From a virus: a stretch of DNA of 64,000 nt. The position numbers and the translations under genes were made by a program. The notes beneath the pieces were generated by a model that saw nothing but the letters and a program-made list of their open reading frames with translations, did no database searches and was not told the DNA's origin. The DNA lies in the IMG/VR virus record IMGVR_UViG_3300030041_000022, positions 1-64,000 of that record, one strand, 5' to 3'. Positions 1 to 64,000 of the stretch are shown piece by piece (the stretch's first letter is position 1; each line of letters begins with the position of its first letter).

Positions 1-258
1 GAGCCAGCTCGGGAGCTGGGCCGCCGAGTACCCGTTGAAGTTGCGCAGGCGGGGGAAGGCGCCCGCGGCGAAGACCTGGGCGGCGATCGAGGCCAGGTTC
101 TGGGGCACCCAGGAGAGCTGATTCTGGATGGTCTCGAACAGGGACGTCGTCGGAGTCATGTACGGGTTGAGATCCAACCCATCCGGCGGCGTATAGGGCG
201 CAATGGCACTCTGGGACGCGGTGTCCAAGGCCATCAACGCGACGGGATCAGTCGCCAT
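1..258 (-). CDS. Hypothetical protein, N-terminal part (runs off window)
   Basis: The frame is open from an ATG at 258 to the window edge, giving at least 86 residues beginning MATDPVALMALD. It starts 11 nt after the stop of the 137-residue gene at 270-683 on the same strand, so it probably belongs to that operon. The visible part has no signal peptide or membrane segment. It is moderately hydrophobic and rich in Ala, Pro and Ser (SQSAIAPYTPPDG). I do not recognise a family. The C-terminus lies outside the window. Confidence 0.7.
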   Translation of the reverse strand, partial: MATDPVALMALDTASQSAIAPYTPPDGLDLNPYMTPTTSLFETIQNQLSWVPQNLASIAAQVFAAGAFPRLRNFNGYSAAQLPSWL

Positions 259-269
259 GGCTCAGCCCT

Positions 270-683
270 TTACTGCGGAATCCAGTTGGCCGTGGCGCCC
301 GCGGTGGTGTTGTAGATCGTGAGGCCGACGAAGATGGGGTTGCGCGCTGCCAGGGAGACGTTCTGCAGCCGGCGGTACTGGGTGCCGGCGACGAAGGGCG
401 TGCCTCCGAGGGCAGTGATCGCTGCCGCAACCGCGGTGGCAAGCCCGGACAGGCTGGTGGACTCGGTCACCAGCAGCTGGAACGGGGTGGCCAGGCTCGC
501 CCCGCCGCTCAGGTAGCTGATCAGGGCACTGTACTCCCGCCCGTTGAGCCGTGCGAGCGATAGGACGTCGAAGTCGACGCGCTGGACGGTCGGGTTGGTG
601 AGCGCCGCCATGGCCGCATTGAACGCGGTGACGAATGCGGTGAGACCGCTCGCCTGGGCCGTGGTGAAGGAGGGAGTAGCCAT
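270..683 (-). CDS. Hypothetical protein, 137 aa
   Basis: The reading frame is compact and begins MATPSFTTAQASGLTAF. Its first half is Ala-rich and probably helical; its second half is beta-rich and ends TANWIPQ. There is no membrane segment or Cys motif. It lies at the end of the minus-strand structural/fibre cluster, between a small membrane protein (753-1106) and the truncated gene at the left edge. A minor virion or fibre-associated role is possible from context only. Function unknown. Confidence 0.7.
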   Translation of the reverse strand: MATPSFTTAQASGLTAFVTAFNAAMAALTNPTVQRVDFDVLSLARLNGREYSALISYLSGGASLATPFQLLVTESTSLSGLATAVAAAITALGGTPFVAGTQYRRLQNVSLAARNPIFVGLTIYNTTAGATANWIPQ

Positions 684-752
684 GGAATCTCCAGGTACGG
701 GACCGGATCAGCATGCCGCTGGCGCGTCAGAACGCCAGCGGCAAGTGGACGC

Positions 753-1106
753 TCACTTGGCGGTGACAGCGGTCGGTGCGGCGGGTGCCGTGGCGATCGT
801 GGTCGTGGCCACCGCGGTCTGGTTGGTGTGGAGGGTAGCAGCCTGTGCAGCCTGCGCCTTGGTGGCGACGCCCCACTTGTAGGTGTGGCAGACCATCCAG
901 ACCGAGAAGACGAACGCGAAGGTGCGCAGGTCGGTCGGCTGGAGGAACTGCTTCACCGGGTTCCAGACCAGGAGGGCGAGGAACGCGATCAGGGCGAGGA
1001 ACGCCAGATCCGTCCAGTTGGGGGTCTTGATGACGGTCGTGATGTCGGTCTCGACCTTGGTGAACAGGGCCTTGGCCCCGGCTTCGACGGCAGTGATAAA
1101 GCTCAT
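753..1106 (-). CDS. Small two-helix membrane protein
   Basis: The start at 1106 is chosen because GGAGG lies a few bases upstream of ATG and the upstream gene ends just before it at 1120. The 117-residue product begins MSFITAVEAGAKALF, has two hydrophobic segments (about residues 32-50, LAFLALIAFLALLVWNPV, and 58-78) and an Ala/Thr-rich tail. The same frame stays open far upstream across a lipobox-containing stretch (separate entry). A holin-like or other lysis role is possible from size and context, but no family was recognised. Confidence 0.65.
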   Translation of the reverse strand: MSFITAVEAGAKALFTKVETDITTVIKTPNWTDLAFLALIAFLALLVWNPVKQFLQPTDLRTFAFVFSVWMVCHTYKWGVATKAQAAQAATLHTNQTAVATTTIATAPAAPTAVTAK

Positions 1107-1574
1107 GGAGCCTCCGTGGTTATTCATGCGTTGAGAAAGATAGGCCAAACAGAGCACCAGGATGGCCGCCCCGATAAGGGGCAACGTACCAACACCCGAG
1201 TCCGATGTGGGCCCAGGCATTTCCGGCGTATTCGGCAGGTGGGTAGCAGGAGATGCCGGCGCCAGCGGCTTGGGTGCCGGCGACGGCGTCGAGGGCGACG
1301 GCACCGTAAAGAAGTCGGCAAAACCCGTATCGAACACCGGACTCGAACCGACGGGTGTCGGCAGTGGAGTAGCCAGCGAAGGTTCCGATATCGAGGCTGG
1401 AATCCCAGAGGTAGACGTCGCGTTCGTAGCTGGTGTGGTAGCTGCGCTTGGGGTCTGGTCCGTCGGCTCCGTCCGCTCCGGCTGGCTCGACGGACACCCG
1501 GTCATGACGAACATGGAACACAGCAACATCACGGTCAGCATCATCGAGCACACGAAACGTTCCGTCCGCGGCAT
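753..1574 (-). other. Long frame with perfect lipobox overlapping the 1120-1722 gene
   Basis: In the frame of the 753-1106 gene, an ATG at 1574 opens a type II signal peptide: basic MPRTER, a hydrophobic core, then VMTGC, a good lipobox, followed by a Ser/Thr/Pro-rich linker and a second hydrophobic segment near GTLPLIGAAILVLCLAYL. It lies out of frame inside the 200-residue gene at 1120-1722. Such nesting is known for outer-membrane spanins (Rz1-like). No clear ribosome binding site is seen at 1574, and the frame runs without a stop into the 117-residue membrane protein, so it may be partly fortuitous. Confidence 0.3.
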
Positions 1575-1722
1575 CCGGTGGCCGGATCCCGTGGTAGACG
1601 GTGGAGGTGTGATCGGGTTTGACGTCGCCGTGGACAGTGGGGGTGGGAGCATGTGCGTACCAGAGTGTGACGAGAATCGCGCCAATCGCAAGCGTTGCGC
1701 AGGCGGGTTCGGCGATGCTCAT
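1120..1722 (-). CDS. Hypothetical N-terminally anchored protein, 200 aa
   Basis: The ATG at 1722 overlaps the stop of the upstream coiled-coil gene in an ATGA arrangement, which supports the start. The N-terminus (about residues 7-25, ACATLAIGAILVTLWYAHA) is a signal anchor or uncleaved signal. The remaining 170 residues would lie outside the cytoplasm and are beta-rich, ending VGLSFSTHE-like (GALFGLSFSTHE). Position between a coiled-coil membrane protein and a small two-helix membrane protein, with a lipobox frame nested inside, suggests a lysis or envelope cassette. No family recognised. Confidence 0.65.
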   Translation of the reverse strand: MSIAEPACATLAIGAILVTLWYAHAPTPTVHGDVKPDHTSTVYHGIRPPDAADGTFRVLDDADRDVAVFHVRHDRVSVEPAGADGADGPDPKRSYHTSYERDVYLWDSSLDIGTFAGYSTADTRRFESGVRYGFCRLLYGAVALDAVAGTQAAGAGISCYPPAEYAGNAWAHIGLGCWYVAPYRGGHPGALFGLSFSTHE

Positions 1723-2312
1723 GGGGTATGGATGGGAGGAGCTGCGGCAGGGGGTGCGGCAACAGGGACGGCGATCTGCTGGGCGGCGATCTTGGCTTCA
1801 GCCTGGAAGAAGGCATTGATGGCCATGCCCCCCGCAGTGCCGAGGGCAGCCAGGATACCGCCGACGAGGATGGAGACGACGCGCTTCTGGATGAGTTGCC
1901 AGAGCCAGGACGAGCCGTCGCCACCCTTGGCATCTGCCTTGGCAGAGCCTTTGGCATCCTTGCGCAGGGCAGTCAATCGCTCTTCGTATTCAGCTTCCAG
2001 CTGCCGCCGCAGGGTCTCGCTGGTCCGCTCGACCAAGGCATCCCGTTCCTGCTCATTCAAGGCCCGGTGGAGGCCACTGATGCGGTCGCTGTGCTCATCG
2101 GTGCGCTTCTCGACCCGGGTGAGGGTTGAGGTGATGACCGCCATGTCCCGCCCCCCTTCGTCGAGGCGCTGGGCGATGCTTTGGAGCGAGGCGTTGATAT
2201 CGCCGAAGGACTTCTGCGCCGTTTCCATGAAGGCGTCGAGTTTGCCGGAGACGGCACCACTGAGCCATTCACCTGAGCGCTGCACATCACTGCGTTCCGG
2301 AATACCGGGCAT
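1719..2312 (-). CDS. Coiled-coil protein with C-terminal membrane helix (XhlA-like layout)
   Basis: The start at 2312 (MPGIPERSD) is preferred because GAAGGAT precedes it at suitable spacing, although the frame is open further upstream. About 197 residues. Residues 20-130 form long charged helices with heptad character (RLDEGG, TLTRVEKRTDEHSDRI, LRRQLEAEYEERL). A hydrophobic segment VVSILVGGILAALGTAGGMA follows near residues 150-170, then an Ala/Pro-rich tail. This layout resembles XhlA-type haemolysin/holin-associated proteins, but no diagnostic motif proves it. Confidence 0.65.
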   Translation of the reverse strand: MPGIPERSDVQRSGEWLSGAVSGKLDAFMETAQKSFGDINASLQSIAQRLDEGGRDMAVITSTLTRVEKRTDEHSDRISGLHRALNEQERDALVERTSETLRRQLEAEYEERLTALRKDAKGSAKADAKGGDGSSWLWQLIQKRVVSILVGGILAALGTAGGMAINAFFQAEAKIAAQQIAVPVAAPPAAAPPIHTP

Positions 2313-2325
2313 GACACGAGATCCT

Positions 2326-2727
2326 TCAGGAGTTGACGGGAGTTTCGGCGGGGGGTGGGGCGGCCTGCCCAACAGGCAGCTCGATCGTGATTGATTTCGG
2401 TTCGACCTTGACCTGCTGCGTGGCCGTCACGAGGCGGCGTGCACGCTCTTCGGCAGCGAGCCGATCGAACTCATTCGCCGCGTCGCGCAGCTGCCCTGCG
2501 ATCATGGCGAGGGGCACACCACGATAAGTGTACCAGAAGCCCGCATCGATCCCAAAGCCCCCTGCGCGGTCAACGCCTATGGACGAGGATACGATCACCG
2601 CCGAATGGTACCGGCGGGTGAGCTCCTTGTGGATGTCTTGGATCGGGACCTGCGTCAGGTCGGCAGGGACGAGCTGGGCGAGTGTCGGGCTGAGTGGGAT
2701 GGCAGGGGCTTCGGCGGTGTCGGGCAT
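2326..2727 (-). CDS. Hypothetical protein, 133 aa
   Basis: The gene starts right after the stop of the first fibre-like gene, so it is in the same transcription unit. The N-terminus is Pro-rich (PLSPTLAQLVPAD), a middle part contains GGFGIDAGFWYTYRGVP, and an amphipathic helix (LRDAANEFDRLAAEERARRL) is followed by a beta strand and a Pro-rich end. No membrane segment or known motif. Function unknown. Confidence 0.6.
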   Translation of the reverse strand: MPDTAEAPAIPLSPTLAQLVPADLTQVPIQDIHKELTRRYHSAVIVSSSIGVDRAGGFGIDAGFWYTYRGVPLAMIAGQLRDAANEFDRLAAEERARRLVTATQQVKVEPKSITIELPVGQAAPPPAETPVNS

Positions 2728-2728
2728 G

Positions 2729-4009
2729 TTAGGGTACCTGCAGGGCGGCTTGGATGGTCAGGGCCGCGTTGGTGTTGTTGAAGATGGCTGTAGTGGTCGA
2801 CGACAGGTGGAGTAGCCCCACGTCCTGATTTGCCGAACCTACGCCGCCGATGGAAGCGGCTTGATATTGCGACGGGAAGTTCATGACGATGGTCACCAAC
2901 GACACCGTGGGCGTATTTGCGGCGGTGCTTGTCTCCAGGCCCCACGCAAAGTCGAGAGCGGTCTGAGCGGGGAGTGAAGCGACGGTGACACCGGCCAGGG
3001 CAGTCGTGATGGTCGACAGGCTGGTGCCGTTGGTCGCTATAGCGGAGAGCGTCGTAGTGGTCCATGCCGAGCCGTTCCGGTACTTCCACGTCGTACGCCC
3101 ATCGAATGAGACCAGGCCGACCAGGGTCGTGCCAGATGGTGTGGTACTTGTAAAGGTGACCGAGGTAATGCTGGCCGGGCTGAAAGCCGCCAAGGAGAAG
3201 CTCGACCCAGTGGAGGTCGTGGCGTAGTACATTGTCCCGGTCGGGTAGGTATAGGTACCAGGCCCCAGGATCTGCACTTGATTCAGCTCTACGTGATACG
3301 CACTCCCTCCTACCGAATTGGTGAAGGCTATCTGGTAGTATCGATAGGGGGTCGAGTTAGAAAACGTGTAGCCGGATGCTGAGGCATTTGTTGGGTTCTG
3401 TCCAGTGCGAGAGTCGAGCGTCGTCCACGGCCCAGTCAGGCCGATGTTCGAGCCGCTCACCGTCCAGGCTGATGGAGCGTTATTAGCTTGCTGGTAAGCG
3501 CCCACGAGGTAACCCGTGGCCACTATTGCTGAGCCAATATCTATGGCCGCAGTACCGGTGTTATATGTCGCAAATTCCATTTGTGAGGTGGTATAGAGGT
3601 TGGTCGTGCACCAGGTCTGGTATGCATTGAATCCCGACTGGATGAATGTTCCAGCCGCCGCGTAGGGGCTCGGTGCGGAGTTGGACGTCATGGACACTGT
3701 GGGGTAATAAGTGCCGGCGCTGAGCGTAGCGAATAGGCTGAGCGCATTCAGATTCGGGGTGACGTTGATCTGCGTCCCCGAAGCAGAATTCTGCTGCACA
3801 TAATTGCTGGCGCTGGAGAAGTTATCACTCGTGCTGGTATAGGTCGACGCGGTGACCTGCTTGCTCACTGCCAGGGCGTATTCGTTATTTGTGATCGCGG
3901 GATGCGTGACTACTACCGAATCGCCAACGGTTCCATAAGCGGACAGTGTGACCGGATTGGTGCTGGTCTGAGTGATCGAGAGTGTTTGTGCAATGGGATT
4001 GAAGCTCAT
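2729..4009 (-). CDS. Fibre/adhesin-like protein, tandem paralogue 1
   Basis: First of three head-to-tail paralogues of 426, 425 and 429 residues. The sequence is Ser/Thr/Asn-rich with few charged residues, as in phage fibre or spike proteins. The N-terminal domain (to about residue 65) starts with NPIAQTLSITQTSTNPVTL; the middle holds a probable beta-sandwich carbohydrate-binding-type domain (TVSGSNIGLTGPWTTLDSRT, YRYYQIAFTNSVGGSAY, VELNQVQILGPG); the C-terminus ends IQAALQVP. Its middle is almost identical in DNA to the next gene while both ends have diverged. Likely a surface-exposed receptor-binding protein; exact role is inference. Confidence 0.8.
   Translation of the reverse strand: MSFNPIAQTLSITQTSTNPVTLSAYGTVGDSVVVTHPAITNNEYALAVSKQVTASTYTSTSDNFSSASNYVQQNSASGTQINVTPNLNALSLFATLSAGTYYPTVSMTSNSAPSPYAAAGTFIQSGFNAYQTWCTTNLYTTSQMEFATYNTGTAAIDIGSAIVATGYLVGAYQQANNAPSAWTVSGSNIGLTGPWTTLDSRTGQNPTNASASGYTFSNSTPYRYYQIAFTNSVGGSAYHVELNQVQILGPGTYTYPTGTMYYATTSTGSSFSLAAFSPASITSVTFTSTTPSGTTLVGLVSFDGRTTWKYRNGSAWTTTTLSAIATNGTSLSTITTALAGVTVASLPAQTALDFAWGLETSTAANTPTVSLVTIVMNFPSQYQAASIGGVGSANQDVGLLHLSSTTTAIFNNTNAALTIQAALQVP
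2929..3808. repeat. Near-identical direct repeat, copy 1 (partner 4211-5087)
   Basis: About 880 bp inside paralogue 1 match 4211-5087 in paralogue 2 almost base for base. The offset is 1282 bp at the low-coordinate end and 1279 bp after a 3-bp indel near 3250. Identity starts at TTGTCTCCAGGC and stops abruptly after TAATTGCT. The flanks, encoding the N-terminal and C-terminal domains, are clearly different. This is a signature of recent gene conversion or duplication followed by terminal exchange. Confidence 0.9.
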
Positions 4010-4010
4010 A

Positions 4011-5288
4011 TCAAGGCACCTGGAGGGCGGCTTGAATCTGGAGCGCCGCCGGGGTATTGTTGACGAGGACCGTGGTGGTGCTGCTCGCTCGCAACATGCC
4101 GATATCCTGGGTCGCCACTCCCAGTTTGCCCACTGAGGCAGACTGGTACGCGGCAGGAAGTGCGATCACGATGGTGACCAGGAATACCGCTGGTGTAGCT
4201 GACGCACTGGTTGTCTCCAGGCCCCACGCAAAGTCGAGAGCGGTCTGAGCGGGGAGTGAAGCGACGGTGACACCGGCCAGGGCAGTCGTGATGGTCGACA
4301 GGCTGGTGCCGTTGGTCGCTATAGCGGAGAGCGTCGTAGTGGTCCATGCCGAGCCGTTCCAGTACTTCCACGTCGTACGCCCATCGAATGAGACCAGGCC
4401 GACCAGGGTCGTGCCAGATGGTGTGGTACTTGTAAAGGTGACCGAGGTAATGCTGGCCGAGCTGAAAGCCGCCAAGGAGAAGCTCGACCCAGTGGAGGTC
4501 GTGGCGTAGTACATTGTCCCGGTCGGGTAGGTATAACCAGGCCCCAGGATCTGCACTTGATTCAGCTCTACGTGATACGCACTCCCTCCTACCGAATTGG
4601 TGAAGGCTATCTGGTAGTATCGATAGGGGGTCGAGTTAGAAAACGTGTAGCCGGATGCTGAGGCATTTGTTGGGTTCTGTCCAGTGCGAGAGTCGAGCGT
4701 CGTCCACGGCCCAGTCAGGCCGATGTTCGAGCCGCTCACCGTCCAGGCTGATGGAGCGTTATTAGCTTGCTGGTAAGCGCCCACGAGGTAACCCGTGGCC
4801 ACTATTGCTGAGCCAATATCTATGGCCGCAGTACCGGTGTTATATGTCGCAAATTCCATTTGTGAGGTGGTATAGAGGTTGGTCGTGCACCAGGTCTGGT
4901 ATGCATTGAATCCCGACTGGATGAATGTTCCAGCCGCCGCGTAGGGGCTCGGTGCGGAGTTGGACGTCATGGACACTGTGGGGTAATAAGTGCCGGCGCT
5001 GAGCGTAGCGAATAGGCTGAGCGCATTCAGATTCGGGGTGACGTTGATCTGCGTCCCCGAAGCAGAATTCTGCTGCACATAATTGCTCGCGCTCGAGAAA
5101 TTGATGCCAGTATTGGTATACGACTGCCCTGAGACGTACTTCGATACCGTCAGCGCCAGTTCGTTGTTGGTCACGGCTGGATGAGTGATCGTGACTGAGC
5201 TTCCATTGCCGCCGCCGCCCGCGAGGGTAATCGGATTCGTGCTCGTCTGGGTGACCGACAGTGTTTGCGCAAGGGGGGAGTAGGACAT
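4011..5288 (-). CDS. Fibre/adhesin-like protein, tandem paralogue 2
   Basis: 425 residues beginning MSYSPLAQTLSVTQTSTNP. Same architecture as its neighbours: a diverged N-terminal strand-rich segment, a discoidin-like central beta domain and a variable C-terminal domain ending IQAALQVP. The middle differs from paralogue 1 by only a few changes, including one 3-bp deletion (GTYTYP becomes GYTYP), Pro to Ser and Arg to Trp. It lies one base from paralogue 1 and one base from paralogue 3, so the three are co-transcribed. Probable virion surface protein. Confidence 0.8.
   Translation of the reverse strand: MSYSPLAQTLSVTQTSTNPITLAGGGGNGSSVTITHPAVTNNELALTVSKYVSGQSYTNTGINFSSASNYVQQNSASGTQINVTPNLNALSLFATLSAGTYYPTVSMTSNSAPSPYAAAGTFIQSGFNAYQTWCTTNLYTTSQMEFATYNTGTAAIDIGSAIVATGYLVGAYQQANNAPSAWTVSGSNIGLTGPWTTLDSRTGQNPTNASASGYTFSNSTPYRYYQIAFTNSVGGSAYHVELNQVQILGPGYTYPTGTMYYATTSTGSSFSLAAFSSASITSVTFTSTTPSGTTLVGLVSFDGRTTWKYWNGSAWTTTTLSAIATNGTSLSTITTALAGVTVASLPAQTALDFAWGLETTSASATPAVFLVTIVIALPAAYQSASVGKLGVATQDIGMLRASSTTTVLVNNTPAALQIQAALQVP
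4211..5087. repeat. Near-identical direct repeat, copy 2 (partner 2929-3808)
   Basis: Second copy of the repeat that covers the central domain of fibre-like paralogues 1 and 2. It differs from the first copy by a 3-bp deletion and a few substitutions. Paralogue 3 shares only short blocks of it. Confidence 0.9.
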
Positions 5289-5289
5289 C

Positions 5290-6579
5290 TTAGACCACCT
5301 GCAGAGCAGCTTGGATGGTCAGGGCGGCATTCGTATTATTGAAAAGCGCTGTCGTCGTGGCCGTGAGCCGCACCATGCCAATATCCTGGGTGCTCCCCAA
5401 ACCACCGGTGAGCGCCGCTTGATACCCGGAAGGGATGCTGATGACAACAGTCACCAGCGAGACCGACGGGGTGTTCGCGGCTGTTGTTGTCTCCAAGCCC
5501 CACGCAAAGTCTAAGCCCGTCTGCGCCGGCAAGGAGTTGATGGTCGCTCCTGCGAGTGCTGAGCTGATGGTTGCCAGGCTGGTCCCCTGAGCAGCTATAG
5601 CGGAAAGCGTTGTGGTGGTCCATGCCGAGCCATTCCAGTATTTCCAGGTCGTCTGATTATCGAATGAGACCAGACCGACCAAGGTCGTGCCGGATGGGGT
5701 GGCGCTAGTGAACGTAACAGAGGTGATGGTTCCGCCCGCATACCCGGCAAGGCCCACGTTCGACCCGGCTGAGGTCGTCGCATAATACATGGTGCCCGTC
5801 GGATAGGTCCATGAGCCGGGGCCCAGGATCTGCACCTGATTCAGTGCTGCGACGTATGCTGAGCCGCCCACCGTATTAGTAAAAGCGAATTGATAGTAAC
5901 GATAAGCAGTGGTGTTGGAGAAGGTATATGTGGACGCCGATGAACTTGTGGGATTTTGAGCGGTGCGGGTATCGAGAGTTGTCCAAGGCCCAGAAAGGCT
6001 CGTGTTAGAGCCACTAAGCGTCCAGGCAGCCGGGGCATTATTTCCCTGCTGGTAGGCGCCGACGAGATATCCAGTGGACAGGAATGCCACTCCCATATCG
6101 ATGGCAACTGTTCCCGTATTATAAGTAGAAAATTCGCACTGCGATGAGGTATAGAGGTTCGTCGTCTGCCACGCGGAGTAGGGTAGAAAAGCGTTGTTAA
6201 GATTCGTGCCGGCTGCCACATAGGGTACCGGGGCTGTGTTTGTGGTCATCGATACGGTGGGGTAGTATGTGGTCCCTCCCGAGGTCGCAAACAGGGTTAG
6301 CGCGTTTAGACTCGGGAGGGCGTTGATCTGCGTCCCCGAAGCAGAATTCTGCTGTACATAGTTGCTGGCACTTGAAAAATTATCTCCCGTATTCGTATAG
6401 GTTGCTCCGGACACGCTCTCATAGACAGCCAGCAGGTACTCGTTATTCGCAATGCTCGGATGAGTGATGACCACCGAATCCCCAATAGTCCCCTGCGCCG
6501 CCAACGTGACCGGGTTGGTCGACGTCTGGGTGATCGACAGGGTCTGGGTGGTCGGATTATAGCTCACAGGACACGCCAC
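5290..6579 (-). CDS. Fibre/adhesin-like protein, tandem paralogue 3
   Basis: 429 residues beginning MACPVSYNPTTQTLSITQ. It is clearly homologous to paralogues 1 and 2 over the whole length but has diverged throughout. Short blocks remain identical, such as the YVQQNSASGTQIN segment and the FNNTNAALTIQAALQV end. It is the oldest copy by divergence. Its start overlaps by 16 bases the stop of the large fibre gene at 6564-9779. Likely an alternative surface-binding protein of the same virion structure. Confidence 0.8.
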   Translation of the reverse strand: MACPVSYNPTTQTLSITQTSTNPVTLAAQGTIGDSVVITHPSIANNEYLLAVYESVSGATYTNTGDNFSSASNYVQQNSASGTQINALPSLNALTLFATSGGTTYYPTVSMTTNTAPVPYVAAGTNLNNAFLPYSAWQTTNLYTSSQCEFSTYNTGTVAIDMGVAFLSTGYLVGAYQQGNNAPAAWTLSGSNTSLSGPWTTLDTRTAQNPTSSSASTYTFSNTTAYRYYQFAFTNTVGGSAYVAALNQVQILGPGSWTYPTGTMYYATTSAGSNVGLAGYAGGTITSVTFTSATPSGTTLVGLVSFDNQTTWKYWNGSAWTTTTLSAIAAQGTSLATISSALAGATINSLPAQTGLDFAWGLETTTAANTPSVSLVTVVISIPSGYQAALTGGLGSTQDIGMVRLTATTTALFNNTNAALTIQAALQVV

Positions 6580-9500
6580 TCCGTGCCATCGTACTGCATG
6601 GTGTAGTTCACATTGACGGTCGAGACCACGATCGTGCTGCTGCCGTCGATCGTCCCCGCGCTCGGCGCGATGGTGAGATTATACGTCCCGCTGCCGATCA
6701 TCTTCACATTCACGATCAGGCCGGTCGGCGGGGAGGCCATGAGGGTGATCTGGAAGGCGCTCGAGCTGGTATCTCCCATGATCGTATAATCAGAGGCCAG
6801 CATCGTATAGTTGGAGGTCTTGGTGGAGATCGGGTACGCGACGGCACAGGCAAAAGTCGCATAGAGCGCTTGATTGATCGTGAAGAGCGTCGTGAGGGCA
6901 TTCGGCGTCGAGCTGCTCGTGGTCGCCGACGCCACCCGGAAGATGATATTACCGCCGACTCCGGTCCCTGTGCCGATGCCGCCGGCGATCGTGAAGCTGG
7001 CGCCAGCGATGTTGGCTCCTGAGCCGCCTGTGGCGTTATAGATGATTGCCTGCGGGGCAGCATTGGTCTCGCCATTGCCGATGAAGACATTGCCGATGGC
7101 GGCGGAATTGCCGCCTGCGACGAAGCGGTTGCTCGCACCCACGGCGGTCGAGTCCCCAGAGCCATAGCCCAGAAATATGTTGTAGGTGCCGGTGGTGGTC
7201 TGGTTTCCCGAATCATAACCGATAGCGGTATTGCCAATGCCAGTCATATTGTAGCCTGACCCCAATCCGATCAGGGTGTTATCCCCGCTCGTGGTCAGGG
7301 AGAACCCCGCTTGGAACCCAATACACACATTGCCGGCAGATGACGTCGCCGTGGGTGCGACTTGAGAACCAACGAAGACGTTATCCGCTCCGGACGATGC
7401 ATGCCCCGAGTTATATCCGACAATGGTATTGTCACTCGTGCCGACGATACCTGCACCCGCCAGGTTACCCACCAAGGTGTTATGGTTGCCCGTTACGGAG
7501 GCGCTGCCCGCCCCGGAGCCGAAGAATTCATTGGTAGCCACACCGGAGATGTTCGAGTGCAGGCCGGTAGTCGCTGAGAAGGTGAATAGCGTACTGCCAG
7601 TGACGGTTGAGGTCCCGTTCCAATAGGTGACTTCACCTGATGTGCCAGAGCCAGTGACGCCGCCGCCCGCCCCGAAAGGACCAACCGTGGCGCCATTCAC
7701 GCGCGCATACATGCCTGCACTGGTGATCCAGACGTCGCCATTGACGGGCGTAGTCGGGGCCGACCCTTGCCCGATGTTCAAGCCGGCCAAGGTCGTGGTG
7801 GAGGCGGGGGTCAGGACTTCATAGCTGAAGGTGACTGACGGGACGGACGGGGTGGCGGTCATCCAGGTCGTATAGGTACCCGACACCGATGCCCAGAAGT
7901 GAAAACTACCATCGTCGGCCCCGCCATTAGCAGGGGTACCGAAACCGAAGGTGTTGCCCGCCGTGTTCGACCACCGCTGGAAATTCTGGTTATAGACGTC
8001 GGAGGACTGCCATGCCCATGCGTAGCCTGCCAGGGGGGAAATGACGGTGAAGAATGAGTCGAGCGCGCTGCCGTTTCCCCAGCTCAAGGCGAGGGGGAAG
8101 ACGATCGTGTTCGCGATCGTGGCTGATGCGACCGCGAGAGGGGCGCCAGACGGGTAGCTGCCTGAGCAGCTGCCGCTGATGTTGCCGCCACCTCCGGAGA
8201 GTGACGCATACGCGCCACCATTCACCGATGCGTAGAAACCCTGGAGCGTATCATCGTAATAAATGGTCCCGCTGTTGCTCGGCGACAGGGCAGGTGCGCT
8301 CGTTGTCGCGATGCCGGTCCAGGTGGTCCCGCCATCGCCCCCCACCGTCCAACGCGTGGTCAAGGTATTGGGGGTGCTGCTCGACGTCCCGACCGGTGCG
8401 GTCTTGATGATCACCGCACCGCCCGCTCCCGTGCCCGTGCCAATGCCGCCGGCGATGGTATAGCTGGCGCCGGCAACGTTGGCGCCCGAGCCACCCGTCG
8501 CATTGTAGACCACCGCTTGCGGACTCGCGGCGGTCTCGCCATTGCCGATGAATACGGTTGATATGGGGGCGCTCAACGAACCGGCCACAAGGCGATTGCT
8601 CGCTCCTGCTGCGGTGCTGTCACCTGAGAGCGCGCCGAGGAAGATGTTGTAGGATCCGGTCGTGTTCGACTCGCCGGCATCGTACCCCATTCCAACCAGG
8701 TATTGGCCCGTGGTTGTGGCCGTCAGTGCGCCGGCGCCGAAAGCGGCATTGTAGGAACCCGAGGAGCCGCCACCGGTCGCTCCCTCCAGTGCACTCAGGC
8801 CTACGGCCACGTTCTGCGACCCGGCGTTGTAGTAGCCCGCCGAAGATCCGATGAAGGTGTTCGGGCCCCCGGCATAGGCACCCCCCGCATGGTAACCGAC
8901 GAGCGTGCTGCCGCTCGTACCCGTGATGGCGGCACCCGCGCTCACGCCGATCATCACATTGCTTCCGCCCGAGGTCAGGGCCGCCCCAGGACCATTGCCC
9001 AGCAGCGTGTTGTTCGCCCCGGTCATGGTGGTGTTGCCGGCATTGGCGCCCCATGTCTCCGTGGCCGTGGTGTTGGGTTGGTTGCAGGTCACCCCTGCAC
9101 CGGTCGTATACCGGAGCGTGCTGCTGCCGGTAACGGTCTCAGTGCCATTCCAATAGACCAGCTCACCGGAAGTTCCCGATCCGGTGATGACACTGGATGG
9201 GAGATCAGCGGCCACCAGAGCTCGGAAGGTGGGCGCTGCAGCGGCTCCGGTCGTCGGGCCAGCCCATACGTAGTTGGCCGTCTGGGTCGCCAGGGTACCA
9301 GTCAAGGTACCGGACGCAGTGACGGGCGACCCGGTGACGGTGAATATGGCGGGGAGGGCAAGACCAACACTGGTCACCCCGCCCCCTCCCGTACCAAAAG
9401 GCCCGACCGTCCCGCCATTCACTTGGGCATACATGCCTGCGCTGGTGATCCAGATGTCACCGTTGTTGGGTGATGTCGGAGTCGACCCTTGCCCGATGTT

Positions 9501-9779
9501 CAAGCCGGCCGCGGTGGTCGTCGATGCCGGGGTGCCGACGGGCACTTGGGCCGTGATCACCGACGCCCCGACGCTGAGCACCTCCGTCCCATTGACCACC
9601 ACGCCGATCTTGGATGACGTGGTCGCCTGGGTCGCATAGAAGCCGATGCGATTCGATGCGGTGGCAGCGGTGACATCCCCGTTCCCGTCCGCGATTGGGA
9701 AGGCGAAGGCCAGGGCCGCGGCACTGCCGAGGATCTGGAGACGAGCGCCGAGCTTCAGGAGGAGGGATTGGGCGGCCAT
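6564..9779 (-). CDS. Large fibre protein with YadA-like head repeats
   Basis: 1071 residues, Gly/Ser/Thr/Asn-rich with almost no Cys. Two separate blocks (about residues 235-395 and 730-890) carry left-handed-roll repeats like those of trimeric autotransporter heads, for example NNTLLGNGPGAAL, NTFIGSSAGYY, NTAIGYDSGN and NIFLGYGSGD. Each block follows a STTLAGLNIGQGS-type segment, so most of the protein is an internal duplication. The C-terminus (TSNYTMLASDYTIMGD to YDGTEWRVL) resembles a tail-fibre terminal domain. The N-terminus has a hydrophobic helix (LGSAAALAFAFP). Probable trimeric receptor-binding fibre, the main surface candidate of this cluster. Confidence 0.85.
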   Translation of the reverse strand: MAAQSLLLKLGARLQILGSAAALAFAFPIADGNGDVTAATASNRIGFYATQATTSSKIGVVVNGTEVLSVGASVITAQVPVGTPASTTTAAGLNIGQGSTPTSPNNGDIWITSAGMYAQVNGGTVGPFGTGGGGVTSVGLALPAIFTVTGSPVTASGTLTGTLATQTANYVWAGPTTGAAAAPTFRALVAADLPSSVITGSGTSGELVYWNGTETVTGSSTLRYTTGAGVTCNQPNTTATETWGANAGNTTMTGANNTLLGNGPGAALTSGGSNVMIGVSAGAAITGTSGSTLVGYHAGGAYAGGPNTFIGSSAGYYNAGSQNVAVGLSALEGATGGGSSGSYNAAFGAGALTATTTGQYLVGMGYDAGESNTTGSYNIFLGALSGDSTAAGASNRLVAGSLSAPISTVFIGNGETAASPQAVVYNATGGSGANVAGASYTIAGGIGTGTGAGGAVIIKTAPVGTSSSTPNTLTTRWTVGGDGGTTWTGIATTSAPALSPSNSGTIYYDDTLQGFYASVNGGAYASLSGGGGNISGSCSGSYPSGAPLAVASATIANTIVFPLALSWGNGSALDSFFTVISPLAGYAWAWQSSDVYNQNFQRWSNTAGNTFGFGTPANGGADDGSFHFWASVSGTYTTWMTATPSVPSVTFSYEVLTPASTTTLAGLNIGQGSAPTTPVNGDVWITSAGMYARVNGATVGPFGAGGGVTGSGTSGEVTYWNGTSTVTGSTLFTFSATTGLHSNISGVATNEFFGSGAGSASVTGNHNTLVGNLAGAGIVGTSDNTIVGYNSGHASSGADNVFVGSQVAPTATSSAGNVCIGFQAGFSLTTSGDNTLIGLGSGYNMTGIGNTAIGYDSGNQTTTGTYNIFLGYGSGDSTAVGASNRFVAGGNSAAIGNVFIGNGETNAAPQAIIYNATGGSGANIAGASFTIAGGIGTGTGVGGNIIFRVASATTSSSTPNALTTLFTINQALYATFACAVAYPISTKTSNYTMLASDYTIMGDTSSSAFQITLMASPPTGLIVNVKMIGSGTYNLTIAPSAGTIDGSSTIVVSTVNVNYTMQYDGTEWRVL

Positions 9780-9819
9780 GGGAAGTCCAGGGGTTGGAGG
9801 TGCTCAGGTCAGGACGCGG

Positions 9820-10296
9820 CTATTCCGCGTCGTCGTCCTCAGAGCCGAGGTCGAAGCCCTCGATCAGGCTGGAGGTGTGCTCGTCGTTGTTCGGCAGGAG
9901 GCCCCAGGCAATGCGATTCTTGAAGGCGAGCTTGAGTCCCTTCTGAGCCAGGTCGCGCTGCTTGACGGTCAACTCGATGACGACTGTCCCGGTCTTCCAG
10001 GCGTTCCACGCTTCATCCCACGCGATCTTGCGCTTGGCTTCGTCGATGTCGCCCTGCTTGTACAGTTCCGCCTTCTCGAAATCGTAGGCGTCTGTGCGCG
10101 CCGGATTCTGCTGCTTGAGCAGCTTGCGGAGCTTGCATCCCTTCTGGGAGTCATGAGCGTCCGGGAAGACCTTCTCACTCTGGACCACCCCTTCGAGCAG
10201 GTAGGCGCCACCACGCGTGAGCATGATGCGGAGCTTGGGCTTGGGGGAGGGATTGTCCGCGCTGGGCGCGGGCATGGCTGCGGCGGCGGTACTCAT
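9820..10296 (-). CDS. Hypothetical protein, 158 aa
   Basis: A Pro/Ser-rich N-terminus is followed by KPKLRIMLTRGGAYLLEGV, a long charged helical part (KLRKLLKQQNPARTDAYDFEKAELY) and an acidic end (LGSEDDDAE). It lies between the large fibre and the 274-residue GDLSGTYPNP protein. An assembly chaperone or minor structural protein would fit the place and charge pattern, but this is inference. Confidence 0.65.
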   Translation of the reverse strand: MSTAAAAMPAPSADNPSPKPKLRIMLTRGGAYLLEGVVQSEKVFPDAHDSQKGCKLRKLLKQQNPARTDAYDFEKAELYKQGDIDEAKRKIAWDEAWNAWKTGTVVIELTVKQRDLAQKGLKLAFKNRIAWGLLPNNDEHTSSLIEGFDLGSEDDDAE

Positions 10297-10346
10297 CGGA
10301 TTCTATTCCTCGCGATGGGTGGGGATGATCGGGCGGAATGCGTCGA

Positions 10347-11171
10347 TCAGAAGACTCGGCTGCGGATCTTGGCCGACCAGCCGGTGGTAGCCGGGGTGCA
10401 GACCAGGTTGATCGCGCCGCCGGCGATGGTGATAGTCAGAGGGCAGTCGAAGGTGCCGCCGGACGGGGGCCCGAGCACGATCCCGTATTCGCTCCAGACC
10501 GGAGTGGTTCCGTCGTTGACGTTAGCACGTAGGCTCGTGCTATAGCGGGTAGACCCCTTGATGAGCTCGATCTCCCAGAGCACATCGGTATAGGTCGCGG
10601 TGGCAGCGCTATCGATGACGGTGGCTGCGGCCGGGATCGAGGCGACGGTGAGCGTGCCACTGGTGCGCGGGCCGACGAACGGATTGGGGTATGTTCCCGA
10701 CAGATCGCCGCCGGCAGGCCCTGTGGGAGATCCGCCTCCGCCTCCGCCCGTCTCGCCGATCCAGTTCGCTTCACCATCGGACAAGACGATGTTGTAGAAG
10801 ACGAGGAGGACCCACGGCATGTTGCGTCGGGACAGGTCCCCGTACTGCTGCACCATGATCGGGGAAAAGAAATAGCTCGGGTTGGCTGAGAAGAAGACCT
10901 GGGCGTTAGCGATGGCTTCAATGATGGTGCGGCCAGTGAAGGCCTCCGCCTTATATGGGTTGGCCATCGTGGTGGTCGACCCGGTCGTCAATGTCATGCC
11001 AGCGTTGAAGTTCAGGCCGGTGCGCGGGTTGTCATTCGCGCAGAAGACCGGGCCCTGCACGATGTCGCTCAGGTAGGGCGCCAGCGCCGCATTCAGCTGG
11101 GTGATCAGGCCGGATTGGACCGGGGTGTCCTGGATCGTATCCGCTTGCACTGAGAGGGAGATAGTACCCAC
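10347..11171 (-). CDS. Fibre/tail-type protein with GDLSGTYPNP motif
   Basis: 274 residues. The N-terminal half (VFCANDNPRTGLNFNAGM to NWIGETGGGG) ends in a Gly linker followed by GPAGGDLSGTYPNPFV, a repeat motif common in phage tail fibres and collar proteins. The C-terminal half is beta-rich (EIELIKGSTRYSTSL, ITIAGGAINLVCTP) and ends KIRSRVF. It may form part of the spike or fibre base together with the neighbouring 1071-residue fibre. Confidence 0.75.
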   Translation of the reverse strand: MGTISLSVQADTIQDTPVQSGLITQLNAALAPYLSDIVQGPVFCANDNPRTGLNFNAGMTLTTGSTTTMANPYKAEAFTGRTIIEAIANAQVFFSANPSYFFSPIMVQQYGDLSRRNMPWVLLVFYNIVLSDGEANWIGETGGGGGGSPTGPAGGDLSGTYPNPFVGPRTSGTLTVASIPAAATVIDSAATATYTDVLWEIELIKGSTRYSTSLRANVNDGTTPVWSEYGIVLGPPSGGTFDCPLTITIAGGAINLVCTPATTGWSAKIRSRVF

Positions 11172-11202
11172 GGGGTGTATCCTGCAAAGAAAAGAGGGGC
11201 AA

Positions 11203-12987
11203 TCAAGGAGCGTTTGCGCTTACGTAGGGTGTTCGTTCGATCGCGTCACGCAGTTGGGCGCTGACCATCTCGTAGGAGAATTGCCGAAGCGCCGCGCGGC
11301 GGGTGCAGTTGAGCGGACTCGCGATCAAGGTGTCGCGGATCTTATCGGCGACACGGTTGATTGGGGCCAGATCGTTCGGTTTGCGCAGAGAGCCGAAGGG
11401 GAAGGCAAGGCTCCGCTCGGGGCAGATGTAGCGCTCGGTGGTATGCAGAGACGAGTTCGCCACCAGGAGGCAGCCGGAGATCGCCGCTTCTGCCATCACC
11501 AGGGAGCACGCCTCGCTCTGGGTGGGAAACACGAAGAGATTCGAGACCGAGAAGAGGTCCCTGATGGTGGCCTGGGTGACCCCGACGCCGGCGGACTCCG
11601 GGAAGATCTCGCTGGTGATCGCCAGGTGATCGCCAGGCATCCCCGCAGCGATGGCCCGGTCCCGGCAAGCGGTCAAGGCGGCGCGCTCGGCATCCCCATT
11701 GGCATGGGCCGTGGCGAGTACCAGGCGGCAGGATAGGCCGAGCTTGGTCAGATGCCCGAAGACATCGATGATCTTGTCGACGCCCTTGAATCCGAGACGG
11801 GTCGCGGAGACAGGATAGATCTGGACCACGTCGGCGAGATGGAGGCCGTAGGCCCGGATAATGTGCGCGGCGCGCTCGTCGAAGGTGCCGAAGGTTGTCA
11901 CGTCGCGAGCGTTGGGGCAGACCAGGACGTTGGAGGGATCGGTGTCGTAGTAGGCCGCCAGATAGGGCCGGTCGGCGTCGTTCAGGCAGAGCAGGCGATG
12001 CCCGTAGGGCAGCGTGGTGCGGTTACGTACCGCGTCTCCACCGGTCGGACGCACGGTCGCCGCGGCACTATGGCAGCAGTGCAGCCAGCCGAAGCCGGGG
12101 AGCTTGGAGAGCTGCCAGATGGCAGCGGTAAGCGTGGCATAGGAGGCCTGGAACAACAGGTCGTGGGTGATCACCGTGGCATTGCCGAGCTTGATCAGAT
12201 TCTGCCGGATCACGCTGACCAGTTGATCGACTACCACAGGATCGATGCGATCATCGCGCCAGATGACAGCGGGGATGATGGGAAGGATCTCGACATTCGG
12301 CGGAAATGCAGGGGCCTTGGCGATATTCGTGCCCAGGTGCACCCAGATCTGCACGAGCACAGCCGGATTGCTCGCGAGCATCCGCGCCTGGTCGGTGATG
12401 GCGGTGGAGAGGCTGTAGGAGGGATCGAAGTTGGCCAGGCTGGTCATCAAGACGATGCGCCGACGGTAGCTGAGCGTGGCGCCTTGCTTGATGAGGAGAT
12501 TGGCTTTCTTCTCTTCGCATGTCGTGCAGGGTACATCCTCGGGCGTCCCGGCTGCCCCGGCCGTGGGAGCGGGAGTACTGGAGTCGACAGTGGTCGGTAT
12601 AACAGGCTTGAAATCGCTCGCTTTGCGCAGCGCTACCGGAGCAGGCGCCGGAGCAGCCACGGGAGGGACACTGAGCAGCTTGGACAGTGCCGGGGCTCCA
12701 TACATGTAGAGCCACAATACCGCCCGAACCGGAACATAAGCCGCGGCAGTGGTGAGGAACGCCGCGACGACGGGACCACCGACAAACAGATCGAGGCAGA
12801 TGAGGAGGAGGCAGATCCACCAGATATTGCAGGTGTGGCAGAGCACCGGGTTGAGGAAGATCCGGCTCGTCGTCGTTTTTTGGAGGCGCGGCAGCAGCCA
12901 GGTGCGCAGCGGCGTGAAGATCGCCTCGAAATTCCAGATCCGGTGGACACCGGCACAGGCAAGGAAGAGGACGATGAGGTCATGCAT
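11203..12987 (-). CDS. Membrane-anchored glycosyltransferase (DUF1360-like segment + GT4-like domain)
   Basis: 594 residues. Residues 1-105 resemble DUF1360 membrane proteins: a hydrophobic start, then PLRTWLLPRL, a CHTC pair at 50-53 and two or three hydrophobic helices. A Pro/Ala linker and CTTC motif follow. The rest looks like a GT-B glycosyltransferase: VLMTSLANFDPSYSLSTA near the start and, near residues 470-540, a GT4-like nucleotide-sugar region (SNLFVFPTQSEACSLVMAEA, GCLLVANSSL). Expected to transfer a sugar at the membrane. The Thr-rich surface protein downstream is a plausible acceptor by position only. Confidence 0.8.
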   Translation of the reverse strand: MHDLIVLFLACAGVHRIWNFEAIFTPLRTWLLPRLQKTTTSRIFLNPVLCHTCNIWWICLLLICLDLFVGGPVVAAFLTTAAAYVPVRAVLWLYMYGAPALSKLLSVPPVAAPAPAPVALRKASDFKPVIPTTVDSSTPAPTAGAAGTPEDVPCTTCEEKKANLLIKQGATLSYRRRIVLMTSLANFDPSYSLSTAITDQARMLASNPAVLVQIWVHLGTNIAKAPAFPPNVEILPIIPAVIWRDDRIDPVVVDQLVSVIRQNLIKLGNATVITHDLLFQASYATLTAAIWQLSKLPGFGWLHCCHSAAATVRPTGGDAVRNRTTLPYGHRLLCLNDADRPYLAAYYDTDPSNVLVCPNARDVTTFGTFDERAAHIIRAYGLHLADVVQIYPVSATRLGFKGVDKIIDVFGHLTKLGLSCRLVLATAHANGDAERAALTACRDRAIAAGMPGDHLAITSEIFPESAGVGVTQATIRDLFSVSNLFVFPTQSEACSLVMAEAAISGCLLVANSSLHTTERYICPERSLAFPFGSLRKPNDLAPINRVADKIRDTLIASPLNCTRRAALRQFSYEMVSAQLRDAIERTPYVSANAP

Positions 12988-12990
12988 GGG

Positions 12991-13776
12991 TTAGCCGAAG
13001 GTGAGTATGAGGGTTTCAGCGCCACAAGGGGCTTCGCCGGGAACACTGACGGTGCCGGTGATCACGCCAGCGACGCATGACAGGGCGCCGGTGAGAACCG
13101 GGCCATAGGTCGGTGATCCGGTGTTGCCCCCGGCGATCACTTGGTAGTCAAGCCCATTGAAGGTGACCTGGACATAGGAGTTACCTGCGAGGTTGCCCCA
13201 GGTCCAGGTGCAGGTATCTCCGCCGTCGCTCTGATAGGCTCCACCGAGCCACGCAGTGCTTGGGATCAGACACCCACCGCCGGGACCTGCACCCGAGCCG
13301 CTGAGTGCTACTGCAGGCTGGGCCACGCCGCAGGTGGTGCACGGGCCTGCTGCGGTCGTGGTGCTCGAGGTGCTCGAGGTGGTGAAGGTGATCGTGCTGG
13401 TCGTGGTCGTCGTAGTCGTGGTCGTGGTCGTGGTCGTGGTACTCGTCGTAGTCGTGGTGGTCGTGGTCGTCGTGGTCGCGCCGCAGGTGGCCGGACAGCA
13501 GGGAGTCGGCAGCGTGGGGAGCGTGAAGCAGACACACCCATTCTGCTGCTGCAGTGAATACTCGGTCGACGTGCAGGTCTCAAGGAAGGGGGCGCAGAGG
13601 GTGTTGTCGACGCAGGCCGTGTTGGTCGCGTCGAGCACCCAGGTCGAGACGCCTCCCACCAGGCCGCAGGTATAGCGCACCTGCAGGCAGCAGTTGGAGC
13701 CGCCGGGCGGTGTGGGCTCCGGGCAGGGCGCGGTGGTCGAGGTGTTGGGGCAGTTAGGGCAGGGCATCGGTACCAT
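12991..13776 (-). CDS. Cys-rich surface protein with long poly-Thr linker
   Basis: 261 residues. The N-terminal part has many cysteines (PCPNCPN, CCLQVRYTCG, CTSTEYSL, PCCPATCG). Residues 99-140 are almost only Thr with a few Ser. The C-terminal beta domain (TCTWTWGNLAGNSYVQVTF, ending LILTFG) has four more Cys. A two-domain disulphide-rich protein with a mucin-like stalk is typical of an exposed virion decoration. It lies 4 bp upstream of the membrane glycosyltransferase and overlaps the end of the gene at 13754-14719. Confidence 0.75.
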   Translation of the reverse strand: MVPMPCPNCPNTSTTAPCPEPTPPGGSNCCLQVRYTCGLVGGVSTWVLDATNTACVDNTLCAPFLETCTSTEYSLQQQNGCVCFTLPTLPTPCCPATCGATTTTTTTTTTTSTTTTTTTTTTTTTTSTITFTTSSTSSTTTAAGPCTTCGVAQPAVALSGSGAGPGGGCLIPSTAWLGGAYQSDGGDTCTWTWGNLAGNSYVQVTFNGLDYQVIAGGNTGSPTYGPVLTGALSCVAGVITGTVSVPGEAPCGAETLILTFG

Positions 13777-14719
13777 CCCCCAGGGCCCAGTCGTTCAGGG
13801 CGCCCATGTCAGTGGGGCGTGCGCCACCATCGCGGGTATCCATCAGCAGGGCCAGGTACCCTTTCAGACAGGCCTTTCCGCAGCCTCCGAGCGTGTCCGT
13901 CGGCCCCTTGGAGAAGGGGAAGATGCCGAGCACCTTCACATGCAGCGAGAAGACCTCATCGTGGTCGAAGCGCAGATAGGTCGGGGTCGGCCGGTAGTGG
14001 CCGCCGAAGACATACTGCTCGGCCGGATCGATCGAGGTGGTCGGGGCGCGCATGTCGGTCCAGCTCGCGTTGATCATCGGCGAGCCGTTCTTGTAGATCG
14101 TCACCTGGAACTGGTCGAAGGGTACCAGGTCGGAGAATTCATAGCTGACCCCCTGGATGATCAGGCAGCGGTCGGCGGGCACCTTGTAGGAGATGAGCAC
14201 ATAGTCGGTGGCGTAGTGCGGGAGGCAGAGCTCCCCGCAACGGTTGAAGGTCTTGGACCAGAAGTTCGGGGCCACGAACAACGGGATATGCATCTCCACG
14301 GCGATCTGGCGATCAGGATCACCCCCGAGCGGCTCCTGTTGATTCGCCCCGACCGCGGTGCCGCCGCTCGGGGTCCAGAGCTTCTTCGGGGTAAACCCGA
14401 CATCCGGAGCCCCAGCCCACATCAGCTCATCAATCGGCTTGTCCTGCTCGGGGGTTGCCGAGGGCATCGTCTCGACGTGTGCGAGCTGATGCTTCCAGAT
14501 CACCGGCAGGACATAGGGAACAGTGCTGCCCGGCAGCCGCAGTTGGACGCCGGGCGGGAACCCACGTGGTGCGGTGACCGTGCTGCTGGTGACGATGACT
14601 GCCGGGCGATTGTCCGGCAGGCGAGCGAGCGTGAGCGACTTGATCCCGGGCATCGCGCCGAAATCCCGGCGGAGCATCTGCAGCGCAGCCAGTAGGATTT
14701 TTGGCGAGGGTTCAGACAT
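13754..14719 (-). CDS. Candidate virion protein, beta-rich, 321 aa
   Basis: The ATG at 14719 (MSEPSPKILLAALQML) is preferred because it overlaps the upstream stop (ATGTCTGA). The middle and C-terminal parts are rich in strands: YVLISYKVPADRCLIIQGVS, FSDLVPFDQFQVTIYKNGSP, YLRFDHDEVFSLHVKVLG. The pattern of a dominant strand, 'kNGSP' turn and a second sheet is like jelly-roll or beta-sandwich virion proteins. It is the largest of a run of three co-transcribed genes with similar patterns (with 14712-15239 and 15248-15925). Exact virion position unknown. Confidence 0.7.
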   Translation of the reverse strand: MSEPSPKILLAALQMLRRDFGAMPGIKSLTLARLPDNRPAVIVTSSTVTAPRGFPPGVQLRLPGSTVPYVLPVIWKHQLAHVETMPSATPEQDKPIDELMWAGAPDVGFTPKKLWTPSGGTAVGANQQEPLGGDPDRQIAVEMHIPLFVAPNFWSKTFNRCGELCLPHYATDYVLISYKVPADRCLIIQGVSYEFSDLVPFDQFQVTIYKNGSPMINASWTDMRAPTTSIDPAEQYVFGGHYRPTPTYLRFDHDEVFSLHVKVLGIFPFSKGPTDTLGGCGKACLKGYLALLMDTRDGGARPTDMGALNDWALGDGTDALP

Positions 14720-15239
14720 CGGTGATGAACTCGTACTTGTCCTTCTCGGCGACATTCGGGTTGAGATACTGCCAGCCGAAGAGCCCGGCCACCACCATCT
14801 GCTGGATGATGTTGGTGCTCTTCGCCTGGATGATCAGGTTGTCCTTCTGCTCGATCAAGAAGAAGGTTTCGGCCGGCACCACAGGCCAGATGTTCGGGCC
14901 GATCTTGTTGACGTCCACGCCGGTCGGGATGGTCATGTAGGGTGCGATGGTGCCGTTGAGAATGAAACGCCATTGGATGCCGGCGAGCGTCGCATCACCG
15001 ACCACCGTGGTCACATACTTCTCGATGCGCCAGGTCCATCCAGGGATGCCTTGGAGATTGAGGACATTGGTCCAGCCCTGGCTCGAGGACAGCGGTGCGA
15101 TTGCCGTCTTGGTCAGGGTGTTGGACCACCATGTCGGATCCGTGTTCGACGGACGGCGGAATGGCAGCGACGACCGGATCAGGGCGTTCTTGAAGGTGGC
15201 GAGCGCGAGCTGTTCGTAGGGGAGCAGCGTCAAAGGCAT
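14712..15239 (-). CDS. Candidate virion protein, beta-rich, 175 aa
   Basis: Begins MPLTLLPYEQLALATFKNAL. The segment GIQWRFILNGTIAPYMTIPT closely resembles LWRFMFNGAIPFDLGPF of the next gene upstream, so these two are likely distant paralogues. It ends in a strand-rich part (ETFFLIEQKDNLIIQAKS). The stop overlaps the next start by 8 bases, showing translational coupling. Likely a structural subunit; role not assignable. Confidence 0.7.
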   Translation of the reverse strand: MPLTLLPYEQLALATFKNALIRSSLPFRRPSNTDPTWWSNTLTKTAIAPLSSSQGWTNVLNLQGIPGWTWRIEKYVTTVVGDATLAGIQWRFILNGTIAPYMTIPTGVDVNKIGPNIWPVVPAETFFLIEQKDNLIIQAKSTNIIQQMVVAGLFGWQYLNPNVAEKDKYEFITDV

Positions 15240-15247
15240 GACTGCTC

Positions 15248-15925
15248 CTAGTTCGCGGTGACGGAGGCCTTCGAGCCCTCATCACCGTACCGGAGCTTCC
15301 AATCCCATCCACGGAACTTCATGGCGATCGTGCTGGCAGCGCCGGCAGTCGTCGCGCGCTGGACCTGGAAATTGACCGTCTGGCCAACCGGGATGATCAG
15401 GAACATATCGGACGGTTGGGTCATGCTGCCGCGGTGCTCGCCGAACGGCCCGAGATCGAATGGGATTGCACCGTTGAACATGAAACGCCAGAGAATCGAC
15501 CCATCGTAGGCGAAGGCGGCATTGGTGACGTCGAAACCGTACTGGGCGAGGCGCCCATACCGTCCTTCTGGGGCGGTATAGGTCAGGACGGTATTCCACG
15601 CCCCGGCAGCAGCGGGCAGTGAGAACGTCGCCGACAGATCGATGTTGTTCGACCACGGCATCGGGGTGCTGTGGGCCGGCAGCGAGGCCGTGATCTGCAT
15701 GTTGCGCGCGATGCGCGCGAGGGCGGTCACCAGGTGATTGGCCCGCGCCTGGTCCTCGGGAGACGGAGGCGGCGCGCCGACCATGCCGGGGCTGTTGTGC
15801 TCGATCTTGTCACGGAAGTTCTGGACCCCTCCCGAATCCGGGAGGGCCAGGGGCGTGGTCAAATCGCTCTGCTGGCCGAACAGCCGGCCATTGTAGCCGA
15901 GACCGTGGTCGTCATTGCGCGGCAT
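15248..15925 (-). CDS. Candidate virion protein, beta-rich, 225 aa
   Basis: The N-terminal 70 residues are polar and probably disordered (HGLGYNGRLFGQQSD). A helix (LVTALARIARNM) and a beta-rich domain follow, with ILWRFMFNGAIPFDLGPFG and MFLIIPVGQTVNFQVQRAT. The 'WRF-NGAI' strand-turn pattern is shared with 14712-15239. Co-transcribed with the other structural candidates on both sides. Confidence 0.7.
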   Translation of the reverse strand: MPRNDDHGLGYNGRLFGQQSDLTTPLALPDSGGVQNFRDKIEHNSPGMVGAPPPSPEDQARANHLVTALARIARNMQITASLPAHSTPMPWSNNIDLSATFSLPAAAGAWNTVLTYTAPEGRYGRLAQYGFDVTNAAFAYDGSILWRFMFNGAIPFDLGPFGEHRGSMTQPSDMFLIIPVGQTVNFQVQRATTAGAASTIAMKFRGWDWKLRYGDEGSKASVTAN

Positions 15926-15960
15926 GGGGCCTCCTAGGGGTTACGACCGAAGCCGGGACC

Positions 15961-16506
15961 TTATCCCAGCTTGCGGTTGTACACCTTGAAGCCGCCCATG
16001 GTGACCCACACGTTGTTGTTCGACCCGGAGAGATCCGCCAGGGTGAACGACAGGGTGGTGTTGGCGGGCAGGAGCAACGGCTTGTGCAGCGGGCCCGGCC
16101 GCTCCGCGGTGCCGACCACGGTGTCGGCATTGACCGCGATGTTCTGCAGCTGACGGTCGCTCGCGTCCTGCTGCATGAAGATGGTGTAGGGACCATCGCT
16201 CACGCCCCGCATCGAGCAGGCGATGAACGCGCTGTCGGCTGAGATGCGGATCTGGTTGAGCGCGGTGCCATTCGCACCGAGTATCCCGTTCGGCGTTCCA
16301 GCGGCGCCATTGCTGGCGGTATTCTGGAAGGCGTAGAAGTACGGGATGACGTTGTCCTGTGGGAAGGCACCGAACACGTCAAAGATGCTTTGACGGACGT
16401 TCAGGAGGGCCTTGACCATCTCCACGATGCCGGGAGGGGCCTTACCAATCTGCTCGAGATGCTCGAGCTTCTTGATATCCTTGGTGTCGATATCGAGCAA
16501 ACCCAT
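15961..16506 (-). CDS. Candidate virion protein, 181 aa; first gene of the left minus-strand unit
   Basis: A short charged N-terminal helix (DTKDIKKLEHLEQIG) is followed by a beta domain: PYFYAFQNTASNGAAG, IRISADSAFIACSMRGVS, DASDRQLQNIAVN, HKPLLLPANTTLSFTLADLS and a terminal strand. AAAGGA precedes the ATG at 16506. It is the promoter-proximal gene of the 16.5-kb minus-strand unit, with a 120-bp divergent intergenic region upstream. Probable structural protein; family not named with certainty. Confidence 0.7.
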   Translation of the reverse strand: MGLLDIDTKDIKKLEHLEQIGKAPPGIVEMVKALLNVRQSIFDVFGAFPQDNVIPYFYAFQNTASNGAAGTPNGILGANGTALNQIRISADSAFIACSMRGVSDGPYTIFMQQDASDRQLQNIAVNADTVVGTAERPGPLHKPLLLPANTTLSFTLADLSGSNNNVWVTMGGFKVYNRKLG

Positions 16507-16577
16507 GAGGGTATCCTTTGCTGAGGAGGTGGCGCAGAAGCGCGAACACCGTGCACGCTATCAGGTATTCGCCTGAG

Positions 16578-16606
16578 TTGCAAGTTTTACTTGCGCTGTT
16601 TGTATC
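16578..16606 (+). promoter_or_regulatory. Divergent regulatory region: possible -35/-10 and GCAAGT/ACTTGC palindrome
   Basis: TTGCAA (16578-16583) and a weak TGTATC (16601-16606) are 17 bp apart, a possible sigma-70-type promoter for the plus-strand genes. Inside it lies a perfect palindrome, GCAAGT-TTT-ACTTGC (16580-16594), placed where a repressor would occlude the promoter. The region separates the two long divergent transcription units, and the first plus-strand gene encodes a Phd/YefM-like DNA-binding protein, which makes autoregulation plausible. Confidence 0.4.
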
Positions 16607-16626
16607 AGTCGTATCCTTCGCCCACC

Positions 16627-16881
16627 GTGCTCACCTACTCCATATCCGATCTGTTGCGTGGAGATATCGGGGAGATCTTCGGCATAGTCCAGCACCGGGG
16701 CGAAGAGATCACGATCACCCGCTTCGGTAAGCCGATCGTGCGCATCGTGCCGATTACGTCGGTTACTCACGCCGATAAATCTCTGACGGACCCCAGTGCC
16801 AATCGCAGTTCCATGTCGCTCGACAAGCTGACCTCGATGCCCGTCCCGCCGGATGCGATCCCACCACGAAAGAGGAAATGA
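16627..16881 (+). CDS. Phd/YefM-type antitoxin-like DNA-binding protein
   Basis: The start at GTG 16627 is preferred over a TTG at 16591 because homology begins there. Residues 3-45 (YSISDLLRGDIGEIFGIVQ, EEITITRFGKPIVRIVPI) match the Phd/YefM antitoxin pattern: an N-terminal dimerising DNA-binding fold ending in a 'ITRxGKPxxRIVPI' strand. About 84 residues, ending in a Pro- and Lys/Arg-rich tail. No RelE/Doc-type toxin follows, so it may act as a stand-alone regulator of the divergent region. It overlaps the next gene. Confidence 0.7.
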   Translation: MLTYSISDLLRGDIGEIFGIVQHRGEEITITRFGKPIVRIVPITSVTHADKSLTDPSANRSSMSLDKLTSMPVPPDAIPPRKRK

Positions 16882-16883
16882 CC

Positions 16884-17345
16884 ATGCCCAAGACGTCTGA
16901 CAGAACTTATGCGCGCAAATTACTCAATGCTCTTATAACGGCCCACGAGGGGCTTGAAAACGTGACGCATGCCCGCGAAGCGCTTCTGCTGAAGCGCGCG
17001 AAGAAAACGAGGGAGATCCCTGTTCTGTCCGCAAACGAGGAACTCGACCACGAGCTACGTAGAACCGAAGCTGAGATCGCCGTTGAGGAGGCAGGGCGTG
17101 CGCCACGTGTGAGGATCGAACCGAATCCGATGATTGAGCAGAAACGCCTTCACGTTGAACTAGCGTTCCAGCCTAAACCGGATCGCATGGAGACCCTCAA
17201 CGTTATCCTCCTGATCGTCGGCGTCCTGGCCCTGGTAGCACTCCTGGCCCGTGCGCATGGCTCCGAAAACCCTGCCGGAAATTCTGTGGAAATCCCGGTA
17301 AAATCCACTGTTCCCATGTCCAGCCCTGCTCCGACAACCCCCTAA
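16884..17345 (+). CDS. Hypothetical protein, coiled coil plus membrane helix
   Basis: The ATG at 16884 has AGAGGA at 7-nt spacing and is preferred over the ATG at 16878 that overlaps the previous stop. About 153 residues. Residues 10-75 form charged helices (HAREALLLKRAKKTREI, ELRRTEAEIAVEEA). A single hydrophobic segment (LNVILLIVGVLALVALLARA) lies near residue 105-125, then a Ser/Pro-rich tail. Not recognised. Confidence 0.65.
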   Translation: MPKTSDRTYARKLLNALITAHEGLENVTHAREALLLKRAKKTREIPVLSANEELDHELRRTEAEIAVEEAGRAPRVRIEPNPMIEQKRLHVELAFQPKPDRMETLNVILLIVGVLALVALLARAHGSENPAGNSVEIPVKSTVPMSSPAPTTP

Positions 17346-17352
17346 AAACCAC

Positions 17353-17492
17353 TTAGGTCCCTGCTACCATGGTAGTTATGCCTAAATATGGTCATACAGG
17401 CCGTAACGCAAGGCTGGTCTTGCGTTACAAGATAGCCTTGGAAACGCTGGGGGATTACTCCAAAATATCTCAGGAGATTGTATGACCATATT
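17353..17492 (+). promoter_or_regulatory. Structured leader that can pair with the downstream start codon
   Basis: Nested inverted repeats fill this gap. TTAGG (17353-17357) and CCTAA (17381-17385) flank a 12-bp palindrome CTACCATGGTAG (17364-17375). AATATGGTCATAC (17385-17397) is the exact reverse complement of GTATGACCATATT (17480-17492), which contains the start codon of the next gene. Between them is a perfect 10-bp hairpin GTAACGCAAG/CTTGCGTTAC (17403-17412 and 17419-17428, 6-nt loop). CAGGAG (17471-17476) lies inside the large stem-loop. No U-run follows, so it is not a standard terminator. Confidence 0.6.
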
Positions 17493-17937
17493 CCGCCTGA
17501 CTTCCAAGGGGGTCGTTCCCGGCCGCCTGATTTCTATCCTCTTCGAGGCCAAGTATACGGGGAACACGATTACGTTTCCCTATGATTGGACGGGTAAGAA
17601 TGCAACATTGGCAATGAGCCTCCTTCGTCCCGGTGACCAGAATGTACGCCTGCGGTGGCCAATTCGAATGAGTATCTTCAGTCTCAAGAAGGTGAGCGTG
17701 CAGGTTGGGGAGATTCGTTACAAGCCAGGCGTCTACTCTCCGAATCATAAGGATGGCAGCCTCTACATCCCGTCTCATCAGACCGTCTGGATCACGGATA
17801 TCGACAAGGGGGCGCTCATCAAAGGTGAGATGCTCTTGGAACCCCTCGTCGTCGAGCTGGATCGACGCAAAGGCGTCCTCGTCACGGAGGTACCGAATCA
17901 GATCAAACCGGCACCGTTGAAGTTCGTGGCCCGATGA
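17482..17937 (+). CDS. Hypothetical protein, 151 aa
   Basis: CAGGAG precedes the ATG. The protein is beta-rich (VVPGRLISILFEAKYTGNTI, VRLRWPIRMSIFSLKKVSV, GSLYIPSHQTVWITDI) without a membrane segment. Its codons are less GC-biased than those of the flanking genes, hinting at a different origin. The start codon lies inside one arm of a 13-nt inverted repeat with the leader, so translation may be controlled by RNA folding. Function unknown. Confidence 0.7.
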   Translation: MTIFRLTSKGVVPGRLISILFEAKYTGNTITFPYDWTGKNATLAMSLLRPGDQNVRLRWPIRMSIFSLKKVSVQVGEIRYKPGVYSPNHKDGSLYIPSHQTVWITDIDKGALIKGEMLLEPLVVELDRRKGVLVTEVPNQIKPAPLKFVAR

Positions 17938-18023
17938 TCACCCTCTTCGACTACCTGCTCGCTTTCCCCGACAATACCGAAGCGCGCGAGATGATCGCCC
18001 GCATGCCCAAGGACGATTCATGA
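17934..18023 (+). CDS. Very small coupled gene, 29 aa
   Basis: An ATG at 17934 overlaps the previous stop and the TGA at 18021-18023 overlaps the next start, both as ATGA. The product begins MITLFDYLLAFPDN and ends MPKDDS, a short amphipathic helix with an acidic end. Exact coupling on both sides is the only argument that it is translated. Confidence 0.5.
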   Translation: MITLFDYLLAFPDNTEAREMIARMPKDDS

Positions 18024-18565
18024 GCCTCATCCCTGACTGGGTCCGCGGCATCGACCGCATCCTCGGACGCACCCGCGCGGCCAACACGCTCAAGGTCGAG
18101 CCGGTGGCCCTGGCGACCATTGACGAGGTGCAGTGGGTCCTGTTGTTCGCGCCGAAGCAGCAGATGTTCTGCCTGATCCCCCAGGACGAAGCGCTGCGCG
18201 ACGGCAACACGCTCGAGATCCCGTACGATCACATGGTTGAGCTGGCCGAAGCCGAGGGCACCTGCGTGAACCGCAAGAAAGCCCGAGCGCTCGCCAAAGG
18301 ACTGATTGTCGACGGCTGGGAGCCACGAACCTACGTGATGGTGGGCCCCAACACGGAAGGCTACCTGCACGGCCTCAAGATGACGGAGCTGGTCGCCTGG
18401 GGTAAGAAGCAGATAGAGCAACTCACGAAGCTAATGAAGGAGCAAGCCGATGCTCAGCAAGCCCAAGCCGCTGCCGAAGCGCCTGGTGCAGGGGGCGCGG
18501 TGGATGCTGGACGAATTGCAGCACCAGCGTCTGACGGTGGTGCTGACCCCAGCCCGGGAGGGTGA
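18020..18565 (+). CDS. Hypothetical protein, 181 aa
   Basis: Begins MSLIPDWVRGIDRILGR. The first 140 residues look folded (LKVEPVALATIDEVQWVLLF, PQDEALRDGNTLEIPYD), then a Gln/Ala-rich, Gly-rich tail follows. That low-complexity tail overlaps the start of the next gene by 116 bases in another frame. No motif recognised. Confidence 0.65.
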   Translation: MSLIPDWVRGIDRILGRTRAANTLKVEPVALATIDEVQWVLLFAPKQQMFCLIPQDEALRDGNTLEIPYDHMVELAEAEGTCVNRKKARALAKGLIVDGWEPRTYVMVGPNTEGYLHGLKMTELVAWGKKQIEQLTKLMKEQADAQQAQAAAEAPGAGGAVDAGRIAAPASDGGADPSPGG

Positions 18566-18863
18566 GGGCAGCGTTCGGACGGTCATGACCCCAAACCCCG
18601 ACTGGTACCAGCGTTTCTGCGCGCGGTATAAATCTGGGCGCCATCGGAAGAACCGGGCCTTCGAGACGAGCGTCCGGCGCCAGAAGACAGAGCGGGCCTT
18701 GAAGCGGATCATCAGCGGAGAGGTGCATACGATGGCGTACGCGAACCACGGCAAAAGCCCCTACGTCAGCCGGCTGATCCCTGAGATTCGGGACTATCTG
18801 CGGCGGGGAGATCAAGAGCGGAAAGAGCAGCGAGCACAAAGACTCGCGAGCGTGCCGTTTTGA
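18450..18863 (+). CDS. Basic hypothetical protein, 137 aa
   Basis: AAGGAG stands a few bases before the ATG at 18450, which supports this start in spite of a 116-bp overlap with the previous gene. The protein is strongly basic (KPKPLPKRLVQGARWMLDEL, YKSGRHRKNRAFETSVRRQK) and probably binds nucleic acid or an acidic partner. No known motif. The stop overlaps the TTG start of the nuclease gene. Confidence 0.65.
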   Translation: MLSKPKPLPKRLVQGARWMLDELQHQRLTVVLTPAREGEGSVRTVMTPNPDWYQRFCARYKSGRHRKNRAFETSVRRQKTERALKRIISGEVHTMAYANHGKSPYVSRLIPEIRDYLRRGDQERKEQRAQRLASVPF

Positions 18864-19501
18864 GCGCCAAGCTCACCATCGCCGCTCCACGCCAACCCGT
18901 CGCCCAGCTCCCCATCTGGGACTGGGTTGGCGACGTGCAGTTCTATTCGATGGCCCAGACCCGCAACGCCACAGGAGAATTCTGTGAAGAAGCAACCCGG
19001 CATCTCCTCGGCGGCGAGCGGCTCTCCACCCAAGGAACGGTGGACATCTGCCCGGACATCCGATTGGACGAGCATCGTTATCTTGAGGTTAAATCGGTGG
19101 GGGATCGGCGATGCGCCCTCCTCTACGAGCATATCCTCGACCGAACAATCCGGTTCGTCCGCCGTAACCGGGTCAAGGTCTTCTATGTCTTCTGGATCCA
19201 CACCGTTCCCGCCGCCAAGTGTCCCAGTCTATTCGATTTGCGACGGGCGATGGCCGCATCTATTGATCGTGTCATCATCGTCCCCTTCACCCAGGTGCAC
19301 GAGGCGATCAAGGGCATCACGCCCCGGAAGATGAACTACCGGGTCCGGGAGCACAGCGGGGAGCAGATCGCTATGCTCGGCTGGTCGATTCCGGTCAAGC
19401 AGCTGAAGGCCTGGAGCGTCGGACAGCCGCGAATGGCGTTTGACACCGAGGTCTTCGGGTATTCGATGGGTGGGTATCCGGTCTATGGAGACGTGCGATG
19501 A
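18860..19501 (+). CDS. PD-(D/E)XK nuclease-like protein
   Basis: 213 residues, starting at a TTG that overlaps the previous stop (TTGA). The segment D66-(9 residues)-E76-V-K78 (in PDIRLDEHRYLEVKSVG) is a PD-(D/E)XK nuclease signature, with a preceding helix containing C-E-E (residues 42-44) and a strand-helix part after it. The C-terminus ends GGYPVYGDVR, a tail also found on the DNA methyltransferase at 20893-22728, the first gene of the next module. A restriction-type or repair nuclease is likely; pairing with the methyltransferase is inference. Confidence 0.65.
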   Translation: MSAKLTIAAPRQPVAQLPIWDWVGDVQFYSMAQTRNATGEFCEEATRHLLGGERLSTQGTVDICPDIRLDEHRYLEVKSVGDRRCALLYEHILDRTIRFVRRNRVKVFYVFWIHTVPAAKCPSLFDLRRAMAASIDRVIIVPFTQVHEAIKGITPRKMNYRVREHSGEQIAMLGWSIPVKQLKAWSVGQPRMAFDTEVFGYSMGGYPVYGDVR

Positions 19502-19638
19502 CCCTTCCCCCGCCCGTCATCTCGCTTGAGTCGCTGCTCTTCTGGAACCTGGCCGCCGCGGTCGGCATCACACTGCTCGTCCGGTTCTTGGTGCTCTGGC
19601 TCGCCCGTACCCTATTTGGAGAGGGCCATGACCACTGA
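19498..19638 (+). CDS. Small membrane protein, module copy 1 (46 aa)
   Basis: The ATG overlaps the nuclease stop (ATGA). The 46-residue product begins MTLPPPVISLESLLFW and has one long hydrophobic segment (NLAAAVGITLLVRFLVLWLA), then GEGHDH. A nearly identical gene lies at 22889-23029. Its stop lies inside the next gene. A membrane anchor or small virion/host-envelope protein is possible. Confidence 0.65.
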   Translation: MTLPPPVISLESLLFWNLAAAVGITLLVRFLVLWLARTLFGEGHDH

Positions 19639-19774
19639 GCAGCTATACTACGCGACCGGCATCGCTTCCAATGTTCTGACCATCCTGACCTGCGCCTACA
19701 CCATCTGGACGCTCCGCAGCTGGGTGAGCAGCACGGTGAAGAAGGCGCTCGACGACGTGAAGAAAGTGATCTGA
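19628..19774 (+). CDS. Small membrane protein, module copy 1 (48 aa)
   Basis: Starts at ATG 19628 inside the end of the previous small gene. MTTEQLYYATGIASNVLTIL continues through one membrane segment to a Lys-rich end (KKALDDVKKVI). Its twin at 23019-23165 differs at only a few bases. Together the two tiny genes form a conserved coupled pair. Confidence 0.65.
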   Translation: MTTEQLYYATGIASNVLTILTCAYTIWTLRSWVSSTVKKALDDVKKVI

Positions 19775-19775
19775 C

Positions 19776-20537
19776 ATGCCGAAATACCGCCAGGCGTCCG
19801 CGTATTCTCCGCCCGAGGACCCATTCCCAGTATTGAGGCCCACCATGCCCACCCCCATCCACCCGTGCGATGCACTTACCACACTCGAACCGAAGCAGCA
19901 GGGGGCCTTTCCTGATCCAGTGCGCTTCCCACCGCCGAAGGGCTCGGAGGGTTCCTGCGGCTGCCTCCTGACCGAGTGGCCGAACCCGCTCGATGGAAAC
20001 CCGCCCTACCAGAAACTTGAAACGATCTGGCAGCCGCTCTGGGATACCGTCTCGGCCCCAGAAGGCATGAAGGTCATGAACTTCTTCTCCGGCGATCGAG
20101 AGGACGACATCCTCTACGGAGAACGCGACCGCATGGGGTACCAAAAGAAGATGCGCGCCGATAACGGGCGCAGCTTCCCACGTTCCATCGGCGCGATGTT
20201 CTGGCCGAAGAAGTTCACCATGTGGGAGCTCGAGCTGCAGTTCAGTGATCCCAACGGATACGGGGACAGCATCCCCTCGAAGCTCGGCCTGCTCGATACC
20301 ATCGAAGGCGACTTCGCTCGGATCCGGATGCAGATCGGGGAAAAGTGGCATCTCGACCTCCCCTTCGCGTCTTTTTTCAAGGCTAGAGAGGACAACTACC
20401 GCGCGGCACTCTGCACCCCGCTCTTCCTCCCCTCGATACAGAACTTCGGCATCAGCCTGACCTGGCCGCGAGAATCCCGGGCCCGGTGCACTATCCGCTG
20501 CGTTCTCAACGGCTATCTCCACCGCGAAATTCCCTGA
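19776..20537 (+). CDS. REI-box family protein (candidate capsid-type), member 1
   Basis: 253 residues. It shares an ordered set of motifs with proteins at 37042-37596, 37674-38576 and 39811-40386: FWPKKFTMWELEL (the 'WPKRF' block), RMQIGEKWHLDLP (the 'IGEK' block), LFLPSIQNFGISLT (the 'YIPPVQ-F' block) and the end VLNGYLHREIP. The order and spacing suggest one all-beta fold. The extended N-terminus is Pro-rich. It is the third gene of the duplicated module and is missing from the second copy. Structural role inferred. Confidence 0.65.
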   Translation: MPKYRQASAYSPPEDPFPVLRPTMPTPIHPCDALTTLEPKQQGAFPDPVRFPPPKGSEGSCGCLLTEWPNPLDGNPPYQKLETIWQPLWDTVSAPEGMKVMNFFSGDREDDILYGERDRMGYQKKMRADNGRSFPRSIGAMFWPKKFTMWELELQFSDPNGYGDSIPSKLGLLDTIEGDFARIRMQIGEKWHLDLPFASFFKAREDNYRAALCTPLFLPSIQNFGISLTWPRESRARCTIRCVLNGYLHREIP

Positions 20538-20545
20538 GCCTGACC

Positions 20546-20896
20546 ATGCCCCTCTACCACCTCCTCGCTCAGCCCCTGCCCAAGCTCACTCCCGACGGGA
20601 AGCGCGTCTGGGTCTGCATCTGCGGCCAGAAGGTCGCCCTGCCGAACGTCCAGCCGGCGAGCCAGGTGATCCAGACCTCGAACAACCGGGTGGAGGTCAT
20701 GGAGTGCCCGGCCTGCTATGCTGGTACCGAGGAAAAGGGCGAAGAAGCCCCTCCGATGACCGAGCAGGGGGATATCAAACCGACCTTCGACCAAGATCTG
20801 GGAGATGCCACGGACGACCAATCTGCGCCGGATGAGACGGGTGAAGATGGGGAGGTTCTGGAGGAGGAGAAGGTCGACTTCCCTGACGCGCGATGA
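20546..20896 (+). CDS. Zinc-ribbon protein, module copy 1 (116 aa)
   Basis: The start MPLYHLLAQPL at 20546 is set by the twin gene at 23167-23517, which has the same length. Residues 20-60 hold a CxC pair (WVCICGQKV) and a later CxxC (MECPACY), a four-Cys zinc ribbon. The C-terminal 55 residues are very acidic (DATDDQSAPDETGEDGE) and end EKVDFPDAR. It may be a protein-interaction module or DNA mimic-like acidic protein; not assignable further. Confidence 0.7.
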   Translation: MPLYHLLAQPLPKLTPDGKRVWVCICGQKVALPNVQPASQVIQTSNNRVEVMECPACYAGTEEKGEEAPPMTEQGDIKPTFDQDLGDATDDQSAPDETGEDGEVLEEEKVDFPDAR

Positions 20897-22728
20897 CCCG
20901 ATATGGAAGCCTTTGTAGCGGTATTGAAGCAGCCACCGTTGCTTGGGATGGGATGGGATGGGAACCTGCATGGTTTAGCCAGTTCGATCCACAGCGTCCT
21001 GAAGGAGATTTCCCCTCTAGAATACTGGCCCACCACTACCCTGAAGTGCCTAACCTTGGGGATATTACATCTGAGAACTGGCTGACTCGGGCTTCAAGCT
21101 ATGGCGATATCGACGTATTGGTTGGTGGAACCCCCTGCCAAGCGTTTTCCATTGCCGGGTTGCGCAAAGGCCTTGAAGATCGCCGGGGCCAATTATCCCT
21201 TCGTTTTGTGGAGATAGCCGATGCCGCAGACCCACCCGTCATCCTCTGGGAAAACGTCCCTGGAGTCCTTAGTGATCGAACCAATGGATTCGGTTGCCTC
21301 CTCGCTGGGCTTGCCGGTGAAGATGTGCCGCTCCAGCCAGCAGGGCGAACATGGTCGAACGCTGGTTGTGTGTTTGGCCCCAAAAGAACAGTCGCATGGC
21401 GGGTCCTCGACGCCCAATATTTCGGACTGGCCCAACGACGCCGGCGTGTGTTTGTTGTCGCAAGTCCTGGAGCCAGCGGCATCGATCCATGCGAGATTCT
21501 ATTTGAGTTCGAAGGCGTGCGCCGGGATTCTCCGCCGAGCCGCGAAGCGGGGGAAAGTACTTCCCATCCAATTGCACCGTGCCCTGATCGGAGTGGTACA
21601 GGGTTCAGTCGAACCGGAGATATCCGGGGACAGGATCCCGTTGTAGTCTGCATTACAGGTGATCGGACTCACGCGCTGAGCGCGGAAGGTGCAGATGCAG
21701 GTGAAGATGGAACGGGACGGGGAACCCCAATTATCGCTGTCGGAGGAAATAATACTAGCGGCCCTATTACTGTTGCTGCTGCTTTGAATGCGAATAGGGG
21801 ATGCCCTAACCCAGGAGACTTTGAGGCTGGAACCTTGCTTGTCGCCTTCGATACGACCCAGATCACTAGTAAGACGAATCGCTGCCAGCCGAAGCACGGA
21901 GATCCCTGTCACCCTCTTGCTGCTGCTGCTCATCCTCCGGCGATAGCGATCCAGGAGCGAGCGATCTGTGAGAACCCCGATGCTGGACCTGATGGGATCG
22001 GGGTTCGCACTGATGACTGTGCTTATATCCTGGAAGCTCGAGGCGTTTCGCAGGCAGTATGCTTCCACCCGACACAAGACCCGATCCCGAATAGCGATAA
22101 TATCTGCCATGCTCTTGGTTGCGGGAACGGTCAGGGGCACGCAGCAGCAGCAGCAGTGAATATCGGGGTTCGGGTCCGCCGTCTTACTCCTCGCGAGTGT
22201 GAACGCCTGCAGGGATTCCCAGATGACTATACTGATATCCCAAAGAAAGTCTTTCGAGGTACCCCGAAAGACTCAGGCCCATGTAAGAAACAAATTGTTG
22301 TCGCCACTGTTGTTTCATTGAACGGCACCCATTATGTTGGCACAAATCATACGATGAACCCTCAAACGACTTGCCCCCGGGCTGGAATGCCAACTGGCGT
22401 CGGATATGAATTATGTCGCTCAATATGCCAGCAAACGGCACATGCAGAAGTAAACGCTCTTCAGCTTGCGGGCCGTAAAGCTCGCGGAGCAATACTTTAT
22501 ATAGAGGGGCACACATACGCTTGTGAGCCTTGCCTTAAAGTAGCTAAAGCCGCCGAGATTAGTTCTATTGTTTTTGGGAAGCCTCCTGGCACCAGCGCCG
22601 ATGGCCCCCGCTATAAAGCTCTTGGAAACAGCATGGCTGTCCCGGTAATGCGCTGGTTGGGATGGCGGATCGACAGTGCCTTGCGTACACGTTTGGGTGG
22701 GTATCCGGTTTATGGGGAGATTCGGTGA
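20893..22728 (+). CDS. Cytosine-C5 DNA methyltransferase with embedded dCMP-deaminase-like domain
   Basis: 611 residues, ATGA overlap with the previous gene. Methyltransferase motifs: I (GSLCSGIEAATVAW), IV with P81-C82-Q83 (GGTPCQAFSIAG), VI (ENVPG at 120), VIII (AQRRRRVFVVA), a long variable target-recognition part, IX (RRLTPRECERLQGFPDDY) and X (GNSMAVPVMRWLGW near 578). Between IX and X, residues about 465-568 look like a deoxycytidylate deaminase: TTCPRAG, YELCRSICQQTAHAEVNAL with H517-A-E519, and CEPC at 544-547 as the zinc site. The tail GGYPVYGEIR matches the nuclease at 18860. Base composition is lower in GC than the neighbours, suggesting acquisition. Confidence 0.85.
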   Translation: MTRYGSLCSGIEAATVAWDGMGWEPAWFSQFDPQRPEGDFPSRILAHHYPEVPNLGDITSENWLTRASSYGDIDVLVGGTPCQAFSIAGLRKGLEDRRGQLSLRFVEIADAADPPVILWENVPGVLSDRTNGFGCLLAGLAGEDVPLQPAGRTWSNAGCVFGPKRTVAWRVLDAQYFGLAQRRRRVFVVASPGASGIDPCEILFEFEGVRRDSPPSREAGESTSHPIAPCPDRSGTGFSRTGDIRGQDPVVVCITGDRTHALSAEGADAGEDGTGRGTPIIAVGGNNTSGPITVAAALNANRGCPNPGDFEAGTLLVAFDTTQITSKTNRCQPKHGDPCHPLAAAAHPPAIAIQERAICENPDAGPDGIGVRTDDCAYILEARGVSQAVCFHPTQDPIPNSDNICHALGCGNGQGHAAAAAVNIGVRVRRLTPRECERLQGFPDDYTDIPKKVFRGTPKDSGPCKKQIVVATVVSLNGTHYVGTNHTMNPQTTCPRAGMPTGVGYELCRSICQQTAHAEVNALQLAGRKARGAILYIEGHTYACEPCLKVAKAAEISSIVFGKPPGTSADGPRYKALGNSMAVPVMRWLGWRIDSALRTRLGGYPVYGEIR

Positions 22729-22892
22729 TCCATATCGTTCTGTGTTCAGCCGTAGTTCTCCTTATCGTAGGGTTAATGCTTTATGTCACGGAGAGGCGGT
22801 TGCGAAGCTGGCCGGTATTTGTCCGCGTGTTATGGTATACAATGCTCGTTGTGGCAGCCTTCAATACTATGCACGGAGCATTTTTCGAATGA
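22725..22892 (+). CDS. Small membrane protein, 55 aa
   Basis: A GTG at 22725 overlaps the methyltransferase stop (GTGA), and the stop overlaps the next ATG. The product begins with IHIVLCSAVVLLIVGLMLY, then a basic loop (TERRLRSW) and a second hydrophobic segment (VLWYTMLVVAAFNTM). It is present only in the second module, between the methyltransferase and the repeated small pair. Lower GC than the module. Function unknown. Confidence 0.6.
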   Translation: MIHIVLCSAVVLLIVGLMLYVTERRLRSWPVFVRVLWYTMLVVAAFNTMHGAFFE

Positions 22893-23029
22893 CTCTTCCC
22901 CCGCCCGTCATCTCGCTTGAGTCGCTGCTCTTCTGGAACCTGGCCGCCGCGGTCGGCATCACGCTGCTCGTCCGGTTCTTGGTGCTCTGGCTCGCCCGTA
23001 CCCTATTCGGAGAGGGTCATGACCACTGA
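22889..23029 (+). CDS. Small membrane protein, module copy 2 (46 aa)
   Basis: Protein identical to that of 19498-19638; the DNA differs at a few third positions (for example CCC to CTC after the second Met-Thr codon region). One membrane segment and a GEGHDH end. The ATG overlaps the stop of the 55-residue membrane protein. Confidence 0.65.
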   Translation: MTLPPPVISLESLLFWNLAAAVGITLLVRFLVLWLARTLFGEGHDH

Positions 23030-23165
23030 GCAGCTCTACTACGCGACTGGCATCGCCTCCAATGTTCTGACCATCCTGACCTGCGCCTACACCATCTGGA
23101 CGCTCCGCAGCTGGGTGGGCAGCACGGTGAAGAAGGCGCTCGACGACGTGAAGAAAGCGATCTGA
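23019..23165 (+). CDS. Small membrane protein, module copy 2 (48 aa)
   Basis: Twin of 19628-19774, with a Ser to Gly change in the SWVGSTVKKAL region and a Val to Ala change near the end. Starts inside the preceding small gene. Retained synonymous differences suggest the two copies have both been kept under selection. Confidence 0.65.
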   Translation: MTTEQLYYATGIASNVLTILTCAYTIWTLRSWVGSTVKKALDDVKKAI

Positions 23166-23166
23166 C

Positions 23167-23517
23167 ATGCCCCTCTACCACCTCCTCGGCCAGCCTCTCA
23201 ACATCGACCCCAACACTGGCAAGCGCATCTGGGTCTGCCTGTGCGGGCAGAAGGTGAGCCTGCCGAATGTCCAGCCGGCGAACCAGGCGATCTCGATCTC
23301 CAACAACCGGGTGGAGGTCATGGAGTGCCCGGCGTGCTACAACGCCACGGATGAGAAGGAGGAAGAGGCCGCGCCGGTCAGCGAGACCGACGGGGAGCTC
23401 AAGCCGACCTTCGATCAGGACATCGGCGAGGCCACTGATGACCAGGAGGCACCTGACGAGACCACCGGCGACGGTGAGGTGCTCAAGGAAGAAAAGGTCG
23501 ATTTCCCGGATACCTGA
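23167..23517 (+). CDS. Zinc-ribbon protein, module copy 2 (116 aa)
   Basis: Starts MPLYHLLGQPLNIDPNTGK. Same CxC (WVCLCGQKV) and CxxC (MECPACY) pattern and same acidic tail (DGELKPTFDQDIGEATDD, ending EKVDFPDT) as 20546-20896, but clearly more diverged than the preceding repeat. It closes the second module. Confidence 0.7.
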   Translation: MPLYHLLGQPLNIDPNTGKRIWVCLCGQKVSLPNVQPANQAISISNNRVEVMECPACYNATDEKEEEAAPVSETDGELKPTFDQDIGEATDDQEAPDETTGDGEVLKEEKVDFPDT

Positions 23518-23535
23518 GATAGAGTCGCCCGCATC

Positions 23536-23898
23536 ATGGCGACTCTCCTCTATGAGAAACACTACGTCGGTACCGATGAGAACGTACCCACGGGTGAAGA
23601 GACCCTCTATTTCTGGTGCCCTGGCTGTAGAGGCGGTCATATGTACCGCATCAAGCGCAAGGACGGGGATACTCAGCAGCCCTTGTGGACCTGGAATGGC
23701 AGCAAGGAGAAGCCGACCTTCACCCCGTCGCTGCTGTATTACGAGACCGATCCGGTAACGGAGAAGCGCAAGTCGATCTGCCATATCTACGTCACGGGCG
23801 GAATGATCCAGTTCCTCGCGGATTGTCAGCATCACCTCGCTGGGAAAACGGTGCCCATGGTCGATCTGGATCTCCCTCTCAGTGAGCGGGAACGATAG
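23536..23898 (+). CDS. DUF6527-like small zinc protein
   Basis: 120 residues. FWCPGCRGGHMYRI, WTWNGSKEKPTFTPSL, SICHIYVTGGMIQFLADC and HHLAGKTVPM follow the order seen in the DUF6527 phage family: a CxxC-H zinc site, 'PTFxPSL', then 'CH-xVxxGxIQFLxDCxH-LAG'. The biochemical role of this family is not established to my knowledge. It follows the module by 18 bp. Confidence 0.8.
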   Translation: MATLLYEKHYVGTDENVPTGEETLYFWCPGCRGGHMYRIKRKDGDTQQPLWTWNGSKEKPTFTPSLLYYETDPVTEKRKSICHIYVTGGMIQFLADCQHHLAGKTVPMVDLDLPLSERER

Positions 23899-23949
23899 GC
23901 AGTACCGCTACGGCTTGACTTTCATTCCGCGCCATCCATACTGCGGCTC

Positions 23950-24435
23950 ATGGGTTACACCCGCACCCCGGCGCACTACACCGCTAGCGCTGCCTATCAC
24001 GGCGGCGATCCGGTGTGGATCCGCCCTGCCAATCTCGACCTGCGCCGTATCAACCCCCAAGGCGGGGCCGCGCTCGGCGACGACGGCATTGACCTGATCG
24101 CGATGATCCCCCAGCTGACCCAGACCCTGGCAACCGTGGGCACCACGGCAGTCCAGTTGCGGGAACAGCAGATCCAGAACCAACGCCAGGACGCGAACCA
24201 GGCCCAAGCCGTCGCCGCGACGAATGCGCAGACCGCCGCCCTGGAGCAAGCAACGGCGGCGAACCAAGCCGTCGCCGACCCAACCGCATCGCCTGCGGCG
24301 GTACCGACTCCAGGCGTGTCACTTCCCACCCCGCACGGCAAGAAGGGGGGCGGCATGACTGTCCCCCTGATCATCGGGGGTACCGTCATCGGGATTGCCG
24401 TGGTTCTGGCATTGCTCAAGCTCCGCCGGGGCTGA
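23950..24435 (+). CDS. Virion-type membrane protein, C-terminal helix and basic end
   Basis: 161 residues. The N-terminus is Tyr/His-rich (MGYTRTPAHYTASAAYHGG). LGDDGIDLIAMIPQLTQTLA is followed by a long Gln/Ala helix (VQLREQQIQNQRQDANQAQA), a Pro linker and a C-terminal membrane segment (VPLIIGGTVIGIAVVLALL) ending KLRRG. First of a run of genes sharing this C-terminal helix plus basic tail. Proposed membrane-associated virion protein; homologues not recognised. Confidence 0.7.
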   Translation: MGYTRTPAHYTASAAYHGGDPVWIRPANLDLRRINPQGGAALGDDGIDLIAMIPQLTQTLATVGTTAVQLREQQIQNQRQDANQAQAVAATNAQTAALEQATAANQAVADPTASPAAVPTPGVSLPTPHGKKGGGMTVPLIIGGTVIGIAVVLALLKLRRG

Positions 24436-24436
24436 T

Positions 24437-25651
24437 ATGGCCCGGTCCTACCAGCCCAACCTCGGGGCGCTCGAGCAGGCCCGGTACCAACACATGCACC
24501 GGAGAGCACGCAACCAGCTGGCCGGGTTGGGAGACGCATCCGTTCCGTACGTCCCGTCGGTCGCGGTCCAGGCAGCGATGACCCCGAACCTGACGGGCAG
24601 TGGCCCGACCATGACCCAGACCGCAGCGGTCACCGCCACCATGAAGTCGGCAATCATCGCCGCGGCGGTTGAGGTGTCCCTGGCCCAGACCATCGTCTCC
24701 ACTGTCGGGGATGCCGTTATCAGCGCGGCCACAGTCGCCGCTGCCACGGCAATCACCGGTACTGCGGTCGCCGCAGGAGCCGCCGCCACGTCTGCATGCT
24801 TGTCCGCCGGGTGCTGCTGGCCGATTGTCGGGTGGGCCTTCGACGCCTTGGTGATCATCGGGGAATTCATCTCCAGCCAATCCGCCAAGCGCCAGACGGC
24901 GTTCGTGATCCAAGAGACCAAGGATCATATCAGCGCCTATGGCCAGGCGGCCCAGGCCGAGATCGACGCCATGCAACTCCAGATCGGGCAGTCCGTCTAC
25001 CCGACCGCACAGGCCCTGGCTGCGTCGACCCAGGCCCTCAACGGCTTCAACGGACTCGGGGGTCTGCCGCCGTGGGCTCGGGAAGTGATCTCCAAGGTCC
25101 AGGTCGATCTGATCAAGCAGGTCGGCAATCTGATCCTGAGTACCGGTGAACTCGGGGCCAAGATCGTGGGGGACAAGCATGGGGAAGAACTGGCTGCTAA
25201 GAAAAAGAAGCAGTTCGACGACAACTCGGACCGGGTCCAGCAGATGTTCTCCGGCAAGCTCAAGAACCCCTACCGGATGTTCGCCGACGGGCTCGACGAT
25301 ATCGGGCGCACCCTCGGGGGTGAGCAGGGCGTGCACGTGATCAACCAGAAGTGCTCTGAACTCCAGACGGCGGCCGAGGCAGACATCGATACCTGGAAGA
25401 CCCAGACCGAGGCGGTGCTCCAGACCCCCGACTACACCCAAGCGGTCACCGTCAACATCGCCAAGGCCCTACGCGCGGACCCGAGTTTTACCGCCAATGT
25501 CACCACGATCGCGGCCAACAACCAGATGCTGGTGGCCTACTTCAACGGACTCAACGGGCTCTCCACCGACTCGTCCCGAGCGAACAGCGCCGGTGGCTTG
25601 GTGGCGACCCTCGGAGGCATCGCTGCCGCCCTCTATTTCTTTAAGCATTGA
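24437..25651 (+). CDS. Large helical virion-type protein with LAGLGD motif
   Basis: The ATG at 24437 (MARSYQPNLGALEQARYQHM) follows the previous stop directly and is preferred. 404 residues. LAGLGD appears near residue 33, a motif echoed in several neighbours. The N-terminal third contains a long Ala/Val/Thr hydrophobic stretch (VISAATVAAATAITGTAVAAG) then CCWPIVGWAFDALVIIGEF. The middle is helical, with KKKKQFDDNSDRVQQMF. The C-terminus is a membrane segment (GGLVATLGGIAAALYFF). Likely membrane-associated structural or penetration protein. Confidence 0.7.
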   Translation: MARSYQPNLGALEQARYQHMHRRARNQLAGLGDASVPYVPSVAVQAAMTPNLTGSGPTMTQTAAVTATMKSAIIAAAVEVSLAQTIVSTVGDAVISAATVAAATAITGTAVAAGAAATSACLSAGCCWPIVGWAFDALVIIGEFISSQSAKRQTAFVIQETKDHISAYGQAAQAEIDAMQLQIGQSVYPTAQALAASTQALNGFNGLGGLPPWAREVISKVQVDLIKQVGNLILSTGELGAKIVGDKHGEELAAKKKKQFDDNSDRVQQMFSGKLKNPYRMFADGLDDIGRTLGGEQGVHVINQKCSELQTAAEADIDTWKTQTEAVLQTPDYTQAVTVNIAKALRADPSFTANVTTIAANNQMLVAYFNGLNGLSTDSSRANSAGGLVATLGGIAAALYFFKH

Positions 25652-25732
25652 AATACCAACCATACCCCCTATCCTGGCATCATCCGCTCTCATGAGCCCC
25701 GCGCCAACTTCTCCTTTCTAGGAACCCTACCC

Positions 25733-26404
25733 ATGGCTGGCTACCCCTCGATCAATGCTCCCGGCGCCCGTTCGCTCGCGGTGCCCCCGCCCAAGAGCCT
25801 GAAGATCCCGCTCGGGCGCCGACTGGACGCCAAGATGGCGAAGAACCTCATGTCCGCCCGCCCCAAGCGCGTGCCGCGCGACAATGGCGGCGGCGGGTTC
25901 TTCCCCGGCATGGGTGAAGAGATGGACGAGACCGAGGTCAAGGTCGGGTACTCCGATCTCGGCCGGTGGTACGGCCCGAACCAGCGCCGCCCGGCGACCA
26001 GCGGCATGGCGCGCACCAATCGCCTTGCCGGCCTGGGCGACACCCCGACCGCCGGCTCCGGCACCCCCGGTGCGGCCACCGCGGCTCCCGCCCCGATCAT
26101 CAAGCGCGTGCCCAATACCCCGCGTCACCTGGTGACCCAAGGCACCCCGACATCGATCTCCTCGGTCTCCGGCCTCGGCGCGCTGCACGCGGCAGCCCAC
26201 GCCGCCCACGCCAAGACCAAGCATGCGGCGATCGTCAAGCACGCGGCGATCAAGGTGCACAAGCTCGCCCCGGCACACGACGGGTTCATGCCCGGCTTCG
26301 GCGCCTTCGACATGGCGAGCCTGACCAGCCCCAAGATGCTCATCGGCGGGGCGCTCGCCTTCGGCGCCTGGTATTTCCTGCTCCGCAAGAAGCGCCGCGC
26401 CTGA
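25733..26404 (+). CDS. Virion-type membrane protein with GFMPGFG motif
   Basis: 223 residues. The first 130 are polar, Pro- and Arg-rich, with NRLAGLGDTPTAG. The segment HDGFMPGFGAFDMASL precedes a single C-terminal membrane helix (LIGGALAFGAWYFLL) and the tail RKKRRA. The GFMPG(F/M) motif recurs in the 1108-residue protein and in two further proteins downstream (33914-34789 and 34799-35491). A shared processing or assembly signal is possible. Confidence 0.7.
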   Translation: MAGYPSINAPGARSLAVPPPKSLKIPLGRRLDAKMAKNLMSARPKRVPRDNGGGGFFPGMGEEMDETEVKVGYSDLGRWYGPNQRRPATSGMARTNRLAGLGDTPTAGSGTPGAATAAPAPIIKRVPNTPRHLVTQGTPTSISSVSGLGALHAAAHAAHAKTKHAAIVKHAAIKVHKLAPAHDGFMPGFGAFDMASLTSPKMLIGGALAFGAWYFLLRKKRRA

Positions 26405-26407
26405 GCC

Positions 26408-26857
26408 ATGGGCTGGCTGACCCCCGAGATCACCGCCCCCGTCACCCTGAAGCTCACCGCTGATGACGTGCGGCGCGAGGCCCTGGGGCGGATCCTGTCG
26501 CTCTCCGGGGCAAGTGTCGGCATCATCGGGGGCATCCTGATCCTGTCCGCGAATCCGGCGCTCAAGGGCGCGGTCACCGCCGGACAGGGCCAGACCATCA
26601 CCCTGAGCGTCGCGGACGCCAAGAAGAGCGCCCTGGGCAAGTCCTTGGCCCTCATCGGTACTGGCATCGGTGTGGCAGGCTCCCTGCTGGTGATGAGCTC
26701 GAACCCGAAGTCCAAGGCCAAATTCGCGTCCGCCTATGACGCCCTGCCCGCCGGACTCAAGACCCACAAGAACGTGCTGATGGCCCTCGGTGGTGCCGCC
26801 GTGGTCGGCGGGATCGCCTACATGCTCAAACTCCAGAACTCGCAGTACGCCACATGA
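26408..26857 (+). CDS. Membrane protein, about four hydrophobic segments, 149 aa
   Basis: Starts 3 bases after the previous stop. Hydrophobic segments near residues 31-50 (GASVGIIGGILILSANPA) and 80-100 (SLALIGTGIGVAGSLLVMSS) form an internal repeat with similar flanks (ALGRILSL and ALGKSLAL). A third segment (VLMALGGAAVVGGIAYML) ends the protein. The stop overlaps the next ATG. Probably an integral virion or host-membrane protein. Confidence 0.7.
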   Translation: MGWLTPEITAPVTLKLTADDVRREALGRILSLSGASVGIIGGILILSANPALKGAVTAGQGQTITLSVADAKKSALGKSLALIGTGIGVAGSLLVMSSNPKSKAKFASAYDALPAGLKTHKNVLMALGGAAVVGGIAYMLKLQNSQYAT

Positions 26858-28647
26858 GCGACAACATCTTCACCCCGGTCGGCAACACGGACGAGGCGTC
26901 GGCCCTGATGGGAACCAGCGGCCGGGTCTGGTCCCCCTTCTCCCCGTTCTTCAACCAGCGCGCCGCGGTGAAGCGAGACTTCGCCGAAGAGCGCGGCCGG
27001 TTCAAGCGCATCATGCGCCGCAATCCCCTCTCCGAGCAGGAGAAGCTCGCCCTGGTCAGCGGCACCGATCCCAAGGCTATCGTCCCGGTCACTGCCTCGC
27101 TCGCCGTCGGCGGCTTGATCGTGAACCGTGCTTGGGAGGATGCCGCTGACTACTGCGAGTATCTGGTCCGCCACTACCATTCCCGGATAGGTGGTGCGCG
27201 AGCGAAGGCGGACGCTGCGCGAGCGAAGAAGGGGCAGGGCCCGAAGATCATATCCAGTTCAGCCATTACCTGGGCGGTGGCGTTCAGCGCCATCGGCCAA
27301 TACTGCAGGGCCCTGGCCGAGGGCCGGGAGCCGACGCGCCCTGCGCGCACCATCGCCGACCGGAAGGTGGGGGCGGTGATCTCGATGTGGGATGACGTCC
27401 GCAAGTCCTGCCTGGCCGCGGAGGGCAACGTCAAGCTGCCGTTTGCCGCCTATTCCGAGATGCCGGTGGTGACCTGCCCCGGTGCCGGTGGGGTGACCAA
27501 GTTCTCCGGCCTGACGGGCAAGACCCTCGGCGTGGCAGTGCCAACCGGTCCCGATGTCCGCGGTTGCGCGTCCTTCTGCTACTCCCTGAAGGCCTTCGGC
27601 AAGCCCACCTGCGTCGCCCGCCAGCTGATCCTGACCCTCGGCGCGGCTGTGGATCCGGTGCGCCACGCCCAGGTAGTCACCGAGCAGATGACCAAGCTCG
27701 CCAAGAAGGGGACCAAGATCCTGCGCCTGTTTGTCGATGGGGACTTCCGCAGCGAAGCCTCGATCATTGCCTGGATGGACCACTGCGTCCGCCCGCTGCA
27801 TGCGCTCGGCGTCACCGTCTATGGGTACAGCAAGTCGTGGGAGCATCTCCATGCCGTGCACCGGCAGAAGGGCGCATCCTGGTGGCCGACCAACTATGTG
27901 ATGAACATCTCGAGCGGCAGCCGCTTCGCATCGGATCCGACCTGGCAGGCGCGCATCCGTGAACTGCCGGTTGCCCGCGGCGGTTTCCTGGCGGTGGATC
28001 CAATCCAGCGTCTGCTGTGGAAGGCGATGACCAAGGTTCACGGTGAAGCGGTCTGGCAGAAGTACTGCAACGCGGCCAGCCGACACGTCGGTCACCCCGG
28101 TGCGGCCGAGAAGCTCCTGCATGCTGTGAAGTCCATGATTGGCAAGGCGAACCCGGCCCTCGTCACCGATTACAACAACTACGTCAACACCATCCACATC
28201 ATCGAGAATAAGCCGAGTGTGCTCAAGCGCATCGCCTCGATCGCCGGCGAGAAGGCACTCAAGCCGGGCCCAGTTGTCCAGGCCAGCACCTGGGCCTTCT
28301 TGTCCGAGCTGGTCAAGGGGCAGGAGATGCCGTGCCCGATCGCATGCGGGTCGTGCCCAAAGACCGCGATCATCACCCACGACAAGGTTGTGCGCGCCGC
28401 CTTGCAGCCGGAGCTCGATGCCCTCGGGGCCGAAATGCAGAAGAAGCACGGGATCTCGGAGAAGGAGCGCCGAGACTGGGAGGAACACGTCCGGGGCACC
28501 GACGCGACGACCGTGTCTGCTGGCGAGGCTGAGGCCCGCAAGAACTACCGCGCCCAGGTCGCCGCCCAGATCGAGAAGGGCTCACCGCTCATGCACTGGT
28601 GCGGGAACAAGAAGATGAAGCAAGACATCATCATCGGGTTGCATTGA
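26854..28647 (+). CDS. Gp88-like protein, 597 aa
   Basis: Residues 200-340 resemble the 'gene product 88' domain found in phages: VVTCPGAGGVTKFSGLTGK, DVRGCASFCYSLKAF, and LRLFVDGDFRSEASIIAWMD, where the family has 'RxxxxGDFxSxxYxxxW'. Further cysteines occur in MPCPIACGSCPKT near residue 495-505 and MHWCGNKKMK at the end, so a metal or Fe-S site is possible. The N-terminal 150 residues are helical and unrelated to known families. The enzymatic activity of Gp88 proteins is not established; here the gene sits among putative virion genes, which is unusual. Confidence 0.65.
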   Translation: MSDNIFTPVGNTDEASALMGTSGRVWSPFSPFFNQRAAVKRDFAEERGRFKRIMRRNPLSEQEKLALVSGTDPKAIVPVTASLAVGGLIVNRAWEDAADYCEYLVRHYHSRIGGARAKADAARAKKGQGPKIISSSAITWAVAFSAIGQYCRALAEGREPTRPARTIADRKVGAVISMWDDVRKSCLAAEGNVKLPFAAYSEMPVVTCPGAGGVTKFSGLTGKTLGVAVPTGPDVRGCASFCYSLKAFGKPTCVARQLILTLGAAVDPVRHAQVVTEQMTKLAKKGTKILRLFVDGDFRSEASIIAWMDHCVRPLHALGVTVYGYSKSWEHLHAVHRQKGASWWPTNYVMNISSGSRFASDPTWQARIRELPVARGGFLAVDPIQRLLWKAMTKVHGEAVWQKYCNAASRHVGHPGAAEKLLHAVKSMIGKANPALVTDYNNYVNTIHIIENKPSVLKRIASIAGEKALKPGPVVQASTWAFLSELVKGQEMPCPIACGSCPKTAIITHDKVVRAALQPELDALGAEMQKKHGISEKERRDWEEHVRGTDATTVSAGEAEARKNYRAQVAAQIEKGSPLMHWCGNKKMKQDIIIGLH

Positions 28648-28716
28648 CGTGCTAACTGGCCCCCGTTCACGAATTCCAGTAGAATCCGCCACAACCCTGG
28701 ATACAGTAGGCCACCT

Positions 28717-29151
28717 ATGATCCGCCGACGCCGCAGCCATCGCCGCTTCCGCCGCAACGCGCGCCCTGGTGAGAACCAGATCCCGACCGTGCGCATCGTC
28801 CGCCGGCCGAGCAAGAACCCCCGCCGCTTCATCCGCCGCAATGTGCCGATCACCCCGGCGCAGGCTGCCGCGATGAAGGCTGTCCTCCGAGCTCACGGCT
28901 ACCTCAAGACCAACCCACTCCGCCGTCGCCACAAGCGGCGCAATCCCCGAAAGCACCGCATGGCACGCCATCACCGCAAGGTCCGCCGGAACCCCGCACC
29001 CCCGAAGGGCAAGCGCGCTGGCAGCGTGTTCAAGCGCAAGGGCAAGTGGTTCCGCATCTCACTCAAGAAGGTCCGCAAGGGTCGCCGCGTCGTCCGCCGC
29101 CGCGTCACCGTCAAGACCACCGCCCGCGCCGCGAAGCGCAGCCGCCGCTAA
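28717..29151 (+). CDS. Very basic RRNP-rich protein, 144 aa
   Basis: About 40% Arg plus Lys, with repeated RRNP/RRNA/KRRNP motifs (RRFRRNARP, RRFIRRNVP, KRRNPRKHR, KVRRNPAPP) and a terminal KRSRR. One ordered helix may exist at ITPAQAAAMKAVLRAHGYL. The composition suggests a DNA- or genome-condensing internal virion protein, like the basic core proteins of other large viruses. Spacing of 69 bp from the previous gene leaves room for its own promoter, but none is obvious. Confidence 0.7.
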   Translation: MIRRRRSHRRFRRNARPGENQIPTVRIVRRPSKNPRRFIRRNVPITPAQAAAMKAVLRAHGYLKTNPLRRRHKRRNPRKHRMARHHRKVRRNPAPPKGKRAGSVFKRKGKWFRISLKKVRKGRRVVRRRVTVKTTARAAKRSRR

Positions 29152-29185
29152 GCCTGCTCACCCTCACCTGATTCTGGAGACTCCC

Positions 29186-29416
29186 ATGCCCCGTCGCCGC
29201 CACAGCCGCTACCGCCGGAACCCCGGCAAGCTCCCCGTCAAGGTCACCTTCCGCAAGGGTGGCAAGCACGTGGTGATCTTCCGTCACCACAAGGCCACCG
29301 CCGCGACCAAGGCCAAGCGCCGGGCCGCGGGCAAGCGCCTTGCCAAGATGTGGACCGCCAAGGAGCGGATGGCGAACCTGCGCAAGGCGTGGGCTGCGAA
29401 CCGCCGCCGTCGCTGA
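29186..29416 (+). CDS. Basic RRNP-type protein, 76 aa
   Basis: Starts MPRRRHSRYRRNPGKLPVKV, with a strand pair (VTFRKGGKHVVIFRHH), a Lys/Arg helix and AANRRRR at the end. A smaller relative of the preceding basic protein in composition. Probably nucleic-acid binding. Confidence 0.65.
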   Translation: MPRRRHSRYRRNPGKLPVKVTFRKGGKHVVIFRHHKATAATKAKRRAAGKRLAKMWTAKERMANLRKAWAANRRRR

Positions 29417-29489
29417 GTCGACCGTCAGCTGACCCGCAGCCCGGTCCTCCGCATCCTTGCGCGACCGGGCGGCACACCAGGACGAGCAC

Positions 29490-30581
29490 ATGCTCCCGCT
29501 CATCATCGGCATCGGCGCCGCAGCCCTCCTCCTCGGCCGTAAGGTCGTACGACGGACACGTCGGAATCCGCGGACGTATCGGCGGGTGAGTCGGAGGAAT
29601 CCGCTAGAGGCCTATCACTTCTACTTCAGCACCCACCCGTCACTGATCCACGGGAAGCGTATCGGGTGGACCCGTTACGGCATGAGCGCCGAGCAAGTGA
29701 AACGGCTTGGCATCGCAGCAGCGAAACATGACTACCCGAAGGCCTGTGACTTCGCAGTGGCGAAGATCAAGAAAGGTTTACGGGCCAACCCCCTCCGCCG
29801 CGGCTCCTCCCGTGCCACCATCAGCGGCAACATCCGTAAGCTGATCCATGAAGGGCGCCCGCAGAAGCAGGCCATCGCCATCGCGCTGCGCACCGCTGGT
29901 GTCGCACGACGCAACCCGACCAACTGGGAGCAGCTGTTCGCCCAGGAGATGGCCCGCCAGCGCGCCGCTGGCACTGCAGCGCCCAAGCCGACCGGGTATG
30001 CAAGCGTCGCGACGATGCCGAACCCCGGGAAAATAGGGAATCGAATCGTCGCGCGTCACATGATCATGACGCAGGGGCGTGATAAATCTCTGCGCGAAGC
30101 GATTGATAAGCAACTCATGTATTCCCCTGGATCCAGGGAGCGTAAGAACTGGGCAGAGATTGCCCGTATCCTCGCGGGCAAGACCAATCCACCCCGCCGC
30201 AAGGGCAAGCGCAAGGTCCGCCGCTCAAAGATCTCGGTGAGTCAGGCTGCGGCGCGGCTGATGCAGTGGCGGTGGCATCACAACCCGGGAGGCAGCGATC
30301 TGGTGCCCTGGATTGTCGAGACCACCGAGATGCGCGGCTTCTCCCACGGCAAGCCCAACATCCGCACCGAGAAGAGCGCCTTCCGCGGTAAGAGCCACAC
30401 CGCCAAGGCTCTCGCTGCTTGGGTGCTGCGCTACAACCAGTCCTTCACCTCGGGCGGGGTCAACAGTCACGCTTCCAAGGCCTTCGGCTACGAGCCCTAC
30501 GCCTTCAAGGCCAAGCTGATCAACCAGCGCAATGGGCGAGTCGCCGCGACCTACAGCGCTCCGAAGTTCCAGGTGCTCTGA
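29490..30581 (+). CDS. N-terminally anchored basic protein, 363 aa
   Basis: The start at 29490 puts a hydrophobic segment (LPLIIGIGAAALLLG) at the very N-terminus, directly followed by RRNP motifs (RRTRRNPRTYRRVSRRNP). Near residues 105-145, SRATISGNIRKLIHEGRPQK and QAIAIALRTAG form a short helical motif seen in many phage proteins of unknown role. Later parts are basic and end ATYSAPKFQVL. Topology is the mirror of its neighbours (N-terminal anchor). Could link genome and membrane. Confidence 0.65.
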   Translation: MLPLIIGIGAAALLLGRKVVRRTRRNPRTYRRVSRRNPLEAYHFYFSTHPSLIHGKRIGWTRYGMSAEQVKRLGIAAAKHDYPKACDFAVAKIKKGLRANPLRRGSSRATISGNIRKLIHEGRPQKQAIAIALRTAGVARRNPTNWEQLFAQEMARQRAAGTAAPKPTGYASVATMPNPGKIGNRIVARHMIMTQGRDKSLREAIDKQLMYSPGSRERKNWAEIARILAGKTNPPRRKGKRKVRRSKISVSQAAARLMQWRWHHNPGGSDLVPWIVETTEMRGFSHGKPNIRTEKSAFRGKSHTAKALAAWVLRYNQSFTSGGVNSHASKAFGYEPYAFKAKLINQRNGRVAATYSAPKFQVL

Positions 30582-30584
30582 CCC

Positions 30585-33500
30585 ATGCGCTCCGCCACCC
30601 CCTCCCTCGCCGACGGCGACATCAACGCCGACTACAGCGTCCTGCCGGAGAACGGCAACGACGCGGTCGACGCGACCGTCCAGAAGATGGTCGAGATGGC
30701 GGCCGGCAAGTGGGGCCGCGAGAGTCCCAAGATCCGCGCTGCGGCGATCAACATCGTGCGGGGTCTGGATCCGATCACTGGCGAACGATTCGCGCCTCAG
30801 GTCGCCAGCAAGGACTACTACGGGATGCTCGAGCAGATCCACAACTGGGTCCGCGACAACATCATGTATGTCAAGGACGTAGTGGGTCAGGAAACCCTGA
30901 GTTATCCCGAAGAAACGCTCTTCAACTCCCGTGCAGAGGACTGTGATGGGCAAGTGATTCTGGAGATGGCCCTCCTCGGCTCGATCGGCTTGCAGAGCTA
31001 TCCCGTCATCGTCGGGATGTTCCCGGGCCACTACTCACACGTCTACATGTATGCCGAGGTGCCCCCGGGGCGCCATCGCAACGCCGACACCACCTGGGCC
31101 GCCGATCCCATCATGAAGGACTGGCCGCTTGGCAGGGAGGCCCCGGCTGATAGGGTCAAGGCTAAGAAGGTCTACTCGAACCTCGCAGGATTTAACATGC
31201 CACTCAACGGATATGCTTCTTCCGACGCGGCGTTCTCTCCCCAGGACGAGCTCGAGGCCACGCAAGTCGGCACCGTGCTCGCCACCCGCCTGACCGACTC
31301 CGGGGGTGCTGGGCAGATCGTCAATGCGAACCGCCTGACCCAGTGGGGCGATGAGCTGGACGACATGTTCAATGCCGAAGCGACCGTCAATCCGATGCAG
31401 GCCGCGCCTGCCAGCCTGCTCTACGCCCGCGGCCCGGTGGTCGCCCGTGCAGCACGCGAGCAGACCTCCTACCTCAGCGAAGCCCCGCTCGGCGGGGGAC
31501 GCAACCGGCCCGGGATGCGCCGTGGCCCCCTGATCATCACGGTCAAGGACAAGGCAGTCGGCGATTCGGTCACCAAGCCCAAGGCTCCGACCGTCAACGG
31601 CCTGATGGGCCTGGCAGACTACCTCGGTGAGCTCGCCCCGATCGCCAAGGTGGTCGGCAAGCGCATGAGCGTGAACGGCAAGCGCGACGCGCTCCATGCC
31701 ACAGCGGCGGCAGCCCACCTCGCCAAGAACCAGGCCAAGAAGGCGACCAACCGGGTGGTCAAGCTGCAGCGCGACGGGTTCATGCCCGGCTTCGGCGCCG
31801 ACATGCAGCCGGACAAGACGCTCGATGTCGCCATGCAGATCGAGAAGCTGGCCCACCAGGTCTCGGCCCAGGCCGATCAGATCGCCCAGCTCGCCGCCGG
31901 CAGCAGCCCACTCCGCCAGCAGGCCCTGAGTGTCGATCTCGGGGCGATGGACTACATGAACGAGCATGCCGCGGTGTCGGACCTGCTCGACAACATGCAG
32001 CTCCCCAACGTGCCGACCAAGGACATGGCCAAGCTCAAGTCCGTCGCCCTGGTCAACTGCATCCAGGATCCGGACGTCAAGCAGCTCGCCGTCGATCTCG
32101 CCCAGACCGATCTGCCGACCGCACCTGGTGCACGCGTCAAGACCCGGCTGCCCGAGGGCGCCATCGTGCGTGACCAGATGGGCAAGGTCATCCAGAATGG
32201 CGGGGGTGATGATAGCCTGGCCGGCCTGGGCGAACTCACCCGCAAGCGCCGCATCAAGCGCGCCCTGGCCGAGTTCAACGAGAGCACCGACACCAGCGCC
32301 ATCGCCAACGCCCTGCGCGCCTCGGCGAATGGCCTGGCGGGCTACGCGAATGAACCGGGCCTCGGGCGTTCCCTGAGCCAGGCCATCAGCGGCGTGGCCA
32401 AGTCCGTGGTCGCCAGCATCACGGTCCCCGTCAAAGCTGCGGTCGCGACCGTGGTCGACCCGATCAAGCTCGCCCAGACCGTCGCCACCGGCGGCTCGGT
32501 GAAGGCGGCGCTCACGAGTGACGTCCAGAACGTCACCAACCCGATGAACCAGGCGCTCAAGCAGATCGTCACCAGCACCCAGAAGGCTCCCTCGACCCCG
32601 GCGACCCCGGCGACCCAGTATGAAGACGCCAACGGCAATATCATCAGCGCTGGGTTGTACAACAGCCTGATGTTGAACCCGTCGACCCCTGAGAGTTGCT
32701 TCGACGCGAACGGCAGCGCCCTGAACACGACCGGCTGCGTCTACGCGCCGGGCACCCCGGGCGCGACCGTGACCCAGACCACCGGCGCGTCGACCCTGTC
32801 CCAGTTCCCCGGCGGGACCTGCTTCAGCGCATCCGGTGCCTCGACCGGTGCGACCGGATGCTTCAGCCCGTCGACCGGTGCGGCCTGCTGGACCTTCACC
32901 AGCGCCACGACCGCCCCGACCGCGACCAACGCGGCCCCGGACTGCCCGATGGCTCCGGTGTCTGGATACAACCCCCAGGTCATGGGCCCCTATGCCAGCG
33001 GCCCGGGCGCTCAATGCTTCAACGTGACCACGGGTCAGCCGACCGGTGTGCCGGGATGCACGAGCCCCTCGACCGGTGTGGCGTGCTACGCCTGGCAGGG
33101 CCCGTCCGCCCCGCCGGTCGCGACCAATGCCGCGCCTGACTGCGCCGGGGCGACGTACAATCCGTACGCTGCCCAGCAGCCGTACTATCCGCCCGGCGGC
33201 GGTGCGTCACCGTACGACCAGTCCACGCCCGATGGCACCAACTACGACCCGAATACGGGTGAGAGCCTGACCTCGACCCCGGACTACTCCAACCAGGGTC
33301 CCCCGGACGACAGCGGCTTCGGGCCCGACCAGATGGGCCCGGCGTCCTATGCGGACAACAGTCAGCAGGACGAGAACACCGTGGCGGTCTCGGCCAGCGG
33401 TGGCGGCGGGTTCGACCCCTCGGGCAACTCGGGCATCACCGCCGGCGGCCAGTCTGACAGCGGTGATGATGGCTCGGATGATGGCGGCTCGGATGATGGC

Positions 33501-33911
33501 GGCTCGGATGATGGCGGCACTGATGATGGCTCGGGCGATGCGACCGATGTGTCCCAGTACAACGCCCCGTCCCAGGCCCCGAAGCACAAGAAGCACAAGT
33601 ATTACAACATGGACACCGACTCGGGCGGTGACAACTCGGACACCAGCGACAGCGGCGAGGCCTCCGACGATGACAGTGACCTCGACACCGGGATCAACGG
33701 CGACGTGGCCACGGGGGACATGTACCCCGAGGACGATCTCAACGAGGATGGGGGCGCCGGCTACGGCCGGGGCACCGCCCTGACCCCGTCGATCGAAGGC
33801 CTCGGGGCCTTCTCCGCCTCCAGCCTGGTCAAGCCGGCACTCGCGATCGGCCTGGGCATCATCCTGTGGAAGACCGTCGGTAAGAAGCTCTTCAAGCGGA
33901 AGCGTGCCTGA
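30585..33911 (+). CDS. Giant transglutaminase-like protein with disordered C-terminal half
   Basis: 1108 residues. Residues 80-200 match a transglutaminase-like cysteine protease core: EDCDGQVILEMALLGSIG with C120, then H152 (HYSHVYMYAEV) and D174 (WAADPIM). RDGFMPGFGADM lies near 400. The part around 705-860 has repeated Cys modules ending in ATNAAPDC. A long acidic low-complexity stretch (DDGGSDDGG repeats) follows, then one membrane helix (PALAIGLGIILWKTVG) and KKLFKRKRA. Likely a virion membrane protein, perhaps with proteolytic, cross-linking or cell-wall activity. Confidence 0.75.
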   Translation: MRSATPSLADGDINADYSVLPENGNDAVDATVQKMVEMAAGKWGRESPKIRAAAINIVRGLDPITGERFAPQVASKDYYGMLEQIHNWVRDNIMYVKDVVGQETLSYPEETLFNSRAEDCDGQVILEMALLGSIGLQSYPVIVGMFPGHYSHVYMYAEVPPGRHRNADTTWAADPIMKDWPLGREAPADRVKAKKVYSNLAGFNMPLNGYASSDAAFSPQDELEATQVGTVLATRLTDSGGAGQIVNANRLTQWGDELDDMFNAEATVNPMQAAPASLLYARGPVVARAAREQTSYLSEAPLGGGRNRPGMRRGPLIITVKDKAVGDSVTKPKAPTVNGLMGLADYLGELAPIAKVVGKRMSVNGKRDALHATAAAAHLAKNQAKKATNRVVKLQRDGFMPGFGADMQPDKTLDVAMQIEKLAHQVSAQADQIAQLAAGSSPLRQQALSVDLGAMDYMNEHAAVSDLLDNMQLPNVPTKDMAKLKSVALVNCIQDPDVKQLAVDLAQTDLPTAPGARVKTRLPEGAIVRDQMGKVIQNGGGDDSLAGLGELTRKRRIKRALAEFNESTDTSAIANALRASANGLAGYANEPGLGRSLSQAISGVAKSVVASITVPVKAAVATVVDPIKLAQTVATGGSVKAALTSDVQNVTNPMNQALKQIVTSTQKAPSTPATPATQYEDANGNIISAGLYNSLMLNPSTPESCFDANGSALNTTGCVYAPGTPGATVTQTTGASTLSQFPGGTCFSASGASTGATGCFSPSTGAACWTFTSATTAPTATNAAPDCPMAPVSGYNPQVMGPYASGPGAQCFNVTTGQPTGVPGCTSPSTGVACYAWQGPSAPPVATNAAPDCAGATYNPYAAQQPYYPPGGGASPYDQSTPDGTNYDPNTGESLTSTPDYSNQGPPDDSGFGPDQMGPASYADNSQQDENTVAVSASGGGGFDPSGNSGITAGGQSDSGDDGSDDGGSDDGGSDDGGTDDGSGDATDVSQYNAPSQAPKHKKHKYYNMDTDSGGDNSDTSDSGEASDDDSDLDTGINGDVATGDMYPEDDLNEDGGAGYGRGTALTPSIEGLGAFSASSLVKPALAIGLGIILWKTVGKKLFKRKRA

Positions 33912-33913
33912 TC

Positions 33914-34789
33914 ATGCCCCTCCCCCGCCCCTTCGTCGACAATTCCTATCGGACTGAGAGCGTCGATCTCCAGCCGTTCGGGAACACCGTGTCGATCGAG
34001 ACGGGCTCGGACAACCCGTTCGAAGACGACCAGGGCATCGAGGTCGTAACCCAGCAGAGCGGGGGGATGGCGGGGCCTGATCCACGGATGCGCTCGCGCA
34101 AGACCCTGGTCCGGGGAACACGCGTCACCGCGCATCCCGCCGGTGTGTCCCGTACGTACCACACCCGCAGCCAGGCCAATCGCCAGGGCTTCATGCCCGG
34201 GATGGCGGGGTTCGCCGGTCTGGGTATCGACATGCCGACTGATGACAGCGGTAGCGGCGGCGATGCCACCCCGGCCGATGCCACCGACTTCAACGCCCTG
34301 ACCACCGACCAGGATGCCTCCCTGTTCGCCCAGCCGGCACCCCAGAACCAGAACCTCTTCGCGATGCCTGCGCCGGGCCAGCCGGGCAGCGGCCTGCCCG
34401 CACCGAGCGCCGCAGCCACGCCTGCAGCTGCCCCTGCCGCCGCGCCTGCCGCTCCTGCAGCAGGTGGCGGGGGTGCAAAGGCTGCCAGTGGTGCGGCCAC
34501 CGCCCTCACAGCGTTGACCGCCCTGACCCAGGCTGCCGGCCAGACCGGGACCGCGGTGCTCGCTGCCCAGACCAAGGCGGCCCAGGCGAAAGCAGCCCAG
34601 AGCAAGCTCCCAGCCGCAGCCAGCGCGCTCGGCAAGCAGGTCGAAACCTACTGGCCCTACATCGCTGGCGGTGTGGGCCTGGTGCTGGTGCTCGGCCTCG
34701 TCTTCGGTGGTGGCTCCCGCTCGACCACCGTCATCGCCGCGCCTGCAGCTGCTCCCGCCAAGACCAATCCCCGCAAACGCCGTCGCTGA
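33914..34789 (+). CDS. Virion-type membrane protein, tandem paralogue A
   Basis: 291 residues. The first 100 residues are about 75% identical to the next gene's product (VDLQPFGNTVSIETGSDNPF, GGMAGPDPRMRS, SQANRQGFMPGMAGFAGLG). After that come an Ala/Pro-rich linker, a Gln/Ala/Lys helix, a membrane segment (GGVGLVLVLGLVFGGGSR) and the tail NPRKRRR. Clear product of tandem duplication with divergence after the GFMPGM motif. Confidence 0.7.
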   Translation: MPLPRPFVDNSYRTESVDLQPFGNTVSIETGSDNPFEDDQGIEVVTQQSGGMAGPDPRMRSRKTLVRGTRVTAHPAGVSRTYHTRSQANRQGFMPGMAGFAGLGIDMPTDDSGSGGDATPADATDFNALTTDQDASLFAQPAPQNQNLFAMPAPGQPGSGLPAPSAAATPAAAPAAAPAAPAAGGGGAKAASGAATALTALTALTQAAGQTGTAVLAAQTKAAQAKAAQSKLPAAASALGKQVETYWPYIAGGVGLVLVLGLVFGGGSRSTTVIAAPAAAPAKTNPRKRRR

Positions 34790-34798
34790 GAGATACCC

Positions 34799-35491
34799 AT
34801 GCCACTCCCCAAAGCATTCGTCGATAGCTCCTACCGCACCGAGCCCGTCGATCTGCAGCCCTTCGGCAACACGGTCTCGATCGAGACCGGCTCGGACAAC
34901 CCGTTCGAGGATGACCAGGACGTGGAGATCTTCTCCCAGCAGAGCGGCGGGATGGCCGGGCCCGATCCGCGCATGCGTTCCAAGAAGACCCTGATCAAGG
35001 GCACCAAGGTCACGACCCACCAGGCTGGTGTGGCGCGCACCTACAAGACCCGCAGCCAGGCCAATCGCCAGGGCTTCATGCCCGGGATGGCGGGGTTCGC
35101 CGGTCTGGGTGCTGATCCGGCGCCAGGCCTGGACCAGGACGAGGGCAATCCGCCCGGCTACGTGCCGCCGGCTGGCCAAGCGGCCCCTGCATCCCCTGCT
35201 GCCCCTGCTGCCCCGCCCACCGGCGCCTGGGCCGCCCTGACGAGCCTGTTCTCCGCGGTTCCCGCCGGCGTCACCGCCTATGAGACCGCCAAGAGCAACG
35301 CTCCCAAGCCCCCAGGCATGCCGCCTGCGGGCATGCCCCCGGCCCCCGGCAAGAGCACCAGCATCACCAAGATGCTGCCCTGGATCCTGGGCGGTGTTGG
35401 CGTGCTGGTCGTCGGCGGCCTCCTGGCCGGCCGCAGCAAGCCGGCAACCGTGGTCGCCACCAATCCCCGCCGCCGGCGCCATCGCCGCTAA
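34799..35491 (+). CDS. Virion-type membrane protein, tandem paralogue B
   Basis: 230 residues, starting 9 bp after paralogue A. Same N-terminal domain and GFMPGMAGFAGLG motif, a shorter Pro-rich linker, a membrane helix (ILGGVGVLVVGGLLAGRS) and a basic end NPRRRRHRR. The conserved N-terminal half and the changing linker suggest that the N-terminal domain is the functional head and the helix an anchor. Confidence 0.7.
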   Translation: MPLPKAFVDSSYRTEPVDLQPFGNTVSIETGSDNPFEDDQDVEIFSQQSGGMAGPDPRMRSKKTLIKGTKVTTHQAGVARTYKTRSQANRQGFMPGMAGFAGLGADPAPGLDQDEGNPPGYVPPAGQAAPASPAAPAAPPTGAWAALTSLFSAVPAGVTAYETAKSNAPKPPGMPPAGMPPAPGKSTSITKMLPWILGGVGVLVVGGLLAGRSKPATVVATNPRRRRHRR

Positions 35492-35531
35492 CCCCACCAG
35501 ACCTCTGCCCCTCTCCTGAAGGAACCGACCC

Positions 35532-35993
35532 ATGCAACGTGACATGTCCTACGAGCTCGACTCGGTGTTCTCTGGCCGAGGCGCTGGTGAGCTGGTGCAG
35601 GTCCAGCAGCCCCGCACCCGCATGAGCCGGACTCCCGGCCTGCAGCAGACCACCCGGTCCTCGGTGACCAAGATCAGCGCGCCGCTGGATCACAAGCTGT
35701 CCACGAGCCATCCCCACAACATCACGGCCCACAACACCAAGAGCCTGGCTCATGGTCTCGGCAAGCCGTTGAACGCCCGGTTCTATACCGAGCCGAGCGA
35801 CCTGGCAGGCATCGAGGATCTCGCCTGCGATGATGGGGACATGGGGATGGGGATGGGGGCCTATGATGACGATGACATGCCCTTCGGCGACCTGACCCTC
35901 CCGTTCATTGGCCCGGTCAGCAAGACCGGCGTCGCCATCGCCCTGATCTCCGGCTTCATCGCGTGGAAGCTGTTCAAGCCCAAGCGCGCATGA
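35532..35993 (+). CDS. Virion-type membrane protein, 153 aa
   Basis: CTGAAGGA precedes the ATG. The first 90 residues are polar (VQVQQPRTRMSRTPGLQQTT); an acidic Met/Asp/Gly stretch (DDGDMGMGMGAYDDDDM) follows and the C-terminus is a membrane helix (TGVAIALISGFIAWKLF) ending KPKRA. Same topology as the neighbours but without the GFMPG motif. Confidence 0.65.
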   Translation: MQRDMSYELDSVFSGRGAGELVQVQQPRTRMSRTPGLQQTTRSSVTKISAPLDHKLSTSHPHNITAHNTKSLAHGLGKPLNARFYTEPSDLAGIEDLACDDGDMGMGMGAYDDDDMPFGDLTLPFIGPVSKTGVAIALISGFIAWKLFKPKRA

Positions 35994-36478
35994 AAGCGAT
36001 CCTGGGCATCGGCCGGCTGCTCGCACTGCACCTGGTCGATCCCACCACCGGTCGAACCACCACACGAAAGACCCCTGGCACATGGCTCGGATGGGACACC
36101 ACGACGCGGCAATTCCTGCTCTGCAAGCCCAAGGGGCGCAGCCGGGCACCGTTACCGTCACGCGTCGTGCGGGCACATCGGCGATTCCACGCCCACGATC
36201 CGGCCTCTGGTGGGCGCCTGGTGGAGGTGCCGACACCGATCGGACGGCGCCAGCAGATCGCGCTGATCAAGGCCCTGGACTACTTCGTGCCCAAGCAAGT
36301 GATCAGCCCCGACAAGAATCCGTTCGGGTGGACACACGCCTTTGGGGACACCGGCCACAAGGGCGGAACCTATACCGCGAAGGTGATGCCGGCGCTGGTC
36401 AGGGACTCGCGCGGTAACCTCTTCATCAAGCGGCGGAAGGGTAACATCTTCACCGTCGACACCTGGCTCCGAGGATAG
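35990..36478 (+). CDS. Hypothetical basic protein, 162 aa
   Basis: The ATG at 35990 overlaps the previous stop (ATGA). MKAILGIGRLLALHLVDPTT is followed by basic, beta-rich parts (TRKTPGTWLGWDTTTRQFLL, FGWTHAFGDTGHKGGTYTAK, NIFTVDTWLRG). There is no clear membrane segment. Position inside the virion-gene run suggests a structural or assembly protein. Confidence 0.6.
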   Translation: MKAILGIGRLLALHLVDPTTGRTTTRKTPGTWLGWDTTTRQFLLCKPKGRSRAPLPSRVVRAHRRFHAHDPASGGRLVEVPTPIGRRQQIALIKALDYFVPKQVISPDKNPFGWTHAFGDTGHKGGTYTAKVMPALVRDSRGNLFIKRRKGNIFTVDTWLRG

Positions 36479-36484
36479 AACACC

Positions 36485-37045
36485 ATGGCCGCCCTCCCCT
36501 TCAAACTCAAGATGAACGCCAAGACGCTCGGCATCGGCGCCGGTGCCCTGGTCGGCCTGTTCCTGGTCTACAAGCTCGCCTTCCACAAGAGCAAGAAGGC
36601 GGCCGAGGATACCAGCACCTCCGGTGATGCCGCGGCCCTCGCCCAGATCCAAGCCCAGCTGAACCAGCAGGGCCAGACGCTCGCTGCGGCCACGGCGGCA
36701 CCTGCAGCCCCAGCCTACGGCACCCCCGGATATGGGTTGCCCTACACCCCGGCGTATGCCGCTCCCACCTACGGCACCCCGGGCTATGTGGCCCCCTATG
36801 CGGCCCCGGGCACCACCCAGGCCTCAGGACCTCCTGCTACCCCGCCGGTCGGGGGGTACCAGTGGATCTGGAACGGCGCCGCCTGGACCCAGACCCCGGC
36901 CGCCACCCCGGTCGGGATGCACTGGCAGCAGCTGGGATCGACCTTCCAACTCGCCCCGAACGCTTCGAGCGTGGCCTACATCGATCGCCGGCCGGCGAGC
37001 CCGGCCTCGATCATCCCGACCACGGTGCTCACGCCGCCGAACTAG
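36485..37045 (+). CDS. N-terminally anchored protein with Tyr/Gly/Pro repeats
   Basis: 186 residues. A basic start and a membrane helix (LGIGAGALVGLFLVYKLAF) are followed by HKSKKA, a Gln-rich helix and repeats based on YGTPGYG/YVAPYAAPG. The end has a WIWNGAAWTQTP motif. It is the last gene of the long plus-strand unit and meets the minus-strand gene at 37042 tail to tail with a 4-base overlap. Confidence 0.65.
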   Translation: MAALPFKLKMNAKTLGIGAGALVGLFLVYKLAFHKSKKAAEDTSTSGDAAALAQIQAQLNQQGQTLAAATAAPAAPAYGTPGYGLPYTPAYAAPTYGTPGYVAPYAAPGTTQASGPPATPPVGGYQWIWNGAAWTQTPAATPVGMHWQQLGSTFQLAPNASSVAYIDRRPASPASIIPTTVLTPPN

Positions 37046-37596
37046 CAGATCTCCCGGTAGAGCATGCCGTCGAGCTGGACGCGCACGTCCACGTGGCGGT
37101 CCCTCCAGTCGATGTCGCCGGTGTTGAGGACCAAGCTGAAGTGTTGAACGGGCGGGATATACAGGCTGGGAGTGATACCCAGGTGCTTGAGCCGAATCGG
37201 CGGCAACCCTGGCGCAGCAGCGGCGTCCTTCTCCACGTCGTCATCCCGCTCCATGTTCATGAGCGGCAGGTTGAAATAGAGCTTCTCACCGATCTGAAAG
37301 TAGAAAGACGCCTTCGAGATATCGACGACCTTGGAGAGCGAGATCCGGATCCCGTCGAGGAGAAATCGTTTCGGCCAGGTGAATTGCCCGGCCGTGCGCA
37401 TGTTGGTGTAGGCTTCAGACCGGCCGTTCGGATTATGGAAGAAGCAGATGGTGCTGTGGGCCGCCCACGGCTGGGTGTCATAGATCGAGCGTCGCCCTTT
37501 CTCGAGGCGGACCCCTCCCTTGCGGTGGTCCTTGACATGGACGTACTCAACCGGGACTTCGACGAGCCAGGGGGCCCCCGTCCTTCTCTCCTTCAT
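37042..37596 (-). CDS. REI-box family protein (candidate capsid-type), member 2; possible frameshift at N-terminus
   Basis: From the internal ATG at 37596 the protein has about 184 residues. Family blocks: VEYVHVKDHRKGGVRLEKGR, SIYDTQ, TNMRTAGQFTWPKRFLLDGI, FQIGEKLYFNLPLMNMERDD, IYIPP-type block (SLYIPPVQHFSLVLNTG) and the end VQLDGMLYREI. Closest to member 3. The frame is open to 37770 but no good start exists there. A frame with a strong AAGGAG and ATG at 37648 joins it only across a G5C5 run at 37570-37579, suggesting one missing or extra base. Capsid role is inference. Confidence 0.65.
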   Translation of the reverse strand: MKERRTGAPWLVEVPVEYVHVKDHRKGGVRLEKGRRSIYDTQPWAAHSTICFFHNPNGRSEAYTNMRTAGQFTWPKRFLLDGIRISLSKVVDISKASFYFQIGEKLYFNLPLMNMERDDDVEKDAAAAPGLPPIRLKHLGITPSLYIPPVQHFSLVLNTGDIDWRDRHVDVRVQLDGMLYREIC

Positions 37597-37648
37597 ATAC
37601 CTGGACGATCGAGCCTCTGCCCGGGTCTTCGAAGATCTTTTCAGCCAT
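37547..37648 (-). other. Probable true N-terminus of member 2, out of frame
   Basis: AAGGAG and ATG at 37648 open a 33-codon frame (MAEKIFEDPGRGSIVQVYEG) that stops at 37547. A single-base skip in the GGGGGCCCCC run would fuse it to the main frame at GAPWLVEV. It is either an assembly/sequence error, a +1 frameshift site, or a real frameshift mutation. Confidence 0.4.
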
Positions 37649-37673
37649 GATGAATCTCCTTGTGGTGGTAGAG

Positions 37674-38576
37674 TTACTGGATTTCCCGGTGGATCGTGCC
37701 ATCGAGTTGCACCCGGATCTCGGCCGACTCGAAATGCTTGCCGCCGGTATTGATGGTCAGGCCGAACCATTGGACCGGCGGGATGTAGATCGTCGGGGTG
37801 ATGCCCACGTGCTTCAGACGCATGCGCGGGAGCAGGGGGCCGTACTCGCCATCCTTGATCGGGTCGTCGTCCCGCTCCATGTTCTTGAGCGGCATGGTGA
37901 GGTACCTCTTCTCGCCGATCTGGAGTTCGAAGTGCGCCTCGGAGATGTCGACGAGGTGGGAGAATGAGATGCGCACGCCATCGAGATCGAAACGCTTGGG
38001 CCAGGTGAGCTGACCTGAGGTAGCTAGATTGGTGATTGCCGGCCCCCGATTCGGCCCGCCGCCGGTCTGGAAGAAGACGATCGGGGGTGGATTAGCGATG
38101 TACTCATCGCGGCGTCCCATCGGCACGTTGAACATGGTCCCATGGACCTGGGTGTCGTAGAGCGGCTGGCGACACGATTCCAGGCGGATCGTTCCGTTCT
38201 GAGCATCCTTGTGCTCGGTGAAGCGCGCACCGGGGGATGGTTTCAGGTCATCCAGGCCACGCGAGCCCTGCAAGGCATCATCCAGCTGCTTGGCAAGATC
38301 TGCGTCTGATACGTCCTCGAAGCCGGTCAGGGATTGCCAGTACTCCTCGGTCGAGCGAAAGACCTGGCCTTTCTCCGGCTTGGGGTCCTTGGTCTTCTTC
38401 GGTGGTTTGGTCGCGGCAGGCATGGAGAGATCTCCTGGCATGGGGTTGGTGGTGCGCGTCATGTGACGTTGGAGCACCTCTTGGATGGTGAGCTGGTAGG
38501 ACTCCGAATGTGCTTTGTACCAAGCCAGCACATCGGGATCGATGCGCATGGTGATCGAGGTTTTCTTCTTGGGCAT
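37674..38576 (-). CDS. BrnA-like ribbon-helix-helix domain fused to REI-box protein, member 3
   Basis: The start at 38576 gives 300 residues. Residues 1-43 (KKKTSITMRIDPDVLAWYKA, YQLTIQEVLQRHM) match BrnA-type antitoxin ribbon-helix-helix domains. A Lys/Pro linker follows. Residues 115-300 are the REI-box domain: HKDAQNGTIRLESCRQPLYD, TNLATSGQLTWPKRFDLDGV, ELQIGEKRYLTMPLKNMERD, TIYIPPVQWFGLTINTGG and VQLDGTIHREIQ. An operator-like cluster lies just upstream of the start. The fusion suggests a structural-type protein that can bind DNA or regulate its own gene. Confidence 0.75.
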   Translation of the reverse strand: MPKKKTSITMRIDPDVLAWYKAHSESYQLTIQEVLQRHMTRTTNPMPGDLSMPAATKPPKKTKDPKPEKGQVFRSTEEYWQSLTGFEDVSDADLAKQLDDALQGSRGLDDLKPSPGARFTEHKDAQNGTIRLESCRQPLYDTQVHGTMFNVPMGRRDEYIANPPPIVFFQTGGGPNRGPAITNLATSGQLTWPKRFDLDGVRISFSHLVDISEAHFELQIGEKRYLTMPLKNMERDDDPIKDGEYGPLLPRMRLKHVGITPTIYIPPVQWFGLTINTGGKHFESAEIRVQLDGTIHREIQ

Positions 38577-38580
38577 ACCT

Positions 38581-38628
38581 GTATGTACGTAGATACGTAC
38601 AGACTTGCAAGACCCGAGACGTACATAC
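38581..38628 (-). promoter_or_regulatory. GTAC-repeat operator and possible promoter for the RHH fusion gene
   Basis: GTATGTACGT (38581-38590) is the exact reverse complement of ACGTACATAC (38619-38628). GTACGTA-GA-TACGTAC (38585-38600) is a second perfect dyad. Three GTAC cores thus occur upstream of a gene whose N-terminus is a ribbon-helix-helix domain. On the minus strand TTGCAA stands 17 bp before TACATA, a possible promoter whose transcript would start almost at the ATG. Confidence 0.5.
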
Positions 38629-38751
38629 GAGCTGGGTCTTGGTGCATCGGGCGAAGGGCATAGGCTGGGCCGTGTCGCATGTGGTTGCGCCGCCTCCTCT
38701 GCTGGGGCCGCCCGATCAACAGCATATGTGCAATCGCTTCTGCCGCTCCTG

Positions 38752-39612
38752 ATGAGCGTGACGAGAACCCCGATGCCCATGATGCTGATGTCCAATCCAG
38801 GTCTGCACCTCGCCCTGCTCGGGAACCCGTATCGCGGTCGTTCCCGCAAGCGCCGTCATTCCTGTTCCAACCCTCGTCGTTCACACCGCCGTGCGTCCGC
38901 ACGTCGGCACCGTCGTTCCCACACCCAAAGGAGAAACCCCATGGGATTCGCCAAGCAGTACGTGAGCTCCGTCAAGGCAGCTCCCCGTGAGATCCTCGGG
39001 ATCTTCAAGGGCAAGAACAAGATCAAGAACATCGCCTTCGCGCTCGGTGGCGCCGTCGCCACCTACGCCCTGGGCGGAATCGTCAACACCTCACTCGTGA
39101 CCCCCGGTCTCAACGCCATCCCTGGCGCGGGTCCGGCGCTCAGCGGCCCGATGGCCAAGCGCGTGATCGGTGCGGCAGTGCCCTTCACCCTCGGCTTCGT
39201 CGCCAACAAGTTCATCAAGGGTGACCTCGGCAAGGCCCTGGTGGTTGGTGGGGCTATCGCCTCGCTCGCCGAGGCGATCAGCCCCGGGCTCATCGCCCGC
39301 CTGGTCTACCACACCCCGGCTGTCGGCCCCGTGGCCGTTGCTGCAGCGCCTGCTGCCGCTGTCCAGGGCCCGGTGAACGGTCTGAATGGTCTCGGGGGCT
39401 ACGTTGACGCGCGTGCGTACAACGGCACCGGGGACATGGCCCCGCTCGACGGCTATGTCGACGCCCGCGCCTACAACGGCACCGGCGAAGAGCTGGCCGG
39501 CTATGTCGACGCCCGCGCCTACAACGGCACCGGGGACATGGACGATGACCTGGCTGGCATCGGCAGCGACTACCTGACCGAGAGCACCAAGTACATGGAA
39601 TCCTATCTCTGA
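38752..39612 (+). CDS. Virion-type protein with basic N-terminus and triple GYVDARAYNGTG repeat
   Basis: The ATG at 38752 includes an RRNP-rich basic segment (GNPYRGRSRKRRHSCSNPRR), as in neighbouring genes; an ATG at 38941 with AAAGGAG at 7-nt spacing is an equally good start and would give 223 residues. The body has hydrophobic helices (IAFALGGAVATYALGGIV, ALVVGGAIASLAEAISPGL). The C-terminus carries three copies of GYVDARAYNGTG separated by 3-7 residues, then an acidic end. Membrane-associated structural protein by analogy. Confidence 0.65.
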   Translation: MSVTRTPMPMMLMSNPGLHLALLGNPYRGRSRKRRHSCSNPRRSHRRASARRHRRSHTQRRNPMGFAKQYVSSVKAAPREILGIFKGKNKIKNIAFALGGAVATYALGGIVNTSLVTPGLNAIPGAGPALSGPMAKRVIGAAVPFTLGFVANKFIKGDLGKALVVGGAIASLAEAISPGLIARLVYHTPAVGPVAVAAAPAAAVQGPVNGLNGLGGYVDARAYNGTGDMAPLDGYVDARAYNGTGEELAGYVDARAYNGTGDMDDDLAGIGSDYLTESTKYMESYL

Positions 39613-39810
39613 TTGAGGTAGACCATACGTAGGGGCCGCCCGTGGGCCCCTGCCGCTCTTTCCCAATCTCTTCACCGCCTTCATTCGGTTCGCTGCCCAC
39701 CGGCGCTTTGCATGTGGGACTGACAACGACCCGTATACCCATTCCTGGAACAACGAGGAAGCCCCTCACGTTCCGGGTCCCCTGAATCCCCTCTTGGGGA
39801 GGAGAACACA

Positions 39811-40386
39811 ATGCCCGTCTTCCGCACCGTCAAGGATGCCCGCTCCGGCTCGATCCGGCTCGAAGCCATCCACCAGCCGCTGTATGACAGCGTGCTGCTC
39901 GCCACCACCCTGCAGACGTCCGCAACGCTGTTCTCCCTCGGGAACAACGGTCGCTCGGCGCTCTACACCAACCTCCAGACCGCTGGCCAGCTCAGCTGGC
40001 CGAAGCGCTTCTCGATCCGCGCCCTGCGTCAGGTGCTCGGCTTCAACAGCGCGACCTACGCCAACGTGGCCGCCTTCTGGGCTGCGGCGTTCTACCAGCT
40101 GCAGGTGGGTGAAAAGGTTTATCTCACCATCCCGGCGTTCATCCTCACCGCCGGCGGCGGCCTGAGCCAGCAGACCCTGGTCCCGGCTACCGCCACCACG
40201 GCGGGAACCATCAACTGTGAAACCGGCTGGCCGGACCAGCGGAATATCTACTCGCTGCTGCACTCGATTTATTTGCCGCCCGTGCAGAACTTCTTCCTGG
40301 CACTGACGACCGCTGGCGGGACCCTGACCGCTTCGACGTACTGCCACATCTTCCTGGAAGGTGAGCTGCTCCGCGAAATCCAGTAA
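39811..40386 (+). CDS. REI-box family protein (candidate major capsid-type), member 4
   Basis: 191 residues, shortest and simplest member. GGGGAGGAG precedes the ATG. Blocks: VKDARSGSIRLEAIHQPLYD, TNLQTAGQLSWPKRFSIRAL, QLQVGEKVYLTIPAFILTAG, IYLPPVQNFFLALTTAGG and the end LEGELLREIQ. It has a strong ribosome site, a 198-bp untranslated region before it and its own terminator directly after. These are features expected of a highly expressed gene. It is the best candidate for a major virion protein in the window, though a search is needed to support the fold. Confidence 0.7.
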   Translation: MPVFRTVKDARSGSIRLEAIHQPLYDSVLLATTLQTSATLFSLGNNGRSALYTNLQTAGQLSWPKRFSIRALRQVLGFNSATYANVAAFWAAAFYQLQVGEKVYLTIPAFILTAGGGLSQQTLVPATATTAGTINCETGWPDQRNIYSLLHSIYLPPVQNFFLALTTAGGTLTASTYCHIFLEGELLREIQ

Positions 40387-40411
40387 GCCAAACGGTTTAC
40401 AAGGATTCACG

Positions 40412-40441
40412 AAAAACCCCGGGCTTCGGCTCGGGGTTTTT
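40412..40441. terminator. Bidirectional intrinsic terminator
   Basis: AAAAACCCCG and CGGGGTTTTT form a 10-bp stem; GGCTTCGGCT between them adds a short extension closed by a TTCG loop. The T-run on one strand and A-run on the other make it work for both the plus-strand REI-box gene and the converging minus-strand gene at 40451-40735. Confidence 0.9.
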
Positions 40442-40450
40442 CCTTTTCTC

Positions 40451-40735
40451 CTAGGCCTCCGGAGGCCGCACTACCACCTCCAACAACCCATCCAGCGCAC
40501 TGACGAACTGCTGCTGCACCGCTTTGGCCAGCTCCTCGCTCGGGTATTCGCAGCTGTACATCTGTCCGCTGGACATCTCCAGCTGGATGACCCAGCCCAG
40601 GTCCGGCTTCTCCTGATCCGGCCGCAGCGGTTTGCTCGATCTGCGCAGCGCCGCCGGGCGCATACATACGATCTGACCCGCCTCGATCCACTGCTGGTGT
40701 TCGGGGGGTGATCCAGGATTGAACAGCACAAGCAT
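40451..40735 (-). CDS. Hypothetical protein, 94 aa
   Basis: TAGGAGG precedes the ATG. Begins MLVLFNPGSPPEHQQWIEAG; beta-rich with IQLEMSSGQMYSCEYPS, then a helix (ELAKAVQQQFVSALDGLL). Stand-alone gene between a terminator and a short divergent gap. No family recognised. Confidence 0.7.
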   Translation of the reverse strand: MLVLFNPGSPPEHQQWIEAGQIVCMRPAALRRSSKPLRPDQEKPDLGWVIQLEMSSGQMYSCEYPSEELAKAVQQQFVSALDGLLEVVVRPPEA

Positions 40736-40767
40736 ATTGCCTCCTACGGAACGGGTTTCATAGTGGG

Positions 40768-40995
40768 ATGATGGACCTGCACGATGCGATTGCCTCGCTC
40801 CCTGAGATGGAGCGCCTGATCATCCGGCTGCGGTGGCTCGAGCAGTTCTCAGTGGATGACATCGCGCATTGCCTCCGCATCGCCCCCGACCAGGTACTCG
40901 CCTACGACACCCAGGCCCGCGACCGCCTACGCCGGCGGCTTGACCCAGCTGACCTGCATTCCTTCGATCTGGGCCCACTTGAGCACGTCGGCTAG
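40768..40995 (+). CDS. Sigma-70 region 4-like helix-turn-helix protein, 75 aa
   Basis: LPEMERLIIRLRWLEQFSVD followed by DIAHCLRIAPDQVLAYDTQA and RDRLRRRL fits the sigma-70 region 4 pattern (conserved start, HTH, basic end). It lacks regions 2 and 3, so it would act as a small DNA-binding regulator or anti-/co-sigma factor. The 3' end overlaps the converging minus-strand gene by about 70 bp. Divergent from 40735 with a 32-bp gap. Confidence 0.65.
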   Translation: MMDLHDAIASLPEMERLIIRLRWLEQFSVDDIAHCLRIAPDQVLAYDTQARDRLRRRLDPADLHSFDLGPLEHVG

Positions 40996-41457
40996 CTGGT
41001 GCCACTCGTCCGCCCACCGGTCGTTCCCTGCAGGCCCGGCAGTGCTGCGCAAGGGGTCAATGGCCCCGGTGAAATCGGTGTTCCCCTCCTTGTCATCCCC
41101 GAAGTAGTCCACCTCGGTCGCTGCCAGGGTGTGCGCCAGGCCCAGGGCCATGAGCGATGAGAACCGCTGGTGGATGGGCAGCTCCTCCCAGGGAATCCGT
41201 CGCAGGTTCCCCAGCGGGATCTTGAGCTGGATATGGGCATCCCAGGCCAGGCGCAGTGCGTCCGCGATCGAGCAGAGTCCGACCCTGGGGGTCTGGCGAT
41301 ACCAGGTGAGGGCCTCCCAGTCGCCGATGCACCACCAGTCACAGGGCCAGAATTCGACCGCAGCATTGACCCCGATGATCACATCATAGACGCCCTTCCG
41401 CCAGGCCCAGGACGCCTTCAGGGAGGGCCCTGGGCAGAGGATCGCGGCTCGGGTCAT
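40927..41457 (-). CDS. DUF115/MptE-like Rossmann protein, putative, 176 aa
   Basis: The start AAILCPGPSLKASW with a GPS motif, followed by VYDVIIGVNAAVEFWPCDWW, is the usual opening of phage proteins related to DUF115 or 6-hydroxymethylpterin pyrophosphokinase MptE-like and glycan-modifying proteins. GLGLAHTLAATEVDYFGDD-type sequence (ALGLAHTLAATEVDYFGDD) fits a Rossmann beta-alpha unit. A nucleotide- or sugar-related transferase is possible. ATGA overlap with the gene upstream. Confidence 0.55.
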   Translation of the reverse strand: MTRAAILCPGPSLKASWAWRKGVYDVIIGVNAAVEFWPCDWWCIGDWEALTWYRQTPRVGLCSIADALRLAWDAHIQLKIPLGNLRRIPWEELPIHQRFSSLMALGLAHTLAATEVDYFGDDKEGNTDFTGAIDPLRSTAGPAGNDRWADEWHQLADVLKWAQIEGMQVSWVKPPA

Positions 41458-41744
41458 GGTGGGATCAGGGTTGAGGTGCCGGCTAGGTGCTGGGGCTCGG
41501 TTCCCGGGGCGTAATCCTCCCAGGGCGGCCCGAGCTCTGCCGGCGGGGGTTCGGTGACCCCGTTGAGCCGCAGGGTCTGCTGGATGAGCTGGCGCATCGC
41601 GCTGGCCACAGCGAGCGCCTGGGGTCCCGGCATCGCTTCGATCTGCACCAGCACCTGCTGCCCGAGCATGGCACGTACCACAGCATCCCCGGACTGGTCA
41701 TCCTGGGGCAGCACGACCGAGATCTCCGGGACGATCGGGGTCAT
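41454..41744 (-). CDS. Hypothetical protein, 96 aa
   Basis: MTPIVPEISVVLPQDDQSGD, then an amphipathic helix (ALAVASAMRQLIQQTLRLNG) and a Pro-rich end. One base separates it from the gene upstream and ATGA couples it to the next. No known motif. Confidence 0.6.
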   Translation of the reverse strand: MTPIVPEISVVLPQDDQSGDAVVRAMLGQQVLVQIEAMPGPQALAVASAMRQLIQQTLRLNGVTEPPPAELGPPWEDYAPGTEPQHLAGTSTLIPP

Positions 41745-41745
41745 C

Positions 41746-42057
41746 CTAGGCCTTCTCTGCGTCCTTGACGGGCGCTATACCGATGATGGTACGAATCCGG
41801 GCCTTGGCCACCTCGCTGAGTCCCTGGAAGGCCAAGTCGATCATCTCCGGGTGGTCATTCACCAGCTCGCCGAAGACCTTGGATGCGATATACTTGCCCG
41901 CCCCGTCCTTCTTCGCCAGGTTCTTACCCGCGGTGATCGCCGGGATGATCCCCATCATGTCGAGCTTGAACCCGTTGCCGGCGAAGAGCCCGTCGAGCGT
42001 CGAGCGGATGGTACCGAGCACCTTCTGGACGTCGGGGTCGGTGGAGTGGTCGGTCAT
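41746..42057 (-). CDS. Hypothetical protein, 103 aa
   Basis: Helical, soluble protein with VQKVLGTIRSTLDGLFAGNG, IPAITAGKNLAKKDGAGKYI and RIRTIIGIAPVKDAEKA. Overlaps the end of the recombinase gene (ATGA). No recognised family. Confidence 0.6.
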   Translation of the reverse strand: MTDHSTDPDVQKVLGTIRSTLDGLFAGNGFKLDMMGIIPAITAGKNLAKKDGAGKYIASKVFGELVNDHPEMIDLAFQGLSEVAKARIRTIIGIAPVKDAEKA

Positions 42058-43028
42058 GGGAGCTCCAGCTCGGGTTCGGGCAGAGCGTCGACCTCCGCCT
42101 GGTCGGCGGGAGCGGCATCGTCAGGGGCGATCGTGGCGACCGGGTCCTCCAGGATCCGGAGGTCGGGGCGATCGTGGGCGACTCCCGTCGGGTCGGTGAG
42201 AATACCGCGGTAGATCGCGCGGTTCTTGATCACCCGGTGGACCTTCCCCTTGTACCAGATCTTGGCGCCGTGCCCATTCTCCCGCAGGTAGCGCGCAACC
42301 TCGTTCAAGGTCATCTTGGCGCCGTCGACCAGGGAGAAGATCAGGCGAACGATCGGAGCCTTCTGAGGGTCGATCGTCAGGTCGTGGTTGACCACCATGT
42401 ACCCATAGGGCTTGTTCCCCCCGATCCACCCACCACGGGCGTACTTGTTCTGGGTCCCCAGCTTCATGCGCATCTGGATCAGGTGGCGCTCGTACTGGGC
42501 GAAGGACCCGAGCACCTGACGCATCAGCACGCGCACCGGATCCGCGCTGGCGGCAGAGTCGGCCAGGAAGCTCTCGCTCGCGTAGGCGACCCCCAGGGTG
42601 ATGGCGTGGCGCTCGAAGAAGGAGAACAGCATATCCTGCTCGGCGGCGACACGCGACAGGCGGTCGAGCTTCCAGATCAGCAGCTTGGACCGATCCTGCT
42701 CGCACAGCTTGGACTGGTCGCGCTCGCACAGCTTGGCGATCAGGGAGGACAGCAGCGGTCGGGGCGATGCCGCGGGCACCTCCTCGGGTTTCATGCCCGG
42801 GAGGCGGACGGTGAACAAGGGCTTGGCGGCCGACGCCTTCTCGTAGACGATCCGCGGCTCGGGGATGCCCGAGCGCTGGCAGTAGCCGAGGATCGCCGTC
42901 CGCTGGACATCCGGCGACTCGTTGTCCTCGTGCGTGTCATCACTGACACGGACGTAGGCCCATATCGTTGGCAGCGGCTTCTCGCCGAAGGCATCCGCGA
43001 TGCCGGTAAGGGTGGTGATGAAGCTCAT
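42054..43028 (-). CDS. Serine recombinase (resolvase/invertase family)
   Basis: 324 residues. The N-terminal resolvase domain has the catalytic serine S29 in TIWAYVRVSDD, then the LLIWKLDRLSR and FAQYERHLIQMRMKLG blocks. A 'recombinase' domain follows (GGNKPYGYMVVN, GAKMTLNEVARYLRENG, VIKNRAIYRGILTDP). The C-terminal zinc ribbon and coiled coil of large integrases are missing; it ends with an acidic tail. An insertion of charged residues (CERDQSKLCEQDRSK) sits between strand and helix. Expected role: site-specific integration, resolution or DNA inversion. Confidence 0.9.
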   Translation of the reverse strand: MSFITTLTGIADAFGEKPLPTIWAYVRVSDDTHEDNESPDVQRTAILGYCQRSGIPEPRIVYEKASAAKPLFTVRLPGMKPEEVPAASPRPLLSSLIAKLCERDQSKLCEQDRSKLLIWKLDRLSRVAAEQDMLFSFFERHAITLGVAYASESFLADSAASADPVRVLMRQVLGSFAQYERHLIQMRMKLGTQNKYARGGWIGGNKPYGYMVVNHDLTIDPQKAPIVRLIFSLVDGAKMTLNEVARYLRENGHGAKIWYKGKVHRVIKNRAIYRGILTDPTGVAHDRPDLRILEDPVATIAPDDAAPADQAEVDALPEPELELP

Positions 43029-43030
43029 GA

Positions 43031-43612
43031 TCAGAGCGCCACTGTCCAGGGATTCGGGAAGGCGATGGCATCGGCGTGCTTGTGGAAATTATGCTCGTTG
43101 ATCCCCTGCTTGAGCAGCATCTGCTTGGTGTACTCGATGGGATTCGCGTTCTGGGTGGACTGGGCGTTGACGAACTTCAGGAACTGGATCAGCACGAGCG
43201 CCTTGACCCGGTCGACCACCAAGCCGCCCTCCGTCGCGTCCTTGTCCCCTTGCCAGAACCGGAGATAACCACCTTTGGTCTGCTCCGTGTAATGGATGTC
43301 CTCGGCCAGGTTCCAGCTGGCGGCCCGGACATCGACGCAGACATTCTTCCACGCCAGGCGCTTGGCCTTGTACATATCGAGGCTGAATCCCATGAAGGCC
43401 TTGATCTGCTCCTGGGTGGCGAGCAGCTGGCGGTCGGCCGCACCCGCGAGACCCTTCGACGAGCCCTTCAGGGCCTTGATGTTCTCCTCGATGCACGTCC
43501 GCAGCTCGGTGTTGTTCTTCGCCTCGGCGGTGCTCTCCAGGAACATGCTGTAGGCGTCCATCCATTGGAGGAGCGAGAGGGGTTGCGCGCCGGGGGTGAG
43601 GATCTTGGACAT
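43031..43612 (-). CDS. Hypothetical helical protein, 193 aa
   Basis: Mainly helical, no membrane segment: LSLLQWMDAYSMFLESTAEA, LRTCIEENIKALKG, VDRVKALVLIQFLKFVN. It lies 2 bp upstream of the recombinase gene, in the same unit. No recognised family. Confidence 0.65.
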   Translation of the reverse strand: MSKILTPGAQPLSLLQWMDAYSMFLESTAEAKNNTELRTCIEENIKALKGSSKGLAGAADRQLLATQEQIKAFMGFSLDMYKAKRLAWKNVCVDVRAASWNLAEDIHYTEQTKGGYLRFWQGDKDATEGGLVVDRVKALVLIQFLKFVNAQSTQNANPIEYTKQMLLKQGINEHNFHKHADAIAFPNPWTVAL

Positions 43613-43613
43613 G

Positions 43614-44015
43614 TCAGTCGTCGCTTTCGTCTTCGATCGTGCCGATGGCGATCAGGAACAGGGCGTAGCCACGGGGCCAGCCCTCCCCGTGAGTCTCCTG
43701 GATGTGGACCATCCTGGTCTCGACCGGGACATACATCTGGGTGTCGCTGTTGATCTTCTGCAGGTCGGCCAGCACCCGCCCCAGGATCGGCTCCAAGCCG
43801 CGCACCTGGGTCGCGTGGATAGGCACCACATAGGGCTGGATCAGCAGTGGTGACCCGATGCCATCCTCGGCCAGGGCGAGGGAGAGCACCAGGGCGCCAT
43901 CGAGCTGGCCCTGGGAGACCCCGGTGACGTTGTTGGAGAAGGCGAAGTCCTGGAGGCGCTTGTTGAACCCGTCGATGGATTCGGCACCTTCCGGGTGGTA
44001 GGTGAAGATCTTCAT
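43614..44015 (-). CDS. Hypothetical protein, 133 aa
   Basis: Alternating strands and helices: MKIFTYHPEGAESIDGFNKR, DGALVLSLALAEDGIG, LLIQPYVVPIHATQVRGLEP, ALFLIAIGTIEDESDD. Might be an alpha/beta fold, but no active-site motif is visible. ATGA-type overlap with the upstream gene. Confidence 0.65.
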   Translation of the reverse strand: MKIFTYHPEGAESIDGFNKRLQDFAFSNNVTGVSQGQLDGALVLSLALAEDGIGSPLLIQPYVVPIHATQVRGLEPILGRVLADLQKINSDTQMYVPVETRMVHIQETHGEGWPRGYALFLIAIGTIEDESDD

Positions 44016-44809
44016 GGTTTAGAATCCTTCTCCGCCTGACCGGCGAGGTCCGCCTCGCCGGCGGGGGCGGGTGGGAGAGTGGGAAGAAGCGCGGTCTCAT
44101 CCGTCGCGCGAACACCCCCTGCGGCGGCCTCTGCTCGCTGCCGGGCATGCTCCTGCGCCAGCACCTGCTCGAATGGAATCTGCACCCCGCCCAGCATCTT
44201 CTCCACCGCCGAATCCACCGGCACCACCCCCGCAGGCCGCGACGCCGCCTTCACCACCAGACCCCCGGCACCATCCGGGGGAAGCTCAAACGCCACGTCC
44301 ATCCCATACTTCTCCCGCAGCGCTTGCTGCTGGGAGATACGGCTGAACTGGTAGAAGCTCAGGGGGTCACCCACGATCAGATCGTCCCCGTGCTCGGTAT
44401 TGGGCGACGCCGCGAGCCATGCCGGGCATTGCGCCTGGCGGCCATCATGCATCTCGACGACCCCGGGGCACTTGATGACCTCGTTCTCCTGCCCGTCGAT
44501 GAACACCCGGACAATCTTGCTGAAGTCCGCCCGCGGGGCGACCTCAGCCTGGCACTTCGGGCACTTCAGGCCGCATTCGGCGATCTCTTGACGCGGGACG
44601 CAGTAGACCTCGTGACTGTTGCCCCCGGCCCCCTCCCCGTGGACGCGCATGTGCCGGTCGTGTGGCGGGGCCCAGGGCACCTCCCCGGCGATCCGCTGCA
44701 GCCAGGCGAACTGATCAGTCCCCCGTGTCCACCACCGGATGGCCCAGAGGGCCCCCAAGAAGGCGGCAATGCCACCAACGAACGACAGCACCATCCATAG
44801 CCACATCAT
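44012..44809 (-). CDS. Membrane protein with zinc-binding cysteines, 265 aa
   Basis: The ATG at 44809 overlaps the stop of the VRR-NUC-like gene. An N-terminal membrane helix (LWMVLSFVGGIAAFLGALWA) is followed by a domain with CGLKCPKCQAEV and VIKCPGVVEMHDGRQAQC, two Cys pairs that could bind zinc, then a long polar tail (AQEHARQRAEAAAGG). Unknown function; possibly a membrane-linked zinc-ribbon adaptor. Confidence 0.65.
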   Translation of the reverse strand: MMWLWMVLSFVGGIAAFLGALWAIRWWTRGTDQFAWLQRIAGEVPWAPPHDRHMRVHGEGAGGNSHEVYCVPRQEIAECGLKCPKCQAEVAPRADFSKIVRVFIDGQENEVIKCPGVVEMHDGRQAQCPAWLAASPNTEHGDDLIVGDPLSFYQFSRISQQQALREKYGMDVAFELPPDGAGGLVVKAASRPAGVVPVDSAVEKMLGGVQIPFEQVLAQEHARQRAEAAAGGVRATDETALLPTLPPAPAGEADLAGQAEKDSKP

Positions 44810-45195
44810 GTGAGCAACCCTTCCCAGAAGCCTGGTGTCGCCATCAGTTCGCCCTGGCAGATCCGATTGCCGCGGCGGGACTCGAGGTAGTCGATATGGA
44901 GGGACCAGCGCTTCCACGGCACCCGCACCCCGCCCTCAGCCATGTGCACGTCGACCACCCGCACCCGCATCCCGGCCATCTGCATCCGGTCGATCTGGAA
45001 CTCCTGGACTCGGGAGAGCGGTTTGCCGTGAGCCTTGGCCTCGACCCATGCAGCACCGTAGGTGAGATGACTGAATACCAGGTCTGGGGTGCCGCCCTTG
45101 ATCGGCTTGAGATACGACCACCACCCGTCGCGGGAAAAGACCTGGGTGAAGCACTTGGTCAGGCGCCGCTTGAACAGGGACTCTGGCTGTGGCAT
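44806..45195 (-). CDS. VRR-NUC-type nuclease
   Basis: 129 residues. GGTPDLVF with D38, then VEAKAHGKPLSRVQEFQID with E52-A-K54 and Q64 fits the VRR-NUC/PD-(D/E)XK family (GxPDL ... xExKxxxxxLSxxQ). The following MAGMRVRVVD strand is also typical. Such proteins are structure-specific or Holliday-junction nucleases in phages. It is transcribed with other DNA-processing genes. Confidence 0.8.
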   Translation of the reverse strand: MPQPESLFKRRLTKCFTQVFSRDGWWSYLKPIKGGTPDLVFSHLTYGAAWVEAKAHGKPLSRVQEFQIDRMQMAGMRVRVVDVHMAEGGVRVPWKRWSLHIDYLESRRGNRICQGELMATPGFWEGLLT

Positions 45196-45215
45196 CTATG
45201 TAGGGTTACGTGTCC

Positions 45216-45476
45216 CTAGGCAGAGTCAAGGCCCCTCGCCGGAGTGGATGGGACGGGCGTCCTGATCACCTGGGTGGCGCTCAGCTGAATGGCCTTGGTA
45301 TCGAGCGCCTCGACCAGGGCCCAGACGATCGATGAGAAGCTCCGGTCAGGATGGCGCTTGCGGAGCCGGGTGACCATCGCGCGCTGCCTCGGGGTGGACC
45401 ACAGGGTCAACGTCCGATTGGGCCGGGAACTGGACCGCGACGCAGACGGTACGGGTGGTGCGGGCTTGGCAGGCAT
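45216..45476 (-). CDS. Small basic protein, possible ribbon-helix-helix
   Basis: 86 residues. TLTLWSTPRQRAMVTRLRKR then SFSSIVWALVEALD could be a strand followed by two helices, as in RHH DNA-binding proteins. Both termini are Pro/Ser-rich. Evidence is weak. Confidence 0.5.
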   Translation of the reverse strand: MPAKPAPPVPSASRSSSRPNRTLTLWSTPRQRAMVTRLRKRHPDRSFSSIVWALVEALDTKAIQLSATQVIRTPVPSTPARGLDSA

Positions 45477-45485
45477 GGATGGTCC

Positions 45486-46484
45486 TCAGGCGAGGGGTGC
45501 AACGGGCAGGCGGACGGGCCCGGCAGCCTTGACAGCGCGGGCGCGGGCGACGTTGTAGACGCGCCCTGGGGGCGGCATGAAGAGCTTGAAGCAGTCGACA
45601 GTATGGCGACACCAGGTGCGCGTGCAATGGTCGCCGACCACAGGGTACGTATGCTGTAGCACGGCATCACTCATCAGGAACCGGCAGAACCCGGCGACCT
45701 GCTCGGCGTAGAATATCATCTCCGGCTTGGTGAAGTCGATCCAGACCAGGCTCGCCCACTTGGCCTTGAGCGAGTCGACATAGAGCACCCAGACCCGCTG
45801 GCATCCGGTCAGCAGGTGATAGGCTGCCATCTGGGGCAGATGATCCGGGTTGATCCACCCACCCTTGGTCGGCTTGGCCGTGGTCTTCAGGTCCCCGACC
45901 ACAAGCCCATCCTGGGTGCGGAAATCGGTGTGCCCGGTGACAAAGTCGTTGGCCCATTCCTCCTCGGCCAGGTACGGTTCCCCGTCCGCCGGCACCGGCA
46001 TCTTGCCCGCGGCCAGGGTCGCCGTCGCGCGCACCGCGCTCTGGGTGATCGCCCGGTCGTTGTTGAAGAGCTTGGCCGCCATCGTCCAGTCTGCCGCCCG
46101 CGGCTGGTAGCACCGGGAGTCGCCGGCCAGGAACGCACTATAGGCCGCCCCCACGTCCCCGCCGAAAAACTCACAGGCGATGTCCACGAGGTGCTGCTCA
46201 TCGCCGGTCAGGTCGTAGTCCTGGCCCGTGGCATCGCGCCGGTCGAGGTCCATCAGGAACGCATCGATGTCACGCACCATCTGCTTCTTGGGGAACAGGC
46301 AGCGCATGCCATCCTGCAGGGTGAAGTGCCCGCAGGTGCCCAGGTCGCTGTTCCCCGGGCTGACACGCTCGATCGGCGCCGGGAGTTCGCCCTCGTACAC
46401 CTTGCGATCTTGCACCGCGCGCCAGGTGCAGCGCATGTAGCCACCGAGAGCGGAGGCGCGGGGTTTCCAGGGTTTCTTAGTCAT
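45486..46484 (-). CDS. PD-(D/E)XK nuclease (PDDEXK_1/RecB-Cas4-like)
   Basis: About 332 residues. FVTGHTDFRTQDGLVVGDLK carries G184-H-T-D187 and D198-L-K200, with Q218 in LPQMAAYHLL as motif QxxxY. C19 near the N-terminus and a C-x4-C-x5-C cluster (CTRTWCRHTVDC) near residue 300 recall the Fe-S staple of AddB/Cas4-type nucleases. Expected 5'-3' or 3'-5' DNA exonuclease in recombination or genome processing. ATG at 46484 overlaps the previous stop; a GTG at 46487 is also possible. Confidence 0.8.
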   Translation of the reverse strand: MTKKPWKPRASALGGYMRCTWRAVQDRKVYEGELPAPIERVSPGNSDLGTCGHFTLQDGMRCLFPKKQMVRDIDAFLMDLDRRDATGQDYDLTGDEQHLVDIACEFFGGDVGAAYSAFLAGDSRCYQPRAADWTMAAKLFNNDRAITQSAVRATATLAAGKMPVPADGEPYLAEEEWANDFVTGHTDFRTQDGLVVGDLKTTAKPTKGGWINPDHLPQMAAYHLLTGCQRVWVLYVDSLKAKWASLVWIDFTKPEMIFYAEQVAGFCRFLMSDAVLQHTYPVVGDHCTRTWCRHTVDCFKLFMPPPGRVYNVARARAVKAAGPVRLPVAPLA

Positions 46485-46624
46485 CACCAGCCCTTGGGAT
46501 AGTCCCCGCGCTTCTTGCGCTTCTTCTGCTGCGGTTTGCCAAACACCCGCTCCCAGCCGCGCTCGAACCGCTGCCGTTCCTCGCGCGATGCACCGCGCCG
46601 CTGGGAGCCTTTGCCGTTGGACAT
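46484..46624 (-). CDS. Small basic conserved-type protein, 46 aa
   Basis: The product begins MSNGKGSQRRGASREERQRF and continues with RVFGKPQQKKRKKR. 'NGKG ... RxFxxxWxRxFGK' followed by a Lys/Arg cluster is a pattern I have seen in small phage proteins of unknown role. Coupled by overlaps on both sides. Too small to assign. Confidence 0.6.
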   Translation of the reverse strand: MSNGKGSQRRGASREERQRFERGWERVFGKPQQKKRKKRGDYPKGW

Positions 46625-47103
46625 CAGGAGTCGACGATGCTGCTGGTCTCGGTGGTCTGCTTCGATGCCATCGCGGAGCCGGTCTGGTAGCCGGGGTTGT
46701 TCGGATTGGTCAGGGGGACCGATTCATTGACATTGACCGTACGCTGGAAGGTCGGCGAACGGAAGACGGTGCGTGTGATCTCCTTGAGATCGTTGGCCCG
46801 CTGATCGGCGATCGTCACCCTGAGCGCGGCCATCTCCTCTTTGTGCCGGATCTCGCGCTCACGCTCGATGATCGCGGCCTCCTTCGCGGCGAGCTTGGCC
46901 TCCTCACCCTTGATCTCTGCCCGCTGGCTATCGAGGGTCTCCTCCTGCCGGAGTCGCGCCTTCGCATCTGCCAGGTCAGCCTTGGTGGTGACGAGGTCCC
47001 GCGCATCCTTCTCCGCCTGCTCGAGCCGCTTGCGCAGCACCTCTCCGACCTCGGCCGAGAGGTTCTTCTTGATCGCGTCCTGGAGATCGTGTTCGAGTGC
47101 CAT
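46624..47103 (-). CDS. Coiled-coil protein, 159 aa
   Basis: AAGGAA precedes the ATG at 47103 (MALEHDLQDAIKKNLSAEV). Residues 10-120 are one long coiled coil (VLRKRLEQAEKDARDLVTTK, EEAKLAAKEAAIIERERE). The last 35 residues are Ser/Thr/Asn-rich. Possible scaffold or structural rod; unknown. Confidence 0.7.
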   Translation of the reverse strand: MALEHDLQDAIKKNLSAEVGEVLRKRLEQAEKDARDLVTTKADLADAKARLRQEETLDSQRAEIKGEEAKLAAKEAAIIEREREIRHKEEMAALRVTIADQRANDLKEITRTVFRSPTFQRTVNVNESVPLTNPNNPGYQTGSAMASKQTTETSSIVDS

Positions 47104-47138
47104 GGATGGGTTCCTTGGATAGGGTAGGTACCACAAAC

Positions 47139-47164
47139 GCCACCGGCCCCTCAGGACCGGTGGC
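47139..47164. other. Perfect 8-bp hairpin between genes
   Basis: GCCACCGG (47139-47146) and CCGGTGGC (47157-47164) with a 10-nt loop. It lies in the 91-bp gap between two minus-strand genes. There is no U-run, so it may be an RNA processing or stability element rather than a terminator. Confidence 0.45.
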
Positions 47165-47194
47165 TGCAGAGCCGCATCGTGGATGGCGCAGGGT

Positions 47195-48355
47195 CTAGCG
47201 TCGCCCTGCAATCTGGGCCAATGCGTCCATGGCCTCGGCGGACATGCTGAACGTGCCCCACTCCTTGATCGACGCGAGGAGGTCAGGATTCTCCCCGTGC
47301 TCGGCGAGGAACTGGTTGAACGCGGCCTTCACCCCGTCGATCTCGCCACCGACCACGCTCTGGCGGACCTGGATGTAGTGCTCGTCCCAGGTCTGGGTCT
47401 TGGACTGCATCTGATGCTTGGCCGGGTTGAACAGCACCGGGGTCGCCTGGGGCGTGCCGTTCGGAAAGGCAGCGAGCAGCTCTTTGCCGGTCATCAGGGC
47501 GCAGTCATAGGTGCCCGTGGTCTGGACAGCGAAGATTCCGGCGTGCGGGTCGTACATCAGCAGTTCGAGCGTCATGCTCGGGTGGCCGAGCGGGTCGAAT
47601 TCATCCTGGGTGCTGCGGTTGCGGAAGGTGTACACCTGGACGGCGTCCTGGGCGATGCCGACCGCTTCGAGCTCGTCGTAGGGGATGACACTGCGGGAGC
47701 GGGGGGACTGCTTGGGTGCGTTCTTGTTGAAGGCCTTGGGCCAGATCAGCACATTGTAGCGATAGCCCAGCAGGATCGCCGGGAAGGGATCCGTGCCATT
47801 GGCACCCTGACCCTTGCCGCGGGGGAGATCTGCGTTGGTGCCCTCGGGATTCATGTCGTGGAATTCAAAGTTCCCGCCGCTATCGCCCCCGGTCAGGTAG
47901 ATCGTGGGGAAGATGTTCGGCTCGCCGGCCGGGCGGACGCCTTCCTCGACCACGTTGAGCGCGGTCTTGGTCGGGGCGGATGGGTTGAGCAGGGCCAGGA
48001 AGCCGATGGGGCGGGAGAGGGTTTGGGGCTGGGGAGCGGCAGGGACCTGGGCAGCAGGGGCGGGAGAAGGCGCCTGCGCGGCGGGCGCCGCCTGGGCAGC
48101 AGGGGCGGGTTGGGATGCTGCGGCGGCAGCTGCGGCTGCTGCGGCGGCACCACGGCGACCGCGGCCGGGGGTTGCGGCGCCCGTGGTTGCGGCGGGCTGC
48201 TGCGGGGGCGCACTGGTGACGGCCGGCAAGCCGGTGGCTGCGGCAGCAGGTTGGAGAGTGCCACCGGTCGGGGGCGGCGGGGCGGCAGAGGTAGCAGGGG
48301 CTGCGGCAGCAGCGGCCTTGGCGGCGCCGGCCTTGCGGGGGTCATTCCAGACCAT
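47195..48355 (-). CDS. Hypothetical protein with Ala/Pro-rich N-terminus, 386 aa
   Basis: Residues 1-115 are low complexity (Ala, Pro, Gln, with GRGRRG). The folded part starts LSRPIGFLALLNPSAPTKTA and contains IFPTIYLTGGDSGGNFEFHD, ILLGYRYNVLIWPKAFNKN, MTLELLMYDPHAGIFAVQTT and a helical C-terminus. The order of strands and its place among DNA-processing genes would allow a single-strand DNA-binding or replication role, but no motif proves it. Confidence 0.65.
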   Translation of the reverse strand: MVWNDPRKAGAAKAAAAAAPATSAAPPPPTGGTLQPAAAATGLPAVTSAPPQQPAATTGAATPGRGRRGAAAAAAAAAAASQPAPAAQAAPAAQAPSPAPAAQVPAAPQPQTLSRPIGFLALLNPSAPTKTALNVVEEGVRPAGEPNIFPTIYLTGGDSGGNFEFHDMNPEGTNADLPRGKGQGANGTDPFPAILLGYRYNVLIWPKAFNKNAPKQSPRSRSVIPYDELEAVGIAQDAVQVYTFRNRSTQDEFDPLGHPSMTLELLMYDPHAGIFAVQTTGTYDCALMTGKELLAAFPNGTPQATPVLFNPAKHQMQSKTQTWDEHYIQVRQSVVGGEIDGVKAAFNQFLAEHGENPDLLASIKEWGTFSMSAEAMDALAQIAGRR

Positions 48356-48362
48356 ACGTAGA

Positions 48363-48396
48363 CTCCATAGTGGTGGGTGAGGCGCGCACTATGGAG
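48363..48396. promoter_or_regulatory. 10-bp inverted repeat upstream of 47195-48355 gene
   Basis: CTCCATAGTG (48363-48372) and CACTATGGAG (48387-48396) are exact reverse complements with a 14-bp spacer. It sits between the end of the toxin-like gene and the start at 48355, so it could be an operator or a 5' UTR hairpin. A third partial copy (CTATGGAG) follows at 48400-48407. Confidence 0.5.
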
Positions 48397-48429
48397 AGGC
48401 TATGGAGGGGTGTCAAGGGGGAAGTTGGA

Positions 48430-49047
48430 TTACCGGCCCTCTGCGTATTTCGCCATCGCTGCGCTGATATCTTTCTTGACTGTGGGCCACGTATAAACGT
48501 ATTTGTAGTGACCGTGGTCCTTGTCGGCTTCGGCGAAATGCTTGAGCGAACGGGTGATCTGGTCGACCGACAGCTTCGGTATCATGTCCCTTGCGGCCTC
48601 GATCTGCTTCTTCAGCGGCCATCCATTCTTCATAAGGACGTGGACGTCGTAGAAATCTTTTCGGGTCCCCCGATTCGCGATGGCCAGGATCTTCATAGCT
48701 GCCAACGTCTTGAGGGAAGCAAAGGGCGCTCCCGAGGTACCCCTCTCGACGTCTGCCTTGTAATCGAACCTGAGGAAGCTCAAACGCACACCACGCACCG
48801 TGATATGCAAAGAGTTCGAACTCTCACTGATCAATTTCGGTTCGAGATCGGCTTCTCGAAGCAGAGTCATCAAAGCCCTGGTATCGAAGTTCCGAAGCGT
48901 AAACCAATCGAGATCTTCCGAGTCCCGATGATTGAACCGGAGGGACATATTGGATCCGCCGACGAGAAAGAACTTGTTCTTCTCGCAGAACCCGGCGAGG
49001 TCCTTCAGTACTTCACGTTTGTGCTTGGACAGTTTCAACCGCGCCAT
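48430..49047 (-). CDS. AbiEii-type nucleotidyltransferase (toxin-like)
   Basis: The ATG at 49047 (MARLKLSKHKREVLKDL) is chosen because homology begins there. KFFLVGGSNMSLRFNHRDSE followed by DLDWFT is the AbiEii/MenT-like nucleotidyltransferase signature (GGS and D-x-D). MKILAIANRGTRKDFYDVHV is the second conserved block. About 205 residues. Partner gene 49035-49304 overlaps by 13 bp and precedes it, as in type IV-like AbiE pairs. Possible defence, superinfection exclusion or maintenance role. Confidence 0.8.
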   Translation of the reverse strand: MARLKLSKHKREVLKDLAGFCEKNKFFLVGGSNMSLRFNHRDSEDLDWFTLRNFDTRALMTLLREADLEPKLISESSNSLHITVRGVRLSFLRFDYKADVERGTSGAPFASLKTLAAMKILAIANRGTRKDFYDVHVLMKNGWPLKKQIEAARDMIPKLSVDQITRSLKHFAEADKDHGHYKYVYTWPTVKKDISAAMAKYAEGR

Positions 49048-49304
49048 GGGATCCAGCCTTTCATCCAGCGTTCGCAGGTGGCCAAAGGGATACCGAGAAT
49101 AGCCCCCCACAAAATCAGCACGTGCTCATCGAGAATGCGGCCTTTCGACTCCACAACATACCGGCGGAGCTCCGCCCGATCATGGGTCTTCAGCAAACGG
49201 CGCCAATCGGCCAGCTTACCAAACATCATAATCCGGGCTGCTCGGAGCTCCCGGGAGATCCCCTTCTTGGGGTCGACATCCCACAAATATGCGACTTTCT
49301 GCAT
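49035..49304 (-). CDS. DUF6922-like protein, probable antitoxin partner
   Basis: From the ATG at 49304: MQKVAYLWDVDPKKGISREL, MMFGKLADWRRLLKTHDRAE, LDEHVLILWGAILGIPL. This fits DUF6922 proteins ('xxFWDVDPxKLD ... GxxxxxRWLLxxYG'), which are commonly encoded next to AbiEii-type nucleotidyltransferases. 89 residues. TACAAT (49311-49316, minus strand) lies just before the ATG, so the message may be nearly leaderless. Confidence 0.7.
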   Translation of the reverse strand: MQKVAYLWDVDPKKGISRELRAARIMMFGKLADWRRLLKTHDRAELRRYVVESKGRILDEHVLILWGAILGIPLATCERWMKGWIPWRG

Positions 49305-49310
49305 GGTTTC

Positions 49311-49316
49311 ATTGTA
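49311..49316 (-). promoter_or_regulatory. Possible -10 box (TACAAT) of the toxin-antitoxin-like pair
   Basis: TACAAT on the minus strand matches five of six bases of the consensus and lies 6 bp before the ATG at 49304. No Shine-Dalgarno sequence separates them. A convincing -35 is not seen. Confidence 0.3.
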
Positions 49317-49333
49317 CCCGGCGGCAGCGGGGA

Positions 49334-49525
49334 TCAAGCGCTGAACGCGATCGGTCCCCGCGTGGTGTGGGCGATGGGGCGTGGTTTCCCCTTGTCTTTT
49401 TCTTTTGCTGGCGCAGGCGGCAGCGCATGGTGCGGGCTATAGGCGCTTTCCCAGAGCGGTGGAATCCGCAACCAGTGCTTCGGGTGAAAGTCGTCGTAGA
49501 TGAGACGGCGGTGAGCGCGGCTCAT
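49334..49525 (-). CDS. Small hypothetical protein, 63 aa
   Basis: The ATG overlaps the stop of the GT9-like gene. Starts MSRAHRRLIYDDFHPKHWLR and continues with Pro/His/Lys-rich sequence. Coupling supports translation. Function unknown. Confidence 0.5.
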   Translation of the reverse strand: MSRAHRRLIYDDFHPKHWLRIPPLWESAYSPHHALPPAPAKEKDKGKPRPIAHTTRGPIAFSA

Positions 49526-50175
49526 TGGTTGATGAACCGCAGGAAGGTCAGGTAGTTTTCGGCTTGGCTGATGAAGTGCCCGGCGCCCTTGCAGAGAACG
49601 TAGTTGCGGTGGCGGTGGCAGGTGACGACGGGGAGATCGTATTCGAGAATATAGGTCGGGACGCTGACACTGTGCGCCACGTGCGACATGCCAGAACAGA
49701 TTCCGACGAACAAGACAGATGTTCGCATCGCCCAGATCGATTTCTCCAGGCCGAGATCCTTGCCCGCGATCACGACGGCGAACCCGTGCCGCTGCGCCCA
49801 CAGATTGATCGTGACGATATCACCAGGCGGCGGGTTCTTCAGCTCGGGGGTCGATGCCCCGTCGAATTGCACTGTAATCTTGTTATCGCGAGGGCCGAGG
49901 CTCCACTGGTGCTTCGCCGGTATCATAGGCGCGGCCCAGACCGCGTATCCATCGAGCTCCGTGTTCGGCTCGTCGTCGACCAGGATAATCTCGTTGTCGA
50001 AATACTGCTGGTCCATCGCACGCAGGACCGCCTCTTGCATCGCGCGCAGGCTCTGTCCATGCTGGACGGTCGACAGCAGGATCGGGCCAGGACGCTGGAT
50101 GCGGGCAAGCAGCTGGATCGTAGCCCAAACATCGCCGAGGCCATAATTCCAATTCCTATAGATGGTATTTGGCAT
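49522..50175 (-). CDS. GT9/heptosyltransferase-like protein
   Basis: AAAGGAA precedes the ATG at 50175. About 217 residues. NYGLGDVWATIQLLARIQ opens the fold; FVGICSGMSHVAHSVSVPTY and ILEYD resemble the nucleotide-sugar binding region of GT9 glycosyltransferases ('GxxSGxxHxAxxxxxPxxxL'). The N-terminal domain is shorter than in true heptosyltransferases. Likely takes part in making or modifying a glycan on virion or host. Confidence 0.65.
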   Translation of the reverse strand: MPNTIYRNWNYGLGDVWATIQLLARIQRPGPILLSTVQHGQSLRAMQEAVLRAMDQQYFDNEIILVDDEPNTELDGYAVWAAPMIPAKHQWSLGPRDNKITVQFDGASTPELKNPPPGDIVTINLWAQRHGFAVVIAGKDLGLEKSIWAMRTSVLFVGICSGMSHVAHSVSVPTYILEYDLPVVTCHRHRNYVLCKGAGHFISQAENYLTFLRFINQ

Positions 50176-50266
50176 TGAACTTCCTTTCGAAGTCATCCAC
50201 GCCTTCGCAGACGGTGGCCCACATATCCCCGAAGCCGCCGCCGAGGATGTCCCAGACGATGCTCAT
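50156..50266 (-). CDS. Very small gene, 36 aa
   Basis: The ATG at 50266 overlaps the GH130-like stop (ATGA) and its stop lies after the next start. MSIVWDILGGGFGDMWATV resembles the opening of the GT9-like protein (YGLGDVWATIQLL), so it may be a duplicated N-terminal fragment. It also carries the ribosome site for the next gene. Confidence 0.45.
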   Translation of the reverse strand: MSIVWDILGGGFGDMWATVCEGVDDFERKFNAKYHL

Positions 50267-51066
50267 AGCGCGCCCCTGTTGAGTAGCCGAAGGTGGAGCG
50301 CCTTAGCGCGTTTATCGTCTTCACCATAGGTGACGAGGAACGAATCCTCGAGGCAGAGCAGGCCACACGGGAAATGGACGCTGGTACCGCTGTGCCCGAG
50401 AAAGGGTTTATTTGAGATGCCGATCACCTGGAAGGGTGGTTCGGCAGAAAAGCTGTACATGCCCATATAATAGTTCGATGTGTGGAAAGCTGAGTAATAG
50501 CGCCCATTATAGAGCGCTGGCGGGGTTCCGCCGCGAAGCTGCTTACCGTCTACCTCCCAGTCGTTGGGGAACGGGGTGGAGTGGATAAGGGCGAACGCGC
50601 CGTCCCAATCACACTCATAGATGCGGTGCGGGTTGATGGAGTAGATGCATAGCAACCGCCCGTGGTAGTCAAAGAACTGCCAGTTCTTTTCATAGCGCTC
50701 CGGCGTGAACTTGAATTCCACTTCCCGCTCTATGGATAAGTCCGCATTGAACCGGCATATCCGCATCCGGATAGGGCCGTCCGTATGTGTGTACGAGCCG
50801 CAGAGCGCCCCGCGATGTGTGAATAGGCGGAGATCTTCGAGCCGGATGTCCTTGGTGCCGACAATACGTGACGACTCGATCTGAAGGCGCGAGTCGAGCA
50901 GGCAGATGCCCGTCCTGCTCTGCATCTGATGCCCGAACCGGTACGACAGATAGCAGCTATCACCCTGCCGAGCGATTCCGCAGTTGTACTTGGTCTCCTC
51001 TGACGGAGCAAGTTGATCTCCCGGGAATTCGATGAGTGCTGACGGAGAAAAGGACAGACGATCCAT
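50263..51066 (-). CDS. GH130-like glycoside phosphorylase/hydrolase
   Basis: 267 residues. IRLEDLRLFTHRGALCGSYT, PERYEKNWQFFDYHGRLLCI, QLRGGTPPALYNGRYYSAFH and GHSGTSVHFPCGLLCLEDSF follow the block order of GH130-type five-bladed propellers ('EDxRxF', 'KNWxxF', 'RGGTPP', 'HxS'). This family acts on beta-mannosides, but substrate cannot be told here. Forms a glycan cluster with the GT9-like gene. Confidence 0.7.
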   Translation of the reverse strand: MDRLSFSPSALIEFPGDQLAPSEETKYNCGIARQGDSCYLSYRFGHQMQSRTGICLLDSRLQIESSRIVGTKDIRLEDLRLFTHRGALCGSYTHTDGPIRMRICRFNADLSIEREVEFKFTPERYEKNWQFFDYHGRLLCIYSINPHRIYECDWDGAFALIHSTPFPNDWEVDGKQLRGGTPPALYNGRYYSAFHTSNYYMGMYSFSAEPPFQVIGISNKPFLGHSGTSVHFPCGLLCLEDSFLVTYGEDDKRAKALHLRLLNRGAL

Positions 51067-51070
51067 TGGC

Positions 51071-51580
51071 CTATCGCTTCACGAACATGTTGCCGCCGTC
51101 CTCGATGAGTGTCGACTCGTCTTTCACGGTCAAATAGAATTCGGGCGTCCCTTGAAGAGTCAGCCGGTTGCCTCTGAGGGTATACTTACCTGCTCGGCTG
51201 AGGTAGGAGTTGGTGTAGGTCATGTCGGGCTTGAGCACGATCGTCACGGTGCCATCCGCCTTGATGTAGGTTCCCGCCAGCTGCTGTTCAATCGTCGGTG
51301 CAGGCGCCGCCTTGGCCGGCAAATCCTTCTCGATCTCGGCGATGCGGGCCTTCACCGCCAGGGCCCCATCTAGATCCCCCTTCTTGGTCGCCTCCGCCTG
51401 GCTCTTGGTCAGCGCCGCGATCAGGGCCTTGCGGATCACCACGATATCGGCCTCGGCTTTGGCCAGGAGCTTGGTGGCGTCGGCGGGGAGTTTCGACGGC
51501 GGCGGGGACTCGTCGGCGACGAGGCAGTAGGGGTCGCAAGCGGCGGTGAGGCCGATGATCATCAGGATGAGGCGCAGCAT
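51071..51580 (-). CDS. Secreted lipoprotein-like protein with coiled coil
   Basis: 169 residues. MLRLILMIIGLTAACDPYC is a short signal with a LTAAC lipobox-like end. A helical part with ATKKGDLDGALAVKARIAEI follows; this KKGDLDGALAVK motif is common in secreted proteins of Planctomycetes and Verrucomicrobia. The C-terminus is a small beta domain (LAGTYIKADGTVTIVLKPDM). Probably exported to the host envelope. Confidence 0.7.
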   Translation of the reverse strand: MLRLILMIIGLTAACDPYCLVADESPPPSKLPADATKLLAKAEADIVVIRKALIAALTKSQAEATKKGDLDGALAVKARIAEIEKDLPAKAAPAPTIEQQLAGTYIKADGTVTIVLKPDMTYTNSYLSRAGKYTLRGNRLTLQGTPEFYLTVKDESTLIEDGGNMFVKR

Positions 51581-51616
51581 GGGTGACTCCGGGACAAGGG
51601 TTGGTAGGTGAGAGGA

Positions 51617-52129
51617 TCAGGCTTCGGCCGGGGTGAGATCGCCCTCGAAGACCACAGCGCCACGCTTGCGCTGCGCCGTCTTCCGCGCCAGGCGCTTGTA
51701 GGCCTTGGCGACGGCCTCTTTGAATTCGACTTCCTCGACCGGCTCCTCGAGCTCGACCTCAGGCACCTTCTTGCCCGCGGCCTTGGCCTCGGCGGCCTTC
51801 TGCTTGCGGTGGCGCTCCTCATTGCGCTTGGCCAGGATCTCCGCGGCCTCGGCGACCAGGACGTCGATCGTGATGGAGTTGAGCTTCTGCATCGCGAGCT
51901 TGAGCAGCAGGAGCGGCTGCAATCTATTCACTTGGAGTGTTTCAGAATCTGAATCCACGGAAATCTCGCCGCGCAGGTGGAGAACGACCTCAACAGGGTA
52001 GTCGCCTTCCTCGACTTGATCACGCGCATTGTCGATGATCGTGTCGGTCAACATTTTGGACAAAGCTAAAACGGCGACCGGGGAAAGGTCGGCGAGGGTG
52101 TTGGTGGATGAGGTAGGGGTCTTGGTCAT
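51617..52129 (-). CDS. Hypothetical protein, 170 aa
   Basis: Begins MTKTPTSSTNTLADLSPVAV. VEVVLHLRGEISVDSDSETL and LLLLKLAMQKLNSITIDVLV suggest a small folded domain; the rest is charged helix (EEVEFKEAVAKAYKRLARKT). The start is preceded by a copy of the CCAGCCT(G/A)GAAAGGGC leader shared with three other genes. Function unknown. Confidence 0.65.
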   Translation of the reverse strand: MTKTPTSSTNTLADLSPVAVLALSKMLTDTIIDNARDQVEEGDYPVEVVLHLRGEISVDSDSETLQVNRLQPLLLLKLAMQKLNSITIDVLVAEAAEILAKRNEERHRKQKAAEAKAAGKKVPEVELEEPVEEVEFKEAVAKAYKRLARKTAQRKRGAVVFEGDLTPAEA

Positions 52130-52141
52130 GGGGCGCCCTTT

Positions 52142-52831
52142 CTAGGCTGGTTGGATGAAAGATTTGTAAACACGGGAAGGGTAGAACTTATGCGGATGCG
52201 GATCAAAGGGAGGGGCCAGAAATCCTAGGGCCTGTTCTACGGACCAGCCGCACTTGTCTAACCGTGCTCGAATGGTCCCTGACCGTATGCCTCTAATGGC
52301 AGCCCATTGACAGACGTTCTTTGTTATTCCTTGTGCGGTGATTTTCCTGTTGGTTCGTTTATTGTTGCACTGGGTATCCCAGTCTTTCCAGAAACAGTTA
52401 TCGGGCTCGTAATTCCCGTTGTTATCTCTTCGCTCTATAGTTGCCTCTTTCCCTACTCCAGGACGATCTCCCATATCTGCGTAGAAGTTCTCGAATTTAT
52501 CCCAGCGTTTGCAGATCTCTATTCCTCTTCCTCCGTAATTCTTGAATCCAGCTTCTCTTGGATTCAGGCACCTTCTTCGCATGCCCTGCCAGACATTATA
52601 AATGCTCGTATGCTTCATCCCATGCGTCCGAGTAGCATTGCCCATATTGATATACCGCTCGCACCCACAAGTGGTAGTTTTTCCACAAACAAGGCTGTTC
52701 CCCGTTGTAACCCACTCTTTGTCACAGAAGCACCGACAAAGCCACCAGGACCTGCCATTCTTCATAGAATGGAGCCTGAGTACCTTGGTTCGCCCAAAGG
52801 TCATCCCAGTCAGGTCCCGGAAGGCGGGCAT
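52142..52831 (-). CDS. HNH/AP2-type endonuclease-like protein, putative mobile gene
   Basis: 229 residues. The N-terminal zinc motif (DLTGMTFGRTKVLRLHSM, WLCRCFCDKEW, TTTCGC) and the block SIYNVWQGMRRRC, NYGGRGIEICKRWDKFENFY, ERRDNNGNYEPDNCFWKDW are typical of a common phage family related to HNH/homing nucleases. Base composition is clearly AT-richer than the neighbours. It sits between the helicase stop and a conserved leader, and its stop codon lies inside that leader, which suggests insertion. Confidence 0.8.
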   Translation of the reverse strand: MPAFRDLTGMTFGRTKVLRLHSMKNGRSWWLCRCFCDKEWVTTGNSLVCGKTTTCGCERYINMGNATRTHGMKHTSIYNVWQGMRRRCLNPREAGFKNYGGRGIEICKRWDKFENFYADMGDRPGVGKEATIERRDNNGNYEPDNCFWKDWDTQCNNKRTNRKITAQGITKNVCQWAAIRGIRSGTIRARLDKCGWSVEQALGFLAPPFDPHPHKFYPSRVYKSFIQPA

Positions 52832-52833
52832 GA

Positions 52834-54408
52834 CTATTCTCCCTCCCCTTCCTTCTCACGCTCCGGCATCGGCTGGATGATAAGAGTCTCGATCGCCCGA
52901 CTGGCCACGATATATTTGATATTGACCTCCTGCGCCATCGCGGCCTCATTGCGAGCCCGGTACATCATCGCGTCGTTCTTCTCTGGGGCGAGCCAGACCA
53001 CCGTGCGGCTCTCCAGGCCCTTGCTTTTGTGGATGCTCGAGAACACCACGCCGACCGAATCATCGCTGAAGAGCTGCTCGATGCGGCTGTGCAGTTCGCG
53101 GATCGAAACCACGTCCTTGAGCAGGGCCATCAGGGTCTCACACTGATCTTCAATCTGTTGAACCTGGCTGTCCTTGTGGGCCTTCTTGAGCTTGCCGGTC
53201 TCGACCGAGCAGTAGGTGTCGATGCGCTCGACCAGCTCCTCGACCTGCCCGTCGCCCAGACGCTTGGCCAGCTTGGTCGCGAGCTTGGCCACGGTCTTGC
53301 CGATGTCCCGGCCGCGGACGACAGCCTTCTTGCCGGCGGCGATCAGCTTGAGCGCGCAACCGATCAGCGGGGCGTTCACGCGGCAGCACACCATGTCGCC
53401 GGCCATCAGCGCCAGCAGGGTCGCGCCGAGCTGCTTGGGCTCTTTCTCGATCACCAGTCCCTCGGGGGCATTGTCCGCGGCCTGGATGTGGGGCACCCAG
53501 CTCTGGGCCAACGCAACCACGGCCTTGGGGCAGCGGTAGGTGATCGAGAGCGGCAGGCAGTTCCCGTCGCTGACGTTGAACTCCTCCTTGATCCGCTCCA
53601 TGGCCTTGGCGTCGGCACCGCGGAACAGGTAGATGGCCTGACGGCTGTCGCCCACCGCGACCAGGCGACCACCGGGCGACAGGGCGCGCTTGAGCAGTTC
53701 GATCTGCAGCCGGTTGAGATCCTGGCTCTCATCGACGCAGATCAGGTCGTACTTGGGCAGGCTGATCGCGTGGTCGATGGGAAAACTAAGCATCTCGTCA
53801 AAGGTCATCTGGTCGACCTGGGACTTCATCACCTGATCCAGCTCGCCGAACAGCGCGATCGAGCTCTCCGGCTGGTCGAGAGTGATCCCATAGTTGGAGA
53901 TCGTCTCGGTCACCGCATCGACGTCCGCCAGGTTGGTCATCGTGCCGCGGAGCAGACCGTAAGCCTTGATCAGATCGCCGGCGATGGCGTTGACCACCTC
54001 GAGCTGGGGCTTCGACTCATCGGTGGTCAGGGCCTTGGTCACCACCAGCTCGGCGGTCACGTGCAGCTTGCGCGCCTCGATCTTGATGCCGCGGAACTTG
54101 CGGGAGACCGCGCCCATTGCCAGGCCATGCAAGGTCTTCGCGTCCACGCCGCGGGGCACCCGGCGGCTCAACTCCTCGGCGATGGACTTGTTGAAGGCGG
54201 CGAACAGCGCACGCTTGCTCTGGTTCCCGGGCACCTGCTGCCAGCGGCGCAGGGCCTCGACCAGGGTGGTGGTCTTGCCGCTGCCAGCGACCGCTTCGAC
54301 GACCACGTTGCCCTGGCCAGCGGTGAAGGCCCGGAAGATCGATTCCTGGTAGGGGGAGTAGACGCGCGCGGCGATGGTGGCGTCGATGATGGGTTGGAGG
54401 AGGCTCAT
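52834..54408 (-). CDS. UvrD/Rep-type superfamily 1 DNA helicase
   Basis: 524 residues. Q21 in YSPYQESIFRAF, Walker A GSGKTT (K45), Walker B LICVDESQD, motif III VAVGDSRQAIYLFRGA, motif IV LSITYRCP, motif V SSIHKSKGLESRTVVWL and motif VI YIVASRAIETLII are all present. Shorter than host UvrD (about 720), without the 2B extension. Expected 3'-5' helicase in replication, recombination or repair. Its start has the shared GGAAAGGG leader and a 19-bp palindrome further upstream. Confidence 0.95.
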   Translation of the reverse strand: MSLLQPIIDATIAARVYSPYQESIFRAFTAGQGNVVVEAVAGSGKTTTLVEALRRWQQVPGNQSKRALFAAFNKSIAEELSRRVPRGVDAKTLHGLAMGAVSRKFRGIKIEARKLHVTAELVVTKALTTDESKPQLEVVNAIAGDLIKAYGLLRGTMTNLADVDAVTETISNYGITLDQPESSIALFGELDQVMKSQVDQMTFDEMLSFPIDHAISLPKYDLICVDESQDLNRLQIELLKRALSPGGRLVAVGDSRQAIYLFRGADAKAMERIKEEFNVSDGNCLPLSITYRCPKAVVALAQSWVPHIQAADNAPEGLVIEKEPKQLGATLLALMAGDMVCCRVNAPLIGCALKLIAAGKKAVVRGRDIGKTVAKLATKLAKRLGDGQVEELVERIDTYCSVETGKLKKAHKDSQVQQIEDQCETLMALLKDVVSIRELHSRIEQLFSDDSVGVVFSSIHKSKGLESRTVVWLAPEKNDAMMYRARNEAAMAQEVNIKYIVASRAIETLIIQPMPEREKEGEGE

Positions 54409-54412
54409 GTGG

Positions 54413-54426
54413 TGCCCTTTCCAGGC
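54413..54426 (-). promoter_or_regulatory. Conserved ribosome-binding leader (GCCTGGAAAGGGCA)
   Basis: GCCTGGAAAGGGCA, read on the minus strand, ends 4 bases before the helicase ATG. The same block precedes the genes ending at 57509 (block at 58158-58175) and 60459 (61096-61114), and with one change the gene at 51617-52129 (52133-52153). GGAAAGGG is the likely Shine-Dalgarno. Confidence 0.7.
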
Positions 54427-54486
54427 AGGTGGTTGTGAGTACTATGTCGCCGAAATGCTCTATTTCCCATTAGTCTCACTAGGCTC

Positions 54487-54505
54487 GCGTAACGGTGTAT
54501 CACAC
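54487..54505. promoter_or_regulatory. 19-bp imperfect palindrome, site A
   Basis: GCGTAACGGTGTATCACAC, first of four related sites. The consensus GCGTnACnnTGTRTCACAC has two half-sites related to GYGTnACA. It lies upstream of the helicase, 78 bp from its ATG, just after the stop of the 54508-54732 gene. Confidence 0.75.
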
Positions 54506-54507
54506 AA

Positions 54508-54732
54508 CTATAGGGCCATAAGAACCTGTGTCTCATCATCGCGCATCGCCTGTTCCTGCCGCTCTCTACGCATAACCTCGGCGAGCCAGGACACCTGATC
54601 CTGCACGGATCTGATGCGCATCAGGTACTCTCGTACCCAGCGGCGCACTGCGGGCTGATGGCGCTGGGGCCACAGCACCCCGATATGCCGATAGGCGGCG
54701 ACTGCGCCGGCCAGATCGTCGTCCAGGCTCAT
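54508..54732 (-). CDS. Small helical protein, 74 aa
   Basis: MSLDDDLAGAVAAYRHIGVL, then a helix with VRRWVREYLMRIRSVQDQ and an Arg/Glu-rich end. Coupled to the gene upstream by ATGA. No known family. Confidence 0.6.
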   Translation of the reverse strand: MSLDDDLAGAVAAYRHIGVLWPQRHQPAVRRWVREYLMRIRSVQDQVSWLAEVMRRERQEQAMRDDETQVLMAL

Positions 54733-54974
54733 GGGTCAGCCGGCTGCAGGATGGCCCGTATCGCCAGGCCGACCAGGAGCCACTGCACGGTGCGGGCCGG
54801 CACTCCCAGGCCGCGGAACGCATTCCTGTAGGCGGAATAGAGCCCCTCGGCCTCCTTGGCCAGGGCAGAGACCGGGCGGCGCATGCGCAGCTGCCGCTCC
54901 AGATGCGCGCGGCAGGTCGTCTGCTCCAGCATCGCTCGCGCCACCTGGCGCGCGACGTAGGCTGCGGGCTTCAC
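54729..54974 (-). CDS. Small hypothetical protein, 81 aa
   Basis: Mostly helical: VARQVARAMLEQTTCRAHLE, a mid part LAKEAEGLYSAYRNAFRGLG and a weakly hydrophobic end (VQWLLVGLAIRAILQ). Overlaps both neighbours at start and stop. Unknown. Confidence 0.6.
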   Translation of the reverse strand: MKPAAYVARQVARAMLEQTTCRAHLERQLRMRRPVSALAKEAEGLYSAYRNAFRGLGVPARTVQWLLVGLAIRAILQPADP

Positions 54975-55168
54975 GGCCGGCCCGCATGCTGCAGCGCGCT
55001 GCTGAATCGCCCCCGGACGACGAAGGCCTCGACCAGGCGGCGGTACTCCAGCTGGGTCAGCAGCACGGCTCCCTGGTTCGGGCGCTTGCGTTGGAAGCCC
55101 AGCAGGACTCCGCGGGTGAGGGTGGAGGATGTGGTGCCGACGAAATATTCATCGAAGAAGGTGTTCAT
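54971..55168 (-). CDS. Small hypothetical protein, 65 aa
   Basis: MNTFFDEYFVGTTSSTLTRG, then a basic part and LLTQLEYRRLVEAFVVRGRF. First gene of an operon controlled by site B about 68 bp upstream. The leader lacks the GGAAAGGG block. Unknown. Confidence 0.6.
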   Translation of the reverse strand: MNTFFDEYFVGTTSSTLTRGVLLGFQRKRPNQGAVLLTQLEYRRLVEAFVVRGRFSSALQHAGRP

Positions 55169-55235
55169 GGCCAGAGGCTCCTATGTCGACAAAGTACTCC
55201 AAAACTCCGTCTTCCCATCATCTCTACGTAGACTC

Positions 55236-55254
55236 GCGTAACGGTGTGTCACAC
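55236..55254. promoter_or_regulatory. 19-bp imperfect palindrome, site B
   Basis: GCGTAACGGTGTGTCACAC. Differs from site A at one base. Lies between the DUF1643 gene stop (55257) and the 54971-55168 start. Confidence 0.75.
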
Positions 55255-55256
55255 CA

Positions 55257-55751
55257 CTATGCCGGCATCGTCCACGGCACCAGCGGCTCATCAGCCCGCA
55301 CCATCAGGGGATGCCGCGGCTCCCCGCTCTTGGTGGTGCCCAGGCAGAGCGCGCCCAGGCCCGACATCTGCGTGCGGAGCTCGGAGCGCAGGGCGAACGG
55401 CTGCGCGCCCCAGGCGACCACGATCCTGCCCACCAGGGCGTGCGCGGTCCATTGCTCGGTAACGTGCCGGATGTTATCAGGGCCCACTGGGTCGGGCGCG
55501 GCGCGCAGATCCTCCGGGTAGGCCGACCGGAAGGCGAACAGGTTGACGATGGTCAGGATGGTGCATCCCTCGCGCGTGGCATAGCCGATGCAACGGGTCA
55601 CGGTCGGATCGGGCACGGAGGCTGTAGCCGTTGATGGGTTGAGCATGACGAACAGCATCGGCCGCACCCAGCGCAGCACCGAGGGGATGCGCCGGGTGAG
55701 GACGTAGCGGTAGAGGCCGTCGTCGCTGATGATCGCGGTGCCGCCAATCAC
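55257..55751 (-). CDS. DUF1643 family protein
   Basis: 164 residues. YRYVLTRR, MLFVMLNPSTATASVPDPTV, TRCIGYATREGCTILTIVNL, FAFRSAYPEDLRAAPDPVG and VVAWGAQP occur in the order of DUF1643. Phage and host members are of unknown activity. ATGA overlap with the upstream gene. Confidence 0.9.
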   Translation of the reverse strand: MIGGTAIISDDGLYRYVLTRRIPSVLRWVRPMLFVMLNPSTATASVPDPTVTRCIGYATREGCTILTIVNLFAFRSAYPEDLRAAPDPVGPDNIRHVTEQWTAHALVGRIVVAWGAQPFALRSELRTQMSGLGALCLGTTKSGEPRHPLMVRADEPLVPWTMPA

Positions 55752-56116
55752 GGCGCCCCCAACCGCAGAACCGCGGTCTTCGCCGGGTCCTCCCGGTCAT
55801 AGTAATCCCGAAACCACTGCGCCCGCCCATTCAAAATGCTCTGCCCGCGCCCGGTGATGAACCAGATCGTATCGCCGATCGGCGGTGACGTCTGGGGGAT
55901 CACCAGGAAGCCTTCCCACATCTTGCGCAGGACGGTGAGCGGTTCAGTATCGACAATCCGATCGGGGTCTGCTCTTTGCCAGTGCGCCCGGATTTGATCC
56001 GCTGCTTGGGGCCAGCGCATCAGTTCGAGGCAGACCTTGAGCATGTGATGGTCAAGGGTCACTTCGTTACGGCAGGCATCGACATAGTGGATCTCTGGCT
56101 CGGTTAGAACGGACAT
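55748..56116 (-). CDS. Hypothetical protein, 122 aa
   Basis: MSVLTEPEIHYVDACRNEVT, HHMLKVCLELMRWPQAADQI, then GDTIWFITGRGQSILNGRAQ and FRDYYDREDPAKT. The last part looks like a winged-helix or small alpha/beta fold ('TGRGQ'). Unknown. Confidence 0.6.
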   Translation of the reverse strand: MSVLTEPEIHYVDACRNEVTLDHHMLKVCLELMRWPQAADQIRAHWQRADPDRIVDTEPLTVLRKMWEGFLVIPQTSPPIGDTIWFITGRGQSILNGRAQWFRDYYDREDPAKTAVLRLGAP

Positions 56117-56286
56117 TCTGGCTCCTGTGGCTTGAGGTTCTTCTGGTACGCTTCCGGCGAGATCTCCGGCACCACGTGCTTCCGTGGGTGGACGATCCGG
56201 CGCTTGAGGATCGCGGTGACCGGCAGGCCCAGGTCGAACAGAGTCTGCTGGTGCGGGGGCCGCTCGGATTGGGCGTGGTTGTTCAT
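56104..56286 (-). CDS. Small hypothetical protein, 60 aa
   Basis: GGGAGAG precedes the ATG at 56286. MNNHAQSERPPHQQTLFDLG, then LKRRIVHPRKHVVPEISPEA. QTLFDLG near the N-terminus resembles a DNA-clamp-binding peptide (QxxLFxx). Overlaps the next gene by 13 bp. Confidence 0.55.
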   Translation of the reverse strand: MNNHAQSERPPHQQTLFDLGLPVTAILKRRIVHPRKHVVPEISPEAYQKNLKPQEPECPF

Positions 56287-56423
56287 GCTCTCCCTCGCTG
56301 CACGGAAAAATTTCCGTCCTTCCACGCTTCTCCCTGCCAGCTCGTGAAAGGGCAGCTGGTGAGCCAGTAATTACCTGCCCGAGCGGCCTGGCAGCCGAGA
56401 TCGAAGTAGTACTGGTAGTTCAT
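56283..56423 (-). CDS. RMF/CrpP-like mini-protein, 46 aa
   Basis: MNYQYYFDLGCQAARAGNYW, LTSCPFTSWQGEAW, KDGNFSVQRGRA. 'GxxAARxGxxxxxCPFxxxxxxxW' is the pattern of ribosome modulation factor and CrpP-like proteins, which occur in many phages. ATGA overlaps on both sides. Confidence 0.6.
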   Translation of the reverse strand: MNYQYYFDLGCQAARAGNYWLTSCPFTSWQGEAWKDGNFSVQRGRA

Positions 56424-56752
56424 CCCTGCACCGACGCACATGCTGCACTGTTCTCCGCCGCGACCTCGTGCCGGGTATCCATCAGCGTGATCATCCGGGC
56501 GTAGGCGCCCTCCCCGTAGTCCTTGTCATAGGCCTGGCGGTTGATCTCGGTCACCCGGGCCGCCACGAGGCGCCCAGCGTCATGGATGGTGCCCATCAGC
56601 TCCCCCGACCGCCAGACGATCTTCCCGGCCCACTTGACCACGCAGCGGCGGTCGACGAAGGCTTCGGCGACGCGCACCGCGTCATCGGCGCGCTGGCAGG
56701 CCGCGATCAGGGTGCCCGCGGGCGCGAGGACGACTTTGTAGGAGAGACTCAC
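56420..56752 (-). CDS. Hypothetical protein, 110 aa
   Basis: MSLSYKVVLAPAGTLIAACQ, DDAVRVAEAFVDRRCVVKWA, KIVWRSGELMG and a helical C-terminus (YARMITLMDTRHEVA). Small alpha/beta protein, unknown. Confidence 0.6.
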   Translation of the reverse strand: MSLSYKVVLAPAGTLIAACQRADDAVRVAEAFVDRRCVVKWAGKIVWRSGELMGTIHDAGRLVAARVTEINRQAYDKDYGEGAYARMITLMDTRHEVAAENSAACASVQG

Positions 56753-57024
56753 GACAGCACCTCATCCAGGAGAGCGATGACCTCGGCGGGCATGCGGCTG
56801 CGATCGATGCCGCGGGCCGTCATCTTGGTGAAGTTCTGCATCGCGACGCTGGGGCTCGAGCCGTGCGGCCCGTAGGTCGCCCAGTTCCAGGCCAAGCCTG
56901 AGATCGCGAACCCCAGGCGCTTGGCCCCGGTGCCGCGGATGCCCAGCTGGTGCGCCAGGACCAACCCGGTGAGGGTCTTGTGTTTGTCGAGGAACGCCAG
57001 GGCGGGGGAGTTGGGAATGAGCAT
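56749..57024 (-). CDS. Hypothetical protein, 91 aa
   Basis: LIPNSPALAFLDKHKTLTGL, HQLGIRGTGAKRLGFAISGL and EVIALLDEVLS. Helical. Start coupled to 57026-57505. Unknown. Confidence 0.6.
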   Translation of the reverse strand: MLIPNSPALAFLDKHKTLTGLVLAHQLGIRGTGAKRLGFAISGLAWNWATYGPHGSSPSVAMQNFTKMTARGIDRSRMPAEVIALLDEVLS

Positions 57025-57025
57025 C

Positions 57026-57505
57026 TCAGTACCCCCTCCCCTCTGTCACAACCTGCCCCTCGAGTCCCGCCATCACGTCGCGCTTGCGCTTGTGGTCGCA
57101 CGCGACTTCCAGGTAGGAGTCGAGCGGTCCGTTGAAGCTGCTGCCGATATCCTCCACCATGAACTTGCGCCAGGAGCCCACGCTCCGGCTGTCGAGCTCG
57201 GCCCACAGCTCCTCGTGAATGGGCCCTGCCGGGCTGGGCTTGCCTTCCAGGCTTGCTGCCGCCCGTGCCTGGGCCTGCGCCTCGACCTTGGTGAGCACCG
57301 CGGCATAGAGCTCCGGACCCTGGCCGAGAGGGAACGCGGTGGCGCCATTGCGGGCGAGCATGTAGGCCACCACCATCTCGATGACCGAGAGCTGGTTCAC
57401 CAGGCCCACACCGCGGGCCTCGGACAGCAGGGTCATGCTCCCGGAGCCGGCGGGGCCAGGGTTGTGGGTGGAGACGGTTTCGTCCTTGTTGATCGTGATG
57501 GTCAT
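57026..57505 (-). CDS. Hypothetical protein, 159 aa
   Basis: MTITINKDETVSTHNPGPAG, LSVIEMVVAYMLARNGATAF, then KVEAQAQARAAASLEGKPSP and a basic end. Soluble, mainly helical. Lies 3 bp after the 57509 stop. Unknown. Confidence 0.6.
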   Translation of the reverse strand: MTITINKDETVSTHNPGPAGSGSMTLLSEARGVGLVNQLSVIEMVVAYMLARNGATAFPLGQGPELYAAVLTKVEAQAQARAAASLEGKPSPAGPIHEELWAELDSRSVGSWRKFMVEDIGSSFNGPLDSYLEVACDHKRKRDVMAGLEGQVVTEGRGY

Positions 57506-57508
57506 GGC

Positions 57509-58153
57509 TCAGACTCCTACCGTCGTGGGGTGGCAGTTGGCGATGACAACCGTGCGCCAGGAGAGGTTCATGGTCAGGAGATTCGCACCGCGCTCGACGA
57601 GGTGCTGGCTATGCGTCCGCGCGGTCTTCTCCGCCTGGCTCGCCTTCATGCTGTACTGGTTGTACGGGAGCCAGTCGGCGGTGATCTGGGTCTCGGTCAC
57701 CGTCGCGTGCAGCACCAGCACTGCGGCGGTGTACGGGGTTCCCGCGGCCGAGGTCCGGGCCTCCTCACCATCGAAGTAGTACTGCCATTTCGTGCCCTTG
57801 GCCTTCACCGTCGCGATCGGGATGCGGTGCTTGTGATGGGCCAGCTCGCAGTGCACCGCGGCCATCAGGCGGAGCTCGTGGTGCCGGCGCAGGCCGCGGA
57901 GCGGCTCGCTGGCTGCCTGGAGATCGTGGTAGGTCTTCAGCAGTTCGACCATGGCCGGATCGCGGTCGACCGCGTTGCCGCGGACGCCCCGGGACCAGCA
58001 GTCGTGCAGCACCTTGGTGTGCTCGGCGTCGATGCGCTTAAATTCGGCGCTGGCGGCATCGCAGGCGTCGGCGTAGCGCTGGTGTGCCTGGCTGTACTCG
58101 GCACGGGCAGCGAGGACTTCGGGGGTGACAGGGATGGTGAGCGTCTTGGTCAT
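57509..58153 (-). CDS. Hypothetical protein, 214 aa
   Basis: The start at 58153 (MTKTLTIPVTPEVLAARAEY) has the shared CCTGGAAAGGGC leader. Long helical N-terminal half (AHQRYADACDAASAEFKRID) and beta-rich C-terminal half (KWQYYFDGEEARTSAAGTPY, AAVLVLHATVTETQI). First gene of a unit with site C upstream. Unknown. Confidence 0.65.
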   Translation of the reverse strand: MTKTLTIPVTPEVLAARAEYSQAHQRYADACDAASAEFKRIDAEHTKVLHDCWSRGVRGNAVDRDPAMVELLKTYHDLQAASEPLRGLRRHHELRLMAAVHCELAHHKHRIPIATVKAKGTKWQYYFDGEEARTSAAGTPYTAAVLVLHATVTETQITADWLPYNQYSMKASQAEKTARTHSQHLVERGANLLTMNLSWRTVVIANCHPTTVGV

Positions 58154-58229
58154 TCGGTGCCCTTTCCAGGCTGGTGTTGCCCTAGTATTGGGCCGAAATC
58201 CCCTGTTTTCCACCTCATAGCCTAGGCTC

Positions 58230-58248
58230 GCGTGACACTGTATCACAC
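58230..58248. promoter_or_regulatory. 19-bp imperfect palindrome, site C
   Basis: GCGTGACACTGTATCACAC, the copy with the clearest dyad: GCGTGACA pairs with TATCACAC except at two positions. 77 bp upstream of the ATG at 58153, close to the 79 bp of sites A and D. Confidence 0.75.
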
Positions 58249-58329
58249 ACGCTCGTCTCTCCCACTTTCGCCTGGTTCTACCGCGTTTTATGCGTTTCAC
58301 CACCTTGGCTATAGCCCTGTCAACGATGC

Positions 58330-58668
58330 TCAGGTCGCGGAGGTACCGCCGGATGATCTGGTCGAGGGTTGGGGTGCGCATGCCCTCTTAGACGATCGAC
58401 GGCGCCGCTTCGTTACAGGTGCGGGGTGCACCTCGATCACCCGCATGCCCCGGTCCTCCTGCCGCCGGCTGCTAGTGCTCGACCAGACCTGCCCGGCGTG
58501 CAGCCCATGCTCTGCAGGGCACCGCCGCCTGATGATCCACCGCTGCTGCGCCGCCGAGTACCCCACCAGCACATGGCTCGGCCGCGGGCAGTTGCGCGTA
58601 CCCCGGACCCGACCGGCGGTGCCGTCGGGGTAGGTGAATACGAAGGCGGGGCGGCGGGGGTGGGTCAT
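58330..58668 (-). CDS. Hypothetical protein, 112 aa
   Basis: The ATG at 58668 overlaps the previous stop. MTHPRRPAFVFTYPDGTAGR, RRRCPAEHGLHAGQVWSSTS and a Lys/Arg-rich, Ser-rich end. Basic and partly disordered. Unknown. Confidence 0.55.
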   Translation of the reverse strand: MTHPRRPAFVFTYPDGTAGRVRGTRNCPRPSHVLVGYSAAQQRWIIRRRCPAEHGLHAGQVWSSTSSRRQEDRGMRVIEVHPAPVTKRRRRSSKRACAPQPSTRSSGGTSAT

Positions 58669-59162
58669 CCCATGCTCCACTGCGGATGATCGCCCTGCTG
58701 GACCCGCCAGGCCCGCGCCTGGGCATCCTTGTCCTCGAGCGCCGCGCTGAGATTCATCGGCGACTTGCCGACGTTCTGGAGCAGCAGGATCAGCGAGGCG
58801 ATGGCGCCCGCGGCATTCGGCTGCATGTTGGTGTGGCCGTCCATCAACCCGACCGCGATCGAGCTGAAGTCCCCGGGCCAGGCGGCGCAGGCGCGGCTGA
58901 CGAGGTCGGCGACCTCGGGGAACTGGGGGCGGAGGTCGACGAGGTCAGGGATCTTCGGCTTGGTGATCACCGTGGTCGCCGTCGCCGCCGTCCTGGTGCT
59001 GATCTTCTCGAGCATGTCGGCGGCCTGCCGCATCCCCGCGACGCAGCCGCCCAGGCGCTGGGCCCGGAAGCCGTCGTCATGGGCGGCGGACTGCTCCGCT
59101 TCGACCGCGGTGGCGCGCAGCGCGGCGATGAGCTCGGTGGGGGTGTGGTAGATGATGGTCAT
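58665..59162 (-). CDS. Hypothetical protein, 165 aa
   Basis: AAGGAG precedes the ATG at 59162. Helical N-terminus (TPTELIAALRATAVEAEQSA), RRLG-type mid part (RAQRLGGCVAGMRQAADMLE), then AAGAIASLILLLQNVGKSP near the end. Unknown. Confidence 0.6.
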   Translation of the reverse strand: MTIIYHTPTELIAALRATAVEAEQSAAHDDGFRAQRLGGCVAGMRQAADMLEKISTRTAATATTVITKPKIPDLVDLRPQFPEVADLVSRACAAWPGDFSSIAVGLMDGHTNMQPNAAGAIASLILLLQNVGKSPMNLSAALEDKDAQARAWRVQQGDHPQWSMG

Positions 59163-59425
59163 CGCTTCTCCTTCGGTACTGGGTGTGCTGCCAGCCACGC
59201 GACCCCTTCGGGTGTGACAGTGAACCGCTCACCGGTGAAATGGCACAGGCTGATGGTCACGAGGAACTCCGCGAGAAAACGCCCATAACCGGCCTGCCCG
59301 AGCGGGCCATACTCTGACTCCTCATCGGCGGAGCTCGCGGCCCCACACTCGAACGCGGTGAGTCCTTCGACCGATCGACCGATGGCACGGAGTACCAGAA
59401 GCTGCCGGGGCATGATGAGGATCAT
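59159..59425 (-). CDS. Small winged-helix-like protein, 88 aa
   Basis: The ATG at 59425 overlaps the previous stop. MILIMPRQLLVLRAIGRSVE, LAEFLVTISLCHF and FTVTPEGVAWLAAHP fit a MarR-type winged helix in outline ('LxVLxxI ... xxxTxxGxxxL'). Possible DNA-binding regulator. Low certainty. Confidence 0.5.
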   Translation of the reverse strand: MILIMPRQLLVLRAIGRSVEGLTAFECGAASSADEESEYGPLGQAGYGRFLAEFLVTISLCHFTGERFTVTPEGVAWLAAHPVPKEKR

Positions 59426-59760
59426 GGCGCTATCTCTTTCGGCCAGCGCTTGAAACCCCAAGGCGGAGGAGCGCGTTTTCCTTCTCCCGCCCACAGAATA
59501 CGTGACTGCCCGTTATTGGGCGGTCGCACAATCCATTCCGTAAACGGCATCCGAGCCATCATCTTCATCGGCCACAGACCACCCATCGTGACGAAGAAGG
59601 CATCGGGGCCCCCCATTCGGCATGAGACAATCCAAAGAGGATGCCATGCAGAGCGCATGAGGTGCCCTGCATAGGTACGAACCGGAATAGTATCTGGGCT
59701 ATCCGGATGGAGGTCCAATGAGAGAAGCCGGCGCATGATAGTTGCAGCTTCAGGGGTCAC
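59422..59760 (-). CDS. Hypothetical protein, 112 aa
   Basis: MTPEAATIMRRLLSLDLHPD, TYAGHLMRSAWHPLWIVSCR, MGGLWPMKMMARMPFTEWIV. Many Met, Trp and Pro residues. Coupled on both sides. Unknown. Confidence 0.6.
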   Translation of the reverse strand: MTPEAATIMRRLLSLDLHPDSPDTIPVRTYAGHLMRSAWHPLWIVSCRMGGPDAFFVTMGGLWPMKMMARMPFTEWIVRPPNNGQSRILWAGEGKRAPPPWGFKRWPKEIAP

Positions 59761-59939
59761 CCCTCACTCCTCTTGTGCCTAGGTACCGTCGCCATCCCAT
59801 CCTTCCCCGGCCGCACCCCGAGCGTCCGGTTGCACCACCGGCAGTGGTACTCCCGTCGCTCGATCTGGTCGGGCGACAGGCGCACCCGGGTGCTCGAGGT
59901 GAAGCAGGCGGGGATGCGGAGGAAGGCGATGCGGGTCAT
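59757..59939 (-). CDS. Small zinc-finger-like protein, 60 aa
   Basis: The start at 59939 (MTRIAFLRIPACFTSSTRVR) gives 60 residues with ERREYHCRWCNRTLGVRPG, a single CxxC plus nearby C and H residues. Might bind one zinc. Unknown. Confidence 0.5.
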   Translation of the reverse strand: MTRIAFLRIPACFTSSTRVRLSPDQIERREYHCRWCNRTLGVRPGKDGMATVPRHKRSEG

Positions 59940-59943
59940 ACTG

Positions 59944-60126
59944 CTACTCCTCCATCGCCTGTCGAATCGCGTCCTGGTCAACCCCTGCTGGCGCCTCCAC
60001 GACCATCTCGTCGTCGATCCAGGTGACCTTACAGCCGAGCGCTTCGAGACGCCCGGTGACGCGCAGCAGGTGCCCACGCTGGTGCTCGGTCGCCTGCTGA
60101 ATCATGTTCTCGTGGAGGCGCCCCAT
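59944..60126 (-). CDS. Small hypothetical protein, 60 aa
   Basis: MGRLHENMIQQATEHQRGHL, LEALGCKVTWIDDEMVVEAP and an acidic helix. Alpha/beta miniature fold. Unknown. Confidence 0.55.
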   Translation of the reverse strand: MGRLHENMIQQATEHQRGHLLRVTGRLEALGCKVTWIDDEMVVEAPAGVDQDAIRQAMEE

Positions 60127-60129
60127 CGC

Positions 60130-60462
60130 TCAGCTCCCCAGCATCCACTCAGCGATCGGCCCGGTGCCATGGATGGCCTTTTTGTTGGCGAACTTGGCCA
60201 GCACAATCGCGCGGGCCGCATCGAGCGGCTCTTTCACGCTCTTGGGGAAGGTCATACACTGGTACTGATTCGCGGCGGCGAATGCCTTCGCCCGGGTGAT
60301 CTCCTTGGCGTTCACTTCCGGTCCGTGGAGCCACGTACAAGCCTTGGCTTTTGGGGCGAGCCTGGTCTCGCGCACCTGTTGGAGCCGGTCCAGGTACCGG
60401 CCGGTCAGCTCGACGCCGTCCATGCTGACCCAGGCGAGCACGATCCAGTAGGGAGCGCTCAT
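60130..60462 (-). CDS. Hypothetical protein, 110 aa
   Basis: MSAPYWIVLAWVSMDGVELT, VRETRLAPKAKACTWLHGPE, ITRAKAFAAANQYQCMTFPK. Looks like a small alpha/beta domain. ATGA overlap with the upstream gene. Unknown. Confidence 0.6.
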   Translation of the reverse strand: MSAPYWIVLAWVSMDGVELTGRYLDRLQQVRETRLAPKAKACTWLHGPEVNAKEITRAKAFAAANQYQCMTFPKSVKEPLDAARAIVLAKFANKKAIHGTGPIAEWMLGS

Positions 60463-61091
60463 GGCTTAGGTCCGGTGAACATCGCGCGCCCCGGGGCATC
60501 CGGGCGGCTCAGGATGGCCTTGTGCAGCATATCCTGGCCGGTGCGAATGGTGCAGCTCTTGTGCGCCTTGTTGTAGATGGCCAGCGCATGCGAATAGGAA
60601 GGGGCGGCGCCGATGGCGGTGCAGGCTTCCTGGGCGCTGAAGATGGTGTTGATGGCAGTGGGCGCTGCGGGAGTTTCAGCGATCTCCTTCAGCCCATCCA
60701 GGTGCCGCTGGATCTCGGCGCGCTGCTCCAGGATCTCCTTGATCTTGAGCCGCTGCTTCCAGCCGCTGCGCATGTTCTCGGCCTCGTCCTCGCGCTCGAA
60801 GTTACGCTCGAGCTCGGCCTCCAGGATCGCCTTGGCGTGGCGCTGGCGCTCGGCCTTGCTGGCGTTCCAGAACTGGCGGTCGTAGCGGCCCGGCTTGCGA
60901 TCGTGCGGGATGCGCGTCAGGGTGCCGCGGCCGGCGGGCATGGTGTAGACCGCCAGGACGTACTCGGCGAGCACCTCGACCACGATGCAGTCGCGCCGGT
61001 TTTGGTTGATCACCAGGCGGATGCAGTCGCCGATCGCAGGGAGGCGCATGGGTGGGGTAGCAACAGGGACGAAGGGAACAGTGTCGACCAT
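60459..61091 (-). CDS. Hypothetical protein, 210 aa
   Basis: The start at 61091 (MVDTVPFVPVATPPMRLPAI) has the shared CCTGGAAAGGGC leader. A small beta-barrel-like part (GDCIRLVINQNRRDCIVVEV) is followed by a long charged helix (AELERNFEREDEAENMRSGW, RLKIKEILEQRAEIQRHLDG) and a C-terminal domain with SYSHALAIYNKAHKSCTI. First gene downstream of site D. Unknown. Confidence 0.65.
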   Translation of the reverse strand: MVDTVPFVPVATPPMRLPAIGDCIRLVINQNRRDCIVVEVLAEYVLAVYTMPAGRGTLTRIPHDRKPGRYDRQFWNASKAERQRHAKAILEAELERNFEREDEAENMRSGWKQRLKIKEILEQRAEIQRHLDGLKEIAETPAAPTAINTIFSAQEACTAIGAAPSYSHALAIYNKAHKSCTIRTGQDMLHKAILSRPDAPGRAMFTGPKP

Positions 61092-61168
61092 GGTATGCCC
61101 TTTCCAGGCTGGTGATGCCCGAAGCATGCACCGAATCCGTCCCTGAACAGACTCCGGCTAGCCGACTC

Positions 61169-61187
61169 GCGTTACACTGTGTCACAC
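61169..61187. promoter_or_regulatory. 19-bp imperfect palindrome, site D
   Basis: GCGTTACACTGTGTCACAC. 78 bp upstream of the ATG at 61091, matching the spacing of sites A and C. Confidence 0.75.
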
Positions 61188-61337
61188 AATAGATGGGCGT
61201 AAGTCCTATCAACGACTTACGCCCAGTACCGACTAACCTACTCGATGTATCCGACGTCCGAGTGCCCGGCCGGGGACCACGTATTACCTTTGCTTCGTCG
61301 CGAGCGAGGATCGCTTTGCTGCGACCTTGTCGGCCAG

Positions 61338-61410
61338 GGTCAGGAGTTGATGCAGCTGATCATACTGCTGATCTTGGTCAGGAGTTGATGCAGCTGATCA
61401 TACTGCTGAT
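61338..61410. repeat. 38-bp tandem duplication at the 3' end of a gene
   Basis: The unit starting GGTCAGGAGTTGATGCAGCT occurs at 61338-61375 and again at 61376-61410 (35 identical bases before the copies part). 38 is not a multiple of three, so the second copy is read in another frame and ends the coding region. Confidence 0.9.
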
Positions 61411-62047
61411 TCAGATGGTCACGCTCCTGCGCCACCAGCGAGGCCGCGGCATTGGCATCGTGCAGGTCCGCCTTGATCTTCCTGATCGCCTCATTGGGCT
61501 GACCCGGCGTCGGCCGCAGCTCCGCCATCCGATCGATCCGCTCGGAAAGGGTCATGACTCGCCCGTCGCCGTTCTGCTCCTCGACACCGTGGCGGGTCAA
61601 AGCGACGTGGGCTTTTCGCAGGTACACCTGGAGAGTATCACGCTCCCTCTGCAAGGTCTCTACCGCCTTGTTGTGATCCGCCCACGACGGGCGTTGATTC
61701 CGCTCCGCTACCGCCTCATCGATCCGCCCTTGCATGCCGGTGACCTCGGCGCGGTGGAGGAGTTTCTCGGAGGCCAGCTCGGCCTTGAGCTCGTCCTTCT
61801 CCTTGACGACTGCCTCCCATAGTGCCCGCATGGTGCGCGCGCTGTGCTCGATGGAGTCAATGATGGACGGGGTCTGGGGCGGCGGGGGAATGGGCATGGC
61901 GGGTTCCTTGGGCGACGGTTCAGGGCGTTCGATGAGGCCGAGGAGTATGCCATGCCCGGGATGACGGAAGCAATGGATGGCGTCGTCATCGGGCAGGATA
62001 CAATGGCAGTAGGCGCAGCGACGACAGAGACGGAGGCTCACGTTCAC
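61340..62047 (-). CDS. Coiled-coil protein with altered C-terminus, 235 aa
   Basis: A GTG at 62047 overlaps the previous stop; an ATG at 61897 with AAGGAA is an alternative start. The first 35 residues hold CRRCAYCHC and HCFRHPGHG, a possible zinc site. The rest is coiled coil (VVKEKDELKAELASEKLLHR, VETLQRERDTLQVYLRKAH). The last 11 residues (KISSMISCINS) come from the tandem duplication; removing one unit would extend the frame to 61284 with a Lys/Arg-rich end. Confidence 0.65.
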   Translation of the reverse strand: MNVSLRLCRRCAYCHCILPDDDAIHCFRHPGHGILLGLIERPEPSPKEPAMPIPPPPQTPSIIDSIEHSARTMRALWEAVVKEKDELKAELASEKLLHRAEVTGMQGRIDEAVAERNQRPSWADHNKAVETLQRERDTLQVYLRKAHVALTRHGVEEQNGDGRVMTLSERIDRMAELRPTPGQPNEAIRKIKADLHDANAAASLVAQERDHLNQQYDQLHQLLTKISSMISCINS

Positions 62048-62517
62048 GTCTTCTGCTCCACGGCGCTATCAGGGTATGTGCCATTCCTGGGCAGCACGAC
62101 CGTGTCGATGCGACCGTTCATCGCATGGACCCGGTCGGCCAAGGCCTTGAGGTCGCTCGGCAGGCCTAAGCATCCACACGGCGCCTTGGGATTGTTGCTC
62201 CCGTCGATCGAGAACCGGCAGTGGGACTTGCCGCAGCCCTGCTGGACCTGCTCGACGACTCGATAGATCTCCGACGCAAGCTTCTGGCGCTCTTCCCAGT
62301 AGGCTTCGGACGCAATCTCGTCGGCGGTCAGCTCCGGCTTGATCCGGAAATGGTCGTACGACTGCATACCGGCGATCTCACGCGCACCCACATCCCGCCA
62401 CCGTTTGGTGTCGACGTATTGCCGCTGCACCGTCTGCCCGTGGGCATGGGCGGTGAGATACGTGATCATCAGCAGGGTGTGGGCCTTGGAGCCGGGTAGG
62501 TCGGGGAAGTCGGTCAT
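62044..62517 (-). CDS. Hypothetical protein with Cys clusters, 157 aa
   Basis: The ATG at 62517 overlaps the dNMP-kinase stop. MTDFPDLPGSKAHTLLMITY, helices with ADEIASEAYWEERQKLASEI, then CGKSHCRF and KAPCGCLGLPSDL. Possible zinc or Fe-S site. Unknown. Confidence 0.6.
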   Translation of the reverse strand: MTDFPDLPGSKAHTLLMITYLTAHAHGQTVQRQYVDTKRWRDVGAREIAGMQSYDHFRIKPELTADEIASEAYWEERQKLASEIYRVVEQVQQGCGKSHCRFSIDGSNNPKAPCGCLGLPSDLKALADRVHAMNGRIDTVVLPRNGTYPDSAVEQKT

Positions 62518-63122
62518 GATTTCTGCTCTCTGGCGCGCTGCGCCGTGACGATGATGTGCTCCGCCATCCATTCCCAGTCGATCTCGGCTCGGGGCTTGAG
62601 CCAGATCGTCTCGGTGATGCAGGCGGCCGGGAGACGTTGATTGGTGACGTGGTCGTCGGCGTACTCGACCCCTTCGCGACGGAGTTCGATCACTGCGTCG
62701 GCAAGGAAGGCCTCGTTCACAAAGCGCACATCGGTGATCAGGGTCACCCCGTGCGTCCGCTGGGCAAGCCGAGCCTTCATCAGCTCGACCCAGTGGTTGA
62801 CCCCCAGCTGCTCGCGCACCACTTCGGTGCCGATGAACTGCATGAGCTTACGCGGGGACCAGCCGATGAGGGATTGCGTTGGGGCGGTCGTAGGTTCCCA
62901 TACCACCTCCTTGGTGGTCTCGTCCATGAGTTGCTCCGGCGCCCATCCGGTAAGCGCAGCGACGCAGCGATAGAGGGGCGCCGCGAACTTGTCGCGATAG
63001 CACAGGTGCTTCTGCTGAAACCAGACTTTCCCGGCCAGGGAGTTGGCGACAGTGTCCTTGCCGGTGCCGCGCGGGGCAGAGAAGCCGATCGTGAGATGTT
63101 GGAGGAGGGAGAGATCGATCAT
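62514..63122 (-). CDS. Deoxynucleoside monophosphate kinase-like protein
   Basis: 202 residues from the ATG at 63122. The P-loop GFSAPRGTGKDT (K22), the block SPRKLMQFIGTEVVREQLG followed by NHWVELMKARL, and LITDVRFVNEAFL match the phage T4 gp1-type dNMP kinase family. The protein would phosphorylate dNMPs (possibly modified ones) to supply replication. Confidence 0.85.
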   Translation of the reverse strand: MIDLSLLQHLTIGFSAPRGTGKDTVANSLAGKVWFQQKHLCYRDKFAAPLYRCVAALTGWAPEQLMDETTKEVVWEPTTAPTQSLIGWSPRKLMQFIGTEVVREQLGVNHWVELMKARLAQRTHGVTLITDVRFVNEAFLADAVIELRREGVEYADDHVTNQRLPAACITETIWLKPRAEIDWEWMAEHIIVTAQRAREQKS

Positions 63123-63502
63123 GGCGCAGCCTTTCCGCACGGCTGCCAGACCACGCCGTCATGGTCCACCCGCAGCTTGGTATACTCGTAGGCCTCGAGC
63201 AGCTTCGCAAAGGTGATCCACCCGCGCAGCGATGAGAGGACCCCTTCCGGGTTCACCTCCATGATGATCCCGCGCCGGTCAGGGTCTCCCTTCTTGGACC
63301 GGATGATGGCGCCCATGGGGACGTCACGAGAGGCCCAGGGAACGAGCTTGGGCGCGGGCTTGACCCGGTAATTCCATTTCCCGCCGAAACCCATCTGCTC
63401 ATTCGGAACCCATACACCATCGAGTCGCTGATATTCGATCTCCTGGCCTTTGGAATAGGCCTCGATGATGGGGAGCAGTTCGGCGGCGCGTTCAGGTCTC
63501 AT
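63119..63502 (-). CDS. Hypothetical protein, 127 aa
   Basis: The start at 63502 (MRPERAAELLPIIEAYSKGQ) overlaps the next gene. IEYQRLDGVWVPNEQMGFGG and WNYRVKP look like small beta proteins often seen in phage ('GxWxxNxxxFxxxxxYRxKP'). C-terminal part with FAKLLEAYEYTKLRVDHDG. Unknown. Confidence 0.65.
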   Translation of the reverse strand: MRPERAAELLPIIEAYSKGQEIEYQRLDGVWVPNEQMGFGGKWNYRVKPAPKLVPWASRDVPMGAIIRSKKGDPDRRGIIMEVNPEGVLSSLRGWITFAKLLEAYEYTKLRVDHDGVVWQPCGKAAP

Positions 63503-63717
63503 GACTTCAGGTCCTTCTCGAGATCCTTGATTCCCTGTGTGCATGTCTGGATCGTCTTCGCATAGGCGTTGAGCATGTGGGCAGCGATCTGCAGGTTGTA
63601 GAATACCGGCTGCCACCCCTTACTGATCTCATCGGCGACCTCCTTAGCGGCTCTCTCGGCCTGCTTGATCTGGTCCCGAAGGCGTTGGATGTGCTCGAGT
63701 TCTCGACCCTTGGTCAT
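63499..63717 (-). CDS. Small coiled-coil protein, 72 aa
   Basis: MTKGRELEHIQRLRDQIKQA, KEVADEISKGWQPVFYN, then a helix ending GIKDLEKDLKS. Likely a helical hairpin. ATGA overlaps at both ends. Confidence 0.6.
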   Translation of the reverse strand: MTKGRELEHIQRLRDQIKQAERAAKEVADEISKGWQPVFYNLQIAAHMLNAYAKTIQTCTQGIKDLEKDLKS

Positions 63718-63860
63718 GGCTGCACTCCTATGGTCACACTCGGGTGCATCCGCTCCCACACCGCCCACCCTGCCAGGGCTACCGCCAGCACGATGAGTGT
63801 GGCGCAGCCGAGGAATGCGGCCCAGGTGCCTTCGCGAGGGTCGTCGGGAGGGAGGGTCAC
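63714..63860 (-). CDS. Small membrane protein, 48 aa
   Basis: GTG at 63860 (overlapping the stop of the gene further right). MTLPPDDPREGTWAAFLGCA, then one membrane segment (TLIVLAVALAGWAVW). The MTLPP start and single helix recall the 46-residue module proteins (MTLPPPV). Unknown. Confidence 0.55.
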   Translation of the reverse strand: MTLPPDDPREGTWAAFLGCATLIVLAVALAGWAVWERMHPSVTIGVQP

Positions 63861-64000
63861 GGGTGCTCGCCCAGGTGTTCGCCCAGGCAGCCGAAGACAT
63901 GGAACACCAGGCCGCCAGTGTCGGCGCGACCAAGGTAGTTGAGGCCGCCGATGTGATCGGGTGAACCGGTCGCCATCACCAAGAAGGTGAAGAGATCAGC
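63857..64000 (-). CDS. Hypothetical protein, C-terminal part (runs off window)
   Basis: The last 47 codons of a gene ending HLGEHP, with LNYLGRADTGGLVFHVFGCL. The start lies beyond the window. GTGA overlap with the next gene. Confidence 0.5.
   Translation of the reverse strand, partial: ADLFTFLVMATGSPDHIGGLNYLGRADTGGLVFHVFGCLGEHLGEHP

Follow-up and report, generated by a model that had tools for sequence, protein, structure and literature searches.

The window analyzed here, from a virus found in environmental metagenomes (64,000 nucleotides, positions 1 to 64,000 of IMG/VR virus record IMGVR_UViG_3300030041_000022), carries a gene that encodes a C5-cytosine methyltransferase with a deaminase domain inserted between its motifs IX and X (Table 1). 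The reading frame (plus strand) has no internal stop and stays open across both junctions of the insert, which rules out a hidden second gene, and the frame error splitting the ORF in two that the original prediction had considered did not occur. No promoter-like site was found near the fused gene.

Table 1. Features of the fused gene and of the repeats around it (positions in the window).
Feature	Position	Strand	Basis or remark
Fused C5-cytosine methyltransferase/deaminase gene	20893..22728	+	611 aa, ATG start, TGA stop
Methyltransferase part, residues 1-451, motifs I to IX	20893..22245	+	PF00145 (DNA_methylase) E = 1.6e-35; Foldseek M.HhaI
Motif IV PCQ, residues 81-83, Cys82	21133..21141	+	Sequence
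Motif VI ENV, residues 120-122	21250..21258	+	Sequence
Motif VIII QRRRR, residues 181-185	21433..21447	+	Sequence
Motif IX RLTPRECERLQGFP, residues 430-443	22180..22221	+	Sequence
Inserted deaminase domain, residues 452-568, 117 aa	22246..22596	+	PF00383; linker comparison; AlphaFold2
HAE (H517, E519)	22441..22449	+	Kept in 53/53 family rows
CEPC (C544, C547)	22522..22533	+	Both Cys in 53/53 family rows
Motif X (GNSMAV, residues 578-583) and C-terminal tail	22597..22725	+	Sequence
C-terminal tail (GGYPVYG), copy of the end of ORF 18860-19501	22694..22731	+	Repeat D4, 82% over 38 nt; other copy 19467-19504
Upstream repeats D1 (19498-19791) and D2 (20597-20764)	19498..20764	+	Repetition seen for D1 and D2
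Downstream repeats D1 (22889-23182, 95%) and D2 (23218-23385, 80%)	22889..23385	+	Repeat comparison

The C5-methyltransferase motifs PCQ, ENV, QxRxR, IX, and X are ordered in one chain, with CSGIE at residues 8-12, and Cys82 is presumably the catalytic cysteine, as established for C5 methyltransferases. The fused protein also matches PHROG 116 (E = 3.5e-77), and its alignment with P1 Dmt spans 58% of the query at about 45%. In the order of its motifs and in its phage-type sequence it agrees with phage orphan C5-methyltransferases (PF00145; PHROG 116), P1 Dmt among them. By all features tested, this part is a C5-methyltransferase, with activity predicted from the intact motifs.

The insert can be assigned to the zinc deaminase superfamily. 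Pfam family dCMP_cyt_deam_1 (curated cut-off 25 bits) matched the insert alone with 34.2 bits, and it matched residues 461-562 of the whole fused protein with 29.1 bits. Further Pfam matches of the insert were MafB19-deam and a weak Copper-fist, and the DddA-like family PF14428 was not among its matches at E <= 1, though activity on DNA is possible without such a match. From established knowledge of the superfamily we take H517, C544, and C547 to be zinc ligands and E519 to be the proton shuttle. A PDB sequence search returned partial deaminase matches and artefacts with designed repeat proteins. The original prediction had described an ORF with ordered methyltransferase motifs and a deaminase-like domain between motifs IX and X; PCQ, ENV, motif IX, motif X, HAE, and CEPC all lie at or very near the positions it gave, its deaminase domain is borne out by the profile match above the curated cut-off, and that match together with the linker comparison delimits the domain at residues 452-568.

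The insert is preceded by DDYTDIPK and followed by ADGPRYKALGNS, and the same two segments are separated by one residue in an ordinary enzyme (L110). The fetched loci contain 64 distinct occurrences of motif IX, and in 61 of them GNS follows after 16 to 25 residues; the exceptions are the fused protein of the window (134), a second fused locus, L017 (122), and L290 (182). L290 is a phage C5-methyltransferase with an unrelated insert of about 160 aa (approximately 5404-5889) at nearly the same place, for which Pfam and PHROG searches gave no match. Because this unrelated insert sits there, the loop between motifs IX and X appears to tolerate inserts, and it may have received them repeatedly.

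The fused gene is present in other records. The IMG/VR record 3300030518_000006 has an identical gene, with no differences over 10,351 bases, and a Planctomycetota MAG contig (PLEW01000002.1) is 99.95% identical over 10.35 kb, with the differences outside the gene and the gene itself identical; records with identical copies may derive from related samples. A diverged case comes from a beta-proteobacterial MAG (L017), in which the same insert lies at the same place and the region from motif IX to motif X is 59% identical. The methyltransferase frame of L017 is interrupted upstream of the insert, near homopolymer runs (4441-4700), which may equally reflect assembly error, decay, or phase variation. 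With its frame broken, L017 independently supports the architecture but cannot attest to a functional gene. An assembly chimera or frame error in the window is ruled out by the identical copies in two other records and by the diverged fusion, and the proposal of one polypeptide with both domains is upheld. Further fusions were sought in IMG/VR, genome contigs, phages, plasmids, and 369 genomes of the class to which the L017 genome belongs. Only one of the 369 genomes has the fusion, the L017 genome itself; beyond the window's virus and L017, none was found among the examined loci from IMG/VR, contigs, phages, and plasmids, and in the phage collection none of 1,176 matching records covers at least 80% of the fused protein. 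A literature search of titles and abstract openings found neither a fusion of a methyltransferase with a deaminase like this one nor a comparable gene pair.

The fused gene looks recently acquired, judging by its low third-position GC (0.47, compared to 0.7-0.9 in most listed ORFs), the flanking repeats, and the tail that copies the end of ORF 18860-19501. It is placed as if substituting for one copy of that ORF, which encodes 213 aa, has an EVK-type motif (LEVKS), and stops where the upstream repeat starts. In PADLOC, the ORF matches methyl-directed restriction enzymes very weakly (E = 0.015). Elsewhere in the window, three adjacent ORFs (2729-6579, minus strand; 425-429 aa each) start alike and form an apparent tandem paralogue array. 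The same virus encodes a serine recombinase (42054-43028, minus strand) and a deoxynucleotide monophosphate kinase (DNMK; 62514-63140, minus strand).

Structure prediction is consistent with the domain assignment. In the AlphaFold2 model of the full chain, block means of pLDDT are 92-97 for residues 461-560, and the insert alone reaches a mean of 94.5. The insert is modeled with a deaminase fold, one of the checks that the original prediction had asked for. The mean for the full chain is 63, with residues 207-423, 439-447, and 569-578 below 50; the alignment used for prediction (A6) misplaces motif IX of ordinary enzymes. Foldseek matched the fused model to M.HhaI (E = 6.5e-11, probability 1.00, TM-score 0.25 by query and 0.44 by target). 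The first matches of the insert were PBCV-1 bi-DCD, a dCMP/dCTP deaminase (E = 1.8e-4), and human dCMP deaminase (E = 2.8e-4); nucleotide deaminases fill the top ranks, and a dsDNA deaminase (9k3e) stands at rank 27. In a second structural comparison, Streptococcus mutans dCMP deaminase and human cytidine deaminase tied at a middling Z of 7.7. The modeled domain has about 105 residues, its last strand lying at positions 104-107 of the 117.

The insert belongs to a compact family of phage deaminases. One profile scan found 71 loci in IMG/VR, two of them from the window's own virus, and the family alignment has 53 rows (the window, L017, and 51 others). H517, E519, C544, and C547 are invariant in all rows, and so are C494, C508, and C512. 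Free-standing members (IMG/VR loci, plasmid phiTHAF39, and phage Langgrundblatt2) are of the same family as the insert but are separate genes; those aligned are 36-63% identical to it. In the two fused proteins the insert has a rather basic pI (9.0 and 8.8), and the family as a whole has a median pI of 7.5 and a net charge of +1. NCBIfam antiphage_deaminase matches one of the 53 members, and PADLOC gave the insert a weak dCTPase match (E = 6e-5). An anti-phage defense enzyme was set aside as an identification, the best 25 of the 61 PADLOC models matching the whole protein all being methyltransferases. RibD was rejected: NF008052 matches 20 of the 53 members, and the window's insert scores 21.5 bits against a cut-off of 500.

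The insert is homologous to canonical phage dCMP deaminases, and it shares with the dCMP deaminases (DCTDs, EC 3.5.4.12; T4 Cd, S-TIM5, PBCV-1 bi-DCD, human) the zinc deaminase fold and an active site of HAE and CxxC. DCTDs are defined by a PCxxC zinc motif and an allosteric motif G(Y/W)N(A/G) (PMC12088426). PCxxC is present in 7/7 canonical phage enzymes and G(Y/W)N(A/G) in 6/7, but neither occurs in any of the 53 family rows. DCTD protomers are about 20 kDa, and the seven canonical phage enzymes have 130-180 residues, so the insert, at about 105, is much shorter. Because both motifs are absent and the domain is so short, the insert should not be classed as a DCTD on its sequence, and it may still work like one. 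The same source states that DCTDs act on 5-methyl-dCMP, that the XP-12 phage enzyme, also a DCTD, makes dTTP out of 5-methyl-dCTP by deamination, and that an aromatic residue near the methyl group is reported for the T4, PBCV-1, and XP-12 enzymes (PMC12088426). XP-12 thus offers an earlier example of a zinc deaminase from a phage acting on a 5-methylcytosine nucleotide to yield the thymine counterpart, although its enzyme, unlike the insert, is described there as a DCTD (PMC12088426). In the phage collection searched, which may not include XP-12, the insert matched 11 records, none of them from XP-12.

Free-standing members of the family are genomically tied to C5-methyltransferases, and the link is partial. 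The records of 50 of the 51 non-redundant free-standing loci were searched (L094 was left out), and PF00145 was present in 25. Of these 25, 19 have it no more than 1 kb away and on the same strand, compared to 2.4 expected on either strand under random placement; for records of at least 15 kb, it is nearby in 15 of 21 (1.1 expected). With one HMM and similar flanks, a methyltransferase was found within 1 kb in 17/51 family loci and in 0/50 canonical dCMP-deaminase loci (Fisher p = 3e-6, the loci not being phylogenetically independent). The control was drawn from the best 80 of at least 557 relatives of two Streptomyces-phage enzymes and so leans to Streptomyces-phage types. An alignment of diverse canonical enzymes was too variable to search, so the control was built around these two. 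Over whole control records, PF00145 occurred in 2/50 at E <= 0.001, one of them above the cut-off. Among 101 mechanically chosen neighbor ORFs, PF00145 was the commonest Pfam family (15), followed by DUF6378 (4).

The arrangement of the paired genes varies. At four loci (L031, L033, L036, and L037) the deaminase gene is downstream and its start codon overlaps the methyltransferase stop, and at three (L043, L047, and L076) it is upstream. Genes for the deaminase, a Vsr mismatch endonuclease, and a C5-methyltransferase are consecutive in L045 (3183-5006), and Vsr was found in one of the 51 records searched. In the Marinobacter plasmid phiTHAF39 the deaminase gene is directly 3' of a methyltransferase gene, and in phage Silvanus it adjoins a methyltransferase that has no Pfam match. 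By annotation, Xanthomonas phage Langgrundblatt2, Pfeifenkraut, ANB28, and phiXF1 have no adjoining methyltransferase, and the neighbors are mostly hypothetical proteins. With the HMM used, no methyltransferase turned up within 1 kb at 34 of the 51 family loci, and 25 of the 50 records, many of which are fragments, have no PF00145 at all. In the reverse direction, none of 91 phage methyltransferase loci picked independently of the deaminase (redundancy kept) had a family member in the 3-6 kb flanks. The deaminase is therefore an optional, not a general, companion of cytosine methyltransferases. The pairing hints that methylation and deamination work together, and the functional coupling of the two domains, proposed before these homologues were known, is now better supported through their neighborhoods.

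What the insert does can be weighed against these observations. It could be a dCMP deaminase whose dUMP feeds thymidylate synthesis; fusion and neighborhood would then reflect something other than methylated nucleotides. Such a role would fit the PF00383 match above its curated cut-off, the homology with canonical phage dCMP deaminases, and the DNMK gene in the window, but it leaves the pairing with methyltransferases unexplained. ThyA was found in 2/51 and ThyX in 4/51 family records, and neither is in the window's own record; since the host's thymidylate synthase could do the job, little can be made of a missing viral gene. ThyX (counted in the control set, with ThyA left out) occurred in 15 of 50 control records, all 15 of them among the 18 closest to the control query and none among the other 32, and for this reason the contrast says little outside one related phage group. 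These counts weakly disfavor the dUMP supply that was suggested in the original prediction, and we consider it rather unlikely. The domain could also serve as something other than an enzyme, such as a zinc-stabilized specificity, oligomerization, or regulatory module of the methyltransferase, or be carried along without a role, tolerated by a loop that accommodates inserts. L290, with its unrelated insert at nearly the same place, points in that direction, as does the fact that the domain stops earlier than canonical deaminases. However, the catalytic Glu is kept in every family row along with the three zinc ligands, and a structural module would need no Glu, which makes this quite improbable.

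Action on DNA itself is a further candidate. The tethered domain would deaminate C or 5mC where the methyltransferase binds, or close by. It might edit 5mC to T in this way, or it might attack DNA of the host or of competitors that carries no methylation, the viral DNA being shielded by its own. The fusion itself and the close pairing of the genes with those of diverse C5-methyltransferases are consistent with it, as are the basic pI of the insert in both fused proteins and the one locus (L045) where the deaminase, Vsr, and methyltransferase genes are consecutive. Against it stand the near-neutral median pI and small net charge of the family, the lack of a DddA-like Pfam match in the insert, the scarcity of Vsr among the records, and the Foldseek ranking, in which nucleotide deaminases precede the dsDNA enzyme. 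We regard deamination of DNA, including the base editing raised in the original prediction, as unlikely. A deamination-modification system, in which the methyltransferase protects or marks viral cytosines and the tethered deaminase converts unprotected host or competitor C, or hits marked 5mC to give T, is something of a long shot; if true, it would amount to restriction through deamination in place of cleavage, or to 5mC-to-T conversion at chosen sites.

Because the family is coupled to cytosine methyltransferases, a role in handling methylated cytosine seems the likeliest. Since known DCTDs accept 5-methyl-dCMP and the XP-12 enzyme makes dTTP from 5-methyl-dCTP (PMC12088426), we favor conversion of 5-methyl-dCMP to dTMP in the infected cell, tentatively and with slightly less than even confidence. 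The methyltransferase part would methylate cytosines in DNA and so mark it, as its intact motifs suggest, and the inserted domain would act on the deoxynucleotide pool. There, 5-methyl-dCMP freed by turnover of methylated DNA, and probably also dCMP, would be deaminated to dTMP (or dUMP). In this way 5-methyl-dCTP would be kept out of replication and recycled as thymidylate. We infer both activities, the substrate, and the benefit from the observations set out above. Some points speak against this reading: a pool enzyme needs no fusion to a methyltransferase, most loci (34/51) lack a nearby methyltransferase, half of the records (25/50) lack one altogether, the reverse search was empty (0/91), and dCMP deaminase and cytidine deaminase tie in the structural comparison.

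Phages commonly carry orphan C5-methyltransferases, for which an anti-restriction role is the usual interpretation. If a deaminase is their partner, at times within one polypeptide, some phages would be combining cytosine methylation with cytosine deamination. If the substrate is a nucleotide, the fusion would reveal a phage way of dealing with 5-methylcytosine in the nucleotide pool; if the substrate is DNA, it would be a natural methyltransferase-guided base editor.
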